Source of the DNA: Natronorubrum texcoconense
Lineage (GTDB): Archaea; Halobacteriota; Halobacteria; Halobacteriales; Natrialbaceae
Direction of reading: 5' to 3'
Assembly (NCBI RefSeq): GCF_900100335.1
Contig: NZ_FNFE01000001.1
Span: 682,001 to 746,000 of the forward strand
DNA length: 64,000 bases
Within the stretch, counting starts at the first letter, position 1; the number at the start of each line of letters is the position of its first letter. The notes beneath the pieces were generated by a model. That model did not search any database. It was not told the origin of the DNA and saw only the letters and a list, made by a program, of their open reading frames with translations. Position numbers and translations under genes: made by a program. Below, one piece after another: positions 1-64,000 of the stretch.

Positions 1-52
1 GAACTGTCACACGTGCGAGGGAGACCGTCGATCGTATCACGGAGTGACGCGT

Positions 53-1075
53 TCAGCCCTCGAAAACGACCTCGCGCACGTCGTCGACGCCGGCTCGACG
101 AACCACGGCCCGAACGGGGTCGCGAGCGCCCGAGAGATTGTCCGAGTCGCCGTCGAGAACTAACAGCCGTGCTTTCAGACCGGGATCGACCAGTCCGTAC
201 TCGAGTCCGGCGATCTCCGCGCCGTTGATCGTCGCCATCCGGAGGATTTCGTCGGCCGAGAGCTCGGATAGTTTGGCGAGGAACTCCATCTCTCGAAACA
301 TCGACGGCGAGTTGAGCATCACGTTGTCCGTGCCGAGCGCGAGCGTCGTCCGCTCGTTCAGTTCCGAATACGGCGAGAGCCCGACGTCCGTCACGAGATT
401 CGAACGGGGACAGACCGCGATCGGCACCTCCTGATCCGCGATTCGCTCGAGGTGGTCCGACTCGGGGTGGACGACGTGGACTAAAAAGTCGGGCTCGAGG
501 TCCAGCGCGGGGTGGATATCGCTCGCGTCCACTTCGCCCGCGTGGATGCCGAAGGGTTTGCCAGCCTCCCGCGTTGCCGCCCGTTCCTCGCCGAACTCGG
601 CGTCGTTGGCTCCACTGGCGCCGTAGCCGTCGCCCGCGTGCATCGCGTCGATGGAGCCACGGCCGAAGGTGACGGTGTCGATCTCGAGGCCCTCCACTGC
701 GGCCTCGAGCTGTCGGACGCCCTCGACGTCGCCCTCGCGGAACTCGAGACAGGCCGCGGTGCCGGCTCGCTGCATGAACCGGAGGGATCGACGCATGGCG
801 TCGACGAGTTCGTCGCTCGATGCCTGCCGAAGTAAGCGGTGTTTCAGCCCGTCCGGCGGGGCGACGAGTTCCTCGAGCGAGAGCCCGCGCCCGGCCTCCT
901 TGGCGATCGAGTCGCCGATGTGCGTGTGGGCGTTGACGAACGCTGGACAGATGATATCCGAACTGTCAACTGAGGCTTCCTCGACCGCCTCGATCCGACC
1001 GTCGTCGCCGATCACGATTCGTCCCTCCACCGGCTCAAAGTCGCGGCCCCGGAGGACGATCCCCGTTCGTTCCAT
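53..1075 (-). CDS. Amidohydrolase family metal-dependent hydrolase
   Basis: A 340-aa protein of the amidohydrolase superfamily (cytosine deaminase/chlorohydrolase-like branch), expected to be a cytoplasmic TIM-barrel hydrolase or deaminase of a cyclic amide, amine or halogenated substrate. The metal-site pattern is visible: HxH in the NAHTHIGD segment near residues 50-52, His in GIHAGE near 178, His near 200-203 and the late Asp in GTDN near 250. The N- and C-termini carry the small beta-sandwich segments typical of the superfamily. The start is the ATG at 1075; the neighbouring SRPBCC gene is divergent with about 140 bp between them. The substrate cannot be told from sequence, and the protein is somewhat shorter than most chlorohydrolases (400-450 aa). 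Confidence 0.85.
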   Translation of the reverse strand: MERTGIVLRGRDFEPVEGRIVIGDDGRIEAVEEASVDSSDIICPAFVNAHTHIGDSIAKEAGRGLSLEELVAPPDGLKHRLLRQASSDELVDAMRRSLRFMQRAGTAACLEFREGDVEGVRQLEAAVEGLEIDTVTFGRGSIDAMHAGDGYGASGANDAEFGEERAATREAGKPFGIHAGEVDASDIHPALDLEPDFLVHVVHPESDHLERIADQEVPIAVCPRSNLVTDVGLSPYSELNERTTLALGTDNVMLNSPSMFREMEFLAKLSELSADEILRMATINGAEIAGLEYGLVDPGLKARLLVLDGDSDNLSGARDPVRAVVRRAGVDDVREVVFEG

Positions 1076-1217
1076 ACCACTGTGTTCGCACTGTGCGCCT
1101 TCAACGGTTCGGGGTCGAACGATCGGGAGTCAGCGACGGCCGGTTGATCGATACGTCTCTCACGTACCGGACTGAGACGGCAACACAGGCATATCCCTCG
1201 AGCGCATCCGTGCTAGC

Positions 1218-1679
1218 ATGAACCAAATCGAGGTGTTCGAAGAGATCGACGCCCCGCCGGAGGTCGTCTGGGACGTCCTCCTCGAGTTCGAGAGCTACCC
1301 CGAGTGGAACCCGTTCGTCCGAGCGATCGAGGGCGAACCGACCGAGGGTGAACGGCTCCGGGTGCGGATCGATCCGCCGAACTCCCGCGGAATGACGTTC
1401 AAGCCGGAGGTCGTCGCCGTCGAGGAGAACCGACGACTCGTCTGGCTCGGCCGACTGGTGGTTCCGTTCGCCTTCGACGGCTACCACGAGTTCCACTTGG
1501 AGCCGATCGATGCTGGTGAGCCGAGTGGAGCGAGGCGAACGCGGCTGCTCCACCGCGAGACGTTCCGCGGCGCGCTCGTCCCGTTACTGTTAGATCAGGA
1601 GTCCCTCGAGGCCGGGTTCGCGGCGATGAACGCCGCGGTCAAAAAGCGCGCCGAGGCGCGGGTCGAAGCGACGAAGTGA
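1218..1679 (+). CDS. SRPBCC (START-like / polyketide cyclase) domain protein
   Basis: A 153-aa single-domain protein of the SRPBCC/Bet v1-like fold. It opens with the typical strand-helix pattern (IEVFEEIDAPPEVVWDVLLEFESYPEWNPFV), in which the PPEVVW and YPEWNP elements are family hallmarks. Such proteins hold hydrophobic ligands in a deep cavity; no catalytic assignment is possible here. A TATA-like CATATCC lies about 30 nt upstream, suggesting a leaderless or near-leaderless mRNA. It ends 3 nt before the convergent HAD gene's stop codon. The function remains general: lipid or small-molecule binding or cyclase-like. Confidence 0.85.
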   Translation: MNQIEVFEEIDAPPEVVWDVLLEFESYPEWNPFVRAIEGEPTEGERLRVRIDPPNSRGMTFKPEVVAVEENRRLVWLGRLVVPFAFDGYHEFHLEPIDAGEPSGARRTRLLHRETFRGALVPLLLDQESLEAGFAAMNAAVKKRAEARVEATK

Positions 1680-1682
1680 GGC

Positions 1683-2336
1683 TCACAACAGGTCCGGAAT
1701 CGCGTCGAGTCCCGCTATCTCGTACGTCGGCGCTCGCTCGAGGTCGTACCCCTCGCGGTGGGCCCGTCGGATGAAGGCCACGTCGATACCCGCGGCTTCG
1801 GCGGCCTGAATATCCACCCAACTGTCACCCACGTACAGCGCGTTCTCGGTGCCGAGTTCCTCGAGCGCGAGCGCGAGGTAGTACGGGGTCGGCTTCTTCC
1901 GATCGATCCCCTGGACGGTCGGCTCGCGGCCGTACCACTCGTCGAACCAGTCGAGGTCGTAGTGGTCGACGATGTTGCCGATCGTCTCGTGTTGGTTGTT
2001 GCTGACGATGGCGGTGGCCGCCCCGAGATCCGTGAGCGCGTCGATATCGTCGTACAGGCGTTTTCGGCCGGCTTCGATCTCCTCGAGTTGGGCCTCGATC
2101 GCCGCGTACTCCCGCACCGTCCAGAGCTCGTGGGGGTCGACGCCGTGTGCGTCCGCGATATCGTGCAGCGAGTCGACGCTCGGCCCCAGCAGGGTGCGAA
2201 CGTGGTCGTCGGACGGGTCGGTCACGCCGACGTTCCCGAAGGCGTCGTACATCGCGTCGACCAGTACCGCTCGATCCGTCGGTGTCGTCAGTACGCCGTC
2301 GTTGTCGAAGACGACCGCGTCGTATTCCGTGGCCAT
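1683..2336 (-). CDS. HAD-superfamily hydrolase (phosphoglycolate phosphatase-like)
   Basis: A 217-aa haloacid dehalogenase-like phosphatase. Motif I FDNDGVL (nucleophile Asp about residue 11, acid/base Asp 13), motif II Ser in SNNQHE, motif III Lys in DRKKPTPYY and motif IV GDSWVDIQAAEAAG are all present, with a helical cap inserted after motif I. The layout resembles phosphoglycolate phosphatases or beta-phosphoglucomutase-like enzymes; the substrate is not predictable. The ATG at 2336 was preferred over an upstream in-frame GTG (2351) because motif I then starts about ten residues in, as in relatives. It is convergent with the SRPBCC gene, their stops being 3 nt apart. Confidence 0.85.
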   Translation of the reverse strand: MATEYDAVVFDNDGVLTTPTDRAVLVDAMYDAFGNVGVTDPSDDHVRTLLGPSVDSLHDIADAHGVDPHELWTVREYAAIEAQLEEIEAGRKRLYDDIDALTDLGAATAIVSNNQHETIGNIVDHYDLDWFDEWYGREPTVQGIDRKKPTPYYLALALEELGTENALYVGDSWVDIQAAEAAGIDVAFIRRAHREGYDLERAPTYEIAGLDAIPDLL

Positions 2337-2490
2337 CGATTTCGTCTGCACGTAGGAGCCCCGAGGATTTCGGCGTTGCGCTCGCCGCCCGTCCTTCGTG
2401 AGCGTTCCGTCGGGACGGGCCCTCGATCATCGATCACGGTGCATATGCAACCTCGCCGCTCACTTGCCGCGGTTCGCTACTACCGTCACT

Positions 2491-2658
2491 GTGAGCATTC
2501 TCGAGCGACTCAGCGATTCGCTGCCGATCGGTACTGGAGGCGTCGACTATCAGTGTCCGTCGTGTGGACACGTCTTCGACGCGGCGGGCGAGCGCTGCCC
2601 GGAGTGCGGCGAACTCGACGTTCGCGAACGGAGTAGTCCGAAGTTCAGAACGGAGTAG
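2491..2658 (+). CDS. Small zinc-ribbon protein
   Basis: A 55-aa protein starting at GTG 2491. It is almost entirely a zinc ribbon, with CPSC and CPEC knuckles separated by ten residues, between short hydrophilic tails. Haloarchaea encode many such one-domain ribbons of unknown function, probably in nucleic-acid or protein contacts. The open frame continues upstream to 2398, but that extension is basic and Ser-rich and unlike haloarchaeal proteins, so the GTG start is chosen. No operon partner is evident. Confidence 0.65.
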   Translation: MSILERLSDSLPIGTGGVDYQCPSCGHVFDAAGERCPECGELDVRERSSPKFRTE

Positions 2659-2833
2659 TGATCGTCGCTCGAATCGTCGTTCGGGAGCGACACTGCTTTT
2701 AGGAGCGTCGTCGGCGTCCGGTCCGCAGGTTCAAGTACTGAGAGGCGGCCAGCACCGTCGATGGACTCCCTGATCACCGTCCCCTACTCGAGGAACGCAC
2801 ACGGCCAGCCACGCTTTCCGCTCCGGGTGAACG

Positions 2834-3439
2834 ATGGGCCATAGGGCGCTCGTCGCCTACCGGCGACCCGACCGGCGCTACGACGTCCGCTACAGCCACT
2901 GGGGCGGCGACGGCGTCAGCCTCGGCGAACGGATCACCGCCGAAACGCCGCTCGCCGACGGCGCGGTCAACCCGGACCTGCTCGCGAACGCGATCGATCG
3001 CGAACAGGTTCTTACGGCCCATCTCGATCCCTGCATCTACGAGGTGCTGTACCTCGTTTCCCCGGGGGCTGACTACCGAGTGTCGGCCTATCGGGTCTGC
3101 TGGCTCGAGTGGGGCGACGGCCGCGAAGACGGCCGCGGCGCGATCGTCGCCGTCGCGGACGACGCCGCCGACCGGCGGGTCCGAACGTGGTTTCGCGCGA
3201 CTAAAACGGCGCTCGCCGACATGATCGAGATGGGAGCGCTCTCGCGCCGTGCGGCCCAGGCCTACCTCGAGGCGCGCGTCTGCGAGGACGAGAACGGTAC
3301 GGTCTACACGTACGGGGCGTCGGAGGGAGACGACTCGTCGTACACGCCGACGCCGGACCGCTGGCTCGGAGACGAGCGGGTTCGAGAGGGCAATCGAGAC
3401 CACCGCGAAAACGACGACGACGCTGGCGACCACCCCTGA
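2834..3439 (+). CDS. Haloarchaeal protein of unknown function (DUF6735-like)
   Basis: A 201-aa acidic soluble protein without signal peptide or membrane segment. It begins MGHRALVAYRRPDRRYDVRYSHWG, a start shared, as far as I recall, with a haloarchaea-restricted family (DUF6735); that name is from memory and unverified. The last 30 or so residues are highly charged and probably disordered. The start ATG is the only sensible one. It is convergent with the MutS-like gene, their stops abutting at 3439/3440. No function can be inferred. Confidence 0.75.
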   Translation: MGHRALVAYRRPDRRYDVRYSHWGGDGVSLGERITAETPLADGAVNPDLLANAIDREQVLTAHLDPCIYEVLYLVSPGADYRVSAYRVCWLEWGDGREDGRGAIVAVADDAADRRVRTWFRATKTALADMIEMGALSRRAAQAYLEARVCEDENGTVYTYGASEGDDSSYTPTPDRWLGDERVREGNRDHRENDDDAGDHP

Positions 3440-5221
3440 TCAGTCGATCTCGCTCCAGCGGGCGTCGGCCAACGTGCGCTGGACGACGTCGTTACCGACG
3501 GCCTCCGCCAGCGTCTCGAAGCCGGCCCGCTCGCCCCGGTTGTCCGCGTTGGCGACGAGCCGCGAGACGATGAACTCCGGCGTCGACCGCCCGACGGTGT
3601 CGAACCGCGGCTGGTAGTCGACCAGCAACTCGAGGTCGGGATTCAGTCCCTCCGCGAAGATGCCGTCCACGCGGGCTTCCGGCGGGAGCGGCTCCAGATC
3701 GTCCGCGAGGTGGGTAACGAACACGCCGAGGGCGTCGCGTTCGACGGAGAGGGTGACGAGCCCGTGGAGCAGGTCCGCCGCGCTGCCCGGTTCGGTGATC
3801 GCCTCGAACTCGTCGACCAGCATCAGCGTGCGTCCGCCGGCGGACAGCGGCGGCACGATCGAGCGCAGCGTCGACTCGAGGACGCCGGCGTTGAAACTCG
3901 CGTGCCGCCGGTGGAAGACCAGCGAGTCGACCGGCGTCACCTCGGCCCGGTCGGCGGGGACGGGCAGCCCCATCGTCGCCAGCAACACGACCTGACAGAG
4001 CGTCTCGAGTAGGGTCGTCTTCCCGCCGCTGTTCGCCCCGGTGAGGACGGAGACGCGCTGCTGGCCGGGAACTGCGTTCACGCTCGCCGGGACCTCGGTC
4101 ACGCCGTGTTCGCCGAGGGCGTAGGTGACGGGTTGGACGCCCTCCTCGTCGGCCGCGGCGAGCGTGAGGTTACGCGCGTTGACGACGGAGACGGCTGCGT
4201 CCTGTCCGTCGATAAAGGACGGTCGCGTACAGTCGTACGCGAGCGCGAACCGCGCCAGCGAGAGGTGGAGGGCGATATCGTCGACCGCCGAGACGGCCTG
4301 GTCGGTCGCGTCGCGAGTCTCCTCGAGCGTCTCCTCCAGATCGCTCGCGACCGTCTCCTCGCGCTCGTCGATCGCCGCGGTGAGGTCAGTTCGGAGGGTT
4401 CGGAGCGTGGCTCCGACGAAGTCCGTCGCGTCCGTCGCGTCCGTCGGCATCGCCTCGCGAACCTGATCGATCGTGACCTCGGTCTCGGACAGGAGGTGGT
4501 CCTCGAAGGACTCCCGGAACTGGCCGACGTCTCGGACGCCGTCGGCTCGTAGTTCGTCGATCAACTCGAGGGCGTTCGCGTCCATATCCTCGATCGTCCC
4601 GAGCGCCCCGCGCAGTCGATCGAGTTCGTCGTCGGCACCCGCACGGACTCGCCCGCGATCGCCGTCGAGCGCTGCGAGGGCGCCGGCCGCCTCCGCGAGT
4701 CGATCGGGTTCGAGGTCGGCGATCGTTTCGAACGGGCCGGAGTCGACGCCGGCCTCGAGCAGGGCCAGCGCGGCCTCGACGGCCGCGTGTTCGCTCTCGT
4801 CGCGTTCGTCGTAGTTGGTGTAGGCCTCGAGGACGGCCTCCCGATCGCTTTCCGACAGGGCAGCCCAGGCGTCGCGGGCCGCGAGGACGTCGTCCAGTCG
4901 GTCCTCCATCGCGTCGCGGGACGTCAGCGGCGTCAGCACGCGGATTCGATCGGCCGCGCGCCGGGTGACCGCGTGGTCGACCGCCAGATCGAGCAGTTCC
5001 TTGTACGCCGAGCGCGCGTCGCTCGTCGCCAGCACCTCCATCCCGTCGCCGCCCGTCGCGCGTCGCAGGATTCGCGTCGCTCGACCGCGGGCGAGTCCGG
5101 CGTCCGAGAGCGCGCGCACGTCGCCGCTCTCGATCGCCCGAATCGCGCGTTCGTTCCCCAACTCCTCGACTAACGTCGCCCGCGTCTTCGGCCCGACGCC
5201 CCAGTACTCCTCGAGTCGCAT
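3440..5221 (-). CDS. MutS-related ATPase with N-terminal helix-hairpin-helix
   Basis: A 593-aa MutS-family protein. Residues 1-60 hold helix-hairpin-helix-like segments (EYWGVGPKTRATLVEELG), a helical middle follows, and the C-terminal third is the MutS ABC-type ATPase with Walker A GANSGGKTT, Walker B LMLVDEF and a FVTHLADDLE-like His switch. The mismatch-recognition domain I of canonical MutS is absent, so it resembles the archaeal MutS5/MutS2-like branch, with recombination or branched-DNA roles suspected but unproven here. The ATG at 5221 is preferred because the in-frame upstream extension is low-quality Arg/Ser-rich sequence. It is divergent from purF. Confidence 0.85.
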   Translation of the reverse strand: MRLEEYWGVGPKTRATLVEELGNERAIRAIESGDVRALSDAGLARGRATRILRRATGGDGMEVLATSDARSAYKELLDLAVDHAVTRRAADRIRVLTPLTSRDAMEDRLDDVLAARDAWAALSESDREAVLEAYTNYDERDESEHAAVEAALALLEAGVDSGPFETIADLEPDRLAEAAGALAALDGDRGRVRAGADDELDRLRGALGTIEDMDANALELIDELRADGVRDVGQFRESFEDHLLSETEVTIDQVREAMPTDATDATDFVGATLRTLRTDLTAAIDEREETVASDLEETLEETRDATDQAVSAVDDIALHLSLARFALAYDCTRPSFIDGQDAAVSVVNARNLTLAAADEEGVQPVTYALGEHGVTEVPASVNAVPGQQRVSVLTGANSGGKTTLLETLCQVVLLATMGLPVPADRAEVTPVDSLVFHRRHASFNAGVLESTLRSIVPPLSAGGRTLMLVDEFEAITEPGSAADLLHGLVTLSVERDALGVFVTHLADDLEPLPPEARVDGIFAEGLNPDLELLVDYQPRFDTVGRSTPEFIVSRLVANADNRGERAGFETLAEAVGNDVVQRTLADARWSEID

Positions 5222-5563
5222 GTGTTCTGGACTCGAGCCAACCGTCTTGAACACTGTGTCATCGCCTCGCGAGGAGCCGTCGGTCGTCGCCGTCGTGGCT
5301 CGACCGCCGACCGCTGGTTCGGGCGGATGATTCCTGTTCATCCACCCGGTGTGTTCACGTTCATGCTGACTATTCCCGACGAGCGACGGTTCGCCGGACG
5401 GATCACCCCGCTCAGCCGAGCCGGTCGGCCCACGTCGGGCTACGGACGCTCTCGGTCGCCTTGTAGAAAAGTATGCACGATACTGTATATTAGCACACAC
5501 CGACCGCCGCGGGTGGGGCACAAACACGGGGATTTTTATCTACTCGGGCGCCTACTCACTTCC
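5222..5563. other. Divergent intergenic region between MutS-like gene and purF
   Basis: About 340 bp with no convincing gene. It holds the promoters of two divergent genes. On the plus strand, a TATA element TTTTTATC at 5532-5539 sits about 25 nt before the chosen purF ATG. The open frames crossing the region have non-haloarchaeal composition and are read as upstream extensions of the flanking genes. Confidence 0.6.
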
Positions 5564-5564
5564 A
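5532..5564 (+). promoter_or_regulatory. purF TATA box and leaderless start
   Basis: TTTTTATC at 5532-5539 is about 25-32 nt upstream of ATG 5564. This spacing predicts a transcription start within a few nt of the ATG and decides in favour of 5564 over the internal ATG at 5603. Confidence 0.6.
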
Positions 5565-7075
5565 TGACTGATGGGCGGGGCGAGACTCCCCGGCGAACAG
5601 GAATGACCGAGAAGTGTGGCGTCGTCGGCGTCTCACTGAGCGGTCGAGACGCGGCACGACCGTTGTACTACGCGCTCTACGCACTCCAGCATCGCGGCCA
5701 GGAGTCCGCGGGGATCGTCACGCACGACGGCTTTCAACAGCACAGCCACGTCGAGATGGGACTCGTTGGCGACGTCTTCGACGAGGACGACCTCGACGTG
5801 CTCAACGGCGCAGCAGGGATCGGCCACGTTCGGTACCCTACCGCGGGGTCCGTCGACTCCTCCTGTGCCCAGCCCTTCTCCGTCTCGTTCAAAAGCGGCT
5901 CGCTCGGCCTGAGCCACAACGGCAACCTCGTCAACGCCGACGAGATCAGGGACGAACTCGCCGCCACGGGCCACGCCTTCACCAGCGACGGCGACACCGA
6001 GGTCATCGCCCACGACCTCGCGCGCAACCTGCTCGAGGAGGACCTCGTGCGCGCCGTCAAGCACACGATGCAGCGCATCCACGGCTCCTACTCGCTGACG
6101 ATCAGCCACGACGATACGATTCTCGGCGTGCGCGACCCGCAGGGCAATCGGCCGCTCTGCATCGGGAAACTCGACGACGGCTACATTCTCGCCTCCGAAT
6201 CGGCGGCGATAGACACGCTCGACGGTGAACTCGTCCGGGACGTTCGTCCGGGCGAACTCGTCGTCCTGCAGAAAGACGGCCAGGGATTCGACTCCTACCA
6301 GCTGATCGAGAAGGAGAACACCGCCCACTGCTTCTTCGAACACGTCTACTTCGCGCGACCCGACAGCGTCATCGACGAGACGCTGGTCTACGAGGCGCGC
6401 CGAAATCTCGGTCGCAAGCTCTGGGAGGAAAGCGGCGTCGAGAGCGACGTCGTGATGCCGGTGCCCGACTCCGGTCGCGCGTTCGCGGCCGGCTACGCCG
6501 ACGCGGCGACCGAAACCACCGCCAACGGCGAGCTCCGGGAGGAGGAAGACGACGGCGTCGAGTTCGCGGAGGGGCTGATGAAGAACCGGTACGTCGGCCG
6601 GACGTTCATTATGCCGACTCAGGACGAGCGCGAACGGGCGGTACGACTCAAGCTCAACCCGATCAAATCGACCATCGAGGGCAAGACCGTCACGGTCATC
6701 GACGACAGTATCGTCCGCGGGACCACCTCGACGCAGCTCGTCCAACTGCTCAAGGACTGCGGGGCCGAGGCGGTCCACGTCCGAATCGGCGCGCCGGAGA
6801 TCGTCGCGCCGTGTTACATGGGGATCAACATGGCCACCCGCGAGGAGCTGATCGCCTCGGACAAGACGACCGAGGAGATCCGCGACACGATCAACGCTGA
6901 CAGCCTCGCGTACCTCTCGACCGACGCGGTCGCGGAGGTGCTCGAGAAGGACCGTCTCGATCTCTGTCTCGGCTGCGTGACCGGCGAGTACCCCTACGAT
7001 ATCGACGGCGAGGAAACTGACCGCGACGTCACCCGTCCGGAACTCGGCGGGCAAGCGCTCCACGCCGACGACTAA
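5564..7075 (+). CDS. purF: Amidophosphoribosyltransferase (first step of purine synthesis)
   Basis: A 503-aa glutamine PRPP amidotransferase converting PRPP and glutamine to phosphoribosylamine in the cytoplasm. The N-terminal Ntn glutaminase starts at Cys in EKCGVVGV; with the leaderless ATG at 5564 this Cys is preceded by a 17-residue propeptide that would be removed. YALQHRGQESAG and NGNLVN fit the amidotransferase site. The PRPP loop is VIDDSIVRGTTS. Four Cys in HCFFEHVYFARPDS, PCYMG and CLGC match the iron-sulfur ligands of the Bacillus-type enzyme. Length is usual. An internal ATG at 5603 would give only a four-residue propeptide. Confidence 0.95.
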   Translation: MTDGRGETPRRTGMTEKCGVVGVSLSGRDAARPLYYALYALQHRGQESAGIVTHDGFQQHSHVEMGLVGDVFDEDDLDVLNGAAGIGHVRYPTAGSVDSSCAQPFSVSFKSGSLGLSHNGNLVNADEIRDELAATGHAFTSDGDTEVIAHDLARNLLEEDLVRAVKHTMQRIHGSYSLTISHDDTILGVRDPQGNRPLCIGKLDDGYILASESAAIDTLDGELVRDVRPGELVVLQKDGQGFDSYQLIEKENTAHCFFEHVYFARPDSVIDETLVYEARRNLGRKLWEESGVESDVVMPVPDSGRAFAAGYADAATETTANGELREEEDDGVEFAEGLMKNRYVGRTFIMPTQDERERAVRLKLNPIKSTIEGKTVTVIDDSIVRGTTSTQLVQLLKDCGAEAVHVRIGAPEIVAPCYMGINMATREELIASDKTTEEIRDTINADSLAYLSTDAVAEVLEKDRLDLCLGCVTGEYPYDIDGEETDRDVTRPELGGQALHADD

Positions 7076-7218
7076 ACCGTTCGGCTCGAGCACGACGATC
7101 CGTTTCTATCCCCACGAGACTGCCGGGGGCGATCGGTCGCAGTAGACAGTTCGACGATGACGGACGGCTCTCGGTCGGTCCGTCTCGTCGCTCGTCCCGA
7201 AAGCGCTTCTCGAGCGAG

Positions 7219-7782
7219 TCAGTACGTGACGTGTAACAGGATATAAACGACGATTCCCAGCGAGAACGAGATCAGCCACAGACTCGCTGCGACTCGGCCG
7301 AAGCGAGCGTGGTTAGTCTGGTACAGTTCCTCGACGGGATAGGCGAACGCGAGCAACAGCGCGTAGTAGACCAGCGGCACGCAGACGACCGCGAGGAAGA
7401 TGTGGATCGCGAGGACCGGGAGGTAGACGAACTGATAGACCGCGTCGGGACCCGGGAAGGGCTGCGGGCCGCCGGTCGCGACCAGCCGGTAGAGATAGAG
7501 CGTGAGGAAGGCTGCGAACAGGCCGAACGACGCCAGCATTGCGACGCGGTGTCTGTCGACGTTCCCGCGACGGATAGCCCGCCAGCCGAGCGTGATCGTC
7601 CCAATCGCCGTCGCACTGATGAGGACGTTGACGTGCGGAATCAGATCGAGGATCCACTCGGGCGCTGCCGGAACCGTCGAGGACGGAATCCGGCCGCCCG
7701 CTGCGGCGAAGACGACCGCGAGCGAGACGACGCTCAAAACTGCCGTGAGGGAGGTGACGCGTTCTCGAGGGACGTACTCCAT
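7219..7782 (-). CDS. DUF420 integral membrane protein
   Basis: A 187-aa membrane protein with about five hydrophobic helices and conserved His residues in the helix segments (LIPHVNVLIS, HRVAM, LAIHIFLAVV). This matches the DUF420 family, found near respiratory-oxidase and heme-copper genes in many prokaryotes, where a role in cytochrome oxidase assembly has been proposed. No oxidase gene is visible here. The ATG at 7782 gives a short N-terminus before the first helix. It is flanked by purF (convergent) and a 230-bp region before tRNA-Leu. Confidence 0.85.
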   Translation of the reverse strand: MEYVPRERVTSLTAVLSVVSLAVVFAAAGGRIPSSTVPAAPEWILDLIPHVNVLISATAIGTITLGWRAIRRGNVDRHRVAMLASFGLFAAFLTLYLYRLVATGGPQPFPGPDAVYQFVYLPVLAIHIFLAVVCVPLVYYALLLAFAYPVEELYQTNHARFGRVAASLWLISFSLGIVVYILLHVTY

Positions 7783-7991
7783 ATCTGGCCGTTCGGCCGC
7801 GGAAGGAAAGCGGTTACTGTCCGGGCTCGAGATCGATCGACTGACTCCGCTGACGGGAGTCGGTCGGTGTTCGCACTGCTCGAGTACGTGTGTACCTAGC
7901 TCTGTAGCACAGCGCTTTCGCTGTGGAGTGTAGTTTCGTCAGAAGTTATGCGTGGGTGATGTCCTCGGAGGAGATCACCTGCATCGTGTAT

Positions 7992-8008
7992 GGTGGAGCT
8001 CATCCACC
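7992..8008 (-). terminator. Short hairpin 3' of tRNA-Leu
   Basis: GGTGGA and TCCACC form a 6-bp stem with a 5-nt loop eight nt beyond the tRNA 3' end. It may aid termination or 3' processing; it could also be chance. Confidence 0.3.
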
Positions 8009-8015
8009 CATGCGA

Positions 8016-8100
<85 letters not shown>

Positions 8101-8247
8101 TCGCTGTGTCTTTGTCTTTCTGCACTCAATCGTATCCAGTGTGATTATAAAAGCCCTTTCCTTTGTAGGCGCGCCTGCGGCGAGGTCACACGGGACTGAC
8201 CCGTACCGAGGCGGTGATTTAAAATGCGACAGTTGCCAAAGGATACC

Positions 8248-8781
8248 ATGGCTAAGTATTCGACCGGGTCCTCGTCCGGAGGCGGTGGGACGAACTGCGA
8301 ACTCTGCGGGGCCGAGAGCAACAGGCTCCGGCTCGCGACCGTCGCCGGGGCCGAACTCGAGGTCTGTCCCGACTGCGCACCGCACGACGACAACCAACAG
8401 GAGTCGAGTTCGCGGAACCAGCGACGCAGTTCCCAGGACAGCGGTGGAAGCGCCTCGAGCGACGGCCCCAGCCGCAAGCAGAAGGCGGCCCAGAACGTCG
8501 CCAAGGCGAACCCGGTCTGGGACGGCGACTCCGAACACTGGGAGAAAGAGGGGACGAACTACGACGACGACCCGCTCCCCTATCTCGTCGCGAACTACGG
8601 CGAGGAGCTGGTCGAAGCGCGCCAGGAGGCCGGGCTCCAGCGCGACGAACTGGCGGACGAACTCGGCGCGCCCGAGAAGGATCTGCTCGCCGTCGAACAG
8701 GGACGGGCGACGCAGGCCGGCGTCGGCGGCGGCCTAATCGAAGCGCTCGAGGAACGCCTGGACGTGACGCTCGCGGAGTGA
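8248..8781 (+). CDS. Archaeal multiprotein-bridging-factor-1-like transcription factor
   Basis: A 177-aa protein of aMBF1 type. Residues 15-45 form a zinc ribbon (CELC and CPDC), followed by a charged, probably disordered linker of about 60 residues. The C-terminal 70 residues are a Cro/C1-type helix-turn-helix (ARQEAGLQRDELADELGAPEKDLLAVEQG). Eukaryotic MBF1 bridges activators to TBP; the archaeal protein is widely conserved, but its target is unsettled. ATG 8248 is preferred to ATG 8224 because MAKYSTG is the more typical beginning. It lies next to tRNA-Leu on the opposite strand. Confidence 0.85.
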   Translation: MAKYSTGSSSGGGGTNCELCGAESNRLRLATVAGAELEVCPDCAPHDDNQQESSSRNQRRSSQDSGGSASSDGPSRKQKAAQNVAKANPVWDGDSEHWEKEGTNYDDDPLPYLVANYGEELVEARQEAGLQRDELADELGAPEKDLLAVEQGRATQAGVGGGLIEALEERLDVTLAE

Positions 8782-8944
8782 CGACGTACCTGTAGACGAC
8801 ACGATTGCGGCCGACGAGATCGACCGCGGATAACGACACGACTGCGGGTGACGGCACGACCGGCAGTGCATCCCGATCGAACGCGACGCGGGCGGGCGAT
8901 CCTCGGCAAGCAGACTTTTCATGGCGGACGACGGAGTTCACCCA

Positions 8945-10192
8945 ATGACCGGGCAACGGGCGGCTCGAGAGCCGTACACGACGCGGTTCGAAACCGAGGT
9001 GACGTCCATCGACGGCCGTAACGTCTGGCTCGAGACGAGCTACTTCTACGGCGAGAGCGGCGGGCAGCCGGCCGACCGCGGGACGATCGGCGGCATCGAG
9101 GTCGCGGACGTTCGGTACGACGACGGCGAACACGTCCACGTTCTCGCCGAGGAGCCGTCGTTCCGGGTCGGCAAGCGCGTGCTGTGTTCGATCGACTGGT
9201 CGTTTCGCATGTACTGCATGCGCGCCCACACCGCCAGTCACGTGCTCTACGGCGCCGGCAGACGGCTCCTCGAGGACCTCGGCTACGGCGGCTTCGACAT
9301 CAGCGAGGAGAAGGTCCGGGTCGACCTCGAGACGAGCACGGCGCTCGACGACGAGACGCTGCTCGAACTGGATACGCTCGTCAATCGGGTGGTCTGGGAG
9401 TCTCGGCCGGTGACGTGGGACGATATCCCCGTCGCGGACGCCCGAGAGCGCGAGGCTATCGCGTTCAACGAGGCGACCGAGGAAGGGGCTTTCCAGAAGG
9501 GGCGTCTCCGAATCGTGACGATCGGAGGCGAGAACGATAACGGAACCGCCAACGGACTCGTTCGCAGGGACGGCGGCTCGAGCGACCCGTGGGACGTCGC
9601 AGCCTGTGGGGGAACCCACGTCCGCAACACGCGGGAGGTCGGCCCCGTGACCGTTCTCGGCCGGTCGAACCCCGGTAAGGGGTTGACGCGAGTCGAACTC
9701 GCGGTCGGCCCGCGTGCCATCGATCGCCGCGAAACGGAAAAGCGCGTGGCGCTCTCCTCGCGACGGGCGCTCGGCGTCCCCCTCGAGGACGTCGGGGACG
9801 AACTCGCCAGATTGGACGACGAGCGCGACGAACTCGCCGCCGAGGTTCGGTCGCTGCACCGAGAACTCGTCGAAACGGACCTCGAGCGAGCGAAGCCGTT
9901 CGAACGGGGCGGACTCGAGTGGGTCGCGACGACGGTCGCGGAGGTCGATGTGAACGACGCGGGTGAGATCGCGAGCGCCGCTGCGGGCGATCTCGCCGAT
10001 GTCGTCGTGATCGCTGGAGATACCGGGTCGTCGTACGCCGTCGTAGCTGCCAGCGGATCGTGTTCCGCCGAGACTGTGATCGGCGACCTAACCGACGAGT
10101 TCGGCGGCGGTGGCGGCGGCTCTGCGGCGCTGGCAAAGGCGGGTGGGTTCGACGCGACGCCGGCGGAGGTCGTTGCGAGCCTGACGGAGTAG
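8945..10192 (+). CDS. Alanyl-tRNA editing protein (AlaX-L type)
   Basis: A 415-aa free-standing editing domain related to alanyl-tRNA synthetase, which would hydrolyse Ser- or Gly-tRNA(Ala). The zinc-binding HTASH motif (after MRA) and the later CGGTHVRN motif are present. The C-terminus carries a DHHA1-like domain with a run of glycines (FGGGGGGSAALAKAGG). No synthetase catalytic domain is present, and the length fits AlaX-L. An ATG at 8921 is in frame 24 nt upstream; 8945 (MTGQRAA) is preferred as the likely conserved start, but either is possible. Confidence 0.85.
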   Translation: MTGQRAAREPYTTRFETEVTSIDGRNVWLETSYFYGESGGQPADRGTIGGIEVADVRYDDGEHVHVLAEEPSFRVGKRVLCSIDWSFRMYCMRAHTASHVLYGAGRRLLEDLGYGGFDISEEKVRVDLETSTALDDETLLELDTLVNRVVWESRPVTWDDIPVADAREREAIAFNEATEEGAFQKGRLRIVTIGGENDNGTANGLVRRDGGSSDPWDVAACGGTHVRNTREVGPVTVLGRSNPGKGLTRVELAVGPRAIDRRETEKRVALSSRRALGVPLEDVGDELARLDDERDELAAEVRSLHRELVETDLERAKPFERGGLEWVATTVAEVDVNDAGEIASAAAGDLADVVVIAGDTGSSYAVVAASGSCSAETVIGDLTDEFGGGGGGSAALAKAGGFDATPAEVVASLTE

Positions 10193-10242
10193 CGAGCCAC
10201 GCGACTGTTCGAAATCTCTCGAGGGTGAAAACGCCGACCCGA

Positions 10243-10263
10243 GTTATTACTGACCCGCGAGCG
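10243..10263 (+). promoter_or_regulatory. gnaD1 TATA-like element and candidate TrmB operator
   Basis: GTTATTA at 10243-10249 is about 28 nt before the ATG and overlaps TACT at 10248-10251, followed by 7 nt and GAGCG (10259-10263). This is one mismatch from the TrmB operator reported in Halobacterium, TACT-N7/8-GAGTA. A bound regulator here would cover the transcription start. The match could be chance. Confidence 0.45.
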
Positions 10264-10273
10264 ACCACCTCCT

Positions 10274-11506
10274 ATGGGAGTCGATTACTCACAGCTTCGC
10301 GATCCGAACGCCGAGTACACGATGCGCGATCTCTCGGCGGAAACGATGCAGGTCACTCGAGAGCGCGGTGGCGGCCGCGACGTCGAGATCACGGACGTTC
10401 AGACGACGATGATCGACGGCAACTTCCCGTGGACGCTCGTCCGAATCTACACGGACGCGGGTATCGTCGGCACCGGCGAAGCCTACTGGGGCGCAGGCGC
10501 GCCCGAACTGATCGAACGGATGACGCCCTTCCTGCAAGGCGAGAACCCCCTCGATATCGACCGACTCACCGAGCACCTCGTCCAGAAGATGTCCGGCGAG
10601 GGCTCGATCGGCGGCATCACGATAACGGCGATCTCGGGGATCGAGGTTGCGCTGCACGATCTTGCTGGGAAGATCCTCGAGCTTCCCGCGTACCAATTGA
10701 TGGGCGGGAAGTACCGCGACGAGGTCCGGGTCTACTGTGACTGTCACACCGAAGACGAGGCGGATCCGACGGCCTGTGCCGACGAGGCCGAGCGGGTCGT
10801 CGAAGACCTGGGCTACGACGCGCTGAAGTTCGACCTGGACGTGCCGTCGGGCCACGAGAAAGACCGAGCCAATCGCCACCTCCGGGAGCCGGAGATCGAC
10901 CACAAGGTGAGCATCGTCGAGGCGGTCACGGAGGCCGTCGGCCACCGCGCCGACGTGGCGTTCGACTGCCACTGGACGTTCTCCGGCGGCAGTGCGAAGC
11001 GACTCGCGAAGGCGCTCGAGCCCTACGACGTCTGGTGGCTCGAGGACCCCGTGCCGCCGGAGAACCACGACGTCCAGCGCGAAATTACCCAGTCGACGAC
11101 GACGCCGATCGCGGCGGGCGAGAACGTCTATCGCAAGCACGGCCAGCGCCGCCTGATCGAGAATCAGGCAGTGGACATCATCGCGCCGGACATGCCGAAG
11201 GTCGGCGGGATGCGCGAGACGGCGAAGATCGCGGACAAAGCCGACATGTACTACATGCCGGTGGCGATGCACAACGTCTCCTCGCCGGTCGCGACCGTCG
11301 CGAGCGCCCACGTCGGTGCTGCCATCCCGAACTCGCTGGCCGTCGAGTACCACTCCTACGAACTCGGCTGGTGGGAGGATCTGGTCGAAGAGGACGTCAT
11401 CGAAGACGGCTACATCGAGGTTCCTGAAGAGCCGGGTCTCGGTGTCACACTCGATATGGACGTCGTTGCGGAGCGGATGGTTGACGGTGAGGAGTTGTTT
11501 GACTGA
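10274..11506 (+). CDS. gnaD: Gluconate dehydratase, enolase superfamily (copy 1)
   Basis: A 410-aa mandelate-racemase/muconate-lactonizing-type enzyme, predicted to dehydrate D-gluconate to 2-keto-3-deoxygluconate in the semi-phosphorylative Entner-Doudoroff pathway. The N-terminal capping domain (residues 35-150) precedes a TIM barrel with KFDLD, metal ligands in VAFDCHW, WLEDPVPPEN and AGENVYR, and a candidate base His in VAMHNVSSP. A second, nearly identical copy lies at 24155-25393, beside kdgA and gdh, which supports gluconate as substrate; related sugar acids (xylonate, galactonate) cannot be excluded. The mRNA appears leaderless. The stop codon sits in a hairpin. Confidence 0.8.
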   Translation: MGVDYSQLRDPNAEYTMRDLSAETMQVTRERGGGRDVEITDVQTTMIDGNFPWTLVRIYTDAGIVGTGEAYWGAGAPELIERMTPFLQGENPLDIDRLTEHLVQKMSGEGSIGGITITAISGIEVALHDLAGKILELPAYQLMGGKYRDEVRVYCDCHTEDEADPTACADEAERVVEDLGYDALKFDLDVPSGHEKDRANRHLREPEIDHKVSIVEAVTEAVGHRADVAFDCHWTFSGGSAKRLAKALEPYDVWWLEDPVPPENHDVQREITQSTTTPIAAGENVYRKHGQRRLIENQAVDIIAPDMPKVGGMRETAKIADKADMYYMPVAMHNVSSPVATVASAHVGAAIPNSLAVEYHSYELGWWEDLVEEDVIEDGYIEVPEEPGLGVTLDMDVVAERMVDGEELFD

Positions 11507-11556
11507 GCGAAGCGAAGTCAAACTCGCTGAGCGCTGCTCAGCGTTTCGAGTTTGAC
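11497..11556 (+). repeat. Hairpins at the gnaD1 stop codon and 3' flank
   Basis: Arms GTTTGACT (11497-11504) and AGTCAAAC (11516-11523) bracket the TGA stop. A second, longer palindrome pairs GTCAAACTCG (11517-11526) with CGAGTTTGAC (11547-11556) and contains the perfect inner stem CGCTGAGC / GCTCAGCG with a 3-nt loop. The two structures share bases and exclude each other in part. The inner stem recurs after gnaD2 at 25407-25425. Confidence 0.7.
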
Positions 11557-11592
11557 GAAGCTTGGTCTCTCTCGAGCCAGAGAGACCCCTCC

Positions 11593-11683
11593 ACAATTGT
11601 CGACGACAAGCTTCAGCACGAATTGTAGGAGTGATGAAGTAGTACACCATATATTTACATCGATACTCGCCAATAGCCGAATC
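11593..11683 (+). promoter_or_regulatory. GH13 promoter region with 17-bp shared box
   Basis: ATATTTAC at 11651-11658 is a TATA element about 27 nt before GTG 11684. Just upstream lies GATGAAGTAGTACACCA (11633-11649), matching 16 of 17 bases at 17282-17298 before malK. Further upstream are ACAATTGT (11593-11600, also before trmB at 20900-20907) and the near-palindrome TTGTCGACGACAA (11597-11609). These are candidate operators of the sugar island. Confidence 0.5.
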
Positions 11684-13801
11684 GTGACTTGGAACAGCGA
11701 TCTCGAGCGCCGGGACCGACGAATTGTCACCGACGGCGGAACTCCCGACCACGAGACCGAGTTCGTGAGCGGGGACGGCTCACACCACCCCGGTCCGCCG
11801 CGGTTCGTCACCGTCGGGGACGGCATCGTGAACCCGAACGGCCGAGAGATGGAGACGCGCGACGACCTCGCGCCGTGGAATCCCAACGGAGACGAGGCCT
11901 ACGAGTGGTACCTCGTCGATTCGCCGGAGGGATCGACCGCCGAGCCGACCGACGAACCGATCGCCGAGTTCGAACCGGACGTGCCGGGCGTTTACACGCT
12001 CGCCCTCGAGGCACCCGACGGAACCCATCGGTTGACGGTTCGTGCCTTCCCCGAGGCGGACGACGACGCGCCCCGGCCGCGGATCGAACTGGATGCGGTA
12101 CTCGAGGACGATCGGATCGTCCTGTCGCCGACGGCGACCTGTGTCGGCGACGAGCCGTCCGTCGAGTACTACGTCGACGATCGGGACGCAGACGTCCTCG
12201 AGTCGGACGGTACGATTCCGATCGATGCCGTGGACGAACCGGTCCGAATCTACGCCGTCGCCGTGGCCGAGCGCCGCTCCGTCCCGGACGCGATCGAACT
12301 GGTACCCGACGAGGAAACCGGGTCGGTTCGCGTCGAGCACCCCTTCGAACCGCCGGCCTGGGTTCCGAACTCGATCGTCTACGAGATCTTTACCCGACGG
12401 TTTCCCGATCAGGACGAGCCGACGTTCGAGACCATCGCGGACCGGCTCGACCACCTCGAGCGCCTCGGCGTCGGCGTCCTCTGGCTGACGCCGTTTCTCG
12501 AGGCCGAGAGCGGGTTCGGGACGCCGATGGCGGGGGGTGGACCCCACGGCTACAACACGCGGGACTACTTCACGGTGGATCCGGATCTCGGGACGATGGC
12601 CGACTTCGAGGCGCTGGTCGACGCCTGCCACGACCGCGGGATCAGGGTCGTCTTCGACCTCGTTATCAACCACACCGCGGATACGCACCCGTTCTACGAG
12701 GCCGCGGTCGACGACTCCCATCCCGAGCACGAGCGCTACCGCGACTGGTACCGGTGGGAGGAGTTCGAGGCGCGCGATCCGGACACCTACTTCGGCTGGG
12801 ACGGGATCCCAAATCTCGACTACGGAAACCCCGAGGTTCGGGAGTACCTGCTCTCAGTCGTCGATTTCTGGGCCGAACGAGTCGACGGCATTCGGGCCGA
12901 CGTCGCGTGGGGCGTCCCGCTGACGTTCTGGACAGAGGTCCACGACCGCGTGACGAGCGCCGACGGCGAGTTCTTCCTGTTAGACGAGACCCTGCCCTCC
13001 GACGTCGAGATGGGCGGCGGCCGATTCCACATGCACCACGACGACGTCCTCCACGACACGCTCGAGCGGTTGGGCGAGCGGTTCGGGTCTGCCGAGTCGA
13101 CCGCGGCCGCCGCTACTGGCGAGACGGACGTCGCCGAAGCCGTCCCTGTAGACGACGAGACCACCGATACACCGGCGGACGACGAAGAAGACGCCGTCGC
13201 CGACGAGTTCGTAGATCGAGCCGCACACCTGGACACGTCGACCGCCGACGCCGTTCTCGACGCGCTCGAGGATCGCGATCGGCGCGGCCCCCATCCGGAC
13301 TCGGAGTGGTTGCTGTACGTTGAGAACCACGATACTGACCGGTATCTCTCCGAGTACGGTCGGGAGGCACAGCGCGCGGCGGCCGCTGCGACGTTCACCC
13401 TCCCCGGGTCGCCGATGTGCTACTACGGCCAGGAGACCGGCGTCCGCGGTCGGCGCGAGCCGATGAACTGGGGCGCGTTCGACGAGCCCCTGCTCGCGTA
13501 CTACGAACGGCTGTTCGAGATTCGCCGCGAGGAGCCCGCGCTACAGACCGACGCGAGCCTCGGGCGAATCGACTACGAGTCGGAGACGGATGCCATGGTG
13601 GCGTTTGCCCGGCTTGCGCCCGAGGAGGACCGGCGAGTCGTCGTCGCGATTCACTTCGGCGACGGATCGGCGACGGTGGCGGTTGAGGAGTCGGTCGGTG
13701 AAACGGACCTGCTGACCGGCGAGTCGGTCGTCGATTCGGCGGCCGGCGACATCGTCGTGGACAGCGTGGTCGTTCTCGAGAGCGAGTCGGTGGACGACTG
13801 A
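11684..13801 (+). CDS. GH13 alpha-amylase family glycosidase
   Basis: A 705-aa glycoside hydrolase of family 13, predicted to act inside the cell on imported malto-oligosaccharides (no signal peptide). All four GH13 signature regions are visible: I DLVINH, II GIRADVAW (nucleophile Asp), III FLLDETLP (acid Glu) and IV VENHDTDR. A beta-rich N-terminal domain of about 220 residues precedes the barrel, and an acidic Ala/Thr/Asp insert of about 35 residues lies after region III, near residues 470-505. GTG 11684 is chosen because a TATA box sits about 27 nt upstream; the frame is open back to ATG 11552. Whether it is an amylase, maltogenic amylase or cyclomaltodextrinase cannot be decided. Confidence 0.85.
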   Translation: MTWNSDLERRDRRIVTDGGTPDHETEFVSGDGSHHPGPPRFVTVGDGIVNPNGREMETRDDLAPWNPNGDEAYEWYLVDSPEGSTAEPTDEPIAEFEPDVPGVYTLALEAPDGTHRLTVRAFPEADDDAPRPRIELDAVLEDDRIVLSPTATCVGDEPSVEYYVDDRDADVLESDGTIPIDAVDEPVRIYAVAVAERRSVPDAIELVPDEETGSVRVEHPFEPPAWVPNSIVYEIFTRRFPDQDEPTFETIADRLDHLERLGVGVLWLTPFLEAESGFGTPMAGGGPHGYNTRDYFTVDPDLGTMADFEALVDACHDRGIRVVFDLVINHTADTHPFYEAAVDDSHPEHERYRDWYRWEEFEARDPDTYFGWDGIPNLDYGNPEVREYLLSVVDFWAERVDGIRADVAWGVPLTFWTEVHDRVTSADGEFFLLDETLPSDVEMGGGRFHMHHDDVLHDTLERLGERFGSAESTAAAATGETDVAEAVPVDDETTDTPADDEEDAVADEFVDRAAHLDTSTADAVLDALEDRDRRGPHPDSEWLLYVENHDTDRYLSEYGREAQRAAAAATFTLPGSPMCYYGQETGVRGRREPMNWGAFDEPLLAYYERLFEIRREEPALQTDASLGRIDYESETDAMVAFARLAPEEDRRVVVAIHFGDGSATVAVEESVGETDLLTGESVVDSAAGDIVVDSVVVLESESVDD

Positions 13802-13904
13802 TACCGTCGACTGCGGGCCAGTATCGACGGACGAACGATACCGCCTCGTCGTCACACCGGCAGTCGGAGACGGAAGGGAAGTGGAAGAGAATCGATTTGA
13901 GGCT

Positions 13905-14798
13905 TCAGCCTTCCATCCCGCCGAAGGAGAGGCCGCTCTCGACGTAGCTCTGGGCGAAGAAGTAGATGAGCGCGACCGGGAGCGCGAACAGGATCGCGAA
14001 CGCCGCGAACTCCGTCCACGGCGTGGAGTGACGGCTCCCGGTGGCCAGCCCGTAGAGTTCGATCGAGAGGGTCTCGTTCCCCGGTGAGAGCAGCGTCTGT
14101 GCGACGATGAACTCGTTCCAGCCCGCGAGGAACGCGAACACGAGGACGACGGCGAGCCCCGGTTTGGCGAGCGGGAGGATGATCTCGCGCATCACCTGCC
14201 ACTGGCTCGCGCCGTCGACGATCGCCGCCTCCTCGTAGGAGACCGGGATGTTGTCCATGAACAGCTTCAACAGCCACGTGTTGAACGGGATCGCCCCGCC
14301 GGCGTAGAACAGCCCGAGCACGAGCAGGTTGTTGTTGACCCCGAACTCGACGAACAGGGCGTAGAGCGCGACGAGAACCGCGATCGAGAGCCCCGCACCG
14401 ACCTGCGTGAACAGGACGTAGCCGTAGAGGACGTTACTCTTGCCGATGAACTTTCGGCGCGAGAGCGCGTACGCGCCGGGAACGGCGAGCGTGATGGTCA
14501 CGCTGACCGTGACGAAGACCACCACGAGGCTGTTCTGAAGTGCACTCCAGAACCGATCGCCGCCGAGGACGGTTCGGTAGGCCTCGAGGTTGTACCCCGT
14601 CGGATCGGCGAACACGCCGTCGGACGTAAGCAGCGTGCTTCCCCCGGAGAGGGAGGCGGTGACCACCCAGTAGACCGGGAACATCAACACGAGCAGTATC
14701 GAGACGGCGAACCCGGTCGCGAGCGCCGTTTTCGCGACGTCTTCGGGTGTTCGACGGCCGGCTTTCAGATCGACGATCGCGTTGTAGAGTCCTTTCAT
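13905..14798 (-). CDS. Carbohydrate ABC transporter permease (MalG type)
   Basis: A 297-aa inner permease subunit with about six transmembrane helices and the EAA loop for the ATPase (EEAAIVDGASQWQVMREIILPLAKPG region near residues 190-215), as in MalG/UgpE-type permeases. It is the third gene of an operon SBP-MalF-MalG; its start lies 2 nt after the MalF stop, so translational coupling is likely. The ATPase is encoded divergently at 17353-18492. It is convergent with the GH13 gene. A maltodextrin substrate is inferred from the amylase and glucoamylase neighbours. Confidence 0.9.
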   Translation of the reverse strand: MKGLYNAIVDLKAGRRTPEDVAKTALATGFAVSILLVLMFPVYWVVTASLSGGSTLLTSDGVFADPTGYNLEAYRTVLGGDRFWSALQNSLVVVFVTVSVTITLAVPGAYALSRRKFIGKSNVLYGYVLFTQVGAGLSIAVLVALYALFVEFGVNNNLLVLGLFYAGGAIPFNTWLLKLFMDNIPVSYEEAAIVDGASQWQVMREIILPLAKPGLAVVLVFAFLAGWNEFIVAQTLLSPGNETLSIELYGLATGSRHSTPWTEFAAFAILFALPVALIYFFAQSYVESGLSFGGMEG

Positions 14799-14800
14799 CG

Positions 14801-15823
14801 TTATGCTGCACCCTCCGCGATGTTCGTTTTCTTCACCGCGAGGAGCATGAACATCCCAATGATGATGATCGCGATGGTCATGATCGAAGAGGCCAGCGCG
14901 AACTGGTTCTCGATGATCGCCTCACGGTAGCCGTACACCAGAATGAGTTCGTTCTGGCGGGCCGGACCACCCTGGTTCAACACCCACGGGATGAGGAAGT
15001 TCTGGAACGACGTCGCGGCCGTCAGGATCGACGCGAAGATGACGGGACCCTTGATCGACGGGAACGTCACGTTGACGAACCGATGGAAGAAGCCCGCACC
15101 GTCGACTTTCGCCGCGTCCTGGAGCTCTCCGGGGACGTCCTGCAGCGCACTCACGATGATGATGACCATGAAGGGGTACGCAAGCCAGACCTCCGTCGTC
15201 ACGTACGCCGCGAACGCTGTCCACCGACTCGAGAGGAACCCGACGGGAACGTCGGCCAGTAAGAACTGCGGCGCGTTGACCGTCGTGAAGAAGACGATCG
15301 TATCGACGAGGCCTGCGACCGAGGTGACGGCACCGTTGTACATCGACAGAAACTCGTTCATCGGTCCGAACCGCGCCCCGCTGAACATCGCCCGCCAGAC
15401 GCTGATCGTGAAGATCGGCGGGAACCCCATCGGAATGATGACGATCGCCCGCATGTAGCGTTTGCCTTTAACCCGCTCGTGGGTCAGGACCATAGCGAGA
15501 CCGATGGCGAGAATCACCTTGAGCACGAGGCTCAGGGCCAGATAGAGCCAGGTGATGGACATCGAGTTCCAGAACTGCCAGTCGGTGAGCAGTTCGACGT
15601 AGTTGTCGAACCCGACGACCGACGTCTCGCCGCTGACGACCGAGCCGGCGGTCGTCGCATCGGTCAGCGAGATGTAGATCAGCATCGCGATCGGGTAGAT
15701 CATGAACATCGAGAACAGCAACAGCCCGGGGGCCACGAGGAGCCACCCGATGAGGTCTCTGGTCTCGAGATTCAGATCGTCGACGAGCTCCGTTGTCGAC
15801 CGTCCGGAGGGAAAGACACCCAT
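14801..15823 (-). CDS. Carbohydrate ABC transporter permease (MalF type)
   Basis: A 340-aa permease subunit with six to seven hydrophobic helices. The cytoplasmic EAA loop (GELQDAAKVDGAGFFHRFVNVTFP, near residues 215-240) matches the MalF/UgpA class. It pairs with the MalG-type subunit immediately downstream and follows the lipoprotein binding protein with a 9-nt gap. The N-terminal 25 residues are cytoplasmic. The long periplasmic loop of enterobacterial MalF is absent, as usual in archaea. Confidence 0.9.
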   Translation of the reverse strand: MGVFPSGRSTTELVDDLNLETRDLIGWLLVAPGLLLFSMFMIYPIAMLIYISLTDATTAGSVVSGETSVVGFDNYVELLTDWQFWNSMSITWLYLALSLVLKVILAIGLAMVLTHERVKGKRYMRAIVIIPMGFPPIFTISVWRAMFSGARFGPMNEFLSMYNGAVTSVAGLVDTIVFFTTVNAPQFLLADVPVGFLSSRWTAFAAYVTTEVWLAYPFMVIIIVSALQDVPGELQDAAKVDGAGFFHRFVNVTFPSIKGPVIFASILTAATSFQNFLIPWVLNQGGPARQNELILVYGYREAIIENQFALASSIMTIAIIIIGMFMLLAVKKTNIAEGAA

Positions 15824-15832
15824 TGTTTGTCG

Positions 15833-17041
15833 TCAGTCCCAGCTGTCGCGAATCTCGTCGGCTGCCGTTTCGAACGCGTCGGCCGCCGATTCGCTCCCGG
15901 AGAAGAGCTGATCGAGCGCGTCTTCCATCGGGGCCCAGACCGAGTCCATCTTCGCGTCGGCCGGCATCGGGACGCCCATGTCGACGGTCTCACTGAACGC
16001 GCCGACCGTCTCGCCGAGTTCGTCGCTGCCGACGTGATCGTTGTGGACGGGGATCATGCCGTTGTCCGCGTTCGTCGTGATCACGTCGTCGTTGGTCGTG
16101 TACCACTCGGCGAACTCGACGACGGACTCGAGCGTTCCCTCGTCGGCTTCCTCGCCCTCGGTCGTGAAGTACCAGAGCGGAATGCCGGTCAGCGGCGTCG
16201 GCTCGCCGCCGTCGGGAAGCGGCAGCGGAGCGACGCCCAGATCGAGGTCGGCGTACTCGCCGGTCATCCACGGGCCGTTGATCGTAAACGGCGCGTTGCC
16301 GTCGCCGAACGTCGCCTCGTGGGCTTCGTTGTCCGACGCGGCAGGCGTGTACGGATAGAGCGACTGTTCGATGAACTCCCCGCCCTCGATTACGGCGTCC
16401 GAATCGACGCCCAGCTCGTCCGCCTCCTCGTCGAACAGCAGGCCGTCGAACGCCTGCAGGTACGCGCTCATGAAGTAGACGTCCGTCGGCGGGTAGGCGA
16501 GACCGTACGTCCCCTCGCCGTCGGGGTCGTGGTAGTCTTCCATGATCTCCTCCATCTCGTCGATCGTTTCCGGCGGCTCCTCGACCATCTCCCGGTTGTA
16601 CATCAGCGTCACGGTCTCCGCCGCGTACGGGAGTCCGTAGACGTTCCCCTCCCACTGGACCGCCTCGGCCGCCGCTTCGGAGTAGGTGTCCTCGAGATTC
16701 AGGTCGATGTCGTCGGTCGCGTCGTACAGGTAGCCTTCGTCGTGGTAGAGCCCGATCCAGTCGTGGGCCCAGGTGAACCCGACGGGACCCTCGCCGGCGG
16801 GGAGCGCGGTCTCCAGCTGTTCTTCCATCTCGTTGACGGAGTTCGAGCCGAGGTCGTGGCCGGTCTCCTCGTTGAACTCCGCTAAGAAGTCGTTGAAATC
16901 CTCGGCCTCCGCGTCCTGGAACTCGTGCCAGAGTACCTCCGGATCGTCGCCAGTGAACAGCCCCCCGATACAGCCCGCGAGCGTCGTTGCTGCGGCCGTT
17001 CCACCGATTCCCTTCAGGATTGATCTGCGGTTCATTGTCAT
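15833..17041 (-). CDS. Sugar-binding lipoprotein of ABC transporter
   Basis: A 402-aa family 1 extracellular solute-binding protein. The N-terminus has a Tat motif (NRRSILKG), a hydrophobic stretch and a lipobox-like TLAGC near residues 19-23, so it is probably exported folded and lipid-anchored outside the membrane, the common haloarchaeal arrangement. The mature part is very acidic and shows the MalE/UgpB-like pattern (VLWHEFQDAEAEDFNDFL at the start). It is the first gene of the transporter operon. ATG 17041 or 17035 are both possible. A TATA-like ATTAAATATG (17071-17080 on the complementary strand) lies about 30 nt upstream. Confidence 0.9.
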   Translation of the reverse strand: MTMNRRSILKGIGGTAAATTLAGCIGGLFTGDDPEVLWHEFQDAEAEDFNDFLAEFNEETGHDLGSNSVNEMEEQLETALPAGEGPVGFTWAHDWIGLYHDEGYLYDATDDIDLNLEDTYSEAAAEAVQWEGNVYGLPYAAETVTLMYNREMVEEPPETIDEMEEIMEDYHDPDGEGTYGLAYPPTDVYFMSAYLQAFDGLLFDEEADELGVDSDAVIEGGEFIEQSLYPYTPAASDNEAHEATFGDGNAPFTINGPWMTGEYADLDLGVAPLPLPDGGEPTPLTGIPLWYFTTEGEEADEGTLESVVEFAEWYTTNDDVITTNADNGMIPVHNDHVGSDELGETVGAFSETVDMGVPMPADAKMDSVWAPMEDALDQLFSGSESAADAFETAADEIRDSWD

Positions 17042-17352
17042 GCCTCAATCAGTGATGTATTATGTATTCACATATTTAATAGTTGTGGGTACAGATCGTC
17101 TCGGTTCCATCGAATCACCGTTTTTGAATTATTAATCATATTTATGCGTAATGATGCCACACAAGCGCTCCGTTACCCAAAATTCCGTGAGATCGTGGTG
17201 TACCGAACGAATTATTCGGCTCCAGTGTGCGTTTCTTCCACGGAATAACTGTAACGTACCGACACCGATCCTTCGAAAATAGATGAAATAGTACACCACA
17301 AATTCCGATTATTGAGAAAGGGTTTTGTAGACGGTCGCCAAACCGTTTCTGT
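17042..17352. promoter_or_regulatory. Divergent control region of the sugar transporter
   Basis: This 311-bp AT-rich region separates the binding-protein operon (minus) from malK (plus). It contains GTGGTGTAC (17195-17203) and its inverse GTACACCAC (17291-17299), so each gene has one copy of the same box in its own orientation. The malK-side copy is part of GATGAAATAGTACACCA (17282-17298), shared with the GH13 upstream region. No gene is seen here. Confidence 0.5.
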
Positions 17353-18492
17353 ATGGCACGTGTTAGCGTCGACTCGCTCCGCAAGACGTACGACCGCGGC
17401 TCGATCGTCGCCGTCGACGATCTGAACCTCGATATCGAAGACGGCGAGTTCATCACCGTCGTCGGTCCGTCCGGTTGCGGAAAGACGACGACGCTCCGAA
17501 TGTTGGCCGGCCTCGAGGAGCCCTCCGGGGGGACGATCACGATCGGGGACGAGGACGTCACGGACGTCCACGCGAAGAACCGGGACGTCGCGATGGTGTT
17601 CCAGAACTACGCGCTCTACCCACACAAGACCGTCTTCGAGAACATGGAGTTCGGACTCCGGATGAGCACCGACCTCGAGGAAGCCGAACGCGAACGTCGC
17701 GTCGTCGAGGCCGCCGAAATGATGGGGATCGACGACCTGCTCGAGGACAAACCCGACGAACTTTCGGGCGGACAGAAACAGCGCGTCGCGCTCGGCCGAG
17801 CGATCGTCCGCGAGCCGGATCTCTTCCTCTTCGACGAGCCGCTTTCCAACCTCGACGCGAGCCTCCGGACGGAGATGCGCGCGGAGATTCAGCGCATCCA
17901 AAACGAGCTCGGAATCACCGCCGTCTACGTCACGCACGATCAGGAGGAGGCGATGACGATGGGCGATCGGATGGTCATCCTCAACCACGGCGTCCTCCAG
18001 CAGACCGGGCCGCCGACGGAGGTCTACGAGAACCCGGTCAACCGATTCGTCGGCGGCTTCGTCGGTTCGCCGTCGATGAACTTCGTCGACGTCGACGTCG
18101 AACGCGACGGCGATCGGGTCCGGCTGCTCGGTCCCGGAGGCGGGTTCCAGTTCGATCTCTCGGCGGCGTACGTCGACCGACACGCCGGGGAGCTCTCGGC
18201 CGACCGATACACGCTGGGGATCCGACCCGAGAACGTCTCGGTCGCCGATGGAAGGGCCGACAACACGGTCCGAACCACCGTCGAGGTCGTCGAACCCGTC
18301 GGCTCGGACAACTATCTCCACGTCGACGTCGCCGATGACTTCATCGTCCGAGTCGAGTCGACGATCACCCCCGAGACCGGGGATCAGGTGACGCTGACGT
18401 TCTCGGAGTCCGATCTCCACCTGTTCGATCGAGATAGCGGCATCGATATCTTCGGGACCGAGACCGAACCGCCGGAAGCGCCGGCCCAGTAG
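17353..18492 (+). CDS. Sugar ABC transporter ATPase (MalK/MsmK/UgpC type)
   Basis: A 379-aa ATP-binding subunit. Walker A GPSGCGKTT (near residue 37), Q-loop, signature LSGGQKQRVALGRA, Walker B LFLFDEPLSNLD and switch VTHDQEE are present, followed by a C-terminal OB/TOBE regulatory domain of about 130 residues. It is the energy subunit for the permease pair at 13905-15823, transcribed divergently from the binding protein. ATPases of this class often serve several transporters. The chosen ATG gives the standard MARVSVDSLRKTY beginning. Confidence 0.93.
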   Translation: MARVSVDSLRKTYDRGSIVAVDDLNLDIEDGEFITVVGPSGCGKTTTLRMLAGLEEPSGGTITIGDEDVTDVHAKNRDVAMVFQNYALYPHKTVFENMEFGLRMSTDLEEAERERRVVEAAEMMGIDDLLEDKPDELSGGQKQRVALGRAIVREPDLFLFDEPLSNLDASLRTEMRAEIQRIQNELGITAVYVTHDQEEAMTMGDRMVILNHGVLQQTGPPTEVYENPVNRFVGGFVGSPSMNFVDVDVERDGDRVRLLGPGGGFQFDLSAAYVDRHAGELSADRYTLGIRPENVSVADGRADNTVRTTVEVVEPVGSDNYLHVDVADDFIVRVESTITPETGDQVTLTFSESDLHLFDRDSGIDIFGTETEPPEAPAQ

Positions 18493-18665
18493 CGGGTTTC
18501 CACACGTTCGGACGATCGAACGGGACATACTCGAGTTCGAACTGCGCTCGGTTTCCGTACTGTCGGTACCGATTCCGTTCCGACCGACCGTCGACGACGA
18601 GCCGATGCTGTGGCTGTACGCGTTTTCGACGACCGAAAAGTAGCGGTCCGACTGTTTCGCCGCCG

Positions 18666-20708
18666 TTACTCGTGGCTGATTGCCTTCCCGCTCGCGTCGG
18701 CAGTTGACGATTCGATGGTCTCGGTCGTCTCGAGCGCGCTGGCGGTCGCAAGGCGGATCGCGTGCGGCCAACCGAGCGGCGTCGCGCTGTCCGGCGTTCC
18801 GTCGTCGAACAACTGCTCCGGAAGATACGCTCCGGGTCGTCGGAGTGGACCGTCGGGTGCGACCAGCGCCAGTAACGTTCGAGCGCGGTCGTCGAACTCG
18901 GCGGCTCGGCCGTGGCCGCTCGCGGAAAGCAGCTCGCGGAGTTCGACGGCTGCGTGTGCACCCCACGCGGTCGTCACCGTCCAGATCTTCGCGTCCGTCT
19001 GTTCCCGGACCCGCCAGGGATCGTTCTCGAAGCGCGCCAGCCCCTCGATCGGCCCCTCGGGGTCGCGATAGAGCCCGTCGAGCGTCGTCTCGAGGTGGGA
19101 GACGAGCCGATCGAGCCGATCGTCGTCGACGGCTGCGACCGCGTCGTACTCGTGGTGTGCCGACGCGAGCGCGAGCGTACTCCCGTCGAGGCGGTCGTCG
19201 AGGTCGTCCCCGTCGAGGCGCATCGCGTAGCAGCCGCGGTCTGCCACCCACAGGTCGTCGAGCGCCTCGTAGACGCGAGTCGCCTGCGATCTCGCGTGGG
19301 CCGCGACGTCCTCGTCGACCGGCGCTCGAGCGGTCGCGGCGTAGGCCTCGAGGAACGTCGCCGTCGTGTGCGTAAACCGCCCGGTCATGTTCTCCCACGC
19401 GTTCTGGACGCGTTCGGGCAGGCCGTCGTCGGCGAGGGTTGCGTCCATCCCCTCGAGGGCCGACGTCAGCGTCTCGTGAACTCGCTCGTCGCCGGCGTCG
19501 ACGCGCCGGAGGTAGGTCGCGAGAAACGCCGCGACGCTCGCGGTCTGGTCGGCTTGGTAGTCCGCGGTGTTCGCCTCCTCGAGTCGACCGTTCGCCCAGC
19601 CCGGGGCGAGTCGGCCGTTGTACGGCCAGACGCGGTGGGGCCACGTCCCGTCGGCTCGCTGCGTGTCGGCGTAGAAGCGCGCGCTGGCTTCGTGCCACGC
19701 CTCGAGACCGAGCCCCGTCCGCTCGTCGGCGTCGAGGAGGAACCGGGAGATTTCGGCGTCGTCGCGGAACCAGGTGTAGCCGTAGCCGCCGGAGTAGCGG
19801 TAGAAGGGGTCGAACTCGGGGCCGGCGATCCGCGCGCCCGTCGACGACCGCAGGAGACAGAGCGCCCGCAGATCCGCGAACCCGCGGTCGATTCCGGACG
19901 CCGCGTCCGGAAGCCGGTCGCGGGCTTGACTGTGGCCCGCGTCGACGATCGACTCGCGGTCGCCGTGAGCCATCGCGTTCGATCGCACGCGCTCGAGCGC
20001 GTCGGCGCGATCGGACGTCTCCGTCAGGAGCGTCGCGACGGTCGCGCTCGGTGCGGAGCCGGTCAGTTCGAACTCGACCATCGTGATCGGGCTGAGTCGG
20101 GCCTCCTCGTACCGGTCGTCGTCCTCGGAGCGCGGAAACGCCGCGGGCTCCGGCTCGAGTAGCTCCTCGAATCGCTCGGGGACCTGTCCCGAGACGGAGA
20201 TATCGGTCGACGCGGCGACGAAGTCGCGCTCGCTGTCGTGGTAGATCTCGACGGCGTCGCCGTGCCAGAGTTGGCCGATTCGGCTCGCCCGTCCCTCGGG
20301 GGCGAACCCGAAACAGGCCGTGATCGAGGCGTCGGTGTCGGTCGTTGCGTCGTCGAGCACGAAGTGGGTCGTGTGACCTCGCCCCACCGCGAGATCGTAT
20401 TGAATACAGCTGTAGCCGGCGACCTCGTGGACGGTTTCGACGACCGCCGTGTCTTCGATGTAGCGCTGGTCTCCGTCGTCGAACCAGTGTGTTTCGCCGT
20501 CCAGCGCGAGGCCGAATCGGGAGCGTTCGATGCCGGCAACGCCGGAGAGCGGGTAGGAGTAGTCGCTGATCGATCCGTCGGGCGCGACGTGGACGAGTCT
20601 GTCGTCGAGACCGGAGAACAGCCCCGTCGTCGAGCGTCGCTCCCCGGGAAACCGCCGAGGATCGCCCTGAGATCGCTTAAAGTCGTTGAGGGCGCCGTGT
20701 AATTCCAT
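18666..20708 (-). CDS. GH15 glucoamylase-like glycosidase
   Basis: A 680-aa glycoside hydrolase family 15 protein, predicted to release glucose from oligosaccharide ends in the cytoplasm (no signal peptide). The N-terminal beta-sandwich (about 1-270) precedes the (alpha/alpha)6 barrel with the GYGYTWFRDDAEISR block, PHRVWPYNGRLAP and the late AWGAHAAVELRELL. ATG 20708 is chosen over ATG 20735 because TTAAAT at 20735-20740 lies 27-32 nt upstream of 20708 and would overlap the alternative start. Related GH15 trehalases or dextranases remain possible. It is convergent with malK. Confidence 0.85.
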   Translation of the reverse strand: MELHGALNDFKRSQGDPRRFPGERRSTTGLFSGLDDRLVHVAPDGSISDYSYPLSGVAGIERSRFGLALDGETHWFDDGDQRYIEDTAVVETVHEVAGYSCIQYDLAVGRGHTTHFVLDDATTDTDASITACFGFAPEGRASRIGQLWHGDAVEIYHDSERDFVAASTDISVSGQVPERFEELLEPEPAAFPRSEDDDRYEEARLSPITMVEFELTGSAPSATVATLLTETSDRADALERVRSNAMAHGDRESIVDAGHSQARDRLPDAASGIDRGFADLRALCLLRSSTGARIAGPEFDPFYRYSGGYGYTWFRDDAEISRFLLDADERTGLGLEAWHEASARFYADTQRADGTWPHRVWPYNGRLAPGWANGRLEEANTADYQADQTASVAAFLATYLRRVDAGDERVHETLTSALEGMDATLADDGLPERVQNAWENMTGRFTHTTATFLEAYAATARAPVDEDVAAHARSQATRVYEALDDLWVADRGCYAMRLDGDDLDDRLDGSTLALASAHHEYDAVAAVDDDRLDRLVSHLETTLDGLYRDPEGPIEGLARFENDPWRVREQTDAKIWTVTTAWGAHAAVELRELLSASGHGRAAEFDDRARTLLALVAPDGPLRRPGAYLPEQLFDDGTPDSATPLGWPHAIRLATASALETTETIESSTADASGKAISHE

Positions 20709-20883
20709 CGTACGTTCGGTTGGTGCCCGCCCCATTAAATCTTGTTGAAAAATGTGTTCCTACTTTTCAGGCAAGATCGAAGACGCGTCCGGAGCGTCGA
20801 CGGTCGAAAATTTGGGCCCGGCGGGACGGATCGTCGCAGCTACGACGGCCTGCGAACGGCATCGGGTCCCGGTGATCGGGAAT

Positions 20884-20923
20884 CTTTTAGCGTAACCGGA
20901 CAATTGTGAACTACTGAGTATAC
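20884..20923 (+). promoter_or_regulatory. trmB promoter with possible autoregulatory sites
   Basis: TTTTAG near 20884-20889 is the TATA candidate. ACAATTGT (20900-20907) also occurs before GH13. TACTGAGTA (20912-20920), directly before ATG 20924, joins both TrmB operator half-sites without the usual 7-8-nt spacer, so it may or may not be functional. Confidence 0.35.
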
Positions 20924-21982
20924 ATGGATACCGACGACCTCGGCGACCTGCTCTCGCAGTTCGGCCTGTCAGCGAAGGAGATCGACACCTATCTCGCGAT
21001 ACTCGATCACGGCGAGTCGAAGGCGAGCACGATCGCCGACGCTGCGGACGTCTCCAAGCGGTACGTCTACAGCATCAGCGAGGAACTCGAGGATCGCGGC
21101 TTCGTCGAGGTCGACGACCACGCCGTCCCGACCGTTATTCGCCCCGTCCAGCCAGAGACGGTCGTCGGACGACTCACCGACAGCGTCGAAGCGATCGAGC
21201 CGGAGTTACAGTCGCGGTACACGACGACCGAACGGACGGGCGAACAGTTCGAGGTGATCAAATCCCGCCAGACGGTGCTCAAGCGGATCGAAGAGCTGTT
21301 GGCCGCCGCGGAGACGGAGGTCACGCTCTCGCTGCCCGTCGAGATACTGCCCCAGATCCGCTCGACGCTCGAGGAGACCGTCGATCGGGGCGTCCTGGTC
21401 TTGCTTCTGTTAGGGGGCACCGACGACGATCAGGACATCGCCTCGCTGGCCGGAACGGCGAGTACGGTCCGCACGTGGGACGCGCTCGTGCCGACGATGC
21501 TCACGGTCGACGCCCAGCACGGCCTGCTCGCCCCCAGCCAGCTGCTGACGAGTTCGACGAGCGAGACGAAGGCGATCAGCATCTCGCAGCCACAGCTCAC
21601 ACCCGTTTTCGCCGGCTCCTTTCTCGCGAACTACTGGCCGACCGCCGAGGAACGCTACGTGAGCGCGCCTGGAGAGCTCCCGCGGACGTTCGACGGATTC
21701 CGCAACGCGGTCTTCCAGATGGCTCTCCACCGAGCCACGGACAACCGGATCGAGGCGACGGTGACGGGAACGCCCGTGGGGGATCGAGACCTTCCGTCGA
21801 CGCTCTCCGGCGAAGTCGTCGCCGTTCGGCAGAGTCTCGTCCGCCCCGTCTCGTCGACGGTGCCGATCGAGAACGCCTTCGAACTCGACGTCGACGGCGA
21901 GCGCTACACGATCGGCGGCACCGGCGCGTTCCTCGAGGATTTCGAGGCCGAATCGGTTACCGTCCGCCCGCTCGAGGAGTGA
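20924..21982 (+). CDS. trmB: TrmB family sugar-responsive transcriptional regulator
   Basis: A 352-aa regulator. Residues 1-70 are the TrmB winged helix (GLSAKEIDTYLAILDHGESKASTIADAADVSKRYVYSISEELEDRGFVEV pattern), followed by a short coiled-coil-like linker and a C-terminal sugar-binding domain of about 230 residues. In Halobacterium the homologue controls sugar and central carbon genes; in Thermococcales relatives control maltose/trehalose transport. Its position between glucoamylase and kdgA-gdh-gnaD makes it the probable local regulator. The ATG at 20924 is supported by promoter spacing. Confidence 0.9.
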   Translation: MDTDDLGDLLSQFGLSAKEIDTYLAILDHGESKASTIADAADVSKRYVYSISEELEDRGFVEVDDHAVPTVIRPVQPETVVGRLTDSVEAIEPELQSRYTTTERTGEQFEVIKSRQTVLKRIEELLAAAETEVTLSLPVEILPQIRSTLEETVDRGVLVLLLLGGTDDDQDIASLAGTASTVRTWDALVPTMLTVDAQHGLLAPSQLLTSSTSETKAISISQPQLTPVFAGSFLANYWPTAEERYVSAPGELPRTFDGFRNAVFQMALHRATDNRIEATVTGTPVGDRDLPSTLSGEVVAVRQSLVRPVSSTVPIENAFELDVDGERYTIGGTGAFLEDFEAESVTVRPLEE

Positions 21983-22089
21983 GAAACCGGGCAGGCCGGT
22001 TTTTCACCTGTGAGTAAATCTCTTGAGTCGGGGGCGTGAACGTCTCGTCGTGATGGACAGCCACTGCCACACAGCGGGAGGGATCGCCG

Positions 22090-22743
22090 GTGTCTGAACG
22101 CCAGTCGGTCAGAGACCGACTCGTCGAGAGCGGCGTCATCGCCGTGCTCCGCGGAATCGACGAGGATCAGATCGTTCCGGTCGCGCGAGCGATTCACGAG
22201 GGAGGCGTCGACGCGCTCGAGGTCACCGCGGACGGGACGCGTGTGAGCGAACGGATCGCCGCCGTCGACCGTGAACTCGGTGACACTGACGCGATCGTCG
22301 GCGCGGGGACCGTCCTCGACGCGCCGACGGCGCAGTCGGTGATCGACGCGGGCGCCGAATTCGTCGTCTCGCCGAACACCGACGTCGAGACTGTCAGACT
22401 TTGTAACCGACAGGGCGTGCTCTCGGCACCGGGAGTCATGACGCCGACCGAAGCCGTCACGGCGCTCGAGGCCGGCGCGGACGTGCTCAAACTGTTCCCG
22501 GCCTCGACCGTCGGGCCGGGTCACATCGGCGCGATTCGAGGCCCGCTCGGCGACGTCGACGTGATTCCGACCGGCGGCATTTCACCGGCGAACGTCGAGT
22601 CGTACTTCGACGCCGGCGCGGTCGCCGTCGGTGCCGGTAGCGCGCTCATCGACTACGACGCGATCGCCGACGACGATATGGACCGCGTTCGGGAGAGCGC
22701 CGCCGAGTTCGTCGAGACCGTCGAATCCGTCCGAAGCGACTGA
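22090..22743 (+). CDS. Bacterial-type KDPG/KDG aldolase
   Basis: A 217-aa class I aldolase of the Eda family, cleaving 2-keto-3-deoxy-6-phosphogluconate to pyruvate and glyceraldehyde 3-phosphate. The Schiff-base Lys is in DVLKLFPAS, the catalytic Glu in ALEVTADG and the phosphate-side loop in [11 protein letters not shown]. The usual EVTLRT of bacterial enzymes is EVTADGT here, so the Arg is displaced, and activity on the unphosphorylated sugar acid cannot be excluded. Translation starts at GTG 22090. It lies 107 nt after trmB and 235 nt before gdh. The stop codon lies in a small hairpin (AGCGA / TCGCT). Confidence 0.88.
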
Positions 22744-22922
22744 TCGCTGCCCGCGTTCGCAATTTTCCGTCGACCGTGAAAAACTCGTTAGCGGTGCAGA
22801 GTTCCGTTTCGACGGGTGCGGACGTCCGTTTCGATCTCCCGTGCATCGAGCGACAGCCATCGGTATGCGGAGCGAAAACTCTTCGAAAACCGATAGTTAC
22901 TGACGGTGGCCGAGCGCCGTTC

Positions 22923-22945
22923 AAATATTTACTACGAATTGGGTA
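22923..22945 (+). promoter_or_regulatory. gdh TATA box with candidate TrmB operator
   Basis: AAATATTT at 22923-22930 is the TATA element. It is abutted by TACT (22930-22933), 7 nt, then GGGTA (22941-22945), one mismatch from TACT-N7/8-GAGTA. Position between TATA and start codon suggests repression when bound. Confidence 0.5.
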
Positions 22946-22978
22946 AACTTTTTGCGGGCGGGGGTTCTCTGGTGAGCC

Positions 22979-24046
22979 ATGAAAGCGATCGCTGTCGAAC
23001 CCGGGGCCGGTACGCCCGTCCTCGTCGAAAAACCCCGTCCCGACCCGAAGCCCGGCGAAGCGCTCGTTCGCACGCTTCGCGTCGGCGTCGACGGGACCGA
23101 CCACGAAGTCATCGCGGGCCACCACGGAAACCTTCCCGACGGCGCGGATCGACTCGTACTCGGCCACGAGGCCGTCGGCATCGTCGAGGACGCGAACGGG
23201 ACCGATCTCGAGGAAGGCGAGTTCGTCGTCCCGACCGTTCGGCGTGCACCGAACGGGACCAACGAGTACTTCGAGCGCGGCGAGCCCGACATGGCTCCCG
23301 AGGGGAAGTACGTCGAGCGAGGAATCGTCGACGGACACGGATTCATGGCGGAGTACTTCACCAGTCCCGCGGAGTATCTCGTGCCGATTCCCGAACGGCT
23401 CGCCCCGCTCGGATTTCTGGTCGAGCCGATCAGCATCAGCGAGAAGGCCATCGAGCACGCTATCGCTTCCCGGTCGGCGTTCGACTGGGAACCGGAGTCG
23501 GCGATCGTGCTCGGAAACGGCTCGCTCGGACTCATCACGCTCGCGATGTTCGAGGAGGTACTCGAGATCGACCGGACCTACTGTCTCGGCCGGCGGGACC
23601 GACCGCATCCGACGATCGACCTCATCGACGAACTCGGCGCGACGTACGTCGACTCGCGCGAGACGCCCGTGCCGGAGATTCCCGACGTGTACGAGTCGAT
23701 CGACCTCGTCTACGAGGCGACGGGCCACGCGAAACACGCCTTCGAGACGGTCGACGCGCTCGCGCCGAACGGCGTCGGCGTCCTGCTCGGCGTCCCCGAA
23801 CCCTGGGAGTTCGAGGTCGACGGCGGTCGCCTCCACCGGGAACTCGTCCTCCACAACAAGGCGCTGCTGGGGACCGTCAACTCCCACCGCGGCCACTTCG
23901 AGGCCGCGATCGATACGCTCTCGCAGCTTCCGACGTGGTTCACCGACGAGTTCGTCACCGGCGTCCACGGGCTCGAGGAGTTCGAACGCGCGTTCGACAC
24001 CGGCGACGACGTAGTGAAGACCGCCGTCGAGTTTAGCCGTCTCTGA
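22979..24046 (+). CDS. gdh: Zinc-dependent glucose 1-dehydrogenase
   Basis: A 355-aa medium-chain dehydrogenase oxidising glucose to gluconolactone with NAD(P)+, the entry step of the Entner-Doudoroff branch. The zinc site follows the Haloferax-type glucose dehydrogenase: Asp38 in VGVDGTDHEV, His63-Glu64 in LGHEAVG, and Glu149 in FLVEP; Asp38 replaces the Cys of ordinary alcohol dehydrogenases. The nucleotide fold GNGSLGLITL follows near residue 181. Structural-zinc cysteines are absent, also as in that family. ATG 22979 gives the usual MKAIAV start. It is flanked by kdgA and gnaD2, all on the plus strand. Confidence 0.93.
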   Translation: MKAIAVEPGAGTPVLVEKPRPDPKPGEALVRTLRVGVDGTDHEVIAGHHGNLPDGADRLVLGHEAVGIVEDANGTDLEEGEFVVPTVRRAPNGTNEYFERGEPDMAPEGKYVERGIVDGHGFMAEYFTSPAEYLVPIPERLAPLGFLVEPISISEKAIEHAIASRSAFDWEPESAIVLGNGSLGLITLAMFEEVLEIDRTYCLGRRDRPHPTIDLIDELGATYVDSRETPVPEIPDVYESIDLVYEATGHAKHAFETVDALAPNGVGVLLGVPEPWEFEVDGGRLHRELVLHNKALLGTVNSHRGHFEAAIDTLSQLPTWFTDEFVTGVHGLEEFERAFDTGDDVVKTAVEFSRL

Positions 24047-24126
24047 GCACGGCTCGAGTTCGCGGCCACGATCCTGTTTTACCCCTGACTCGATGCCGTT
24101 GCTGTCGATCAATGAATGGAAACAAT

Positions 24127-24142
24127 TACTATTATCGAAGTA
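24127..24142 (+). promoter_or_regulatory. Candidate TrmB operator before gnaD2
   Basis: TACT (24127-24130), 7 nt, AAGTA (24138-24142), ending 12 nt before the ATG. One mismatch from the known TrmB operator. The overlapping TTACTATTA may be the TATA element. Confidence 0.5.
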
Positions 24143-24154
24143 AGTATTTGTGCT

Positions 24155-25393
24155 ATGGGAGTCGATTACACGCAGCTTCACGATCCGAACGCCGAGTACA
24201 CGATGCGCGACCTCTCGGCGGAGACGATGAACGTCACCCGCGAACGAGGCGGGGGCCGAGACGTCCAGATCACGGACATCCAGACGACGATGATCGACGG
24301 CAACTTCCCGTGGACGCTCGTGCGAATTTACACCGACGCGGGCATCGTTGGGACCGGCGAGGCCTATTGGGGTGCGGGCGCGCCAGAATTGATCGAGCGC
24401 ATGGCCCCCTTCCTGCGTGGCGAGAACCCGCTCGACATCGATCGACTCACGGAGCACCTCGTCCAGAAGATGTCCGGCGAGGGCTCGATCGGCGGCGTCA
24501 CGGTGACGGCGATTTCGGGCATCGAGGTCGCCCTCCACGATCTAGCGGGCAAGATCCTCGAGGTACCGGCCTACCAGCTGCTGGGCGGGAAGTACCGCGA
24601 CGAGGTTCGGGTCTACTGCGACTGTCACACCGAAGACGAGGCGGATCCGATAGCCTGTGCCGACGAGGCCGAACGCGTCGTCGAAGAGCTCGGGTACGAC
24701 GCGCTGAAGTTCGATCTGGACGTGCCGTCGGGCCACGAGAAGGATCGTGCGAACCGTCACCTTCGCGGCCCCGAGATCGAGCACAAGGCCTCGATCGTCG
24801 AAGCCATCACCGAACGCGTCGGATCGCGCGCCGACGTCGCGTTCGACTGCCACTGGACGTTCTCGGGTGGCAGCGCGAAACGGCTTGCGAAGCGTCTCGA
24901 GGAGTACGATATCTGGTGGCTCGAGGACCCCGTGCCGCCGGAGAACCACGACGTCCAGCGGGAGGTCACCCAGTCGACCACGACGCCGATCACCGTCGGG
25001 GAGAACGTCTACCGGAAACACGGCCAGCGCCGGCTGCTCGAGGAGCAGGCCGTCGATATCATCGCGCCGGATATGCCGAAGGTCGGCGGGATGCGCGAAA
25101 CCCGAAAGATCGCCGATCTGGCGGATATGTACTACGTGCCCGTGGCGATGCACAACGTCGCCTCGCCCGTCGCGACGATGGCCAGTGCCCACGTGGGCGC
25201 GGCGATTCCGAACTCGTTGGCCGTCGAGTACCACTCCTACGAACTCGGCTGGTGGGAGGATCTGGTCCAAGAGGACGTCATCGAGGACGGCTACATCGAG
25301 ATTCCCGAGAAACCGGGCCTCGGCGTGACCCTCGACATGGACGTGGTTGCGGAGCGGATGGTCGACGGTGAGGAGTTGTTTGATGAATCGTGA
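24155..25393 (+). CDS. gnaD: Gluconate dehydratase, enolase superfamily (copy 2)
   Basis: A 412-aa paralogue of the enzyme at 10274-11506, with about eleven differences in the first 150 residues and the same active-site segments (KFDLD, VAFDCHW, WLEDPVPPEN, GENVYR, VAMHN). The metal-ligand block reads TVGENVYR instead of AAGENVYR. Its place after kdgA and gdh completes glucose to KDG in one direction of transcription. ATG 24155 is homologous to the copy 1 start; an in-frame ATG at 24116 is ignored. The C-terminus is ELFDES rather than ELFD because of a 50-bp insertion at the stop codon. Confidence 0.82.
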   Translation: MGVDYTQLHDPNAEYTMRDLSAETMNVTRERGGGRDVQITDIQTTMIDGNFPWTLVRIYTDAGIVGTGEAYWGAGAPELIERMAPFLRGENPLDIDRLTEHLVQKMSGEGSIGGVTVTAISGIEVALHDLAGKILEVPAYQLLGGKYRDEVRVYCDCHTEDEADPIACADEAERVVEELGYDALKFDLDVPSGHEKDRANRHLRGPEIEHKASIVEAITERVGSRADVAFDCHWTFSGGSAKRLAKRLEEYDIWWLEDPVPPENHDVQREVTQSTTTPITVGENVYRKHGQRRLLEEQAVDIIAPDMPKVGGMRETRKIADLADMYYVPVAMHNVASPVATMASAHVGAAIPNSLAVEYHSYELGWWEDLVQEDVIEDGYIEIPEKPGLGVTLDMDVVAERMVDGEELFDES

Positions 25394-25433
25394 GATTCAT
25401 CAAACTCGCTGAGCGCTGCTCAGCGTTGTTTGA
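25375..25433 (+). repeat. 50-bp insertion flanked by 9-bp direct repeats at the gnaD2 stop
   Basis: GTTGTTTGA occurs at 25375-25383 and again at 25425-25433. Removing one repeat and the intervening segment (25384-25433) restores exactly the 3' end found at gnaD1, including its stop codon and following 20 or so bases. The inserted segment consists of half of the GTTTGATGAATC hairpin and the CGCTGAGC hairpin. Confidence 0.75.
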
Positions 25434-25501
25434 CTGAGCGAAGCGAAGTCAAATTCACAGAGCTTCGCTCTGGGTAATTCGACGCGGCGTGAGCCGCGTC
25501 G
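25378..25501 (+). repeat. Array of five hairpins after gnaD2
   Basis: Successive stems: GTTTGATGAATC (25378-25389) with its complement at 25394-25405 and loop GTGA, which holds the TGA stop; CGCTGAGC / GCTCAGCG (25407-25425); GTTTGACT / AGTCAAA (25428-25453); CAGAGC / GCTCTG (25458-25472); CGACGCGGC / GCCGCGTCG with loop GTGA (25480-25501). GTGA is a GNRA-type tetraloop in RNA. It may serve termination or mRNA 3' protection. Confidence 0.7.
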
Positions 25502-25584
25502 GGCTCGTGAATCACCGATGTGCCCCGTCGAACCCGATCGGAACGCGAGAACGCTTCCACCCTCGAGATGGCGCTGCCGGGACG

Positions 25585-25618
25585 TGTTTTATTGTCCTCC
25601 TCGAGGTGAATCTGGGTA
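25585..25618 (+). promoter_or_regulatory. TATA box of the HtrA-like gene
   Basis: TTTTATT near 25586-25592 lies about 27-32 nt before ATG 25618, pointing to a leaderless mRNA and supporting that start over an upstream in-frame codon at 25489. Confidence 0.55.
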
Positions 25619-26736
25619 TGTCGCCAGACGAACGGCCCGTCAGCCGTCGCCGGGTACTGGGGCTGAGTGCCGGTGTCGCGACCGCAACCGGTTTCGGGAG
25701 CGTCGTGAGCGCGAGTGCCGGTACACAGGAGACTGAGGACGACGACGAGCCGGACGGAGCCACCGACGCCGACGTGGGGGGACGGTACGCGGAGATTTAC
25801 CAGGAGGCGATCGACGACGTCGTGCTCATCACCGTCCCCGGGGCCGGCGAGCCCGGTCAGGAGACGCCCGGCGGACTCGGCTCCGGGTTCGTGGTCGACG
25901 ACTACGTCGTGACGAACCACCACGTCGTCGGCGGCTCCGACGAGGTCGAACTCCAATTTCGGGACGAACAGTGGCGAGCGGGGGACGTCGTCGGAACGGA
26001 CGTCCACAGCGACCTCGCCGTCCTCGAGGTCGACGACCTTCCTGACGGCCCCGACGGGCTCGAGTTCGCGACCGACGGGCCGACGATCGGGGCCGAAGTC
26101 CTCGCCCTCGGCAACCCGCTCGGGCTCGATGCGTCGATCTCACAGGGAATCGTCAGCGGGATCGACCGGTCGCTCCCGAGCCCGACGGGGTTCTCGATCC
26201 CGGCGGCGATCCAGACCGACGCCCCGGTCAACCCGGGTAACAGCGGCGGTCCGCTCGTGGACCTCGACGGCGAGGTCGTCGGCGTCGTCTTCGCCGGCGC
26301 GGGCCAGACGATCGGGTTCGCCATCTCCGCCGCGCTCGCGAATCGCGTCGTCCCCGCACTCGTCGAGGATGGCACGTACGAACATCCCTACATGGGCGTC
26401 ACCGTCACGCCCGTCGGACCGCAGATCGCCGAGGCGAACGATCTCGAGGAGCCACGGGGCGTGTTGATCACCGAAACCATCCCGAACGGGCCCGCCGAGG
26501 ACGTCCTCCAGCCGGCGACCGGCGCCACGACGGTCGGCGGGACGGCCGTCCCCGTCGGCGGCGACGTGATCGTGGCCATCGGCGACGAGGAGATCCCCAA
26601 TCAGGACCGGCTCTCGTCGGTGCTCGCGCTCGAGACCTCTCCTGACGAGACGATCCCGGTCGAGATCATCCGCGACGGGGAGCGCGGAATCGTCGAGTTG
26701 ACCCTCGAGTCGCGGCCGGACGTCGACGCGCCGTGA
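25618..26736 (+). CDS. HtrA/DegP-like serine protease with Tat signal
   Basis: A 372-aa trypsin-like protease with one C-terminal PDZ domain. The N-terminus has a Tat signal (SRRRVLGLSAGVATATGFG), so it is probably exported folded. The catalytic triad is visible: His in VVTNHHVVGG, Asp in HSDLAVLEVD and Ser in PVNPGNSGGPL. The PDZ begins near residue 260 (YMGVTVTPVGPQIAEAN). It probably degrades or refolds damaged surface proteins. It follows the gnaD2 hairpin array and is transcribed in the same direction, but has its own TATA box. Confidence 0.92.
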   Translation: MSPDERPVSRRRVLGLSAGVATATGFGSVVSASAGTQETEDDDEPDGATDADVGGRYAEIYQEAIDDVVLITVPGAGEPGQETPGGLGSGFVVDDYVVTNHHVVGGSDEVELQFRDEQWRAGDVVGTDVHSDLAVLEVDDLPDGPDGLEFATDGPTIGAEVLALGNPLGLDASISQGIVSGIDRSLPSPTGFSIPAAIQTDAPVNPGNSGGPLVDLDGEVVGVVFAGAGQTIGFAISAALANRVVPALVEDGTYEHPYMGVTVTPVGPQIAEANDLEEPRGVLITETIPNGPAEDVLQPATGATTVGGTAVPVGGDVIVAIGDEEIPNQDRLSSVLALETSPDETIPVEIIRDGERGIVELTLESRPDVDAP

Positions 26737-26850
26737 TCTCGCTTCGGCGGCGGCCACGTGGCCGTCCAGTATGCAGGTCCTTGCCACGTTTGACCGTCGA
26801 GCTTTTACCTCCGGAAGCGATTCCTATGATAACCGATTCTTGGGAACCTC

Positions 26851-28806
26851 ATGAGCAAACCTACCCACTCCATCTCCGACGACGTTCTCGGTCTCGAGCG
26901 GCCGCTCGATGCGCTACAGACCAGTCCCGACTTTCGTGGCCCGGTCGAGCCGCTGGACGGAAACTTTTGTAACGACCACTTCGCGTTGATCTACGAATCC
27001 AGCGACGATCAGTTCGCGGCCGTGGCTCCGTTCATCCGCCAGGGGATCGAACGCGGCGAACACTGTCTGTACGTCGTCGACGAGAACGACGTAGCCGACG
27101 TCGAGGCGGCGCTTCGGGACAGGGGTGTCGACGTCGACGCCGCCCTCGAGTCCGGTGCGTTAGCCTTCGAGACGACCCAGAGCACCTACCTTCGCGACGA
27201 TCAGTTCGACGCCGACGAGATGATCTCCGTCTACGAGGAGGTCATCCGGGAGACGACCGAGGAGTACGAGGCGTTCCGACTGGCTGCCGACATGTCGTGG
27301 ATCCTCGAGGCCGACGTGTCGGTCGAGGAGTGTATGACCTACGAGAGCAAGGTCAACGAACTCTTCGACGAGGAGGACGCCGTCGCAGTCTGTCAGTACG
27401 ACCGCGAGGCGTTCCCGCAGGAGGTCCTCTGCGACGTCGTACGGGTCCACCCCCACCTCATCTACGACAACACTGTCTGTCACAACTTCTACTACATTCC
27501 GCCCGTCGAGTTTTGCGACACTACCCAGCCGACCCACGAGCTCGATCGCATGCTCGGTACGCTGATCGACAGAACGAGGGCGAAAGCCGAGCTCCGAGAG
27601 CGCGAACGGTACCTCCAGCGCCAGAACGATATCACGGCGGATCCGGGGAAATCGTTCGAGGAGAAGTTACAGGCCCTCTTCGAGTTGGGCTGTGAGCGGT
27701 TCGACCTCGAACTCGGCGTGATGGCCCGCGTCGACGTCGAGGAGAACTGGTTCGAGGTCGAACACGTCAGCGATGATCACGAACACTTCAAACCCGGCGT
27801 CGAACTGCCGCTATCGGAGACGTACTGTACGGCCGCGACCGAGATCAGGGCGGCTGGAAGCGTCTCCGACCCCGAGGCGGAAGGCTACGACGATATCTTC
27901 GTCTACGACGAGTTCGACCTTCGCGCGTACCTCGGTACCTATCTCGACGTCGACGGCGGGACCGACAGGACGTTTTTCTTCGTCAGTTCCGACCCGTGTA
28001 CCGACAGCTTCTCCGACGACGAACACGCCTTCCTCCGGTCGATGGGCCAGTGGGTGACGTACGAACTCGAGGAGAATCAACGCGAGCGCGAACTCGAGCG
28101 AACCGTCGACCGACTCGAGACGTCGAACGAACGGCTCGAGCAATTCGCCTACGCCGCCAGCCACGACCTCCAGGAGCCCCTGCGGATGGTCTCGAGCTAC
28201 CTCCAGTTGCTCGACGCTCGCGGCGCCGATCTCACCGAGGAGAACCAGGAGTTCCTCGAGTTCGCCGTCGACGGCGCCGACCGGATGCGCGACATGATCG
28301 ACGGACTCCTCGAGTACTCGCGTATCGAGACGCGCGGCGCGCCGCTCGAGCCGATCGAACTTGACGCCGTCCTCGATGACGTCCGCGGGGACCTGCGATT
28401 CCAGCTCGCCAGCAGCGACGCGGAGCTCGCGGTGGCGTCGCTGCCGCGCGTGGAAGGCGACGGCAACCAGCTTCGGCAGCTATTCCAGAACCTCCTGGCG
28501 AACGCGATCAAGTACTCGGGCGACGAGCCGCCACGGATCGAGATCGCTGCCGACCGAGCCGGCGCCACGTGGACGATTTCGGTCCGCGACGAGGGGATCG
28601 GCATCGATCCCGACGAGCAGGACCGAATTTTCGACATTTTTGACCGGCTACACAGTCGCGAGACCTACGACGGAGCGGGGATCGGGCTCGCGCTCTGTGA
28701 GCGAATCGCCGAGCGACACGGCGGCGAGATTTGGGTCGACTCCGAACCCGGCGAGGGGGCGACGTTCTCAGTGACGCTGCCGGCGGTGAGCGCCGACAAG
28801 AACTGA
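26851..28806 (+). CDS. MEDS-GAF sensor histidine kinase
   Basis: A 651-aa cytoplasmic (no membrane helices) histidine kinase. Residues 40-225 match a MEDS sensory domain (NDHFALIYESSDDQ, GEHCLYVVDE), which occurs with DcmR-type regulators and archaeal kinases. A GAF domain follows (about 265-415), then HisKA with phospho-acceptor His in YAASHDLQEPLRM, and HATPase with N-box NLLANAIKYS, DEGIGID and GAGIGLALCERI. No response regulator lies next to it, so its partner is encoded elsewhere. The ligand is unknown; several Cys in the MEDS part (HCLY, ECMTY, CQYD, VCHN) could bind metal or sense redox. Confidence 0.9.
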   Translation: MSKPTHSISDDVLGLERPLDALQTSPDFRGPVEPLDGNFCNDHFALIYESSDDQFAAVAPFIRQGIERGEHCLYVVDENDVADVEAALRDRGVDVDAALESGALAFETTQSTYLRDDQFDADEMISVYEEVIRETTEEYEAFRLAADMSWILEADVSVEECMTYESKVNELFDEEDAVAVCQYDREAFPQEVLCDVVRVHPHLIYDNTVCHNFYYIPPVEFCDTTQPTHELDRMLGTLIDRTRAKAELRERERYLQRQNDITADPGKSFEEKLQALFELGCERFDLELGVMARVDVEENWFEVEHVSDDHEHFKPGVELPLSETYCTAATEIRAAGSVSDPEAEGYDDIFVYDEFDLRAYLGTYLDVDGGTDRTFFFVSSDPCTDSFSDDEHAFLRSMGQWVTYELEENQRERELERTVDRLETSNERLEQFAYAASHDLQEPLRMVSSYLQLLDARGADLTEENQEFLEFAVDGADRMRDMIDGLLEYSRIETRGAPLEPIELDAVLDDVRGDLRFQLASSDAELAVASLPRVEGDGNQLRQLFQNLLANAIKYSGDEPPRIEIAADRAGATWTISVRDEGIGIDPDEQDRIFDIFDRLHSRETYDGAGIGLALCERIAERHGGEIWVDSEPGEGATFSVTLPAVSADKN

Positions 28807-29018
28807 CCCAGTGATTGAGTCCGAAGACGGCTATCGGACGAACTCTCGTGGGAGTTGCAGGCGTCGGTGCAGTTCGAGCCAACCACGGGGGCCGTTTTGG
28901 GCGGTATCGCAGAACTGGCTACCTGCAGAGCCGATCCCGACGGGACATTGTGGGAAATTTGGGGTGTTCGTCGAATACGACGTAGAAACGGGTATGACGG
29001 CGGTGCAGTCGCTGGCCG

Positions 29019-29222
29019 TTAGCTGTCCGCGTCAGCGTCCTCGGCGTCTTCGAGATCCTCGAGTTCCTCCTCCTCTTCGCGAGGCGCGTTCTGCGTCCCG
29101 AGGTCGTCGTCTCCGGCATCGACCTGGTCGGGGTCTTGGTCGACGCGCTCGAGTTCGTCCTCGATCTCTGCCTCTCGTTCCGCCTCGTACTCGTTCGCTC
29201 GGTCTGCGTCGTCTTCAGCCAT
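29019..29222 (-). CDS. Small acidic protein, unknown function
   Basis: A 67-aa highly acidic protein (roughly half Asp/Glu), starting at ATG 29222, with a predicted helical and possibly coiled-coil middle (NEYEAEREAEIEDELERVDQ). No cysteine, membrane segment or known motif. GTG 29309 in frame would extend it by 29 residues. It is divergent from secE. The acidic composition is what haloarchaeal proteins show, while the opposite strand's frames look like shadows, hence a moderate confidence that it is real. Confidence 0.5.
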   Translation of the reverse strand: MAEDDADRANEYEAEREAEIEDELERVDQDPDQVDAGDDDLGTQNAPREEEEELEDLEDAEDADADS

Positions 29223-29316
29223 GATCGTGGGTTCGGCCTCGAGCGGTTTGTTCGTCGGGCCGTCGCCTGCAACGTCGACCCGTTCGCGAGCCGAATCGTC
29301 GTCGGACACGAAAGAC

Positions 29317-29350
29317 AGATAAAAGACGCCCCAGTGTGAACAGACAGACA
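29317..29350 (+). promoter_or_regulatory. secE-spt5 TATA box
   Basis: AGATAAAAG at 29317-29325 lies 25-33 nt before ATG 29350, giving an essentially leaderless secE-spt5 mRNA. Confidence 0.55.
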
Positions 29351-29523
29351 TGGACGTTCCGTACGACCTGACCTCGTACGTTCGGGTGTTGAAGATGGCA
29401 ACGACACCCACGACTGAGGAGTTCCTTCAGGTATCGAAGATCGCCGGCGCAGGGATCCTGCTCATCGGGCTGATGGGCTTCCTCATCGGAGGCATCATGC
29501 TCGTGCTGACTGGTGGTCTCTGA
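29350..29523 (+). CDS. secE: Preprotein translocase subunit SecE (Sec61-gamma type)
   Basis: A 57-aa single-span membrane protein. The amphipathic helix ([30 protein letters not shown]) is followed by one transmembrane helix ([18 protein letters not shown]), the standard archaeal SecE architecture that clamps SecY. Its TGA overlaps the spt5 ATG by one base (29523), the conserved secE-spt5 arrangement of archaea. ATG 29350 is supported by the TATA spacing. Confidence 0.93.
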
Positions 29524-29960
29524 TGGGGATCTTCGCAGTCAAGACGACGGCGAGTCAAGAGCGCACCGTAGCAGACATGATCATCAACCGCGAGGAGCCG
29601 GAGATTCACGCCGCCCTCGCACCCGATTCGCTGACCTCCTACGTGATGGTGGAAGCCGAGGGCAACGCGGTCTTGAACCGCGTCCTCGAGGACATTCCCC
29701 ACGCCCGGAGCATCGTGCCCGGCGAATCCGACATCTCGGAGGTCGAGCACTTCCTCTCGCCCAAGCCGGACGTCGAGGGGATCGCGGAGGGCGACATCGT
29801 CGAACTCATCGCTGGCCCGTTCAAGGGCGAGAAGGCCCAGGTCCAGCGCATCGACGAGGGCAAGGATCAGGTGACCGTCGAACTGTACGAGGCGACGGTT
29901 CCGATCCCGGTGACGGTTCGCGGCGACCAGATCCGTGTGCTGGACAGTGACGAGCGCTAA
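29523..29960 (+). CDS. spt5: Transcription elongation factor Spt5 (archaeal NusG)
   Basis: A 145-aa protein with the NGN domain (residues 1-85; [18 protein letters not shown] at the start) that binds the RNA polymerase clamp, and a C-terminal KOW domain ([22 protein letters not shown]). With Spt4 it raises processivity and links to the ribosome. It is translationally coupled to secE. The stop TAA lies in the loop of a 9-bp hairpin, and the last 23 codons plus 54 nt downstream are duplicated at 30126-30248. Confidence 0.95.
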
Positions 29961-30014
29961 CACGCTCGTCAAGCAGTCAGCGCGGCGAGGCCGCGCTGAA
30001 TATTCCGACGAACG
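29892..30014 (+). repeat. 123-bp direct repeat, copy 1 (spt5 3' end)
   Basis: Identical base for base to 30126-30248, offset 234 bp; similarity continues imperfectly for about 25 bp more. Includes the end of the KOW domain, stop codon, the TGACGAGCG / CGCTCGTCA hairpin (29948-29971) and the AGCGCGGC / GCCGCGCT hairpin. Confidence 0.85.
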
Positions 30015-30357
30015 ATAGTGAGTCGGTTCGCTCGGCGCGAAGCGCCGAGAGAGTTTTATACTAAATTTTGCAAGGAGCGGTGAGCGAACGCCGTGAGCGA
30101 ATCCGACGCAGTAAAATTTAGGAGTGCGACGGTTCCGATCCCGGTGACGGTTCGCGGCGACCAGATCCGTGTGCTGGACAGTGACGAGCGCTAACACGCT
30201 CGTCAAGCAGTCAGCGCGGCGAGGCCGCGCTGAATATTCCGACGAACGGTAGTGAGTCGGTCCACTCGGCGCAAAGCACCGAAAGACGAGCGAAGCGGGT
30301 GCCTCGAAAAGCGAACGGGGATGGACGACCCGTGAGCGAGTAGGGTGGGGAGGGGAC
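29961..30357. other. Non-coding stretch of hairpins and duplication after spt5
   Basis: About 400 bp with no credible gene. It contains the downstream part of repeat copy 1, a spacer with CTAAATTTT (30061-30069) facing AAAATTTAG (30113-30121), repeat copy 2 (30126-30248) and further short GC-rich stems such as CTCGGCGC / GCGCCGAG. Confidence 0.65.
30126..30248 (+). repeat. 123-bp direct repeat, copy 2 (spt5 fragment)
   Basis: Exact copy of 29892-30014. It encodes the last 23 residues of Spt5 with stop codon, but has no start codon, ribosome site or NGN domain, so it is a pseudogene fragment rather than a gene. Confidence 0.8.
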
Positions 30358-30654
30358 TCACTGCTCTACGGGTAGCTCGTTGCAGTCCTCAGAGAGGAAC
30401 AGCAGTATTGGTCGAATGTCCTCGAACTGAGGGCCTCTCTCGACGCAATTCGTACTGGGTGTCCATTCGATAAACCCGTAGTCGTCTAATTTGGGGAGGT
30501 GGCAGTGTTGGTACTCAATGCTACTTGTATCGATTGGAAAACCCTCTGTTATCGGTACCTCTGTTTGCGAATTCTTCTCGACCAACGCGAATAACAGGCG
30601 TCGCCGTTTTTCATCCGCTAACGCATCAAATATCTTGTTTGTTATATGACTCAT
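30358..30654 (-). CDS. Winged-helix DNA-binding protein (DUF7344-like)
   Basis: A 98-aa predicted winged helix. The opening (KIFDALADEKRRRLLFALVEK) is the ArsR/DUF7344-type recognition start in haloarchaea, and the later YQHCHLPKLDDYGFIEW is the wing. Base composition is clearly less GC-rich than neighbours, with AT-ending codons, and it lies beside the spt5 duplication, suggesting recent transfer. ATG 30654 is chosen; 30672 is an alternative. Targets unknown. Confidence 0.7.
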   Translation of the reverse strand: MSHITNKIFDALADEKRRRLLFALVEKNSQTEVPITEGFPIDTSSIEYQHCHLPKLDDYGFIEWTPSTNCVERGPQFEDIRPILLFLSEDCNELPVEQ

Positions 30655-30811
30655 TTGGGGATAGTGGTACAACCGTATACATAAGACGACCCTCAGTTCC
30701 CACAGCGCTGGAGTACCCGCGTGAAGTCAAGTTGCTCGGTTTCCCCTGTGGCTGAACCGCTGCCGAGCGGAGCACAGCACACCTACTCGCTGTCCAACGA
30801 ACCTGCGCCCG

Positions 30812-31099
30812 CTATCGCTTGAGTTCTGTGGCGATCGCCTGCATGTTCGCGACGTCTTCGATCTCCTCGAGCAGTTCCTCGCGGTTACGGACGTCTTCAG
30901 AGTTCGCGCCGTAGGCGCGAACGTACTCGGCGCGACTGTGCTCGGTAAAGGCGTGTCGGATCGCGAGGTAGCCGTCGGGGACGACGGTGCCACAGACCTT
31001 ACACTCCCGTCGCTCGTGTTCCGTCGCCTGATGGACGACGGTCGATTCGACGTCCTCGAACACCGCTCCGCAGCCGTCGATTCCGCATTCCCAGGCCAT
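30812..31099 (-). CDS. Two-finger C2H2-like zinc protein
   Basis: A 95-aa protein with two zinc-finger-like units: CGIDGCGAVFEDVESTVVHQATEH (C-x4-C ... H-x4-H) and CKVCGTVVPDGYLAIRHAFTEH (C-x2-C ... H-x4-H), followed by a helical tail. Haloarchaea-only families with this layout exist (DUF7565 from memory); the function is unknown, probably nucleic-acid or protein binding. Divergent from the gene at 31222. Confidence 0.75.
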   Translation of the reverse strand: MAWECGIDGCGAVFEDVESTVVHQATEHERRECKVCGTVVPDGYLAIRHAFTEHSRAEYVRAYGANSEDVRNREELLEEIEDVANMQAIATELKR

Positions 31100-31221
31100 T
31101 CACTCTCACTGAAACTATCGAGCGGCCGCCCTAATGATCCTTTCGCAGCCAGGACTGCTGGCCGACGTCCATCGCGACCTGCATACGATAGGGCTTCGAT
31201 AAGTCGGCTCCTAGAGGGTGT

Positions 31222-31650
31222 ATGCCCGCGACGAACCGCTCGAAACTGTCTTCTTTCGACGCCGACCGCGTCCGCCGTGCCGTCCAGCAGACTGTCTCCG
31301 GCCCGCTCTACTCGTTTTGTGAGTACGACACGGAGTCGTTTCGGCCGCTCTACATCGACGATCGAACGATCGCGCTGTACGACAGCAGCGACGAGATGCT
31401 CGAACACTTCGAGCGGATTCACACCCACGTCCACATGGACTTCATGCAGATCGAACTCTTCCGAAACACGCTGTTTCCGACCGCAGAACGGGTCGAATAC
31501 ATCGCCACGTCGATGGACGTTCTGAAGCTATTACGGGTCTACGTGGGCGACGAAGCACTTCTCCTCGCACTCGCGCCCGACGAGCCTGTCGAGCCGATCG
31601 TCGCCGTTATCAAGGAGACCGTCGGCTGGCCGCGGAATCAGAATTCATAA
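31222..31650 (+). CDS. Haloarchaeal protein of unknown function
   Basis: A 142-aa soluble protein without recognised motif. The middle has an alternating pattern (YIDDRTIALYDSSDEMLEHFERIHTHVHMDFMQIELF) with a His cluster, and the C-terminus (LLRVYVGDEALLLALAPDEPVEPIVAVIKE) suggests a small alpha/beta sensor-like fold. Its start ATG is clear. The PHP-like gene begins 25 nt downstream in the same direction and may be co-transcribed. Confidence 0.7.
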   Translation: MPATNRSKLSSFDADRVRRAVQQTVSGPLYSFCEYDTESFRPLYIDDRTIALYDSSDEMLEHFERIHTHVHMDFMQIELFRNTLFPTAERVEYIATSMDVLKLLRVYVGDEALLLALAPDEPVEPIVAVIKETVGWPRNQNS

Positions 31651-31675
31651 CCCGGCGGTCTCGAAAGGGGCTCTC

Positions 31676-32446
31676 GTGAGCGAGGGTACCGCTGTGGAGA
31701 CTCGAGTCGACTGTCACGTGAAGGTGCTCGACGAGTCGGTCGTCGAACGAGCGATCGCCGCCGGTCTCGACGTCATCGTCTACGCACCACACTTCACCCG
31801 ATTACCGGAGATTCGGCGCCGAGCGAACCGCTTCTCGAGCGAGGACCTGCTGGTCGTCCCCGCACGGGAGGTGTTCACCGGCTCGTGGCGCGATCGAAAA
31901 CACGTCCTGGCGATCGGTCTCGAGGAGCCGGTGCCGGATTTCATCCCGCTCGAGGCCGCGATGGCGGAGTTCGAGCGACAGGGAGCGGCCGTGTTGGCAC
32001 CGCACCCGGAGTTCGCAACGGTGAGCCTCACCGAGGCGGATCTCCGCCAGTATCGAGACGCTATCGACGCGGTCGAGATCTTCAACCCGAAACATCTCCC
32101 GTCGCACAACCGACGGGCGCGCGAGCTGGCAGACCTGTTCGAACTCCCGCCGTTTACGTCGTCGTACGCCCACCTCACGAGCACGGTCGGCGTCGCCTAC
32201 ACCGCGTTCGAAGCCGAGATCGGTTCCGAGGCCGACCTCGTGAGCGCGCTCGTGGACGGCGTTCCCCGACGTGTCGCCCACCAGACCGGCCGGCAGCGAT
32301 GGCGGACGACCGCGAGCGAACTCGCCCATCTCTGTTATGAAAACACCTGGGAGAAAGTCGATCGGCTCTTCCTCTCGGGAACCGAGCCGACGCATCCGAA
32401 TCACATCGCCTACGACGGTCGGTTCGACGACGTCTCCGTCTACTGA
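31676..32446 (+). CDS. PHP-domain-like protein
   Basis: A 256-aa protein with a PHP-like TIM barrel: DCHVKVLDES at the N-terminus stands for the usual first HxH strand, and VVPAREVFTG, VLAPHPEF and SSYAHLTSTVG correspond to later metal-site strands. The first HxH appears degenerate (DCH), so the metal site may be incomplete. The role could be phosphoesterase-like or non-catalytic. Start GTG 31676. Its TGA overlaps the first arm of the 80-bp inverted-repeat element. Confidence 0.75.
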   Translation: MSEGTAVETRVDCHVKVLDESVVERAIAAGLDVIVYAPHFTRLPEIRRRANRFSSEDLLVVPAREVFTGSWRDRKHVLAIGLEEPVPDFIPLEAAMAEFERQGAAVLAPHPEFATVSLTEADLRQYRDAIDAVEIFNPKHLPSHNRRARELADLFELPPFTSSYAHLTSTVGVAYTAFEAEIGSEADLVSALVDGVPRRVAHQTGRQRWRTTASELAHLCYENTWEKVDRLFLSGTEPTHPNHIAYDGRFDDVSVY

Positions 32447-32525
32447 TACTGTCGGACAGAAGTCAATGAAGAGAATTCGCCGGATGGGAGCGGCGAATTT
32501 TCACAATAGTTCTGTCCGACAGTAT
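32446..32525. terminator. 80-bp nested inverted-repeat element (bidirectional terminator or MITE-like)
   Basis: Outer arms ATACTGTCGGACAGAA (32446-32461) and its exact complement (32510-32525), 16 bp each; inner arms AATTCGCCG (32474-32482) and CGGCGAATT (32491-32499). It lies between convergent genes, as a shared terminator would. The terminal inverted repeats also fit a miniature transposable element; no target duplication is evident. Confidence 0.6.
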
Positions 32526-32541
32526 GAGCGGCCGATTCCGA

Positions 32542-32700
32542 CTACTGCTCCTCCTCGAGGGCGTCCGCGATTCGCTCGAGTTGCACTCCGACGTAACACA
32601 GCGCCTGCGTCTGCATGATCGCGGGGTCGTCGCTCCACTCGTTGGTGATGTACGCCGCCTGTTTTCCCGCTCGGTCGAGGTGTTCGTTGGTACTCGACAT
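32542..32700 (-). CDS. Small conserved-looking haloarchaeal protein
   Basis: A 52-aa acidic protein (starting MSSTNEHLDRAGKQAAYITN, ending LERIADALEEEQ) read on the minus strand from ATG 32700 to TAG 32542-32544. The predicted structure is two helices. It is too short for most gene finders, but the composition and the AYITNEWSDDPAIMQTQALC segment resemble proteins common in haloarchaea. Function unknown. Convergent with the PHP-like gene across the 80-bp inverted-repeat element; divergent from dodecin. Confidence 0.65.
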   Translation of the reverse strand: MSSTNEHLDRAGKQAAYITNEWSDDPAIMQTQALCYVGVQLERIADALEEEQ

Positions 32701-32840
32701 AGACGCCGGAGGGTTCACCGTCGAAACCTGAAACGGTTTGGGTCAGTCGGATATTCGGTCCGTGATCGGGTAGACGATCCGAAGACAGCATTCTCACGCC
32801 CAACGACTACCTTGTTCCGTGCTGTCTTTCCTCGTAGGCT

Positions 32841-33047
32841 ATGGGAGAAACAGTCAAAGTCATCACACTGACCGGGAACTCGACAGAGTCGTGGGAAGAC
32901 GCCGCACAGAACGCGATCGACGACGCGGATCAGACGCTCGAGAACATCACCGGCGTCGAGGTCGAATCGCAGACGGCCGAGGTCGAGGGCGGGTCGATCG
33001 AGGAGTATCGGACGACCCTCGACGTCGCGTTCGTGCTGAACAGATAA
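32841..33047 (+). CDS. Dodecin (flavin-binding dodecamer)
   Basis: A 68-aa dodecin. The beta-alpha-beta-beta pattern VKVITLTGNSTESWEDAAQNAIDDA is diagnostic, with the flavin-stacking Trp near residue 18. Halobacterium dodecin stores riboflavin or lumichrome in hollow dodecamers in the cytoplasm. Length is exactly that of the family. Convergent with the Mut7-C gene, 29 nt apart. Confidence 0.95.
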   Translation: MGETVKVITLTGNSTESWEDAAQNAIDDADQTLENITGVEVESQTAEVEGGSIEEYRTTLDVAFVLNR

Positions 33048-33076
33048 CCGCATCACGGCGCAGAGACCACGAGGAT

Positions 33077-33556
33077 TCAGTTCCCGTCCGTGGTCGACTC
33101 TCCGGCGGTTCCGTCTATTTTCGCCAGCGTGTCCGCGACCCGATCCCAGTGGCTCCCTCGCCAGAAGTGCTGGGCACACGCCCGACAGCGCCAGACGTCG
33201 ATATCCGCGGGATCGGGTGCGTAATCGGGCGTCGACGCCGTCCGATCGACGGCCTCGAGCGATCCGTTGCACCGGCTGCAGAACGCGGGTTCGTCGGCCA
33301 GCGTCAGCGCTAGCCCCGCGTCCGCGAGTTCCGCCAGTTGGGTCTCGACCTCGCGTGACTCGAGCAGGATCGAATCGTTCGCCCGGCCCGCGAGTGCGAC
33401 GTCTCTCGTGACGAGCGTCCGGTCTTCGGCTCGAGCGATCTCGAGCAACGCGTCGTCGGCTTCGACCCCGCGGTCGCCGGCGTAGACGGTGTCGTGGTTG
33501 CACATCCGCAGATAGGAAACTACCCCGCCGCACATGACGTCGAGGAGCAAGCACAT
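33077..33556 (-). CDS. Mut7-C RNase-like domain protein
   Basis: A 159-aa protein of the Mut7-C family: a PIN-like nuclease half (LLLDVMCGGVVSYLRMCNHD, EADDALLEIARAEDRTLVTRDVALA) with acidic residues at expected positions, then a zinc ribbon with CSRC and CRAC. Proposed to be an RNase. ATG 33556 gives the usual beginning; upstream in-frame codons run into polX. It is the last gene of the minus operon DUF5788-polX-Mut7-C, 32 nt after the polX stop. Confidence 0.85.
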   Translation of the reverse strand: MCLLLDVMCGGVVSYLRMCNHDTVYAGDRGVEADDALLEIARAEDRTLVTRDVALAGRANDSILLESREVETQLAELADAGLALTLADEPAFCSRCNGSLEAVDRTASTPDYAPDPADIDVWRCRACAQHFWRGSHWDRVADTLAKIDGTAGESTTDGN

Positions 33557-33588
33557 GTGATGGGAGTCAGTGCCGAAGCGGTCGCCGA

Positions 33589-35340
33589 TCAGTGCAGGAA
33601 CTCGCGCAGGTCCTCGAGGTCCCACGTGTTGATCACGTCGGCAGGCTCGGCCCAGCCCCGGCGGGCGGTGTGGACGCCCCAGCGCATGTACTCGAGCGTT
33701 GCCGGCTGGTGGGCGTCGGTGTTGATCGAGATGGGTGCGCCCTCCTTGAGGGCGGCCTGTACGGCGCTCCCCCAGAGGTCGAGCCGGCGCGGGTTGGCGT
33801 TGATCTCGAGGGCGGTATCATGTTCCGCGGCGGCCGCTCCGAGTCGTCGCGCGTCGAACTCCAGTCCGGAGCGCTCGTTGAGCAGGCGGCCGCTGGGATG
33901 GCCCAGCACGTCGACGGCGGGGTTCTCGATCGCGCGGACGAGCCGTTCGGTGGCCGTCTCGGCGTCCTGATCGAGCGCGCTGTGGGGCGAGGCGACGATC
34001 ACGTCCAGCGCCTCGATCACCTCCTCGGTGAGGCCGATCTCGCCGTCGGCGTCGACGTTGGCTTCGATGCCGGCGAGGATCTCGATCTCGCTCGCGGCGG
34101 CGACCTCTCGGATCCCCTCGACCTGCTCGAGGATTTCGGTGGCCGAGAGCCCCATCCCGCCGACGATTCCGGGGCCCTCAGCGTGATCAGCGACGCCGTA
34201 GAACTCGTAGCCCAACTCCGCGGCGGCGTCGACCATCGCCTCGATGCTCGTGTTGCCGTCGGACCACTCGGTGTGGGTGTGCAGATCCCCGCGGATATCC
34301 TCTCGAGTGACGAGGTCGGGCAACTCGCCGTTTTCGGCGGCGGCGATCTCGCCCCGATCCTCGCGGAGTTCCGGCGGAATCCACGGCAGGCCGAGGGCTT
34401 CGTACATCCCCTCCTCCGTCTCGCCGGCTACTCGCTCGCCGACGCGCTGGTCGGATTCGGGGTCGTCGACGTTACTTACGTCGAACGCGCCGTACTCGTT
34501 TAACTTCATGTCGCGGGCGATCGCGTAGTTGCGAAGCCGGACGTTGTGGTCCTTGCTTCCCGTGAAGTACTGCAGCGCGGAGCCGAACTCCTCTGGGACG
34601 ACCACGCGAAGATCCACGCGGATCTCGCCGACGCGGATGCTCGCCTTCTCGGGGCCGGACTCAATCTCGCTGTCGACGGAGTCCCAATCGACGAACGCCT
34701 CGATGACGTCTTCGCTCCGCTCGGTCGCGACGAGGGCGTCTACGTCACCGATCGTCTCCCGCCAGCGCCGGATCGAGCCGGCGACCTCGCAGCGCTCGAC
34801 GGCTTCGAGCCCCTCGAGAAACACGAGCACGTCGTCCGCGAGCGGACGGGCCTCGCCCAGCAGTTGGCGCTGGCCGACCTCGCGAGCGAACTCGATTCCT
34901 TCGCGGATGTTCTCTTCGGTTTTCGGGCCGAATCCTTTGATTTCCTGGATCTCGCCGGCCTCGGCGGCTTCCTCGAGGTCGTCTAACGTCTGCACGCCGA
35001 GTTCGCGGTAAAGTTTCCCCGCCGTCTTCGGACCGACGCCTTCGATTCTGGTGATGTCGGCGATGTCGATCGGCAGCTCCTCGCGGAGTTCCTCGAGTTC
35101 CTCGATCTGCCCCGTCTCGACGTACTCGACGACTTTCGACGCGATGGCGTCGCCGACGCCGTCGATCTCCTCGAGAATCTCCTCGTCGCCCGCCGCGACC
35201 CGATCCCCGATCGGCACGGGGTGGGCCTGGATGTTCTCGGCCGCGCGTCGGTACGCGCGCGGTTTGTACTCGACGCCGTCGGCTGCGAGCAGGTCTGCGA
35301 ACTCCTCGAAGCGGCCGGCGATTTCGGCGTTGGTCACCAT
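33589..35340 (-). CDS. polX: Family X DNA polymerase/3'-5' exonuclease (PolX)
   Basis: A 583-aa PolX. Residues 1-150 contain the 8-kDa-like and helix-hairpin-helix segments (IDGVGDAIASKVVEYVETG, IEGVGPKTAGKLYRELGV). The nucleotidyltransferase core has GSIRRWRETIGDVDALVAT with the metal Asp pair. The C-terminal PHP exonuclease runs from GDLHTHTEWSDG through GVADHAEG, SPHSALD and GHPSGR to NTDAH. It fills gaps in base-excision repair. Its ATG overlaps the TAA of the upstream DUF5788 gene (35340-35342), indicating coupling. Confidence 0.95.
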   Translation of the reverse strand: MVTNAEIAGRFEEFADLLAADGVEYKPRAYRRAAENIQAHPVPIGDRVAAGDEEILEEIDGVGDAIASKVVEYVETGQIEELEELREELPIDIADITRIEGVGPKTAGKLYRELGVQTLDDLEEAAEAGEIQEIKGFGPKTEENIREGIEFAREVGQRQLLGEARPLADDVLVFLEGLEAVERCEVAGSIRRWRETIGDVDALVATERSEDVIEAFVDWDSVDSEIESGPEKASIRVGEIRVDLRVVVPEEFGSALQYFTGSKDHNVRLRNYAIARDMKLNEYGAFDVSNVDDPESDQRVGERVAGETEEGMYEALGLPWIPPELREDRGEIAAAENGELPDLVTREDIRGDLHTHTEWSDGNTSIEAMVDAAAELGYEFYGVADHAEGPGIVGGMGLSATEILEQVEGIREVAAASEIEILAGIEANVDADGEIGLTEEVIEALDVIVASPHSALDQDAETATERLVRAIENPAVDVLGHPSGRLLNERSGLEFDARRLGAAAAEHDTALEINANPRRLDLWGSAVQAALKEGAPISINTDAHQPATLEYMRWGVHTARRGWAEPADVINTWDLEDLREFLH

Positions 35341-35777
35341 TATCGTCCCCCCCGACTGCCGGCGTCGTCGTCGCCGAGGGCCTGCTTCAGGAACGACATC
35401 CAGCGCTTTCGATCGGCTGCCTGCTGGGCCTTTTGCTCGCGCTCGAGGTCGGTCGGGCCGAGGCTCTCCAAGGCGTTCAGCGCCCGATCGATCCCAATGA
35501 TGCTCTGGGCGAGGTCCTCGCCTTCCGCGCGGGAGATGTCTTCTTCCTCGATGGCCTCGAGGCGATCGTTCCGTTCGCGGCGCAGGTTCTTCTTCGCCTG
35601 CTCGACGCGGTCGCGCTCGCCGGCCGGGACCGTCTCGCGGCGCTTGATCTCGAAGACGAACGTCCGGAGGTCGATCGCCTCGCCCTGGACGGTGATCGTC
35701 TCGGGGATGTCCGCGCCGACGGTCGCGCCATCGCGCTCGACGCGCTCGAGCAGCTGCTTGCGCTCGTATGCTTGCAC
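35340..35777 (-). CDS. DUF5788 family haloarchaeal protein
   Basis: A 145-aa soluble helical protein starting at GTG 35777 (reads MQAYERKQLLERVERDGATVG). It contains a charged coiled-coil-like region (RRETVPAGERDRVEQAKKNLRRER). I associate it with the haloarchaea-only DUF5788; no activity is known. Its stop overlaps the polX start, and the tight coupling suggests a link to PolX-dependent repair, which is inference only. A TATA-like ATTTTTG lies about 29 nt upstream. Confidence 0.8.
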   Translation of the reverse strand: MQAYERKQLLERVERDGATVGADIPETITVQGEAIDLRTFVFEIKRRETVPAGERDRVEQAKKNLRRERNDRLEAIEEEDISRAEGEDLAQSIIGIDRALNALESLGPTDLEREQKAQQAADRKRWMSFLKQALGDDDAGSRGGR

Positions 35778-36053
35778 GCCTCGATATCCGGGTTGGGTGG
35801 GCAAAAATGTACAGTTCGTCCCTGCTGGGGTGGGCCGCCGCCACGTTTCGACCGCCCTCGAACCGATCGGATTCGACGGTGTTCGGTCGAGCGAACGATT
35901 CGGACGGTCTTCAAGCTGGGACTGATAGCCCGGTCGAACTGTTAGGGATGGAAAACTGTCGCGAGCGCGGATGTAAGCCCGCCATTCGCGCCGCGATTCA
36001 GCGTGAGGGACGAACCCCAAATCCCTTAGCGGTGCCACACATACCCCCGGTCA

Positions 36054-36983
36054 ATGGCGAAGTGCGACGTGTGTGGGAAAGACGAAAGCATGCCCTACAA
36101 CTGTCGGCACTGCGGGGGCACCTACTGTGGTGAACACCGACTGCCGGAGAACCACGACTGTACGGGGCTCCAGAACTGGAACGACCCCGACGGGGTCTTC
36201 GACAGCGGGTTCGACGACTCCGTAAACGGCGGTGGAAGCAAATCGAAGGCCTCGAGTCTCACCGATAAACTCCCCATCAACACCGGCGCGGGCGGGCCGC
36301 TCGCGTACTTCCGCGGGAACATGACCTACACGCTGCTGGCGCTGATGTGGATCACGTTCCTCGCGCAGCTAATCACGCAGGCCGTCGCCGGTCCGCGCGT
36401 CGCTCAGGACCTGTTCGTCCTCTCCTCGTGGAACGTCGAGTACGTCTGGACGTGGGTCACCTCGACCTTTGCACACGGCGGCTTCATGCACATCGTGTTC
36501 AACAGCATCGTGATATTCTTCTTCGGACCGCTCGTCGAGCGCTACGTCGGTTCGCTGAAGTTGGCCATCCTGTTCGTCGTGAGCGGCGCCCTCGCCGGCC
36601 TCGGACAGATCGGTATCTCGATGGCGCAGGGAGATCCCTCGAGCGTTCTCGGGGCCAGCGGGGCCGCGCTCGCGATCCTGGGCGTCATCACGATCTTGAA
36701 CCCGAACCTCCGAGTCTACCTGTTCTTCATGATCCCGATGCCGCTGTGGATACTGACGGCCGGTTTCGCGATCCTCAGCCTCGGCTTCATCGGCGGCGGC
36801 GCGGCGGGCGCGTTCAACATCGCCCACGCGGCACACCTGATCGGCCTCGTCATCGGACTGGCTTACGGCGAGTACATCAAACGAACCCAGAACGTTCGCG
36901 CGCCGAGCCAACTCCAACTCGGCGGCGGCGGTCCCGGCGGACCGGGCGGGCCGGGTGGTCCCGGCGGCCGACGACGGTTCTAA
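36054..36983 (+). CDS. Rhomboid intramembrane protease with AN1-type zinc finger
   Basis: A 309-aa membrane protease. Residues 3-40 form an AN1-like zinc finger (CDVCGKDESMPYNCRHCGGTYC...H...H...C), then a linker, then six hydrophobic helices with the rhomboid dyad: Ser in LGASGAALA and His in IAHAAHLIGLVIGLAYG; the HGGFMHIVFN loop motif is also present. The last 25 residues are Gly/Pro-rich. Such proteins cut membrane-anchored substrates. A TATA-like AAATCCCTTA lies about 30 nt before the ATG. Confidence 0.93.
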   Translation: MAKCDVCGKDESMPYNCRHCGGTYCGEHRLPENHDCTGLQNWNDPDGVFDSGFDDSVNGGGSKSKASSLTDKLPINTGAGGPLAYFRGNMTYTLLALMWITFLAQLITQAVAGPRVAQDLFVLSSWNVEYVWTWVTSTFAHGGFMHIVFNSIVIFFFGPLVERYVGSLKLAILFVVSGALAGLGQIGISMAQGDPSSVLGASGAALAILGVITILNPNLRVYLFFMIPMPLWILTAGFAILSLGFIGGGAAGAFNIAHAAHLIGLVIGLAYGEYIKRTQNVRAPSQLQLGGGGPGGPGGPGGPGGRRRF

Positions 36984-37066
36984 TCGCCCGTCGCTCGCCG
37001 AACCGCTTGAGCACCCCCTCGCAACCCAGGCACTGATTTTCACCCACTGCCAACTCGTCACTATCG

Positions 37067-37864
37067 ATGACTCCACCTCGTCCGGATCTCGCTCCCGACG
37101 GCTCGCTCGAGCGCGACGACATGGAAGCCCTCCAGCGCGAAATCGCCGACGCCGCGGTCTTCGAGGACGACTTTTCGTTCGACCCGGGGGCACTGTCGAA
37201 CCCGCTCGCGACGGCCTCGAGCCCCGACGACCCGCCGATCGTCGCGGGCGTCGACCAGTCCTTCCTCACGAACGCCGAAGGCGACCAGGACCGCGCGCTG
37301 AGCGCCGTCGTCGCGATGCAAGGCGGCGAGGTGATCGAGCGCGTCCACGCGGTGACGCCGCTCGAGATCCCCTACATCCCCGGCCTGCTCGCGTTCCGCG
37401 AGGGCGGACCGATCCTTGAGGCGCTCGAGGCACTCTCAGTCGCTCCCGATCTATTTCTCTTCGACGGCAGCGGCCGCATTCACTTCCGACAGGCCGGTAT
37501 CGCGACTCACATGGGCGTTATCCGGGACGTGCCAGCCGTCGGCGTCGCGAAGAGCCTGCTCTGTGGCACGCCGCGCGGGGAGACGGAGAACCTCCCAGCG
37601 GGTACTCGAGTCCCCATCGAGGCCAACTCGCGGGTCGACTGTCCCGACGGCAGCCTGATCGGCTACGCGGTCCAGACGCGCCAATATGACTCACCGGATC
37701 GGTACATCAACCCGCTGTACGTCAGCCCCGGCCACCGCGTCGGTCCCGAAACTGCGGCCGATATCGCGCTCGCACTCGCTTCGTCGTACAAACTTCCCGA
37801 ACCCGTCCGACTGGCCGACAGCTACGCGGACGAGGCGAAACGAGAAGTCTACGAGACGTCCTGA
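37067..37864 (+). CDS. nfi: Endonuclease V (deoxyinosine 3' endonuclease)
   Basis: A 265-aa endonuclease V that nicks DNA 3' of deaminated bases (inosine). Catalytic Asp in GVDQSF, Glu-containing YIPGLLAFREGGP, second Asp in FLFDGSGRIHFRQAGIATHMG, and late TRQYDSPDRYINPLYVSPGHR match the family. About 35 extra acidic N-terminal residues precede the domain. The ATG at 37067 is the natural start; an internal ATG (MEALQREIADAAV) is also plausible. Confidence 0.92.
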   Translation: MTPPRPDLAPDGSLERDDMEALQREIADAAVFEDDFSFDPGALSNPLATASSPDDPPIVAGVDQSFLTNAEGDQDRALSAVVAMQGGEVIERVHAVTPLEIPYIPGLLAFREGGPILEALEALSVAPDLFLFDGSGRIHFRQAGIATHMGVIRDVPAVGVAKSLLCGTPRGETENLPAGTRVPIEANSRVDCPDGSLIGYAVQTRQYDSPDRYINPLYVSPGHRVGPETAADIALALASSYKLPEPVRLADSYADEAKREVYETS

Positions 37865-37898
37865 GCGGCAAATGAGGAGATCGGTGCGGCGGCAATCG

Positions 37899-38795
37899 CT
37901 ATGATGGGGTCAAGAGCTGTCGAATCTGGGTGAGCACCGACCCGCCGACGGTGTCTCCGTCGCGGGCTAGAATGACCGTCTTGTCGGTCTGGCGAGTGAC
38001 CGTCCGCGGAATCGTCCCGACGAGCCGACGCTGAATGACGCCCTGACGCGTCGCACCGAACACGACGACGTCGTGATCGGCGGCGATATCGAGTAGTTCC
38101 GTCGCGACGTCGGTGCCGGCGTGGGTCGTCGCCTCCGTCCGAACGGGTGGTCCCGGCGCCTCCTCGAGAGCGGCCCGCGCCTGCTCGATGTACTCGCCGG
38201 CCGCGCTCGAATCCGTCTCCCTGTCGACGACCGACGCCAGGTGGACGGTCGCATCGTTTCGCGCGGCGATCGCGGTCGCGACGTGGACCGCCGGACGGAC
38301 GTGCGGGCCGCCCGCGACCGGAACCAGGATCGAGTCGACGCCGTTCGCCTCGTGACCGATGCGTTCGACGTAGAGGTCACACGGCGCGCGTTCGATGAGT
38401 CGATCGATCGTCGTCCCGAGAACGGCGTCGGTTCGGCTTCCACGCGCCTCCCAGCCGGCGACGAGTGCCCGCGCGTCGGTCTGTTCGACCGCCGCGAGGA
38501 TGCCCTCGGAGACCGAGTGACTGACGACCTGTGCATCGTCGACGGTGACGTCGTCGGGTGCGACGGCAATCGCTCTATCCAACAACTCTCGACTGTTTCC
38601 CGCGTACTGATCGATGATCGTCTCGTCCGAGTAGACGGAAAACGGCGAGTCGTGTGATTTGACGACGACCGAGACGATTTTAATGGGACTCTCGCTCGCG
38701 CGAGCGAGATCACCGGCCGTTCGGACCAACTGTTCAACGCGGTCGGGGTTGCCGACCGCGACCAGTACCGGTTGGGTCGCTGCCGAGGTGCTCAT
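37899..38795 (-). CDS. Tandem universal stress protein (two UspA domains)
   Basis: A 298-aa protein made of two UspA-like domains (1-145 and 150-285). The second retains an ATP-binding-type glycine loop (VVFGATRQGVIQRRLVGTIPRTV), the first a degenerate one. Proteins of this kind are common in haloarchaea and may regulate nearby transporters; none is adjacent. The start codon is immediately preceded by the palindrome CGTGGTA / TACCACG. Divergent from the SDR gene. Confidence 0.88.
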   Translation of the reverse strand: MSTSAATQPVLVAVGNPDRVEQLVRTAGDLARASESPIKIVSVVVKSHDSPFSVYSDETIIDQYAGNSRELLDRAIAVAPDDVTVDDAQVVSHSVSEGILAAVEQTDARALVAGWEARGSRTDAVLGTTIDRLIERAPCDLYVERIGHEANGVDSILVPVAGGPHVRPAVHVATAIAARNDATVHLASVVDRETDSSAAGEYIEQARAALEEAPGPPVRTEATTHAGTDVATELLDIAADHDVVVFGATRQGVIQRRLVGTIPRTVTRQTDKTVILARDGDTVGGSVLTQIRQLLTPS

Positions 38796-39117
38796 ACGTG
38801 GTAAATAGTACCACGATAGTGAATAGCTCTCGGTTAGCGCTCGAGAACGTCACCGGTGCTGATGGATACTCTCGTCGATTCGTCGGTCGAGATCGGCCAA
38901 TAAAACTGGTGTCGGCGGATAGCCATCGACCCGATCATCGATCGCGCGTTGTCGCCACAGCGACGGACCGCTCCGGTACCAGTCGCTACAGTGCTCGAGC
39001 CACACGCCCCCGGCGTGACGGCGCACTTACTCGCCAAACCGAATCGTAGAAACCGAACAGTACGTTCAGCGCGACAAACCGTCGATACTTAGGTATCGTC
39101 TCTCGAACCCGTCACGT
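38796..39117. other. Divergent intergenic region, Usp / SDR
   Basis: 322 bp without a credible gene. Contains promoter elements for both flanking genes: a Usp-side TATA-like stretch near 38820-38827, the palindrome at 38797-38815 and, on the SDR side, CGATAC / GTATCG at 39083-39098 overlapping a TATA-like GATACTTA. Confidence 0.5.
38797..38815 (-). promoter_or_regulatory. Operator-like palindrome at the Usp start
   Basis: CGTGGTA (38797-38803), 5-nt spacer, TACCACG (38809-38815), a perfect 7-bp inverted repeat ending 2 nt before the start codon and downstream of a TATA-like element near 38822. The position fits a repressor site. Confidence 0.5.
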
Positions 39118-40167
39118 ATGGCCACCGCTGAGGACGTCGAGGAAGCCGACGATGGGGCGGACGGCACCGTCGTCGAGGAGGATCGCGAGGCCGAATCGAC
39201 TACGACCGAGACCGACGCGACCGATCGCACGTCGTCTGAAACCGCCACTGACGACCGTACAGCGTCCGGAACGACCACGGACGACCGCACCGTATCCGAG
39301 ACCACAACCGACGAGACGAGCGATCAGGACCGCTACGCGCGCAAGAAGAGCGTCCTGATCACGGGCTGTTCGTCGGGGATCGGGCGGGCGACCGCCGAGG
39401 CGTTCCTCGCCAACGACTGGCAGGTCTTTGCGACGGCGCGAAATCCGGACGACATCACGGCGCTCGAGGACGCCGGCTGTACGACCTTCGCGCTGGACGT
39501 CACCGATCCCGACCAGGTCGCCCGGGCGGTCGAACGGGTCGTCGACGACGCCGGTGCGATCGATTGCGTCGTCAACAACGCCGGCTACGCCCAGATGGGA
39601 CCGATGGAGGACATCTCGACGTCGGATCTCCACCGTCAGTTCGACGTCAACGTCTACGGCCCGCACCGACTCGTTCGCGCGGCGTTACCCCACATGCGCG
39701 CTCAGGGCGCCGGCCGAATCATCAACGTCTCGAGCGTCGTCGGTCGGATCTCGTTCCCCGGCTCGGGCGCGTACGCGGGCTCGAAACACGCCCTCGAGGC
39801 GATGAGCGACTCGCTGCGTGCGGAGGTCGAGGAGTTCGGCATCGACGTCACCGTGATCGAACCCGGGCCGGTCGAGACGAACTTCACCGATCGCGTCGAC
39901 GAGGAACTGCCGGAGAGCGAGCGTACGCCGGCCTACGAGACGCTGTACGAACTGTACGACGAGATGCAACTGATCGGCGGCGGCAGCGGGGGGCCGTTCG
40001 CCTCCGAGCCGAAAGACGTCGCGCGGGCGATTCTCGAGTCTGCGACGGCGCCCGAGCCGCCGGCCCGATACCCGGTCGGCCCGCTCGCTCAGTACGGCGT
40101 CTACGCACGATTCCTGCCGGACGCCCTCCGCGACGCGGGCTACCGGCTGCTCCGAAAACTGGTTTGA
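39118..40167 (+). CDS. Short-chain dehydrogenase/reductase with acidic N-terminal extension
   Basis: A 349-aa protein. Residues 1-75 are a Thr/Asp/Glu-rich, repetitive, probably disordered tail (units like TTDDRTVSETTTDE). The classical SDR follows: TGCSSGIGRAT cofactor loop, NNAGYAQ, catalytic Ser-Tyr-Lys (INVSSVVG, YAGSKHA), and EPGPVETNF. It resembles the 17-beta-hydroxysteroid-dehydrogenase-like classical SDRs, with substrate unknown. ATG 39118 is the only upstream start; an internal start would remove the tail, so the tail's reality depends on this choice. Confidence 0.88.
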   Translation: MATAEDVEEADDGADGTVVEEDREAESTTTETDATDRTSSETATDDRTASGTTTDDRTVSETTTDETSDQDRYARKKSVLITGCSSGIGRATAEAFLANDWQVFATARNPDDITALEDAGCTTFALDVTDPDQVARAVERVVDDAGAIDCVVNNAGYAQMGPMEDISTSDLHRQFDVNVYGPHRLVRAALPHMRAQGAGRIINVSSVVGRISFPGSGAYAGSKHALEAMSDSLRAEVEEFGIDVTVIEPGPVETNFTDRVDEELPESERTPAYETLYELYDEMQLIGGGSGGPFASEPKDVARAILESATAPEPPARYPVGPLAQYGVYARFLPDALRDAGYRLLRKLV

Positions 40168-40227
40168 ACCACCGGCCGATTCGTTCGGAACGCTTACACG
40201 ACCGGCTCTCGAACGTCGATCACTGTA

Positions 40228-40788
40228 ATGTCCAACAGCCGATCGAATGCGGTCGAACTCGCGGATCGAGTTTCGGCGCTCCTGTACGGCGTCGCCGGCT
40301 GGCTCCTCGTCGGGTTCGGACTGCTGTTCGGGCTGGTCGGGGCCGGGAACATCGTCGCCGGCGCGACACAGGGGGCCGTAGTCGGATACGCGTTGCTGGC
40401 GGTGCTCTGGCTCGTCGCCTCGTTCGTGCTCGTCGCCTTCGGCATCTTCGTCAATCCGGAAATGCGACGGCGGTTGGACCGTCGGCACTCGCCGTCGGCG
40501 TTCGGCCGCGTTCGGTCGGTCGATCGACGGGTCGTCCGCTCCGACGAGGACTGCGACGAACGCTGTGTCGCCTGTGACTCTCGCGTCGAGCGGGGACTGG
40601 TTCGGCGCTATCGAGAGGAGTACGCGCTCGCGGGGCTGCCGGTCTACACGCGGAAAGTGGACTACAACTACTACTGTCTCGAGTGTGCGACGGCGGAACT
40701 GTCGGATGAGTCGGCAGCCAGCGACGGCAGTCGGGACGTCGAACGCGGTCGTCGAACCGCGGACGACCGCCATCTCGAGCGACGATAA
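40228..40788 (+). CDS. Membrane protein with C-terminal zinc ribbon
   Basis: A 186-aa protein with two hydrophobic helices (residues 17-40 and 48-75), then a basic linker and a cytoplasmic zinc-ribbon-like part with CVAC and CLEC about 45 residues apart (CVACDSRVERG, YNYYCLECATAE). The C-terminal 30 residues are charged and disordered. No family recognised with confidence. It follows the SDR gene by 60 nt in the same direction, but a functional link is unknown. Confidence 0.7.
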   Translation: MSNSRSNAVELADRVSALLYGVAGWLLVGFGLLFGLVGAGNIVAGATQGAVVGYALLAVLWLVASFVLVAFGIFVNPEMRRRLDRRHSPSAFGRVRSVDRRVVRSDEDCDERCVACDSRVERGLVRRYREEYALAGLPVYTRKVDYNYYCLECATAELSDESAASDGSRDVERGRRTADDRHLERR

Positions 40789-40860
40789 TCGGGATCGTTG
40801 CTATGGGACGACCGGATTCGGTCGCTCGAGGGGCGGTCAGTCGGCGGGGTTCGGTTGCCG

Positions 40861-40956
40861 GTGTCGGTCTGCGGGAGCGTCAGCGGGGGTCGTCTGCCGG
40901 TCGGTGTCGGTCTGCGGGAGCGTCAGCGGGGGTCGTCTGCCGGTCGGTGTCGGTCT
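40861..40956. repeat. 43-bp tandem duplication
   Basis: Two perfect 43-bp units (40861-40903, 40904-40946) plus 10 bp of a third (40947-40956). The unit length is not a multiple of three, so each copy shifts the reading frame at the 3' end of the winged-helix gene. Confidence 0.85.
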
Positions 40957-41152
40957 CGACGAGCGTGTACACCCCACCAGTGCACTGACGGATATGCCCG
41001 GCTCGCTGGAGGGACCGACAGCGGCGCTCGACGGTTACCGGATGCGTCTCGAGGGCCGTCGCGAGATCGGCGATCGTCGCCGGACTGGACGCCTCGAGCG
41101 CCTCGAGGATCGCATCTGCCTGCGTTCGTTCTGGGGTGTCGTGGTCTGGCAT
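40880..41152 (-). CDS. Small winged-helix DNA-binding protein
   Basis: A 90-aa protein. Residues 8-62 form a winged helix (QADAILEALEASSPATIADLATALETHPVTVERRCRSLQRAGHIRQCTGGVYTL). The C-terminal 25 residues (DTDRQTTPADAPADRHRPADDPR) are encoded by the 43-bp tandem repeat and are probably disordered; the ancestral end is unclear because the repeat changes frame. Target unknown. Confidence 0.7.
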   Translation of the reverse strand: MPDHDTPERTQADAILEALEASSPATIADLATALETHPVTVERRCRSLQRAGHIRQCTGGVYTLVETDTDRQTTPADAPADRHRPADDPR

Positions 41153-41348
41153 ACCGTCTCATCCATCACGTATTCGGCGGAGCGTATCAACCGGACACCC
41201 GGTTCCCAGCCAGTCGGAACGTGGTTTCCGTTGGTAATTGAGAGTGTGCAGTCCGACGAGAGAGCACGTTCAGTATGTCGCCGCTCGATGGGGTCTTACG
41301 GCCGAAACCGGTCGTTCGGCCGAACGGTCTCGAGATCGTCGTCGCGCG

Positions 41349-43256
41349 TTACGAGCCCCAGGCCTCGACGAACTCGGTCGGCAGCGTCGTGAGGTCGATT
41401 CCCCAGGCGATCGGCAGCCAGAAGAGCGCGACGAGCGTGATCAGGATGATTCCGATCACGTTGAGGCCGATGCCGACGCGGGCCATCTGGGGGAGCGTGA
41501 TGTAGCCGCTGCCGAAGACGATCGCGTTCGGCGGCGTCGCGACCGGCAGCATGAACGCGAACGAAGCCGCGGTCGCGCCGGCGATCATCAGTCCGAAGGG
41601 GTGGACGCCGATGCCGACCGCGACGCCGGCCAGAATGGGCATCAACATCGCCGTCGTCGCCGTGTTCGAGGTGACCTCCGTCAGGAAGACGGTCAACAGC
41701 ACCACCGAAAACAGGATGAGGATCATCGAGACGCCCTCGAGCAAGGCGAGCTGTTCGCCGATCCAGGCGGCGAGACCGGTGTCACCGAAGCCGGCGGCGA
41801 TGGCGAGTCCGCCGCCGAACAGGAGAATTACGCCCCACGGGATGTCGACGGCGTTGCTCCAGTCGAGCAGGAACGTGTGCTCGCCGTCTTCGGTCGTCGT
41901 CGGCAGCGTAAAGAGGACCATCGCGCCGGCGATGGCGACGATGGTGTCCACGTCCTCCGGAACCGGAAGGAGGCCGAACTGATCGACCAGACTCGCGCCG
42001 ATCCAGGAGAGGGCCATTCCGACGAAAACGACCAACACCATGCGCTCTTGCGAAGACATCGATCCAAGCTCCTCGAGTTGTCGGTCGATCGTGTCGGCCC
42101 CGATCGGCAGTTCGTCGAACTCCGGCGACATCGCCAGCCGGGTCACGTAGAGGTAGACGGTGACGAGTCCGACGATCGAGATGGGGACGCCGTAGAGCAT
42201 CCACTCGGCGAAGCCGATGGTCTCGCCGAAGAGTTCGCCTGCTTGCCCCGCAAAGAGGATGTTCGGCGGCGTACCGATGAGCGTGCCGACGCCGCCGACG
42301 GACGCCCCGTAGGCGATACAGAGCATCAGCGCCACGCCGAACGAGAAGTTCCCCTGGCTGGTGTCGATATCGAGGTTCGTCTCCTCGACCAGATCCGCGG
42401 TCTGGTAGATCACCGCCAGCGCGATGGGGACCATCATCATCACGGTCGCGCTGTTCGAGACCCACATCGAGAGGAACGCCGTCGCGAGCATGAACCCGAG
42501 GATGAGCCGCGAGGGTTCCGTGCCCACGGCGCTGATCGTCCGCAGCGCGATCCGTCGGTGGAGCCCCCACCGCTGCATCGCCATCGCGAGGAAGAAGCCG
42601 CCCATAAAGAGGAAGATCAGCGGATCGGCGTACGACGGCGTCGTGTCCTCGACGGGCAGACCGCCGGTCAGCGGGAACAGGACGATCGGGAGCAACGAGG
42701 TCGCCGGGATCGGGATCGCCTCCGACATCCACCAGGCGGCGACCCACGCCGTGACAGCGGCGACCGCTTGTCCCTCGGGAGTCAGCCCCTCCGGCGTCGG
42801 CGAGAAGAAGATCAGGGCGAACAGCAGCGGACCGAGACCGAACCCGATCTTCTGGCGGAGCTTGTACTCGCCGCCGACGTCGAACGGGGATTCGTCGTCT
42901 CCATTACCGCCATCGTCACCGCCGTTCCCGCCGTTACCACCGCCGGTACTCCCGACATCTCCGCGTCCGGCTGCCGTCTCGCTACCGTCGGTACCGCCGT
43001 CGACGTCGCGGTCCTGACCGTCCCCCGCGGTCTCGCCGAGGTCGTGACCGCCGTCCGCGAAGGCCTTCCGCGCGAGGCGTCGTTCCTCCTCGGAGAGACC
43101 GTCCAGGTCTTCGACGATCGCGGGGCCGTCGAGCGTGAGGTACGCCTTCGTCTGCTCGTTGAGCCGCCACAGGTACGCCCACAGTCGCTGCGTGGCCGTT
43201 CGAACGCGGTTCGAGAGCTGGTCCGTCAGTCCGTCGTCGGGCTTTGAGTTGGCCAT
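41349..43256 (-). CDS. SLC13/DASS-family sodium-coupled anion symporter
   Basis: A 635-aa secondary transporter for di/tricarboxylates, sulfate or phosphate. Two inverted-repeat halves carry the sodium/substrate motifs SNSATVMM and TSNTATTAM and the hairpins GTPPNILFAG and ATPPNAIVFG. About 10-12 helices are visible. The first 130 residues are hydrophilic: a charged segment with DLDGLSEEERRLARKAFADG followed by a Gly/Asp-rich disordered linker, an extension not seen in typical DASS proteins but common in haloarchaea. ATG 43256 is the chosen start. Confidence 0.92.
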   Translation of the reverse strand: MANSKPDDGLTDQLSNRVRTATQRLWAYLWRLNEQTKAYLTLDGPAIVEDLDGLSEEERRLARKAFADGGHDLGETAGDGQDRDVDGGTDGSETAAGRGDVGSTGGGNGGNGGDDGGNGDDESPFDVGGEYKLRQKIGFGLGPLLFALIFFSPTPEGLTPEGQAVAAVTAWVAAWWMSEAIPIPATSLLPIVLFPLTGGLPVEDTTPSYADPLIFLFMGGFFLAMAMQRWGLHRRIALRTISAVGTEPSRLILGFMLATAFLSMWVSNSATVMMMVPIALAVIYQTADLVEETNLDIDTSQGNFSFGVALMLCIAYGASVGGVGTLIGTPPNILFAGQAGELFGETIGFAEWMLYGVPISIVGLVTVYLYVTRLAMSPEFDELPIGADTIDRQLEELGSMSSQERMVLVVFVGMALSWIGASLVDQFGLLPVPEDVDTIVAIAGAMVLFTLPTTTEDGEHTFLLDWSNAVDIPWGVILLFGGGLAIAAGFGDTGLAAWIGEQLALLEGVSMILILFSVVLLTVFLTEVTSNTATTAMLMPILAGVAVGIGVHPFGLMIAGATAASFAFMLPVATPPNAIVFGSGYITLPQMARVGIGLNVIGIILITLVALFWLPIAWGIDLTTLPTEFVEAWGS

Positions 43257-43480
43257 GTGATTCCTTCGGTGTCAGCGCGCAGTTCGGTCTCGTCAGCGGG
43301 ACTCGGCGTTCACGGGTCGCTTGCTCGAGCCGTCCAATAAGTAACCAGCAAGTAGCACCCGTTTCCGCACGCTCGAGCGTCGATAAGATCCGATTACGGG
43401 CACACGATCCGATAGGTGGGCCACTCGAAGGACGGACGAATCGCCGGAATTCACAAGCCGACGCCCCACCAAATCGGGGT

Positions 43481-43855
43481 ATGCCGCTGTTACAGTTCGA
43501 CACGACGCTGTCGCTATCGGCTGCCGAGAAAACGGCGCTTGCGGACCGAGTAACGGAACTGTACACCGACGAGATGGCGACGACCGCGGGTCACGTCGCC
43601 GTGACGATCCGCGACCGCGAGTCGGCCGACCTCCATCTCGGTCGCGCGGTGGACGGGCCGCTCCTCTTTCTCGACGCCGAAATCCGGCAGGGTCGCCCGT
43701 TCGACCGCAAGCGCGCGTTCGCGCTCGAGACCATGGCCTACCTCGGCGAGACGTTCGACGTTCCCGACGAGAATATGAAGGTCGTTTTCACCGAGCACGC
43801 GGGCGAGAACATGATGGGCGTCGACCGCGTCGGTGGCGAGTGGGACGGCGAGTAA
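43481..43855 (+). CDS. Tautomerase superfamily protein (MIF/4-OT fold)
   Basis: A 124-aa protein starting MPLLQFDTTLSLS, so Pro1 would be exposed after Met removal, the catalytic residue of the tautomerase superfamily. The length and the C-terminal FTEHAGENMMGVDRVGGEWDG match trans-3-chloroacrylate- or MIF-like haloarchaeal tautomerases. The frame is open upstream to 43244, but that part is Arg/Ser-rich and rejected. Substrate unknown. Confidence 0.85.
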   Translation: MPLLQFDTTLSLSAAEKTALADRVTELYTDEMATTAGHVAVTIRDRESADLHLGRAVDGPLLFLDAEIRQGRPFDRKRAFALETMAYLGETFDVPDENMKVVFTEHAGENMMGVDRVGGEWDGE

Positions 43856-43963
43856 ACGCCCAGTACCGGGAGAAAACGCGAGACGAGAGCAGGCTCACGA
43901 GCCGGAACGTCTCTCCGCCACCGGGACAGTAAAGCGCGTCCTCGAGAAAGGAGGCGACGGTCG

Positions 43964-45160
43964 ATGGATCGGTCGTACTGGCGGACGGTCTCGCTCGTGT
44001 CGCTGTGGCAGGTGTCGGCGAGTATCTGTTACTACACCGTCTTCGCGGCGACGCCATTTTTCCGCGACGAGTTCGGGCTCTCCCGGTTCTCGGTGGGGTT
44101 CGTGGTGACGGCCCTGACGCTCGGCTACGCGGTCTGCCTCCTCCCCGTCGGCGCGCTGATCGACCGCTTCGGAGAGAAACGATCGCTGACGCTCGGACTC
44201 GTCGGACTGGCGGCCGGCGTCGTGATGGTCGCCGGCGCACCCACCTACGCCCTGTTGCTCGCGGCCGCCTTCTTCCTCGGCTCGATGTACGCCTCCGCGA
44301 TTCCGGGGACGAACAAGGCGATCTACGACAGCATCGCCGCGGGCCGCCAGAACTTCGCGCTGGGAATCAAGCAGGTCGGCGTCACCGCCGGCAGCGGCAT
44401 CAGCGCGCTGCTCGTAACCGGGTTGGCGGGCGTGCTCTTCTGGCAGGCCGGCTTCCTGATCGCCGCGGGCGTCGGGTTCGCCGTCGCCCTCCTCTTCGCG
44501 CTCCTCTACAGCGGCGCGGGCGACGGCGGCGCGGCGGAGTACCCCGACTTTCGGCGACTGTCGCGCAACCGACCCTATCGGGTGCTCGTCGCGGCGGGCT
44601 TCTTCCTCGGCGCGGCGCTGTTTACCACGACCGGCTACACCGTTCTCTACGTCGAGGAGGATATCGGCGCCTCCGTCGCCTTCGGCGGCGTGGTGCTCGC
44701 GCTGGTGCAGCTGTTCGGGAGCGTCGGTCGCGTCGTCACGGGCTGGCTGAGCGACAATCTGCCCGGCGACCCGCAGACGCGGATCGGGGCGATCCTGATC
44801 ACTCAAGTCGTCGCAGGGGCCGCCCTGTTCGTCGTCGTCGCGGCGACCGACAGCGCGCTGAACGCCGCCATCGCGTTCTCCGCCCTCGGCTTCTTCGTGC
44901 TCGGAAACACCGGCATCTACTACTCCTACATGGCGACGCTGGTCACGGCCGACGAGATGGGTGGCGCGACCGCCGCCGGCCAACTCTCGCTCGTGATCGG
45001 CTCGGTCGTCGCTCCGCCGGCGTTCGGCTACCTCGCCGACACCGTCGGCTACCAAGGATCGTGGTGGCTACTCGCCGCCGGAATGGGACTCGCCGTCGGT
45101 CTCCTGCTGTACGCGGTTCGGCTCGAGCCCCCGATCGACGAGCCGGCGATGCAGGAGTAA
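43964..45160 (+). CDS. Major facilitator superfamily transporter
   Basis: A 398-aa integral membrane protein with about 12 helices in two halves. The inter-helix loop GALIDRFGEKRS matches the MFS A-motif region, repeated in the second half as GWLSDNLPGDPQTR. The periplasmic and central loops are short. The family relates to nitrate/oxalate-like or general efflux MFS; substrate not predictable. ATG 43964 gives MDRSYWRTVSLVSLWQ, entering the first helix immediately. Confidence 0.9.
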   Translation: MDRSYWRTVSLVSLWQVSASICYYTVFAATPFFRDEFGLSRFSVGFVVTALTLGYAVCLLPVGALIDRFGEKRSLTLGLVGLAAGVVMVAGAPTYALLLAAAFFLGSMYASAIPGTNKAIYDSIAAGRQNFALGIKQVGVTAGSGISALLVTGLAGVLFWQAGFLIAAGVGFAVALLFALLYSGAGDGGAAEYPDFRRLSRNRPYRVLVAAGFFLGAALFTTTGYTVLYVEEDIGASVAFGGVVLALVQLFGSVGRVVTGWLSDNLPGDPQTRIGAILITQVVAGAALFVVVAATDSALNAAIAFSALGFFVLGNTGIYYSYMATLVTADEMGGATAAGQLSLVIGSVVAPPAFGYLADTVGYQGSWWLLAAGMGLAVGLLLYAVRLEPPIDEPAMQE

Positions 45161-45263
45161 GAGCGTCGGATTCGGCGGCGTGCGAGTCCATCCAAACCGA
45201 GCACGGAACGGCTCACCGAGAGTCGGAGGACGATTTTTGACTCCGGCGCTCGAAGTGACGGCC

Positions 45264-45731
45264 ATGTACCGCATCCTGCTTCCGATCGACGATATCGAGG
45301 CTCGAGCGCGCGCACAGGTCGAATCGATCCTCGAGAACCCGGCCGCTGACGAGTGCACCGTCGACATCTTGTACGTTCACAGCGACGTCTCGGCGCCGGA
45401 CGCTGAGTGGGCCGCCGGCGGGTTCTCCGAGACCTTCGCCGAGGAGATGGCGGAGAACGCTGCGGCCCGCCAGCGGCTTCCGAACGCAGTCGAAGTCGCA
45501 ATCGACGTCCTCGAGTCGGGTGACGTCGACTGGTCGCTCCACGAGACGACGGGCGAACCAGCAGAAGCTATCCTCGAGTTCGCCGGGGAGGTCGGCAGCG
45601 ACGTGATCGTCCTCGGCATCGGGACCGAGTCGCCGGTCGGCAAGGTCCTCTTCGGCAGCGTCGCGCAGGCGGTGATTCTCGCGAGCGATCGGCCGGTAAC
45701 GGTCGTCCCGGAAGATCGATCGGAGTCGTAA
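45264..45731 (+). CDS. Universal stress protein (single UspA domain)
   Basis: A 155-aa UspA-type protein: MYRILLPIDD at the N-terminus, and the ATP-binding loop IVLGIGTESPVGKVLFGSVAQAVILASDRPVTVVP at the C-terminus. One domain, standard length. ATG 45264 chosen; the frame is open to 45180. Located 103 nt after the MFS gene in the same direction; Usp proteins often sit beside transporters in haloarchaea, a possible regulatory pairing. Confidence 0.92.
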   Translation: MYRILLPIDDIEARARAQVESILENPAADECTVDILYVHSDVSAPDAEWAAGGFSETFAEEMAENAAARQRLPNAVEVAIDVLESGDVDWSLHETTGEPAEAILEFAGEVGSDVIVLGIGTESPVGKVLFGSVAQAVILASDRPVTVVPEDRSES

Positions 45732-45763
45732 CTGGGACGCGGGAGCGGGCGCGTTCGTCTCCG

Positions 45764-46525
45764 CTACCAGTTTGCGTCGTCCCAGCGGTCGTCGTCGCGG
45801 TTAGTTCGCGTCCTGTCGTCGGTCGTCGTTCCCCACCCGTCGTTCTGGGTGTCGTCCTCGGATGTCGACGTCTCGTCGGTCGGCCGGTTCTCGAGGTAGA
45901 CGCGAGCGAGGGCGAACTGGACGACGGGGCTGACGACCGCGGTCAGGAGAGCCGAGACGAGCAGGAACGTGAGGTAGAACTCACCATCGAGACCGGTGTA
46001 CAGCACCGTGACGATCCCGACGCTACCGACGACGACGAGCGATGCGACGAAGATGCCGAACAGCTTCAGGAGGTTTCCTTTTGCCACTGACCAGCTCGTG
46101 CTGAGGCTCTCGAACGCGTCCTGATCGTCGATAACGCAGGCCGGAAACGCAAGGGAGAGGCGAACCGCGAGGTAGATTCCCGGGAGAATCAGAAAGATGA
46201 GTCCGATGGAAACCGCAATCACGTAGGCGATCCAGATCACGATCAGCGAGAGGTACCGCCCGAGGACGGTCGAGGAGGCTCGCCCGATATCCCCGGACTC
46301 CCCGGACGCTTCCTGCTTGCCGATCACGTGGACGAGCCCGTCGATGTAGGGCAAGAGGAGCCAGCCGACCAGCGTGAGCACGACTCCGGCGGGTCCGAGA
46401 ATCTCGGCGCCGAGTTCGATCAAGCCGTACAGCAAGAACACGACCATCAGTATCGGATTTCGACGGAGCCACTCGATTCCGTCGCCGATCGACCCGATCA
46501 CGCCTTTCCGCTGGAGGGACGGCAT
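45764..46525 (-). CDS. Multi-pass membrane protein, unknown function
   Basis: A 253-aa membrane protein with about six hydrophobic segments (PILMVVFLLYGLIELG, GPAGVVLTLVGWLLLP, RYLSLIVIWIAYVIAVSIGLIFLILPGIYLAVRLSLAFP and others). The pattern PGIYLAVRLSLAFPACVIDDQDAFESLSTSWSVAKGN is typical of the DUF7847/YciC-like membrane family. The C-terminal 40 residues are acidic and disordered. No enzymatic motif. Convergent with the Usp gene. Confidence 0.78.
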   Translation of the reverse strand: MPSLQRKGVIGSIGDGIEWLRRNPILMVVFLLYGLIELGAEILGPAGVVLTLVGWLLLPYIDGLVHVIGKQEASGESGDIGRASSTVLGRYLSLIVIWIAYVIAVSIGLIFLILPGIYLAVRLSLAFPACVIDDQDAFESLSTSWSVAKGNLLKLFGIFVASLVVVGSVGIVTVLYTGLDGEFYLTFLLVSALLTAVVSPVVQFALARVYLENRPTDETSTSEDDTQNDGWGTTTDDRTRTNRDDDRWDDANW

Positions 46526-46682
46526 ACATCAACCAAACTGAGATAACAGATAGGTGTTACTGTCTCGGCGTGAACTGGCGCGGGGTATCGAACGTCACGT
46601 CCGTATCAGTTTCGGTGCGGCGACTCACCCGCGGAGAACGACCGAAAGCAAGCCGTTGCTGGATACGGAACGGTCAGTACCG

Positions 46683-48070
46683 ATGAGTGACTGGCGAGAC
46701 ACCGAGTATCTCTGGGGTCGATCGCCTGCTGATTCTCCGGCGGTTCCGCTACACTATCCGCTGATCGCCGTATTCGCGATCGTCGTAAGCATCGCACCGT
46801 CGACGTGGTATCTCTCGACGGACCAGGGGTATCTGCTCTCGGCCGTCGTACTCGCTGCTGTCGCCGTATATGGGGTGATGTTTACGAGCGTTCGGCTATC
46901 GACGGACCCCGCGTTTCTCGTTCTCTTCGGCGGGTACTGGCTCGGACTCGTGGCGCAGTATCGGTTCCACGCGCCGCAGACGGAACTGTTCTACGTCGCG
47001 CTCAGCGCGCCACTCGCCGTGTTCGCGACCGTGGTCGTCCTCCCTCGGTTCGTCGAGGGGCGACGGCAGACGTTCGCGATGGCCCTCACGCTGGCCGCGG
47101 TCGCCGTCGCTCTGGTCGGGGTACTGGTACTCTGGTGGGCCGGAACGGCTGACACCGATCTTCCCGACTTCGTCGGCGAGGAGGTCATGGGACTGTACGC
47201 GATCCGGACGGTCTCGGTGTTCAGCAACCCCAACCCGTACGGCTTTTTCATGATGATCGGCTGTCTGGCGGCGCTGTACACCGTACTCGTTCGCGGCGGA
47301 CTCGTCTGGATCGCCGCGCTCGGCGTCTGCGTGCTCGGACTGATCATGAGCGAGGGCGATGCTGCACTCGCCGGCGCGAGCGTCGGCTTGGTCATCGTAC
47401 TCGCCGGACGACATCGGTTGCTCTCGTTTCTGGGTATCGGTGCCGGCGTCGCCGTGCTGTACGCGGGGATCCGTATCGGTCACGTCTCCGAGGTGATGCA
47501 GACGACGCTGATGAGTCGCATCGAGATGTGGGTGCGTTCCGTGGAGCTACTCGCGGCCGACCCCCTGTGGGGGATCGGCTTTGCGGACGTCGGGTCGCGA
47601 TCGGCATCGGGAGGGAGTTCCATCACTCGTCGATCTACCCGCCGCTCAGTTCGGACACCGGTACCAGTAGCGGCCCGCACAACTCGTACATCTATCCGCT
47701 GCTCAGCACGGGAGTGATCGCCGGGTCGCTGTACCTCGGCTCGCTGGTCTACGCGCTCGGTCGTGGGATCAGGGGACGCTGGACGGCCTGGAAGGGGTTC
47801 GTCGTCGGTACCGCCGCCGGGATCTACGTCTACATGGCCTTCGAGTCGCACTTTCTCGGTGGGCTGGGCGTCTCGTCGGTCGTGTTCGGCCTGTTCGTCG
47901 GCCTCATGTTGCTGACCGAACCCGAAGAATCCGCGAGGGAGTCACGGCCTACTACCGCTCGAGAGGCGTTCGTAAGTAGCCGACTCGCCCGCGCGCTCAC
48001 TCGAGTTCGACAGCGGGCCGCCGAGCGCGACGGGACCGGTTCGCGTCGCGACTCGAGGCGGGAGGGGTAA
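46683..48070 (+). pseudogene. O-antigen ligase/polymerase-like gene with a frameshift
   Basis: A Wzy/WaaL-type membrane protein of about 460 residues, split by one frameshift. The first frame gives about ten helices up to LLAADPLWGIGFADV (to about 47591); the second frame (through 48070) resumes with IGIGREFHHSSIY and SSGPHNSYIYPLLSTGV, the conserved ligase motif. Adding one G to the GGG at 47592-47594 joins both frames exactly (ADVGVAIGIGREF). It is therefore a one-base loss in a G run: either a true inactivation or a sequencing error. It would act in surface glycan or N-glycan assembly. Confidence 0.8.
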
Positions 48071-48096
48071 CCGATTCGGTCCCGCGACCCTGAGCG

Positions 48097-49326
48097 TTAC
48101 CGGAGACAGGCCGCGACTACCTCGAGCATCTCCTCGCCGCGAACCTCCTCGGCGAACAGGGGAACCCGCCGGACGTCGGTGCCACGGAAGAGGTCCTGGG
48201 CCTCCGCGAGGGCTTTCTGCTGGACGTCCCAGCGCCGCTGGCAGAACTCGCAGTCGTCCAGATTCGGCTGGAGGAACTCGCCCTCGACGTCGTCGGTGAC
48301 GTCCGAGAGGGGTTCCATCACGCGGTTGACGACGAGGGTGCCCACGGGAATGTCGAACTCGCGGAGCTGCTGGCGCAGGCGCTTGGACTCGAGGACGCTC
48401 ATCTCCTCGGGCACCATGACGATCCGGAAGTCCGTCCGCGCGGGATCACGCAGCACCGCTCGGAGCCGTTCGATCCGGTCGCGCAGTTCGTCCAGATCGT
48501 CGAGGTCGTCCTCCTCGGGTGGCTCCTGCCCGCCGAACATCCCTTTCATGCCCTCGAGCATGCCGCTCATCCGCTTGCGGAACTTCAGGATTCGGCCCAT
48601 CATCGTGTCCATCAGTTCGGGTAACTGCAGCAGCCGAAGGGTGTGCCCCGTCGGCGCCGTGTCGACGACCACGCGCTCGAATCGGGGGTCGTCCATGTAC
48701 TCGAGGAGGAGCTGCATCGCGGCGGCCTCGTCGGCGCCGGGCATCGCGCCGCCGAAGATGGCGTCCATCGGGGACTCGCCGCCGAGCATGTCGCCGAGAC
48801 CGCCCATGCCGCCCATTCCGCCGCTCGCCTCGCTCCCACCGAACGGACCCTGGGTACCGCCACCGAACGCGTCGTCCTCGGACCCGTCGTCACTGAACCC
48901 GTCCCCACCACCGCCACCCAGAAACGCGGCCTGACCGCGCTCCATCGCGGCCTCGGGATCGATCTCGGCCGCGTAGAGGGGGATATCGTCTCGGATCCGA
49001 CCGGGTTCGGATGGCACCTCGGTTTCGAACGTATCGGAGAGGGAGTGTGCGGGGTCCGTCGAGACGACGAGCGTGCTGGTGCCGGCGCGGGCGCTGTCGA
49101 GGGCGGTCGCGGCGGCCATCGTCGTCTTTCCGACGCCGCCTTTCCCGCCGTAGAGGACGTAGTCGGGGCCGTCGATCGGCTCGTCGGACGGCTCCACGTC
49201 GATCGTTTCGCGTTCGTCGTCCGCGACGGAGTCCGTCGGCGTCACCTCGATGGTGTGTGCGCCGTCGTCACCGCTCGAAGCGTCCTCGGCCTCCTCGTCG
49301 ACCGGCTCGACGTCGATTCCACTCAT
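48097..49326 (-). CDS. ArsA/Get3-family ATPase
   Basis: A 409-aa SIMIBI-class ATPase. After a 50-residue acidic tail comes the deviant Walker A GGKGGVGKTT, switch I STDPAHSLSD, a Gly/Met-rich insert (GGMGGMGGLGDMLGG) near residues 140-190, switch II VVDTAPTGHTLRLLQLPE and the zinc CxxC (DDCEFCQRRW). The CxxC and the single-ATPase length fit Get3/TRC40-like proteins that deliver tail-anchored membrane proteins, rather than arsenite pumps. The insert may replace the substrate-binding helices. ATG 49326 chosen; upstream extension rejected. Confidence 0.88.
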   Translation of the reverse strand: MSGIDVEPVDEEAEDASSGDDGAHTIEVTPTDSVADDERETIDVEPSDEPIDGPDYVLYGGKGGVGKTTMAAATALDSARAGTSTLVVSTDPAHSLSDTFETEVPSEPGRIRDDIPLYAAEIDPEAAMERGQAAFLGGGGGDGFSDDGSEDDAFGGGTQGPFGGSEASGGMGGMGGLGDMLGGESPMDAIFGGAMPGADEAAAMQLLLEYMDDPRFERVVVDTAPTGHTLRLLQLPELMDTMMGRILKFRKRMSGMLEGMKGMFGGQEPPEEDDLDDLDELRDRIERLRAVLRDPARTDFRIVMVPEEMSVLESKRLRQQLREFDIPVGTLVVNRVMEPLSDVTDDVEGEFLQPNLDDCEFCQRRWDVQQKALAEAQDLFRGTDVRRVPLFAEEVRGEEMLEVVAACLR

Positions 49327-49390
49327 GCCAGCCGGTTCTCCGTCCCGACACGAGTATTCGTCGGTCTCTCGATTCGAATCCCTATGCCGG

Positions 49391-50806
49391 CTACTCTCGC
49401 CCTCGAGCGGCGTCGCCGATCGAAAGCGCCGTCGGCACCGCCAGTACCAGCAGAAAGAGCCCCTGCGTGATCGGGTTGACGACGATCGAGTAGCCCGCCT
49501 GATGCCAGCGGCTTCGGAAGGGGAGCGCGTCCCAGGCCGCACGGTAGGCCACCACGATCGAGTAGCTCCAGACGAGCGCGTTGAAGCCGACGAGCGAGAG
49601 GACGGGCACCGTAAGCGAGTTGATATCCACGCCCCCGCTGTACAGGAGTCCGACGAGCAGGGCAGCGGGAACGCCGACGACGGAGAGCAGCGCCAGCGCC
49701 TGTATCAGAACGAGCCCCGTCCAGAATCGGCTGTCCTCGAGGCCGGCCCACCCGCGAGCGAACAGATACCGGTACGGCTCGCGGGTCCACTGCCGTTTCC
49801 GGTCGACCCAGGCCTCGAGGGTCGGGGGACAGTGCGCTCGAGCGTACCGATCGATAATCCCGAGATCGTAGCCGCGACGGGAGGCCGCGATTCCGAGTGG
49901 CACGTCGCCGTCCGCCTCGCGCTGCCACCGATCCAGGTCGGCCAGCACGTGCGCTTCGGTGAAGTATCCGGCACCAAGGAGGTGGTACGGCCCCTTGCTC
50001 GATTTGTAGCACAGATCCGACCAGCCCGCACTCGCCATCGACTCGAGCAGCGGCAGGACGCCGTCGTCGGCGTTTCCGACCGTCCGCTTGGCCTGCACGA
50101 TGTCGTACTCGTCGAGGCCGGCGACGGCGAGTTCGAACGTGTCGACGGGGAGCCGCGTGCCGGCCTCGAGGACGGTGACGACGTCGTCGTCCGCGAACGT
50201 CCGGGACTGGGTATCGTAGGCGTGCGTGAGCGCACCGGCTTTGGCCCGCGAGACGCCGGTTCCCGTGAAACACCACTCGTCGGGAGACCGATCGCTCGCC
50301 AGTGCATCGCGGTCGGTTTCGATCGTCACGACCTCGAGACCCGGCGGTCGATCGGCGCCGATTTCACCCTCGAGTTCCGGTGCGGCCGTTTCGCGAGGGT
50401 CGTACGCGACGATCACGCGCACGAGCGACACCGGATAGCTCTGGGACGCGAGGCTCTTGAGGGTCTCCCCAAGGAGGTCCCACTGATCGTGTTCGACTGA
50501 TATGAGGACGTGCATCCGCGGGAGCTGCGTGGCGGGAAGTCGACAGCGGGGGCCGGAACCGTGCTCGAGGGCGGGTGCGACAGCGTTTCGATCGAGCGGC
50601 GGTGGCGGTTCGGAGCCGCCGTCGGCGCGGGCCTGGATTGGCCGTCGCTCACGCCGTCTGTTCGCCGTCTCGAGGGCGCGTCCGAGCGTCCGTTCGTCGA
50701 CCTCGTTCGTCGGTCGACGGACGAACAGGCCGAGCAGCCCGCAGTTGACGAGGGCGTAGCATAACTGCGTCAGGACGAACGCGGCGACGACGGCCTCGAG
50801 CAGCAT
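49391..50806 (-). CDS. Membrane-bound family 2 glycosyltransferase
   Basis: A 471-aa glycosyltransferase. An N-terminal helix (residues 2-28) precedes a cytoplasmic GT-A domain (PRMHVLISVEHDQWDLLGETLKSLASQSYP, then DDDVVTVLEAGTRLP as a DxD-like region), and three C-terminal membrane helices follow. The acceptor is unknown; probably lipid or polysaccharide. The ATG at 50806 gives the hydrophobic start. It is encoded upstream of the ArsA-like gene on the same strand, 64 nt apart; both may be co-transcribed. Confidence 0.85.
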   Translation of the reverse strand: MLLEAVVAAFVLTQLCYALVNCGLLGLFVRRPTNEVDERTLGRALETANRRRERRPIQARADGGSEPPPPLDRNAVAPALEHGSGPRCRLPATQLPRMHVLISVEHDQWDLLGETLKSLASQSYPVSLVRVIVAYDPRETAAPELEGEIGADRPPGLEVVTIETDRDALASDRSPDEWCFTGTGVSRAKAGALTHAYDTQSRTFADDDVVTVLEAGTRLPVDTFELAVAGLDEYDIVQAKRTVGNADDGVLPLLESMASAGWSDLCYKSSKGPYHLLGAGYFTEAHVLADLDRWQREADGDVPLGIAASRRGYDLGIIDRYARAHCPPTLEAWVDRKRQWTREPYRYLFARGWAGLEDSRFWTGLVLIQALALLSVVGVPAALLVGLLYSGGVDINSLTVPVLSLVGFNALVWSYSIVVAYRAAWDALPFRSRWHQAGYSIVVNPITQGLFLLVLAVPTALSIGDAARGRE

Positions 50807-51278
50807 CTCCCTGCAACACTCTCGGCCGCTCGTATCTGTATTGCGGCCGGAGCGCGGGTGGCAGTCTCCGTCAATTGCTCACTACGTGTGTTTATTGTAC
50901 GCTCGAGTGTGGACGTTCGATCGTGAAAATAAGCGTTCTGCAGTTACTGGCGGCGATGAGTTCCACGTCCTCCCCAACCGATTCGCTCGCTCCGCCATCT
51001 GCGAACTGCGCAAAGCGCCGTTCGCACGGTACGCGGAACCTCCGGTCCCGCGCTATCGCTCCCTCATCCCTCGCACGATACCGTCGGCCGGCCTCACTGT
51101 CGTTCGGCCGACCCACAGCGCGCGCCACCGCGCGTGGTCTGACTGGACCAAGCAATAATGCCTTCGTCTGTACTGACTGTTGCGGATACTGAACCAATCA
51201 CTTACTGCGGTTTTTGCCAGAGCCGTTGGATCCTGAATCCGACACGGATTGCCGTCGGACTCGAGGTCGGCAGTCGAG
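50807..51278. other. Unassigned 470-bp intergenic stretch
   Basis: No gene is convincing. Open frames on both strands (for example 50875-51192 plus, 50892-51197 minus) are rich in Arg/Ser/Ala, unlike the acidic haloarchaeal proteome. Short inverted repeats occur: GTCGGCC / GGCCGAC at about 51088-51117, and CGCGCG / CGCGCG around CCAC at about 51119-51134. It may be the decayed remains of a gene or element. Confidence 0.4.
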
Positions 51279-52379
51279 TCAGTCGAAGTAGGTTGCCAGC
51301 CGCTCGGCCGCCTCCTCGACGCGCGGCGTGACGAGAGCGAATCGGAGCCACGCCGTTCGCGAGTCGCCGAACGCCTCGCCGGGCATGCCGGCGACGCCGG
51401 CCTCGTCGATCAATCGTTCGACGTTCTCGAGCGTCCCCGGATAGCCGTCGAAGCGGGCCATGACGTAGAACGAGCCCTTCGGCGTGGTGTACTCCGCACC
51501 TGCCGCGTCCAAGGCGTCGGTGAACGTCACGACGCGCTCGCGGAGCAGGTCGCGATTGGCTTCGTAGTAGTCCGGACCGGTCTCGCGCAGGGCCTGCAGG
51601 ACCGCGTACTGGCCGGGACGGGTGGTCGCGACGTTGACCAGCATGTGCCGGCTCTTGGCGTTCTCGACGAGGTGCGGTGGAAAGATCGCGTACCCCACGC
51701 GCACGCCGGTGATCGCCATCGACTTCGAGTACGCGTTGGTGACGATCCGGTGGTCCGAATCGAACTCGAGCGCGCTCGAGAACTCCCCCGAGAGGTCGAA
51801 GTGATCGTACACCTCGTCGCTGACGAGGATCGCGTCGTACTCCTCCGCGACGGCGACGAGTTCCCGAACCGTCTCCTCCGGGTAAACCGCCCCGGTCGGG
51901 TTGTTCGGCGAGTTGACGACGATCGCCGCCGTCTCCTCGCTTGCGGCCTCGCGAACGTCGGCGGGATCGAGTTGCCCCTCGTCGTCCGTCGCGACGAATC
52001 GCTGGGTCCCACCCAACATCGTCGTCTTGCCGGGATAGTAGGGGTAGACCGGATCGGTGAGGATGACCTCGTTCCCGCGGTCGCGCTCTAACGCCCGCGC
52101 CATCGCGAGGTAGTTCGCCTCACCCGCGCCGTTCGTGATTACCACCTGCTCGGCGTCGACGCCCCGCCGAGCGGCGATCTCCTCGCGTAACTCGAGTAAT
52201 CCCTCGCTCGGCGGGTACTGGAACTGTTCGGGCTCGAGGTCGGCGTACTCGTGCAGGCCGTCCCGAAGCGCCTGGGGCGGCTCCCAGTCGGGGTTCCCGC
52301 TGACCATGTCGATGACGTCGCGGTCGGCCCGCTTGGCGTACTGCATAACGTGGAAGAACAGCGGCGTCTCGTACTCCAT
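51279..52379 (-). CDS. Class I/II PLP-dependent aminotransferase
   Basis: A 366-aa aspartate-aminotransferase-fold enzyme. The PLP Lys is in NAYSKSMAITGVRVGY; the Asn-Pro loop SPNNPTGAVYPEE and the DEVYDHF aspartate are present. It is a little short (family usually 380-400), lacking some N-terminal residues. ATG 52379 (MEYETPLFF) fits haloarchaeal relatives; the frame is open to 52460. The amino acid substrate is not predictable. Divergent from cinA. Confidence 0.9.
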   Translation of the reverse strand: MEYETPLFFHVMQYAKRADRDVIDMVSGNPDWEPPQALRDGLHEYADLEPEQFQYPPSEGLLELREEIAARRGVDAEQVVITNGAGEANYLAMARALERDRGNEVILTDPVYPYYPGKTTMLGGTQRFVATDDEGQLDPADVREAASEETAAIVVNSPNNPTGAVYPEETVRELVAVAEEYDAILVSDEVYDHFDLSGEFSSALEFDSDHRIVTNAYSKSMAITGVRVGYAIFPPHLVENAKSRHMLVNVATTRPGQYAVLQALRETGPDYYEANRDLLRERVVTFTDALDAAGAEYTTPKGSFYVMARFDGYPGTLENVERLIDEAGVAGMPGEAFGDSRTAWLRFALVTPRVEEAAERLATYFD

Positions 52380-52486
52380 GTAGGGTAGACTGGAGCCACG
52401 GACCGTCGTTCTTTCCGTTCGAACCGCGGATCCGCTCGCGCGAAACCCGTGCTTTGACACGTCGTCGGCCCCTCGTCTCGAATACG

Positions 52487-52999
52487 ATGAACGACGACAT
52501 CGACCGCGAACTGCCGATGGCCGTCGCCGACGCGCTCCGGGACCGCGAGGAGACGCTCGCCGTCGCCGAGTCCTGTACTGGCGGGCTGATCGGCGCCGCG
52601 ATCACGGCCGTTCCCGGTGCGAGCGACTACTTCGACTCCGGCCTGACGACCTACGCCTACGACGCCAAACGCCGGCATCTCGGCGTCAGCCGCGAGGCGC
52701 TCGACGAGTACGGCGCCGTCTCCGAACCCGTCGCGTACGAGATGGCCCGCGGCGTGCGAGACGTCGCGGACGTCACGTGGGGGATCGCGACGACCGGCGT
52801 CGCCGGCCCGACCGGTGGCACGGAGGAAGATCCGGTCGGTACCGTCTACATCGGCGTCTCCTACGCCGGTCCGTGGGGGAGCGAGTCCTCGTTTTCCGCC
52901 GTCAACCGGTACGTCTTCGACGGCGACCGGGCGACAGTCCGGGCGAAGACCGTGAATCGGGCGCTCGAGGATCTGCTCGAGGCGATCGACGCTCAGTGA
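52487..52999 (+). CDS. CinA-family nicotinamide-nucleotide amidohydrolase
   Basis: A 170-aa CinA C-terminal-domain protein that deamidates nicotinamide mononucleotide. AESCTGGLIGAAITAVPGASDYFDSGLTTYAYDAKR and GIATTGVAGPTGGT with PVGTVYIGV are family signatures. It has only this domain and no N-terminal COG1058 domain, as in PncC/YgaD-type enzymes. ATG 52487 chosen (MNDDIDRELP); the frame is open to 52454. Divergent from the aminotransferase. Confidence 0.92.
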   Translation: MNDDIDRELPMAVADALRDREETLAVAESCTGGLIGAAITAVPGASDYFDSGLTTYAYDAKRRHLGVSREALDEYGAVSEPVAYEMARGVRDVADVTWGIATTGVAGPTGGTEEDPVGTVYIGVSYAGPWGSESSFSAVNRYVFDGDRATVRAKTVNRALEDLLEAIDAQ

Positions 53000-53128
53000 T
53001 CGTCTGCTCGGTCGGTGAGTGTGTCCATCAGTCGCGAGGGTGTTTTCCGTCGACGATTTCGGCCGACCGGCGAGCGTTTTCGACAGCTAGACCAGAACCG
53101 GTTTTTGAATTAGCAGACTAGTGGCCGC

Positions 53129-53845
53129 ATGAACCGTCAGCACGCCGTCTTTGCAGCAGGCGCTCTCGCACTCTTTACTGCGATCGTCCACCTGGTGTTC
53201 GGGATGGTCGATCTGTACAACTGGCTCGTCAACGGCGACTCCGTCTCGATACTGCCGTTTGCGTTCGTCGCGTTCTCGCTGATCGTCTTCCTCCTCATCT
53301 ACACGTACTCCAAGGGACTGCTCCGAGAGGCGCAGGCGTACGCCGCGGGTGCGGCGGTCATGTTCCTCCCGATCGTCGGCTACGCCGACTGGCACGCGGC
53401 GGGAATCACCGAATCAGCCCTCGGTCTCGACGATGCCGGACTGGGACACGAGCACAGCCACGATGGGGATGGTCACGATCACAACGGGGATGACGACCAC
53501 AGCCACGACGACGGTCACAGCCACGATGATGATCACAATGGTGACGACGGCCACAGTCACGATGACGACCACGACCACAACGGCGACGACGACCACGACC
53601 ACAACGGCGCCGACGACCACGATCACAACGGAGACGATCACAGTCACGATGACGACCACGACCACAACGGCGACGATCACAGCCACGACGGCGACGCTGG
53701 CCACGAACACAGCCACGACGACGAGGGTGGTGTCATCGAGGTGACGATCGACCACCTGCGAGACGATATGATGGCCCTGTCGACCAAAGTCGCCGAGTTC
53801 GCGGCCTTCGTCCTCTTTACGGCGCTCGCGATCGCGGAACGATAA
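53129..53845 (+). CDS. Membrane protein with histidine/aspartate-rich repeat loop
   Basis: A 238-aa protein with three N-terminal hydrophobic helices (about 5-28, 42-62 and 70-88), then a loop of about 105 residues made of short repeats (HDH-N-GDD, HSH-DDD), and a C-terminal helix (VAEFAAFVLFTALAIAER). His and Asp dominate the loop, a composition typical of zinc, nickel or copper buffering segments in transporters and metallochaperones. No transporter family is recognised. A TATA-like GGTTTTTGAAT lies near 53100-53110. Confidence 0.8.
   Translation: MNRQHAVFAAGALALFTAIVHLVFGMVDLYNWLVNGDSVSILPFAFVAFSLIVFLLIYTYSKGLLREAQAYAAGAAVMFLPIVGYADWHAAGITESALGLDDAGLGHEHSHDGDGHDHNGDDDHSHDDGHSHDDDHNGDDGHSHDDDHDHNGDDDHDHNGADDHDHNGDDHSHDDDHDHNGDDHSHDGDAGHEHSHDDEGGVIEVTIDHLRDDMMALSTKVAEFAAFVLFTALAIAER
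53451..53730. repeat. His/Asp-coding microsatellite-like repeat
   Basis: Degenerate repetition of codons CAC/GAC/GAT/AAC/GGC over about 280 bp inside the preceding gene. Such DNA expands and contracts readily, so the loop length may vary among strains. Confidence 0.7.
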
Positions 53846-54008
53846 CCGGATTCGGAATAGGCTGCCTCGAGCGAGCCGACGACACCGGAACTCGAGACGA
53901 GAACGGACTCCGACTTGCTCCCGTCTCGCACGTCACGACCAACCGACACGAGCCGATGACAGTCCTCGAGAGAAACCTTTTCGGCGGTCGCCTCTCCAGT
54001 AGCGATAG

Positions 54009-54494
54009 ATGAACAAGAAGGGACACGTTCTCAACGCCGTTCTTCTGAGTCTCGGACTGGGCTACCTCCTCGAGCCGGCGGGCGACCTCGAGACGTTTCG
54101 GGCCATTATTATGATCGGCGTCCCGGTGACGCTGGGGGCCCTCTTTCCGGACGTCGACACGGCGTTCGGCAAACACCGGAAAACGCTGCACAGCCTTCCG
54201 GTACTGGCCGGCTTCATCGCCTTCCCGTACGTCTTCGGAAACCTCGAGTACGTCTGGATCGGCGTGTTGACCCACTACGTGCTCGACGTGGCGGGGAGCA
54301 AACGCGGCATCGCGCTGTTCTACCCCCTCTGGAAGAAGGAGTTCGGGCTACCAGTCGGCGTCGCGGTCAGCAGCAAACACGCGACCGCGGTGACGGTCGT
54401 TATCACCGTTCTGGAACTGGTGCTCGTCGCGGCGGTTCTCTACGAGGTTCCTCAGTGGGGCCTCGAGCTAGGGCGGCAGACGCTCGGCATCTAG
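54009..54494 (+). CDS. YdjM-like metal-dependent membrane hydrolase
   Basis: A 161-aa membrane protein of the YdjM/DUF457 family. Signature residues are visible: N-terminal KKGHVLNAV, ALFPDVDTAFGKHRKTLHSL and THYVLDVAGSKRG, which provide His and Asp ligands near the membrane face. About four helices. The family is assigned as LexA-regulated, membrane-bound metal-dependent hydrolase in bacteria, but the substrate is unknown. ATG 54009 is preferred. Confidence 0.85.
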   Translation: MNKKGHVLNAVLLSLGLGYLLEPAGDLETFRAIIMIGVPVTLGALFPDVDTAFGKHRKTLHSLPVLAGFIAFPYVFGNLEYVWIGVLTHYVLDVAGSKRGIALFYPLWKKEFGLPVGVAVSSKHATAVTVVITVLELVLVAAVLYEVPQWGLELGRQTLGI

Positions 54495-54626
54495 CGAGTC
54501 CGTCGACGCTGCGTACCGAACACGGCCCCGCTGGAGGACGTTCGTGAGCGGTTACGAGTACTCGAGACGGACCTGGTGACGTCGGGGCGTAGCGCACGTT
54601 AACCGCGTGGGTGCAGTACGTAACGC

Positions 54627-55499
54627 ATGACCACTACATCGCGTCGAACGATCGGTAACACGGCCGTCGCCGTCGGAAGCCCGTGGTTGTTCTTCGCCGT
54701 GTCGGTGGGGGCGACCTGGCTGTTCTGGCTGTCGGCTATCGCCTTCGGTCTTCGATTCGACAGCGCCGCGGGAATTCTGTTACTGCTGGCGGGACTCGCC
54801 GCTCCCGGGGTCGCCGGCATCGGGTTCGTCTACCTCGTCTACGGAACGCGAGGGCGAGCGGATTTCTGGGCCCGGATCACGGAGGTGCGTCGAATCGGAG
54901 TCCGGTGGTTCGCCATTATTCTGCTACTCCCAGTCGCGGTGACGCTCGTCGCAGCGGCCGTCGATCTGCTGCTGGGCGGTTCAGGCCTCGTGTGGGGCGA
55001 GGGAGTGAGCGAGTTCGGGACGAATCCGGCGGCGATTCTGCCGGCGCTGTTCTTCGTGACGCTCCCGCCGATACTCGAGGAGCTGGGGTGGCGAGGCTAC
55101 GCGTTAGACCGGCTGCAACTGCACTGGTCCGCACTCGGCGCGAGCCTGATCCTGGGCGTCGTCTGGTCGCTCTGGCATCTCCCCCTATTCTTTATTCCGG
55201 GGTCGTTCCAGCACGATATGGTTGGGTTCGGGACGATCGGGTTTTGGCTGTTCACGATCGGAATCGTCTCGCTCTCGCCGGCGTTCACGTGGGTGTACAA
55301 CCACACCGCGCGGAGCATCCTCGGCATCATCCTGTTGCACGGCTGGGTCAACTTCACCGCCGAAACGCTCGAGGTCGCGGATCCCGCCTACTACCTCCAC
55401 TGGATACTGTTAGCCGTTGTGCTCACGGTGATCTGGGGGCCGAAGACCCTGACGAGGGCGGACGACGTACCGCATCCGCCGACCGATTCCGAGCGGTAG
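54627..55499 (+). CDS. CPBP (CAAX/Abi) family intramembrane metalloprotease
   Basis: A 290-aa membrane protease with about eight helices. The diagnostic motifs are present: EELGWRGYALDRL (EExxxR), WSLWHLPLFF (His) and NHTARSILGIILLHGWVN (His near the end). The family includes CAAX proteases and bacteriocin-immunity proteins; in haloarchaea its substrates are unknown. ATG 54627 fits. Confidence 0.92.
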   Translation: MTTTSRRTIGNTAVAVGSPWLFFAVSVGATWLFWLSAIAFGLRFDSAAGILLLLAGLAAPGVAGIGFVYLVYGTRGRADFWARITEVRRIGVRWFAIILLLPVAVTLVAAAVDLLLGGSGLVWGEGVSEFGTNPAAILPALFFVTLPPILEELGWRGYALDRLQLHWSALGASLILGVVWSLWHLPLFFIPGSFQHDMVGFGTIGFWLFTIGIVSLSPAFTWVYNHTARSILGIILLHGWVNFTAETLEVADPAYYLHWILLAVVLTVIWGPKTLTRADDVPHPPTDSER

Positions 55500-55633
55500 G
55501 TCAGCCGGTCGACAGGCTACTCTCACCCTCGCATCGGGTGGTGATCCGCGACCGTTACAGCCGCCATACGAGTTCGTGGTGGTCGGTTCGTCCACAAAGC
55601 GAAGGGCTCGAGTGCGAATCGGCGACCGGAAAA

Positions 55634-56635
55634 TCAGTTGTTCGGCGTCCACTCCCGGCAGGCGTCCATGTCGTCCATCGCTTCGTCGTGGCGGCCGCAG
55701 TACGGGACCATTCCCTCGGACGAGCGAACGTACTCGAAGTGGCCGCAGTTCCCGCAGTACTGGTCTGTCGGTTCGTTCGGCGTGGCCGGCTCCGAGCCGA
55801 CGATTTCGGCGTCGCGGCCGTCACCGGCGTCGAGCGGCGAGGAGAGATCCGACGTTGCCGTCCCGCCGTCGCTGGTCGGGGTACCGGCGGTCGGCGCTCG
55901 AGGACGTGCCGAGCCACTGGAACGGCCGGTGCCGGCACTGGTTCCCGTCGTCGACCGTGATTTCGATTCGGAGGCGGTCGAGGATTCGTCGTACGACAGT
56001 CGTGTTCCGTCGGACTCTGAATCGTTGGTCTGCGTCTCGACGTCGCCGTCCGGCGTGCCGCCGAAGAAGCCGATGCCGCCGAAGCCGGTCGACTCGTTCG
56101 ATTCGGTGACTTCGACGACGGTCTGGTTGTGCCGGGTGACGTTCATCTCGAGTGCGCCGCCGGGGTCGTTGCGGGTCTTGAAGTTGACGACGGCGGTGAA
56201 CAGGCTCCAGAGGGCCGTAAACAGGCCGAGCAGGTAGATTGCGGAGACGCGGAGCGTGTGGTCGTCGCCGTAAGATCGCCAGTCGTTGGGGTAGGCGCCC
56301 CAGAAGAGGACGACGCCGAGCAGACACAGGCTCACGCTGATCGCCGCGGCGGCCTGGACCCGACGGCCGGCCGGAAGGACGATGAAGACGCCGACGAGCG
56401 CGGCCGGGACCCCGAGGCCGGCGAGCACGCCGGCGACACGGATGGACGCGTAGTGGGCGTCGATGTTCGGAGAGAGCGATGCGGCGAGCCCGCTCCAGAG
56501 GTCGGTCGTCGCCACGAGTACGGCCGCGACCGCCAGGATCGCGCCGACGAGGACGAGTGCCGTCCCCGCGTACAGACGCTGGGGGCTCGCCACCTCCCCT
56601 GCGCTCCCGTCGTAGGCCTCGGTCAGGCTTGTCAT
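55634..56635 (-). CDS. Membrane protein with C-terminal zinc-ribbon-like domain
   Basis: A 333-aa haloarchaeal protein starting at ATG 56635. Residues 20-160 contain four hydrophobic helices (YAGTALVLVGAILAVAAVLVATT, VAGVLAGLGVPAALVGVFIVLPAG and two more). A disordered Ser/Thr/Gly-rich linker of about 110 residues follows, then a C-terminal ribbon-like part with YCGNCGHFEYV and PYCGRHDEAMDDMDACREW. The membrane half resembles the DUF7139 family by memory. Function unknown. Confidence 0.75.
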   Translation of the reverse strand: MTSLTEAYDGSAGEVASPQRLYAGTALVLVGAILAVAAVLVATTDLWSGLAASLSPNIDAHYASIRVAGVLAGLGVPAALVGVFIVLPAGRRVQAAAAISVSLCLLGVVLFWGAYPNDWRSYGDDHTLRVSAIYLLGLFTALWSLFTAVVNFKTRNDPGGALEMNVTRHNQTVVEVTESNESTGFGGIGFFGGTPDGDVETQTNDSESDGTRLSYDESSTASESKSRSTTGTSAGTGRSSGSARPRAPTAGTPTSDGGTATSDLSSPLDAGDGRDAEIVGSEPATPNEPTDQYCGNCGHFEYVRSSEGMVPYCGRHDEAMDDMDACREWTPNN

Positions 56636-56830
56636 GCACGGGTGTTCGGACTCCCACCACAAAACGATACGTCAGACACACGTCGTGCGATAGAGCGGTC
56701 ACACGACGCCGAACCGTCGGGATTCCCACCGCTGTCGGGCCGATCGGCCGGTGAAGCGAACCGCCGACTCCGGAACCGCCTCCCCTCCGGAAACGAAAGC
56801 TTGAATCGACGCGCTCGCAAACCCCCGTTC

Positions 56831-57115
56831 ATGAGCGACGAGGACGACGAGGAGCCAGCCGTGACACTCGGAGAGCCGACCCCCGTCGAGGGTGCCCCCC
56901 TCGCCCGCGTCACGTCCCGGCTGGTCTGGCCCAAAGAGAAAAGCGAGATCGATCGACTCGAGGGCGACAGCGTCGTCCGAACGCCCGACGGGCCACAGGA
57001 GCTGTCGACCATTCTCGAGGAGATCGACGAGACGTACTTCCAGCGCCACCAGGAGTTCGAAAATCACGTTCGAGCGGTTATCGGCACCGGACCGATCCCG
57101 ACGGCGGACGAGTAA
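56831..57115 (+). CDS. DUF5789 family haloarchaeal protein
   Basis: A 94-aa acidic protein, mostly beta and short helices, beginning MSDEDDEEPAVTLGEPTPVEG. The LARVTSRLVWPKEKSEIDRLEGDSVVRTPDGP segment is characteristic, as I recall, of DUF5789, a haloarchaea-only family of unknown function. It lies 6 nt upstream of a CPBP gene with the same orientation, so both may be translated from one mRNA. Confidence 0.82.
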   Translation: MSDEDDEEPAVTLGEPTPVEGAPLARVTSRLVWPKEKSEIDRLEGDSVVRTPDGPQELSTILEEIDETYFQRHQEFENHVRAVIGTGPIPTADE

Positions 57116-57121
57116 GTAGCC

Positions 57122-57820
57122 GTGGCGACCGAGGGTGCCCGGAGCGGCGGTCGGTGGCTTCGCGACCAGTTCGATCGGCTCTCGTGGTTCCAGAAGTCGC
57201 TGCTGACCGGTGCGATCCTGACGATTCTGTGGATGAACTACGTCCCGGGCGACCTCGAGCGACGGGTCTGGGTCGACGGACTGTTACTGATCGGCGGCCC
57301 GCTCGCTCTGGGCCTCACGCACGGGAACCACATCGGCTGGAACATCAACCGCGTCGCCGTCCGGAACGCGGTGTTGCTCTCGCTGTTCGTCCTCCCGTTC
57401 TACCTGATCGGCTCGACGCTGCCGACGATCCGAGCGTTCTATCCGATGTGGGAGACGTCGGCCGCACTGGGCGAATTCGTGCCCCACGCGGTCCAGCTAT
57501 TCATCCTTGCGCTGGCCGCCGAGACGTACTATCGCGGCCTGCTCTGTGTCGGCGTCAGGGAGATCGGGTTCAAGGCAGTGCTCATCAGCCCCGTCGTCTA
57601 CATGATCCACCACGCCGGGAAACCGCCGATCGAGTTCTTGCTGTCGGGACCGACGGACATCCTCTTCGGCGCGGTGGACTACGAGTCCAACTCCATTCTC
57701 CCCTCCGTCATCGCCCACGGAGCCGGGCTCGTGTTGCTCGACTGGCTCGTGGTTCACGATCCGCTGTTCGATCCGACGTCGGCGTTGCAACACCTCGAGT
57801 GGCTGCCGGTTCCGTTGTGA
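57122..57820 (+). CDS. CPBP-like intramembrane metalloprotease (second copy)
   Basis: A 232-aa membrane protein. The motif AAETYYRGLLCVGVREIG is the ExxxR of the CPBP family; later VYMIHHAGKPP and SVIAHGAGLVLLDWL provide the His residues. It is shorter than the gene at 54627 and has fewer helices. It begins at GTG 57122, 6 nt after the DUF5789 stop. Possibly co-functional with that protein, which is inference. Confidence 0.85.
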   Translation: MATEGARSGGRWLRDQFDRLSWFQKSLLTGAILTILWMNYVPGDLERRVWVDGLLLIGGPLALGLTHGNHIGWNINRVAVRNAVLLSLFVLPFYLIGSTLPTIRAFYPMWETSAALGEFVPHAVQLFILALAAETYYRGLLCVGVREIGFKAVLISPVVYMIHHAGKPPIEFLLSGPTDILFGAVDYESNSILPSVIAHGAGLVLLDWLVVHDPLFDPTSALQHLEWLPVPL

Positions 57821-57894
57821 CTCGAGTTCACAAACGAAGAAAATTCGTCGCGACCGATACCGGGACGGTCACGGTCCGATCAGCGATCGACCGA

Positions 57895-58596
57895 TCAGTG
57901 ACGATTCGCGGCGAACGAGGCGACGGCGAGACCGACGGCGACGAGTGCAACACCTCCAGTGAATCCGGGAGTTCCGTCGCTCGCGTCGTCGCTCGCCGTC
58001 GTCGCTCCCGAAAGCGTCAGCTCGAATCCGTCGAGATCGGTTTCGGCGTCCCACGTCGCCCGAGTCTCGTCTTGCGTCGTCGGTTCCGGTGTCGACGACT
58101 CGATCGTCGCCTCAGTTGGTGCGGTCACGACGAGTGATCGATCGGCGTCGAATCCGCTTGCGAACGGTTCCGTGACGACGAGCGTGTCGTCTTCGACTGC
58201 CGCCAGTCCCTCCCAGGTCACGGAGAGCGTCACGATTCCGCGGTCGTCGGAGACGGAAACGTCGGCCGATTCGGTAGCCACCGTCATCTCGCGCCCGACG
58301 TTGGCTTCCGCGTTTGTCGCAACTGAATCGAACCGATCAGCGCCCCGGTCCAGTAACTCATCTTGTGCCGATTCGTCCTCCCGAAGCGTTTCGAGCGCAT
58401 CACGTTCGTCCGGGTCAGTGAGGTCGTAAATCGAAATCAACGACACGGTGGCATCTCCGTCTGCGTCGAGGTCGACGTGAACCGCTGATTCCTCGACGGA
58501 CTCTCCGCTGTTCGAACTCGATGCGGCGACTGGCAGTGCGAACGCGCTCACGAAGAGGAGCGAAATGACGCCTACGGTAGCGAGTTCGCGCTGCAT
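57895..58596 (-). CDS. Exported protein with PGF-CTERM anchor (shared sensor-like ectodomain)
   Basis: A 233-aa exported protein. It has a signal peptide (MQRELATVGVISLLFVSAFALPVAAS), an ectodomain of about 170 residues and a C-terminal PGF-CTERM sorting signal (GTPGFTGGVALVAVGLAVASFAANRH), the substrate of archaeosortase A, leading to lipid anchoring at the surface. The ectodomain aligns with that of the protein at 59718-60809 (shared DGxA, D-E-x-x-ALETLR..., VATN/VATA, TVTWEGLAAVEDDTL vs TFTWHGFAAVDGDEL, then VTAP and a W-terminated strand). It follows the coiled-coil exported gene with 2 nt between. Possibly DUF7345 family. Confidence 0.8.
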   Translation of the reverse strand: MQRELATVGVISLLFVSAFALPVAASSSNSGESVEESAVHVDLDADGDATVSLISIYDLTDPDERDALETLREDESAQDELLDRGADRFDSVATNAEANVGREMTVATESADVSVSDDRGIVTLSVTWEGLAAVEDDTLVVTEPFASGFDADRSLVVTAPTEATIESSTPEPTTQDETRATWDAETDLDGFELTLSGATTASDDASDGTPGFTGGVALVAVGLAVASFAANRH

Positions 58597-58598
58597 CG

Positions 58599-59423
58599 TT
58601 ACTCGTCACCACTGTGGCTGTCGGTTTCTTCGTGCTCGGCTTCGTTCGCGGTTTCCGAGTCGTCGCTACCGGATTCTGGTTCGTCTGTTACGTTTGCGTT
58701 GTCGGTCGAATTGGTTTCGTCCGCGTCCTCGCCAGCCGATCCGTCATCGGCGTCGCGGTCTGGAGCGGTTTCGTTCTGCTGTGGGGCATCGTTGCCCCGA
58801 TCCGTGCCCGGCGTGTCTATCGGTGCTCCCGGTTCACGGTCCGCGAAGGGTGACTGGCCGACGCTGTCACCGGCGATCGACTGTGCGATCGCGGCGACAT
58901 CGCCACCGCCGAGTTCGGCGGCATTGGTTCGGAGCTCTGCAATCGCGCTCGCGTTGATCCCTCGGTCCTCGAGGACGGACTCGTTCAACTCACCCGCGGT
59001 AGCGCTGGCGTCTCCCGCGACGCGTTCGACCGTGGCCGTCTCCGCGGCGATCGTCGCGACTTCAGCTCGGTACTGTCCTTCGCTAATCTCGCCGGATTCG
59101 CGGGCTTCTTCGAGCGCTTCGAGGCGCTCTTCGTGTTCAGCGAATCGCTCTTCGGCGTCGGCGAACTGCTTTTCGACGACGTCCGCTCGCTCGTCGTCGG
59201 ATTGTGCGTTCGCGAGCGCGATGCCGTAGGTTCGCTCCGAGAGCTCACCCTGAAGCTCCGCTTCCTGTACGCCGATGGCACCGGTTAGCTGTTCGCCGGG
59301 GGCAATCGATTCGTCGTCGCTCTGGTTCTGTTCGTTCGCGAGGGCACCCGCCGCGCCGAGTGGCATCGCTGCCAGCGAGACGACGAGTGCGACCGCCAGT
59401 ATGATCGTCGTGAGTCGGTTCAT
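58599..59423 (-). CDS. Exported coiled-coil protein (DUF7096-like)
   Basis: A 274-aa exported protein with a signal peptide (MNRLTTIILAVALVVSLAAMPLGAAGA). A helical middle (residues 70-115: ADVVEKQFADAEERFAEHEERLEALEEARESGEISEGQYRAEVA) predicts a coiled coil, then a second helical part, and the last 85 residues are acidic and disordered (Asp, Glu, Asn, Thr). No C-terminal membrane helix is seen, so it is probably secreted or held by partners. It is the first gene of an operon with the PGF-CTERM protein; a TATA-like GTATATCA lies about 30 nt upstream. Confidence 0.78.
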   Translation of the reverse strand: MNRLTTIILAVALVVSLAAMPLGAAGALANEQNQSDDESIAPGEQLTGAIGVQEAELQGELSERTYGIALANAQSDDERADVVEKQFADAEERFAEHEERLEALEEARESGEISEGQYRAEVATIAAETATVERVAGDASATAGELNESVLEDRGINASAIAELRTNAAELGGGDVAAIAQSIAGDSVGQSPFADREPGAPIDTPGTDRGNDAPQQNETAPDRDADDGSAGEDADETNSTDNANVTDEPESGSDDSETANEAEHEETDSHSGDE

Positions 59424-59438
59424 GACAACTCATCCTAT

Positions 59439-59475
59439 GGAGTAACCGGTGATATACACTCGAGTTGATTACTCC
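59439..59475 (-). promoter_or_regulatory. Inverted repeat around the TATA box of the exported operon
   Basis: GGAGTAA (59439-59445) and TTACTCC (59469-59475) bracket the TATA-like element (near 59450-59457) of the operon reading leftwards from 59423. A possible operator for a winged-helix regulator, such as the one at 59718-60809. Confidence 0.4.
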
Positions 59476-59717
59476 GGTTCAACGACCGTTTCCGACGTTT
59501 TCTCCCATTTTCGATCCGTTGCAGTCTGGCGATTTCTCGAGTTGGTCGGTCGAAGCGCGAGTGCGTGCTCGCCGGCGTCAATTTCCTCGAGAGCAGTTCG
59601 TGACCACTCCACTGCGTTTCTCAGATCGACGCCGACAGTACCGGCCGCTCACCGCTACCGGCGGCCCCAACCGTGGAATCCGTCGGTAACGGCTGGCGCC
59701 TCGTCGCCGACGATCGC
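59476..59717. other. Short intergenic stretch
   Basis: About 240 bp with no credible gene on either strand; the frames are Arg/Ser-rich shadows. Separates the exported operon from the membrane winged-helix gene. Confidence 0.4.
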
Positions 59718-60809
59718 TCACCCGTTTTGGATCGAGTCGGCTGCCGTATCGGAGGCCTCGTCGTCCGCCGGAAGCGACAGCACGTTCTCGCGTCCGAGAC
59801 GGAACGACTCCAGTTCGCCCTCCTCGCGGAGGGTGCTTACGACCTTACTCGTCTTCGCGTCGGTCCACTCCAGTTCCTCGACGACGGTCTGCTGTTTCAT
59901 CCGCCCGCCGTACTCCTCGAGCAGGCGGAGAACCTGTTCTTCGTTGCTGAGCAGGTCGTCCCGCGGATCGGGAGTGTCGTCGGTCCCCGCTGTCGCCGTC
60001 CGGGCATCGGCGTCGCTCGCCTCCGCAGCGGAGGGTGACGTGGGGGCGTCGGCGGGTTCGTTCGTGGCGGACGAACGAGTTCGGTACCACCAGATCCCAC
60101 CGGCTCCGACGGCGACGACGACCGCGGCCGCACCGATGGCTATCGTTCCGAAGCCGAGTCCACCGGAAGAGACGACGACGCTGGGCTCGCCGGAGACGAA
60201 GTCGGTCTCGCTTCCGTGCCAGATGACGGTCCGGTCACGTTGGTCGTCCGGGTCGGGTTCGGCCGAGACGAGTTCGTACGCCTCGGGCCACCCGATCGAC
60301 AACCGCGTTTCGTCGTCGAGGTACAGTCCCTCGATCGCGTCGCCCGCGTGGAGTTCGTCGCCGTCGACCGCGGCGAAGCCGTGCCACGTGAACGTGTATC
60401 TGACAACCCCGTACTCGGCACCGAACGACTGACGGGCGGTTTCGACGGTGAACTCCTCGGCCGACATCTCCCGATCCGTTGCGCTGACCGCCGTCGCCAC
60501 GGTGTCGTCGATTCGATCCGCGAACTGGTCCCTGTACGCGTCCGGGTCCTCATCGATATCGTCTCTGATGGATTCGAAGGCTTCGGTGCTCTCGTCGTCG
60601 TCGAGACGAACCCAGAACTCGACGGACCACTCGGCGCTGCCGTCTTCCTCCAGCGAAATATCGAGCCGCGTCTCGTCGGCGTCGATCTCTTCCGGCTCTC
60701 CCGCGACGGAGACCGACTCCGAGCTGCTCGGTTGGGCGACCGCCATCGGCGTGGCAGCGACGGTCCCGACGCCAACGAGGAGGACCACCAGCACGACGCG
60801 GAGATTCAT
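59718..60809 (-). CDS. Membrane-anchored winged-helix regulator with exported ectodomain
   Basis: A 363-aa one-component sensor-regulator. Signal peptide (MNLRVVLVVLLVGVGTVAATPMAVAQ), an ectodomain of about 180 residues homologous to that of the gene at 57895-58596, one transmembrane helix (LGFGTIAIGAAAVVVAVGAGGIWWY, about 220-243), an acidic linker and a cytoplasmic winged helix (DDLLSNEEQVLRLLEEYGGRMKQQTVVEELEWTDAKTSKVVSTLREEGELESFRLGRENVLSL), the DUF7343-type helix found in haloarchaeal membrane regulators. Topology places sensing outside and DNA binding inside. Ligand unknown. Confidence 0.85.
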   Translation of the reverse strand: MNLRVVLVVLLVGVGTVAATPMAVAQPSSSESVSVAGEPEEIDADETRLDISLEEDGSAEWSVEFWVRLDDDESTEAFESIRDDIDEDPDAYRDQFADRIDDTVATAVSATDREMSAEEFTVETARQSFGAEYGVVRYTFTWHGFAAVDGDELHAGDAIEGLYLDDETRLSIGWPEAYELVSAEPDPDDQRDRTVIWHGSETDFVSGEPSVVVSSGGLGFGTIAIGAAAVVVAVGAGGIWWYRTRSSATNEPADAPTSPSAAEASDADARTATAGTDDTPDPRDDLLSNEEQVLRLLEEYGGRMKQQTVVEELEWTDAKTSKVVSTLREEGELESFRLGRENVLSLPADDEASDTAADSIQNG

Positions 60810-60921
60810 ACGCCACCGTGCTACCAGCGGTGCTTAAAATAATCGGTCCTCGATAATTCTTGTCAAAACGGTAGCCAACGTGTTAGATGTTTCAACCCTC
60901 GGTACCCGAATCTACGACCGT

Positions 60922-61182
60922 TTACGCTCCGGATGGTGGAGCATCGCCGGCACCCGGAACGAAACGTTGGATGGCCTCGCCGAGTGCGGAGAGGACGCCG
61001 CTAACGAAGTCGTTAACCGACTGAAGCAGACCCGTCACGAAATCGGGAACCGGGTCGGGCAAGTCGACCGGCGGCCCCTCGCCCTGGGCTGTCGCCCCGT
61101 TAGTTGGCTGTGCCGTCGCTGCAACCGTCCCCCCGACGAGGACGACGAAGGCGATCGTGAGCACGAGTAAGTATCGATTCAT
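60922..61182 (-). CDS. Small exported protein of unknown function
   Basis: An 86-aa protein with a signal peptide (MNRYLLVLTIAFVVLVGGTVAATAQ) and a short mature part of about 60 residues containing an amphipathic helix (FVTGLLQSVNDFVSGVLSALGEAIQRFVPG) and a Pro/Gly-rich end. No known family. It starts at ATG 61182 and ends 112 nt upstream of the winged-helix sensor start, in the same direction, so it may be co-transcribed with it and could be a secreted or membrane-associated partner. Confidence 0.65.
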   Translation of the reverse strand: MNRYLLVLTIAFVVLVGGTVAATAQPTNGATAQGEGPPVDLPDPVPDFVTGLLQSVNDFVSGVLSALGEAIQRFVPGAGDAPPSGA

Positions 61183-61421
61183 CACACCAATTCGACGGAC
61201 CCTCACCGGCATTAACCGGTCAGTTCGTTACCTCGGCTTGCACCGATTCTTCGGCGGTTTGTCGCCCGTTTTCCCCGGGTTTCCTCGAGATGCGTCGGTC
61301 AAGATCCGCACCGAGTGAGACTCCACAAACCGCGTCCGGTTCGCGCTCGCGGACACGAATCTACCGACTGCCAGCCGCGTTTCGACCACACGTATTTGAG
61401 CCACGACGGTGAAGAGTGGGT

Positions 61422-61886
61422 ATGTCACTGCCAATAGACCCCGCGACGATCGACCCGGAGGATTTCGGCGAGAAACAGGCCGTCCTCGAGATGGACCACG
61501 AGGACGCGATCGAACACGTCCGCGAGGTCTGTGAGGACGTCGGCTTCGGCATTCCCGTCGAGTTCTCGCCCTCCGAGCTGCTCAACGAAAAGGTCGACGC
61601 CGACCGTGATCCCTACTACGTGCTCGGGGCCTGCAATCCCAACATCGCTGATCAAGCACTCGACGAGACGATGAAAATCGGCGGTCTCTTTCCCTGCAAC
61701 ATGATCGTCTGGCAGGAGGAGCCAGAACGCCAGCGGGTCTACCACCTCTCGATCATGAAGGTCGCCCGACTGCTGGGTACGGCACCGGACAACGAAGCGT
61801 GGGACGACATCATCGATACCACCGGCGATCTCACCGAGGAGGTTTTCGAGCGGCTCGACTCCGTTGATACCGAAGTCACCGACTGA
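61422..61886 (+). CDS. DUF302 domain protein
   Basis: A 154-aa single-domain DUF302 protein. The segment EDAIEHVREVCEDVGFGIPVEFSPSELLNEKVDADRDPYYVLGACNPNIADQALDETMKIGGLFPCNMIVWQE is the conserved core of the family, including the cofactor-like CNP and the FPCNM Cys. The function is unknown; members are small soluble dimers, some linked to redox or sulfur metabolism. ATG 61422; a TATA-like CGTATTTG is about 30 nt upstream. It is followed by a strong hairpin. Confidence 0.88.
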   Translation: MSLPIDPATIDPEDFGEKQAVLEMDHEDAIEHVREVCEDVGFGIPVEFSPSELLNEKVDADRDPYYVLGACNPNIADQALDETMKIGGLFPCNMIVWQEEPERQRVYHLSIMKVARLLGTAPDNEAWDDIIDTTGDLTEEVFERLDSVDTEVTD

Positions 61887-61908
61887 TACGGTCTGCTGTA
61901 CCGATTTA

Positions 61909-61943
61909 CCGGTGCAACCGCAGGACGGTTTCGGTTGCACCGG
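61909..61943 (+). terminator. Strong hairpin after the DUF302 gene
   Basis: CCGGTGCAACCG (61909-61920) pairs with CGGTTGCACCGG (61932-61943), a perfect 12-bp stem with an 11-nt loop, beginning 23 nt after the stop codon. Archaeal terminators are usually T-rich rather than hairpins, so it may instead stabilise the mRNA end. Confidence 0.6.
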
Positions 61944-62139
61944 AACTGACTTCCAGTAGTCCGTACGACGCTGCGAGCGCCTGTCGACTGACAACCGCAC
62001 TCCCGCTTGCGCTATCTCTGTACCGCCGCTCGCCACTGTTTCCACCGAGTCGACTCGCTCGAGCCGCCGTACTCGTGATTTCGAATCCGTTTGCGCCCCA
62101 AATGTCAATCTTTACGTATTGTTCGCCTCACGTGACAGT

Positions 62140-63216
62140 ATGGACGCTCGAACCGCATTTTTCGCCCTCCTGCTCGTCGCTCTCGGCGTGATCTGCGCCC
62201 TGTTGGTCGCCCCGCTGTTGCAGTACGTGCTGGCTGCGGGCCTCCTCGCGTTCGTTCTCTACCCGGCCCACGAGCGACTCGAGAAGCGACTCGGTGCTCG
62301 TCTCTCCGCGCTCGCGCTCACCGCGTTCGCGATCGTCGCCGCCGTCGTCCCGCTGATCTACTTTTCGATCGTCGTGCTCCAGACCGTGTTCTCCTTTCTG
62401 GACGATTTCGACGAACTCGCCGCCGTCGAGGAACTCAGGGCCGCAGCCCTCGAACTCGGGATCGAGGCGGAGGTGCTCGACGAACTCGAGTCCGAACTCC
62501 TCGCGGAGATCGAAGGCTCGCTCTCCGGTTCCGTCGAGATCGTCCTACAGGAGCTGATCGGGCTTTTGAACGCGAGCATTCGGATGAGCTTCGGGCTCCT
62601 CGTGCTGGTGTTTCTCCTGTACTATCTGTTGGTTGACGGCGACCGGTTCGTCGCCTGGGTCAGCGACATCGCACCGCTCGAGGACGACGTTCGAGACGAA
62701 CTGTTCGACGAGATCGAGGTCGTCACCTGGGCGGTGATCTACAGTCACGTCCTCGTCGCCGTCGTGGAAGGGCTGCTGGGTGGACTGGGCTTTTACTTGC
62801 TCGGCGTCCCGAACGTGGCGTTCTGGACCGTGGTCATGATCGTCGTCTCGTTCCTGCCGGCGGTCGGCGTCTGGCTGGTCTGGGGGCCGGCCGTCGTCTA
62901 CCTCGCCATCACGGCAGATCCGCTTACCGCGGCCGTAATGCTCCTGTACGGGATTGCCGTCCTCTCGATCGTCGACAACTACCTGCGGGCGATCTTCGTC
63001 GACCGCGGCTCGGGACTGCATCCGGCGGTGGTCCTCGTGGGCGTCATCGGCGGGATCTACCTGCTCGGCATTATGGGACTGTTCCTCGGCCCGGTTCTGC
63101 TCGCGGTGTTCAAGGCCGGACTGAACGTCTTCAACACGATGAACCTGACCGTCGAAGAGGGTGACTCGCAGCCGGCCGATGCGGAGTCCGACGGACAGCT
63201 CGCGGAGGCGGAGTAG
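62140..63216 (+). CDS. AI-2E family permease
   Basis: A 358-aa membrane protein of the AI-2E (PerM/TqsA) family with about eight helices. The first helices FFALLLVALGVICALLVAPLLQYVLAAGLLAFVLYPAHERLEKRLG and the late RAIFVDRGSGLHPAVVLVGVIGGIYLLGIMGLFLGPVLLAV with the central GVGVW...LLYG helices are typical. Members export signal molecules or ions; in archaea the substrate is unknown. ATG 62140 fits a TATA-like TTTACGTATT at 62111-62120. Confidence 0.92.
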   Translation: MDARTAFFALLLVALGVICALLVAPLLQYVLAAGLLAFVLYPAHERLEKRLGARLSALALTAFAIVAAVVPLIYFSIVVLQTVFSFLDDFDELAAVEELRAAALELGIEAEVLDELESELLAEIEGSLSGSVEIVLQELIGLLNASIRMSFGLLVLVFLLYYLLVDGDRFVAWVSDIAPLEDDVRDELFDEIEVVTWAVIYSHVLVAVVEGLLGGLGFYLLGVPNVAFWTVVMIVVSFLPAVGVWLVWGPAVVYLAITADPLTAAVMLLYGIAVLSIVDNYLRAIFVDRGSGLHPAVVLVGVIGGIYLLGIMGLFLGPVLLAVFKAGLNVFNTMNLTVEEGDSQPADAESDGQLAEAE

Positions 63217-63293
63217 TCGTAGCGAGAATCTGGCGTCGTCGTCAGTCGCGTCTCGAGTCGCGTGCTCACTACCGCTCGTTCTCCCGGTCCCAC

Positions 63294-63488
63294 TCACCGC
63301 CGTTCGTCGTCCCCGCCGACCTGCTCGCCCTCGCTCGCGTCGACCTCCTCGAGGTACTGTTCGGCGTCGAACCGAACGTACGCCGAGAAGACCGCGATCA
63401 CGCCGACGACGAACAGCGGGACCCCGACGAGCAACGCGAGCATCGCGATCACGGTGAGCAGTTCGGTACTGACGAGTGCGAGCCACAT
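63294..63488 (-). CDS. Small single- or two-span membrane protein
   Basis: A 64-aa protein with one long or two short hydrophobic helices (WLALVSTELLTVIAMLALLVGVPLFVVGVIAVFSAYV) and a charged tail (RFDAEQYLEEVDASEGEQVGGDDERR). No known family. The acidic tail and hydrophobic start fit a haloarchaeal membrane peptide. Convergent with the AI-2E permease gene, and upstream of the Nre gene end on the same strand. Confidence 0.6.
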   Translation of the reverse strand: MWLALVSTELLTVIAMLALLVGVPLFVVGVIAVFSAYVRFDAEQYLEEVDASEGEQVGGDDERR

Positions 63489-63628
63489 ACCCGATCGTAC
63501 GGCGCTGGACGGTTTAGAGGCGCGGGTTCTCGACGGCGTGTTTCGAGGAGAATCATCCTGTCAGAGCCACTCGAGGAAGCAAAAGCGGTTCAGATCGAGT
63601 GGGATGGGTGGGCCGCCGGTCGTCGAGA

Positions 63629-64000
63629 CTACCCGCCTCGAGAGAACGCGCTGAGGTTCGACTGCAACCCGGCGGCGAGTTCGGACTTTCGCCGGAGTCG
63701 GGCGTAGGAGACCGGTAACTGCGTCGAAACCTCGGCGACGGCCTCGTGGAACGTCTCGGCCTCGCCGTACTCGCCCTCGAAGGCGTTTCGGACGCTCTCG
63801 CGGACCTGCCAGACGCCGACGGGAGCCCAGTAGTCGTCGCTCACTTCCCGGAGGACCAGACACTTCGCCTGGCGGCCGATCGACTCGAGGTACTCCAAGA
63901 CCCCCAACCGGGCGGCGTAGTAGGCTCCGGCCGTTTCCTCGACGTAGCTCGAGCGCCCTTCGTACCCCTCGCTCGCGCTCTGGAGCCAGACATCGTCGCC
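63629..64000 (-). CDS. Nre-family DNA repair protein, C-terminal part (runs off the window)
   Basis: The visible 123 residues are the end of a larger protein whose start lies beyond 64000 on the same strand. The pattern GAYYAARLGVLEYLESIGRQAKCLVLREV and YWAPVGVWQVRESVRNAFEG matches the C-terminal domain of archaeal NreA/NreB. The last residues (LQSNLSAFSRGG) contain a PCNA-interacting-like Q-x-x-L-x-x-F motif, as described for Nre proteins, which act in repair of DNA damage. The identification rests on remembered motifs; the N-terminus is not available. Confidence 0.7.
   Translation of the reverse strand, partial: GDDVWLQSASEGYEGRSSYVEETAGAYYAARLGVLEYLESIGRQAKCLVLREVSDDYWAPVGVWQVRESVRNAFEGEYGEAETFHEAVAEVSTQLPVSYARLRRKSELAAGLQSNLSAFSRGG

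Follow-up and report, generated by a model that had tools for sequence, protein, structure and literature searches.

Haloarchaea display many surface proteins, and few routes are known by which information from outside the cell reaches a promoter. Four neighboring genes on the minus strand of the Natronorubrum texcoconense genome raise the question of whether one such route is encoded there as a unit: how might a regulator that crosses the membrane be connected to the exported proteins encoded beside it, and which of these could set its activity? We addressed this question by computational analysis of a 64-kb window (the whole stretch of DNA under study) and of related loci across the haloarchaea. 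The reading that we favor, and consider probable, is a self-contained surface-sensing module in which the regulator, through helically phased arrays, drives its own exported partners in a closed feedback loop.

Results

Four predicted exported proteins and a shared ectodomain

An ORF check of the locus recovered four minus-strand reading frames, which we call SMALL, REG, CC and SOLO (Table 1). Each product begins with a hydrophobic, signal-peptide-like N-terminus that recurs in its homologues, in agreement with the original prediction of four exported proteins. REG consists, in order, of a signal peptide, a DUF7345 ectodomain, a membrane helix, an acidic linker and a DUF7343 winged helix, and so fits the transmembrane winged-helix regulator that had been proposed. 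It scores 102.4 bits against DUF7345 (PF24036, cut-off 27.5 bits) and 99.1 bits against DUF7343 (PF24034, cut-off 27.6 bits). The YRTR that follows the membrane helix would place the C-terminus in the cytoplasm by the positive-inside rule, and the winged helix carries the recognition helix WTDAKTSK and the wing GREN. Domain matches and the predicted model thus put sensor and DNA-binding parts into one membrane-spanning polypeptide, the arrangement of a membrane-bound one-component regulator. This DUF7345-DUF7343 fusion recurs throughout Halobacteria and is also found in other Halobacteriota.

Table 1. Features of the REG locus, in window coordinates
Feature	Position	Strand	Basis and remarks
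SOLO, 233 aa, exported protein with a DUF7345 ectodomain and no regulator part	57895..58596	-	Pfam E 1e-21; AlphaFold2 model m34a5ae2e5a1d
SOLO residues 206-233, PGF-CTERM-like tail; anchor predicted to be processed by ArtA	57898..57981	-	15.4 bits; relatives; ArtA in genome
DUF7345 ectodomain of SOLO, residues 41-161	58114..58476	-	Pfam; profile-profile match to REG ectodomain, E 2e-37
CC, exported helical/coiled-coil protein, 274 aa	58599..59423	-	37-sequence alignment A2; adjoins REG in 71/80 named loci
TATA box of CC, GTATAT	59452..59457	-	-34 to -29 from ATG; array upstream of TATA
Candidate operator array of CC-SOLO promoter, five units: TCGAAAAT, GAGAAAAC, CGGAAACG, GTTGAACC, AGTAATCA	59466..59514	-	10-11 bp steps
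Second conserved box GAAATCGnCAGACnGC, upstream of CC-SOLO array	59521..59536	-	alignment A5
REG, one-component transmembrane regulator, 363 aa	59718..60809	-	Pfam; AlphaFold2 model mfad1777c08e2; 48-sequence alignment A1
DUF7343 winged helix of REG, residues 286-347	59769..59954	-	Pfam E 1.2e-28; Foldseek: MarR-like winged helices
Membrane helix of REG, residues 221-246, then YRTR	60072..60149	-	AlphaFold2 helix and hydropathy
DUF7345 ectodomain of REG, residues 51-178	60276..60659	-	Pfam E 2.7e-29; pLDDT about 91-98
TATA-like box of REG promoter, TATTTTAAG	60833..60841	-	begins at -32
SMALL, short exported protein, 86 aa from conserved start	60922..61182	-	homologues at equal place in Natrialbaceae loci
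Core-promoter-like GGTTAATG of SMALL	61210..61217	-	-35 to -28 from ATG; relatives keep GACYGGTTRA..
SMALL array, about six AAAC/AAYCG units, upstream of SMALL	61226..61284	-	10-11 bp apart

SOLO matches DUF7345 at 77.9 bits, above the cut-off, and Pfam gave no DUF7343 match in it. The REG and SOLO ectodomains align at 28% identity (E 4e-13, sequence against sequence), and their family profiles match with a probability of 99.95 and an E-value of 2e-37 across 158 columns. In the AlphaFold2 models (mostly pLDDT 91-98) the predicted elements follow one order in both, E-E-H-H(long) and then six or more strands. Judged by these alignments, the homology of the two ectodomains is far above chance; the shared ectodomain of the original prediction, for which a profile-profile comparison had been suggested as a check, stands. 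Both ectodomains conserve a TGREM/DREM turn and W-G-F/L-A. The SOLO ectodomains form one clade of 22 rows (SH-aLRT 100) on a long branch, which by this phylogeny is old, and carry the motif EPFASGF where REG has GDAxEGxYL, so that an identical ligand surface in the two proteins is not given. A Foldseek search found no PDB structure superposable on the ectodomain: the best E-values belonged to FMO proteins (TM <= 0.25), and LppM and ZrgA reached TM <= 0.39. A sequence search of the PDB gave no match.

The C-terminus of SOLO in the window shows PGF, a hydrophobic stretch and an RH end, and scores 15.4 bits against the PGF-CTERM family cut-off of 24.5 (TIGR04126). This family is matched by 16 of 25 SOLO relatives at E <= 0.1, the best at E 1.2e-9, and the genome encodes the archaeosortase ArtA (E 3.7e-98); SOLO is predicted to be anchored outside the cell through an ArtA-processed tail. 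CC has a conserved core at about residues 41-190 (PGExLxGVVGVQxAE ... GPEVAAIARSIAG), followed by an acidic tail without an anchor. No Pfam family was found for CC above cut-off: it scores 19.8 bits against DUF7096 (cut-off 27 bits), the best stretch being the signal peptide, and one relative reaches 26.5 bits. The CpxP and Spy families gave no match to CC in Pfam or NCBIfam (E <= 1). SMALL, for which no Pfam family was found, has a conserved amphipathic segment, LPDPVPDFVxxxLxxxxxFVxGxLxxLGEAxxxxxPG.

A conserved REG-CC core

REG and CC are the conserved core of the locus, and SOLO and SMALL are accessories. Of 80 named species-level haloarchaeal loci, 71 have CC no more than 500 bp from REG, 14 contain SOLO and about a third contain the small gene, so the fixed four-gene order that a haloarchaeal survey had been expected to reveal reduces to the REG-CC pair. 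This pair is present in Natrinema, Haloarcula and Haloferax, and its linkage is kept in unlike surroundings: next to thpR/argG/argH in Haloarculaceae, and with different neighbors in Natrinema and in the window. CC is out of reach in five of the 80 REG loci, and further paralogues of REG are likewise without it; it is therefore not needed by every REG protein. The flanks of the module are housekeeping genes (thpR, argG, argH, a helicase, a tRNA ligase) that vary between families and are thus uninformative on the signal, and we rejected the gene neighborhood as a pointer to function. A plus-strand CPBP protease (57122-57820), common to close relatives only, was left out of the module; its score for the archaeomyxosortase MrtA is 72 bits, with the cut-off at 200 bits.

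In 40 of its 42 occurrences SOLO immediately follows CC, also at loci where REG faces away or is out of reach, and hence tracks CC, not REG. In the window it starts 2 nt behind CC, which makes CC-SOLO probably one operon. SOLO looks like a partner of CC rather than simply a decoy paired with a receptor. An arrangement in which SOLO competes outside the cell with REG for one common ligand, not necessarily CC, would draw on the homology and common conserved residues of the two ectodomains, and a place for SOLO in an operon probably controlled by REG would suit negative feedback; we nevertheless consider it unlikely, given that SOLO is absent from 66 of the 80 REG loci, follows CC, and sits on a long branch with a motif of its own.

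Phased arrays upstream of CC and SMALL

The promoters of CC and SMALL carry one type of array, with units repeating at about one helical turn (Table 1), and the SMALL architecture recurs before SMALL-related genes elsewhere. It is this common operator type that argues for treating the exported neighbors as one module, an idea of the original prediction that the arrays uphold. Of the array at 59466-59514, the regulator site that it suggested (59439-59475) includes just the final unit, along with the TATA box.

A 94-bp region of the CC promoter stays in register across 26 Natrialbaceae loci. The periodicity index before CC is 0.80 in Natrialbaceae and 0.76 in other families, against 0.00 +/- 0.04 for shuffled sequence (z about 19-20 in two separate locus sets), and boxes similar to the second conserved box of the CC promoter are also found in other families. 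Before SMALL-related genes the index is 0.80, compared with 0.13 before REG, and no array was found upstream of REG's own TATA-like box. The two best-scoring arrays of the window are those of the CC-SOLO and SMALL promoters, under a model trained partly on the same promoters as were tested; a unit matrix whose training set excluded the family places them second and third, not above resampled sequence. The best match of that matrix, at 46454-46501 within an ORF, we regarded as fortuitous.

Across 153 loci, 161 arrays exceeded the threshold; 142 of them stand before CC or SMALL-related genes, and of the other 19 several are found in front of the CC paralogue or of CC genes at divergent loci. Whole-genome model searches returned matches at the module and little else, the full-length model matching only at module copies. 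In three genomes that lack the module, the array model gave nothing below E 0.003. When models R1 and R2 were run against whole genomes to look for further regulon members, no array outside the module was convincing, although short ones could escape such searches.

Where the REG recognition helix changes from KTSK/Q to KTSR, the array sites change from TTRA to GCAA. GCAA-type arrays accompany 6 of 7 KTSR-type and 0 of 95 KTSK/Q-type regulators, a covariation that amounts to one or two evolutionary events and not 102 independent ones, because the KTSR regulators are one clade. At locus L147 the site type was predicted ahead of reading the sequence. Together with the distribution of the arrays, this covariation makes a strong sequence-based case that REG binds them.

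Phased A-rich tracts bend DNA, being a typical mark of curved stretches, and might be the target of a wrapping protein. The arrays might accordingly be curved or wrapping sites, or be bound by another regulator, with REG acting elsewhere as a mere neighbor. Such a role would accommodate the promoter of REG itself, which has no array, and the CC2 paralogue genes beside the ArsR-type regulator Cmi2, which also have short repeats before the TATA box. It accords poorly with a site type that follows the REG recognition helix and with the distribution of the arrays, which stay within the module and do not occur in genomes lacking it; we regard this role as quite improbable.

Discussion

The computed protein architecture, ectodomain homology, REG-CC linkage, phased arrays, their near-restriction to the module and the helix-site covariation are the observations behind the mechanism that we propose. 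REG would be a receptor-regulator, with DUF7345 outside the cell, one membrane-crossing helix and a MarR-like winged helix in the cytoplasm. Several REG molecules would line up along a single DNA face, on sites phased with the helix at 10-11 bp steps and placed immediately before the CC(-SOLO) and SMALL core promoters. REG would most likely be an activator, as we infer from the position of the array upstream of the TATA box. CC, exported and almost always encoded beside REG, would be the likeliest extracellular partner to set REG activity by feedback. For SOLO, the anchored ectodomain copy that is probably on the CC transcript, the most likely role would be binding of CC at the cell surface, by which CC would be anchored, presented or buffered. 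These roles, CC as ligand or feedback partner of REG and SOLO as binder of CC, are put forward as tentative suggestions.

The least probable reading makes REG a repressor, or has it released from the membrane by proteolysis, with the exported proteins as structural surface components outside signaling: the acidic linker that joins the membrane helix to the winged helix is long and of low confidence in the AlphaFold2 model, and Pfam assigns no known activity to CC, SMALL or SOLO, but the TATA box has the array on its upstream side, and CC is kept beside REG despite changing surroundings.

The self-contained module that we favor would give the widespread DUF7345-DUF7343 family a candidate operator, an exported partner that is nearly always there and a few predicted targets, and thereby open its signal and mechanism to direct testing. 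If REG uses phased arrays, it would also show how a membrane-fixed protein can occupy many DNA sites simultaneously. One might go further and propose a class-wide family of archaeal receptors, whose tethered winged helices cluster on phased arrays and drive only their own exported partners, the secreted ligand CC and, in some lineages, a buffering SOLO, in a closed receptor-ligand-decoy loop; this generalization is conceivable, though we consider it less likely than not.

The Pfam families DUF7345 and DUF7343 cover both REG domains and the SOLO ectodomain above family cut-offs. The literature searched gave no description of function for DUF7345, DUF7343, DUF7096, DUF4897 or Cmi2, and nothing on CC, SOLO or operator arrays. 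In the Cpx system, an exported helical protein, CpxP or Spy, is under the control of a sensor that it may regulate in turn. Cpx differs from the REG module in being a two-component system, and CC has no sequence match to either protein family. The ToxR/ToxS, TcpP/TcpH and CadC systems place the DNA-binding domain at the N-terminus and have a membrane protein as partner, and we know of no phased arrays like those of REG for any of them. They resemble REG as transmembrane regulators with an extracytoplasmic domain and an adjacent partner gene (TcpP/TcpH: PMC11323476), but their domains are unrelated to those of REG. ArnR/ArnR1 of Sulfolobus acidocaldarius (Lassak et al. 2013; PMC6396743) are, like REG, archaeal membrane-bound one-component regulators. 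The HTH of ArnR is N-terminal, and the protein further comprises a HAMP-like part, a sensing part and two membrane helices at its C-terminus (PMC6396743). REG departs from this layout, with the reverse order, an N-terminal outside domain and one helix. CsmR (PMC13286277) was set aside as a related report, its text containing no DUF or signal peptide. The CC2-Cmi2 locus of haloarchaea resembles REG-CC in its exported CC paralogue, adjoining HTH regulator gene and repeats before the TATA box, but Cmi2 is an ArsR/HTH_Cmi2_C protein without the DUF7345 ectodomain.

Gene set and shared ectodomain

All four minus-strand genes of the original prediction are present at the positions listed below. They encode SMALL, a short exported protein; REG, a transmembrane winged-helix regulator; CC, an exported coiled-coil protein; and SOLO, a free exported ectodomain. 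Judged from hydropathy and conservation, their hydrophobic N-termini, kept in relatives, are export signal-like.

Genes and promoter features of the REG-CC region
Feature	Position	Strand	Length	Remark
SMALL	61182-60922	minus	86 aa	1st in transcription order
REG	60809-59718	minus	363 aa	2nd in transcription order
CC	59423-58599	minus	274 aa	3rd in transcription order
SOLO	58596-57895	minus	233 aa	4th in transcription order
SMALL array units	61284-61226	minus		upstream of SMALL
REG promoter	60841-60833			TATTTTAAG, plain
CC array units	59514-59466	minus		upstream of CC
CC TATA box	59457-59452	minus		array upstream
CPBP intramembrane protease	57122-57820	plus		convergent with SOLO

Pfam assigns REG residues 51-178 to DUF7345 (E 2.7e-29) and 286-347 to DUF7343 (E 1.2e-28), and SOLO residues 41-161 to DUF7345 (E 1e-21); the same search found no winged helix in SOLO. 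The AlphaFold2 model of REG places a predicted helix at residues 221-246 and the winged helix at residues 289-345, and the C-terminus is expected inside because YRTR directly follows the membrane helix. The predicted sharing of one ectodomain by REG and SOLO was borne out by pairwise alignment (28% identity, E 4e-13) and by comparison of family profiles from 52 REG and 25 SOLO ectodomains (probability 99.95, E 2e-37, 158 columns). AlphaFold2 models built from the family alignments are confident for both, show an identical order of elements and share remote PDB matches in a structure search. Neither ectodomain could be superposed on a PDB structure (FMO, TM <= 0.25; LppM and ZrgA, TM <= 0.39), which leaves it without a clear solved relative. 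DUF4897, present in Thermotoga maritima, one of the control genomes, is weakly similar to the window ectodomains of SOLO and REG (E 1e-5 and 1.6e-4). No mention of DUF7345, DUF7343, DUF7096 or DUF4897 was found in the literature searched, to which subscription papers mostly did not belong.

The C-terminal end of SOLO, TPGFTGGVALVAVGLAVASFAANRH, scores 15.4 bits as a PGF-CTERM (cut-off 24.5); 16 of 25 SOLO relatives match this family (best E 1.2e-9), and ArtA is encoded in the genome. The neighbouring CPBP protease, found in close relatives only, resembles the archaeomyxosortase MrtA at 72 bits (cut-off 200); the placement of a sorting-type enzyme beside a protein with a sorting signal may or may not be chance.

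Conservation of the module

The first survey found DUF7345 in 60 of 61 haloarchaeal genomes; it also occurs in some of the other Halobacteriota, including as DUF7345-membrane helix-winged helix proteins. The window genome encodes five DUF7345 proteins, four of them fused to DUF7343, SOLO being the only free one. Among 80 named loci picked on REG alone, 75 have CC within the surveyed stretch, 71 no more than 500 bp from REG, and 67 as an immediate downstream neighbour in the same orientation. The pair is kept amid differing neighbours: thpR/argG/argH in Haloarculaceae, others in Natrinema, and the CPBP protease and a DUF302 gene here. SOLO occurs in only 14 of these loci and SMALL or a relative in about one third. 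The idea of a signalling module stands, with REG-CC rather than four genes as its unit.

SOLO follows CC. Of 42 scored occurrences, 40 have SOLO immediately behind CC and on its strand, the exceptions being a fragment of a frameshifted REG (L254) and a gene overlapping REG (L243); REG shares the strand of SOLO in 27 of the 42, lies on the opposite strand in 9 and is beyond reach in 6. A single clade (SH-aLRT 100) takes in 22 of the 25 SOLO rows of the ectodomain tree, the other three (families f9 and f11) fall elsewhere, and the REG/SOLO label changes twice, versus 21 times in shuffles. The one clade and the two changes argue that SOLO is the product of one or two old duplications, not of repeated local copying.

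In a small non-haloarchaeal Halobacteriota genome from outside the taxonomic order of the window (G126, L254:3632-6213), CC and SOLO are divergent from a frame-broken REG (5237-5548 and 5386-6213); the trio either predates haloarchaea or was transferred. REG-type proteins in other Halobacteriota (L246-L259) measure about 300-355 aa, have a short linker and the wing motif GRxNLI, and mostly lack CC; upstream of the one at L256 is a weakly CC-like gene (E 7e-8). A further REG paralogue of the window genome (contig 7, L142:4426-5796) is encoded divergently from a longer exported protein whose N-terminal part is weakly CC-like (E 7e-5).

Operator arrays and their probable recognition by REG

The 94-bp stretch ending at the CC TATA box aligns without gaps across 26 Natrialbaceae loci (80% mean column identity). 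It comprises a box, GAAATCGnCAGACnGC, and then an array of short units such as GTTGAACGGC, GTTAACCGTC and GTTGAACC in 10-bp steps. Units from Haloarculaceae and Haloferacaceae, which read TTAATCCGGC or GTTGATTCGG, keep this spacing. The original prediction had suggested a regulator site at 59439-59475; the array lies instead at 59466-59514. A/T autocorrelation has maxima at 10 and 20 bp and minima at 5 and 15 bp. The combined periodicity index is 0.80 for Natrialbaceae CC, 0.76 for CC of other families and 0.80 for SMALL and relatives, against 0.00 +/- 0.04 after shuffling, which ignores relatedness, though three sets from two unrelated gene kinds nonetheless agree. Upstream of REG and SOLO the index is 0.13 and -0.21, respectively.

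In a chain-scoring scan of the 64-kb window the CC and SMALL promoters take the top two places (42.9 and 41.8; at most 30.3 in five resampled windows). Across 153 loci, 142 of 161 above-threshold arrays precede CC or SMALL-type genes. The matrix used here was trained on promoters of this kind; with one trained only outside Natrialbaceae, the two arrays of the window drop to ranks two and three and score no higher than resampled sequence, because the unit differs between families. In Natrinema/Natronorubrum-type loci (L117-L123, L168-L189), additional genes are array-preceded: a longer acidic SMALL relative and, probably, a small membrane protein of about 130 aa encoded between this relative and REG.

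Seven REG proteins, most of them encoded divergently from CC-SOLO, have a variant DNA-reading helix (WSASKTSR/WSKSKTSR versus the usual WT.AKTSK/Q), and their CC promoter units are TGCAAAYCG in place of TTRAAYSG. GCAA-type arrays occur at six of the seven variant loci versus none of 95 usual ones (p = 5e-9 if loci are independent); the array type at L147 was predicted from the first six variant loci and then read as CTGCAAACGACTGCAAACG. The seven form one clade, implying that the change arose once or twice and was retained in several families. This covariation of helix and site is the best evidence that REG itself binds the arrays and that these are more than bent DNA.

A CC-array model built on sequence alone matched CC promoters of the module and elsewhere gave only weak partial matches, with nothing below E 0.003 in three genomes lacking the module. 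The hits of a SMALL-type model below E 0.01 are SMALL-type promoters and a single CC array (E 0.005). The recognisable targets are thus the module's own exported genes, in searches that may overlook shorter or degenerate arrays elsewhere.

Proposed working and related systems

The arrays lie upstream of the TATA box, the usual position of archaeal activators, and all units fall on one helix face, which would suit membrane-aligned receptors. REG probably activates CC-SOLO and SMALL. Since CC is kept beside REG, we propose that this unanchored secreted helical protein is most likely REG's extracellular partner. SOLO is probably anchored and cotranscribed with CC, and would most likely hold CC at the surface or buffer it. 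It may instead be a decoy, as in the original prediction. REG is a membrane-bound one-component regulator like ToxR, CadC and archaeal ArnR, but its topology is reversed and its domains are unrelated; the layout of ArnR differs (PMC6396743). As a helical partner, CC is like CpxP/Spy in role only, with no sequence match in Pfam or NCBIfam.

In haloarchaea a CC paralogue adjoins an ArsR-type regulator whose C-terminal domain is Cmi2 (L149:4639-6512, equivalents in L150-L160; window-genome copy at G000:C3:740216); at least one of these loci has an upstream DUF5802 gene. This is a second pair of exported helical protein and HTH regulator, and the paralogue has its own GAACG repeats before its TATA box.
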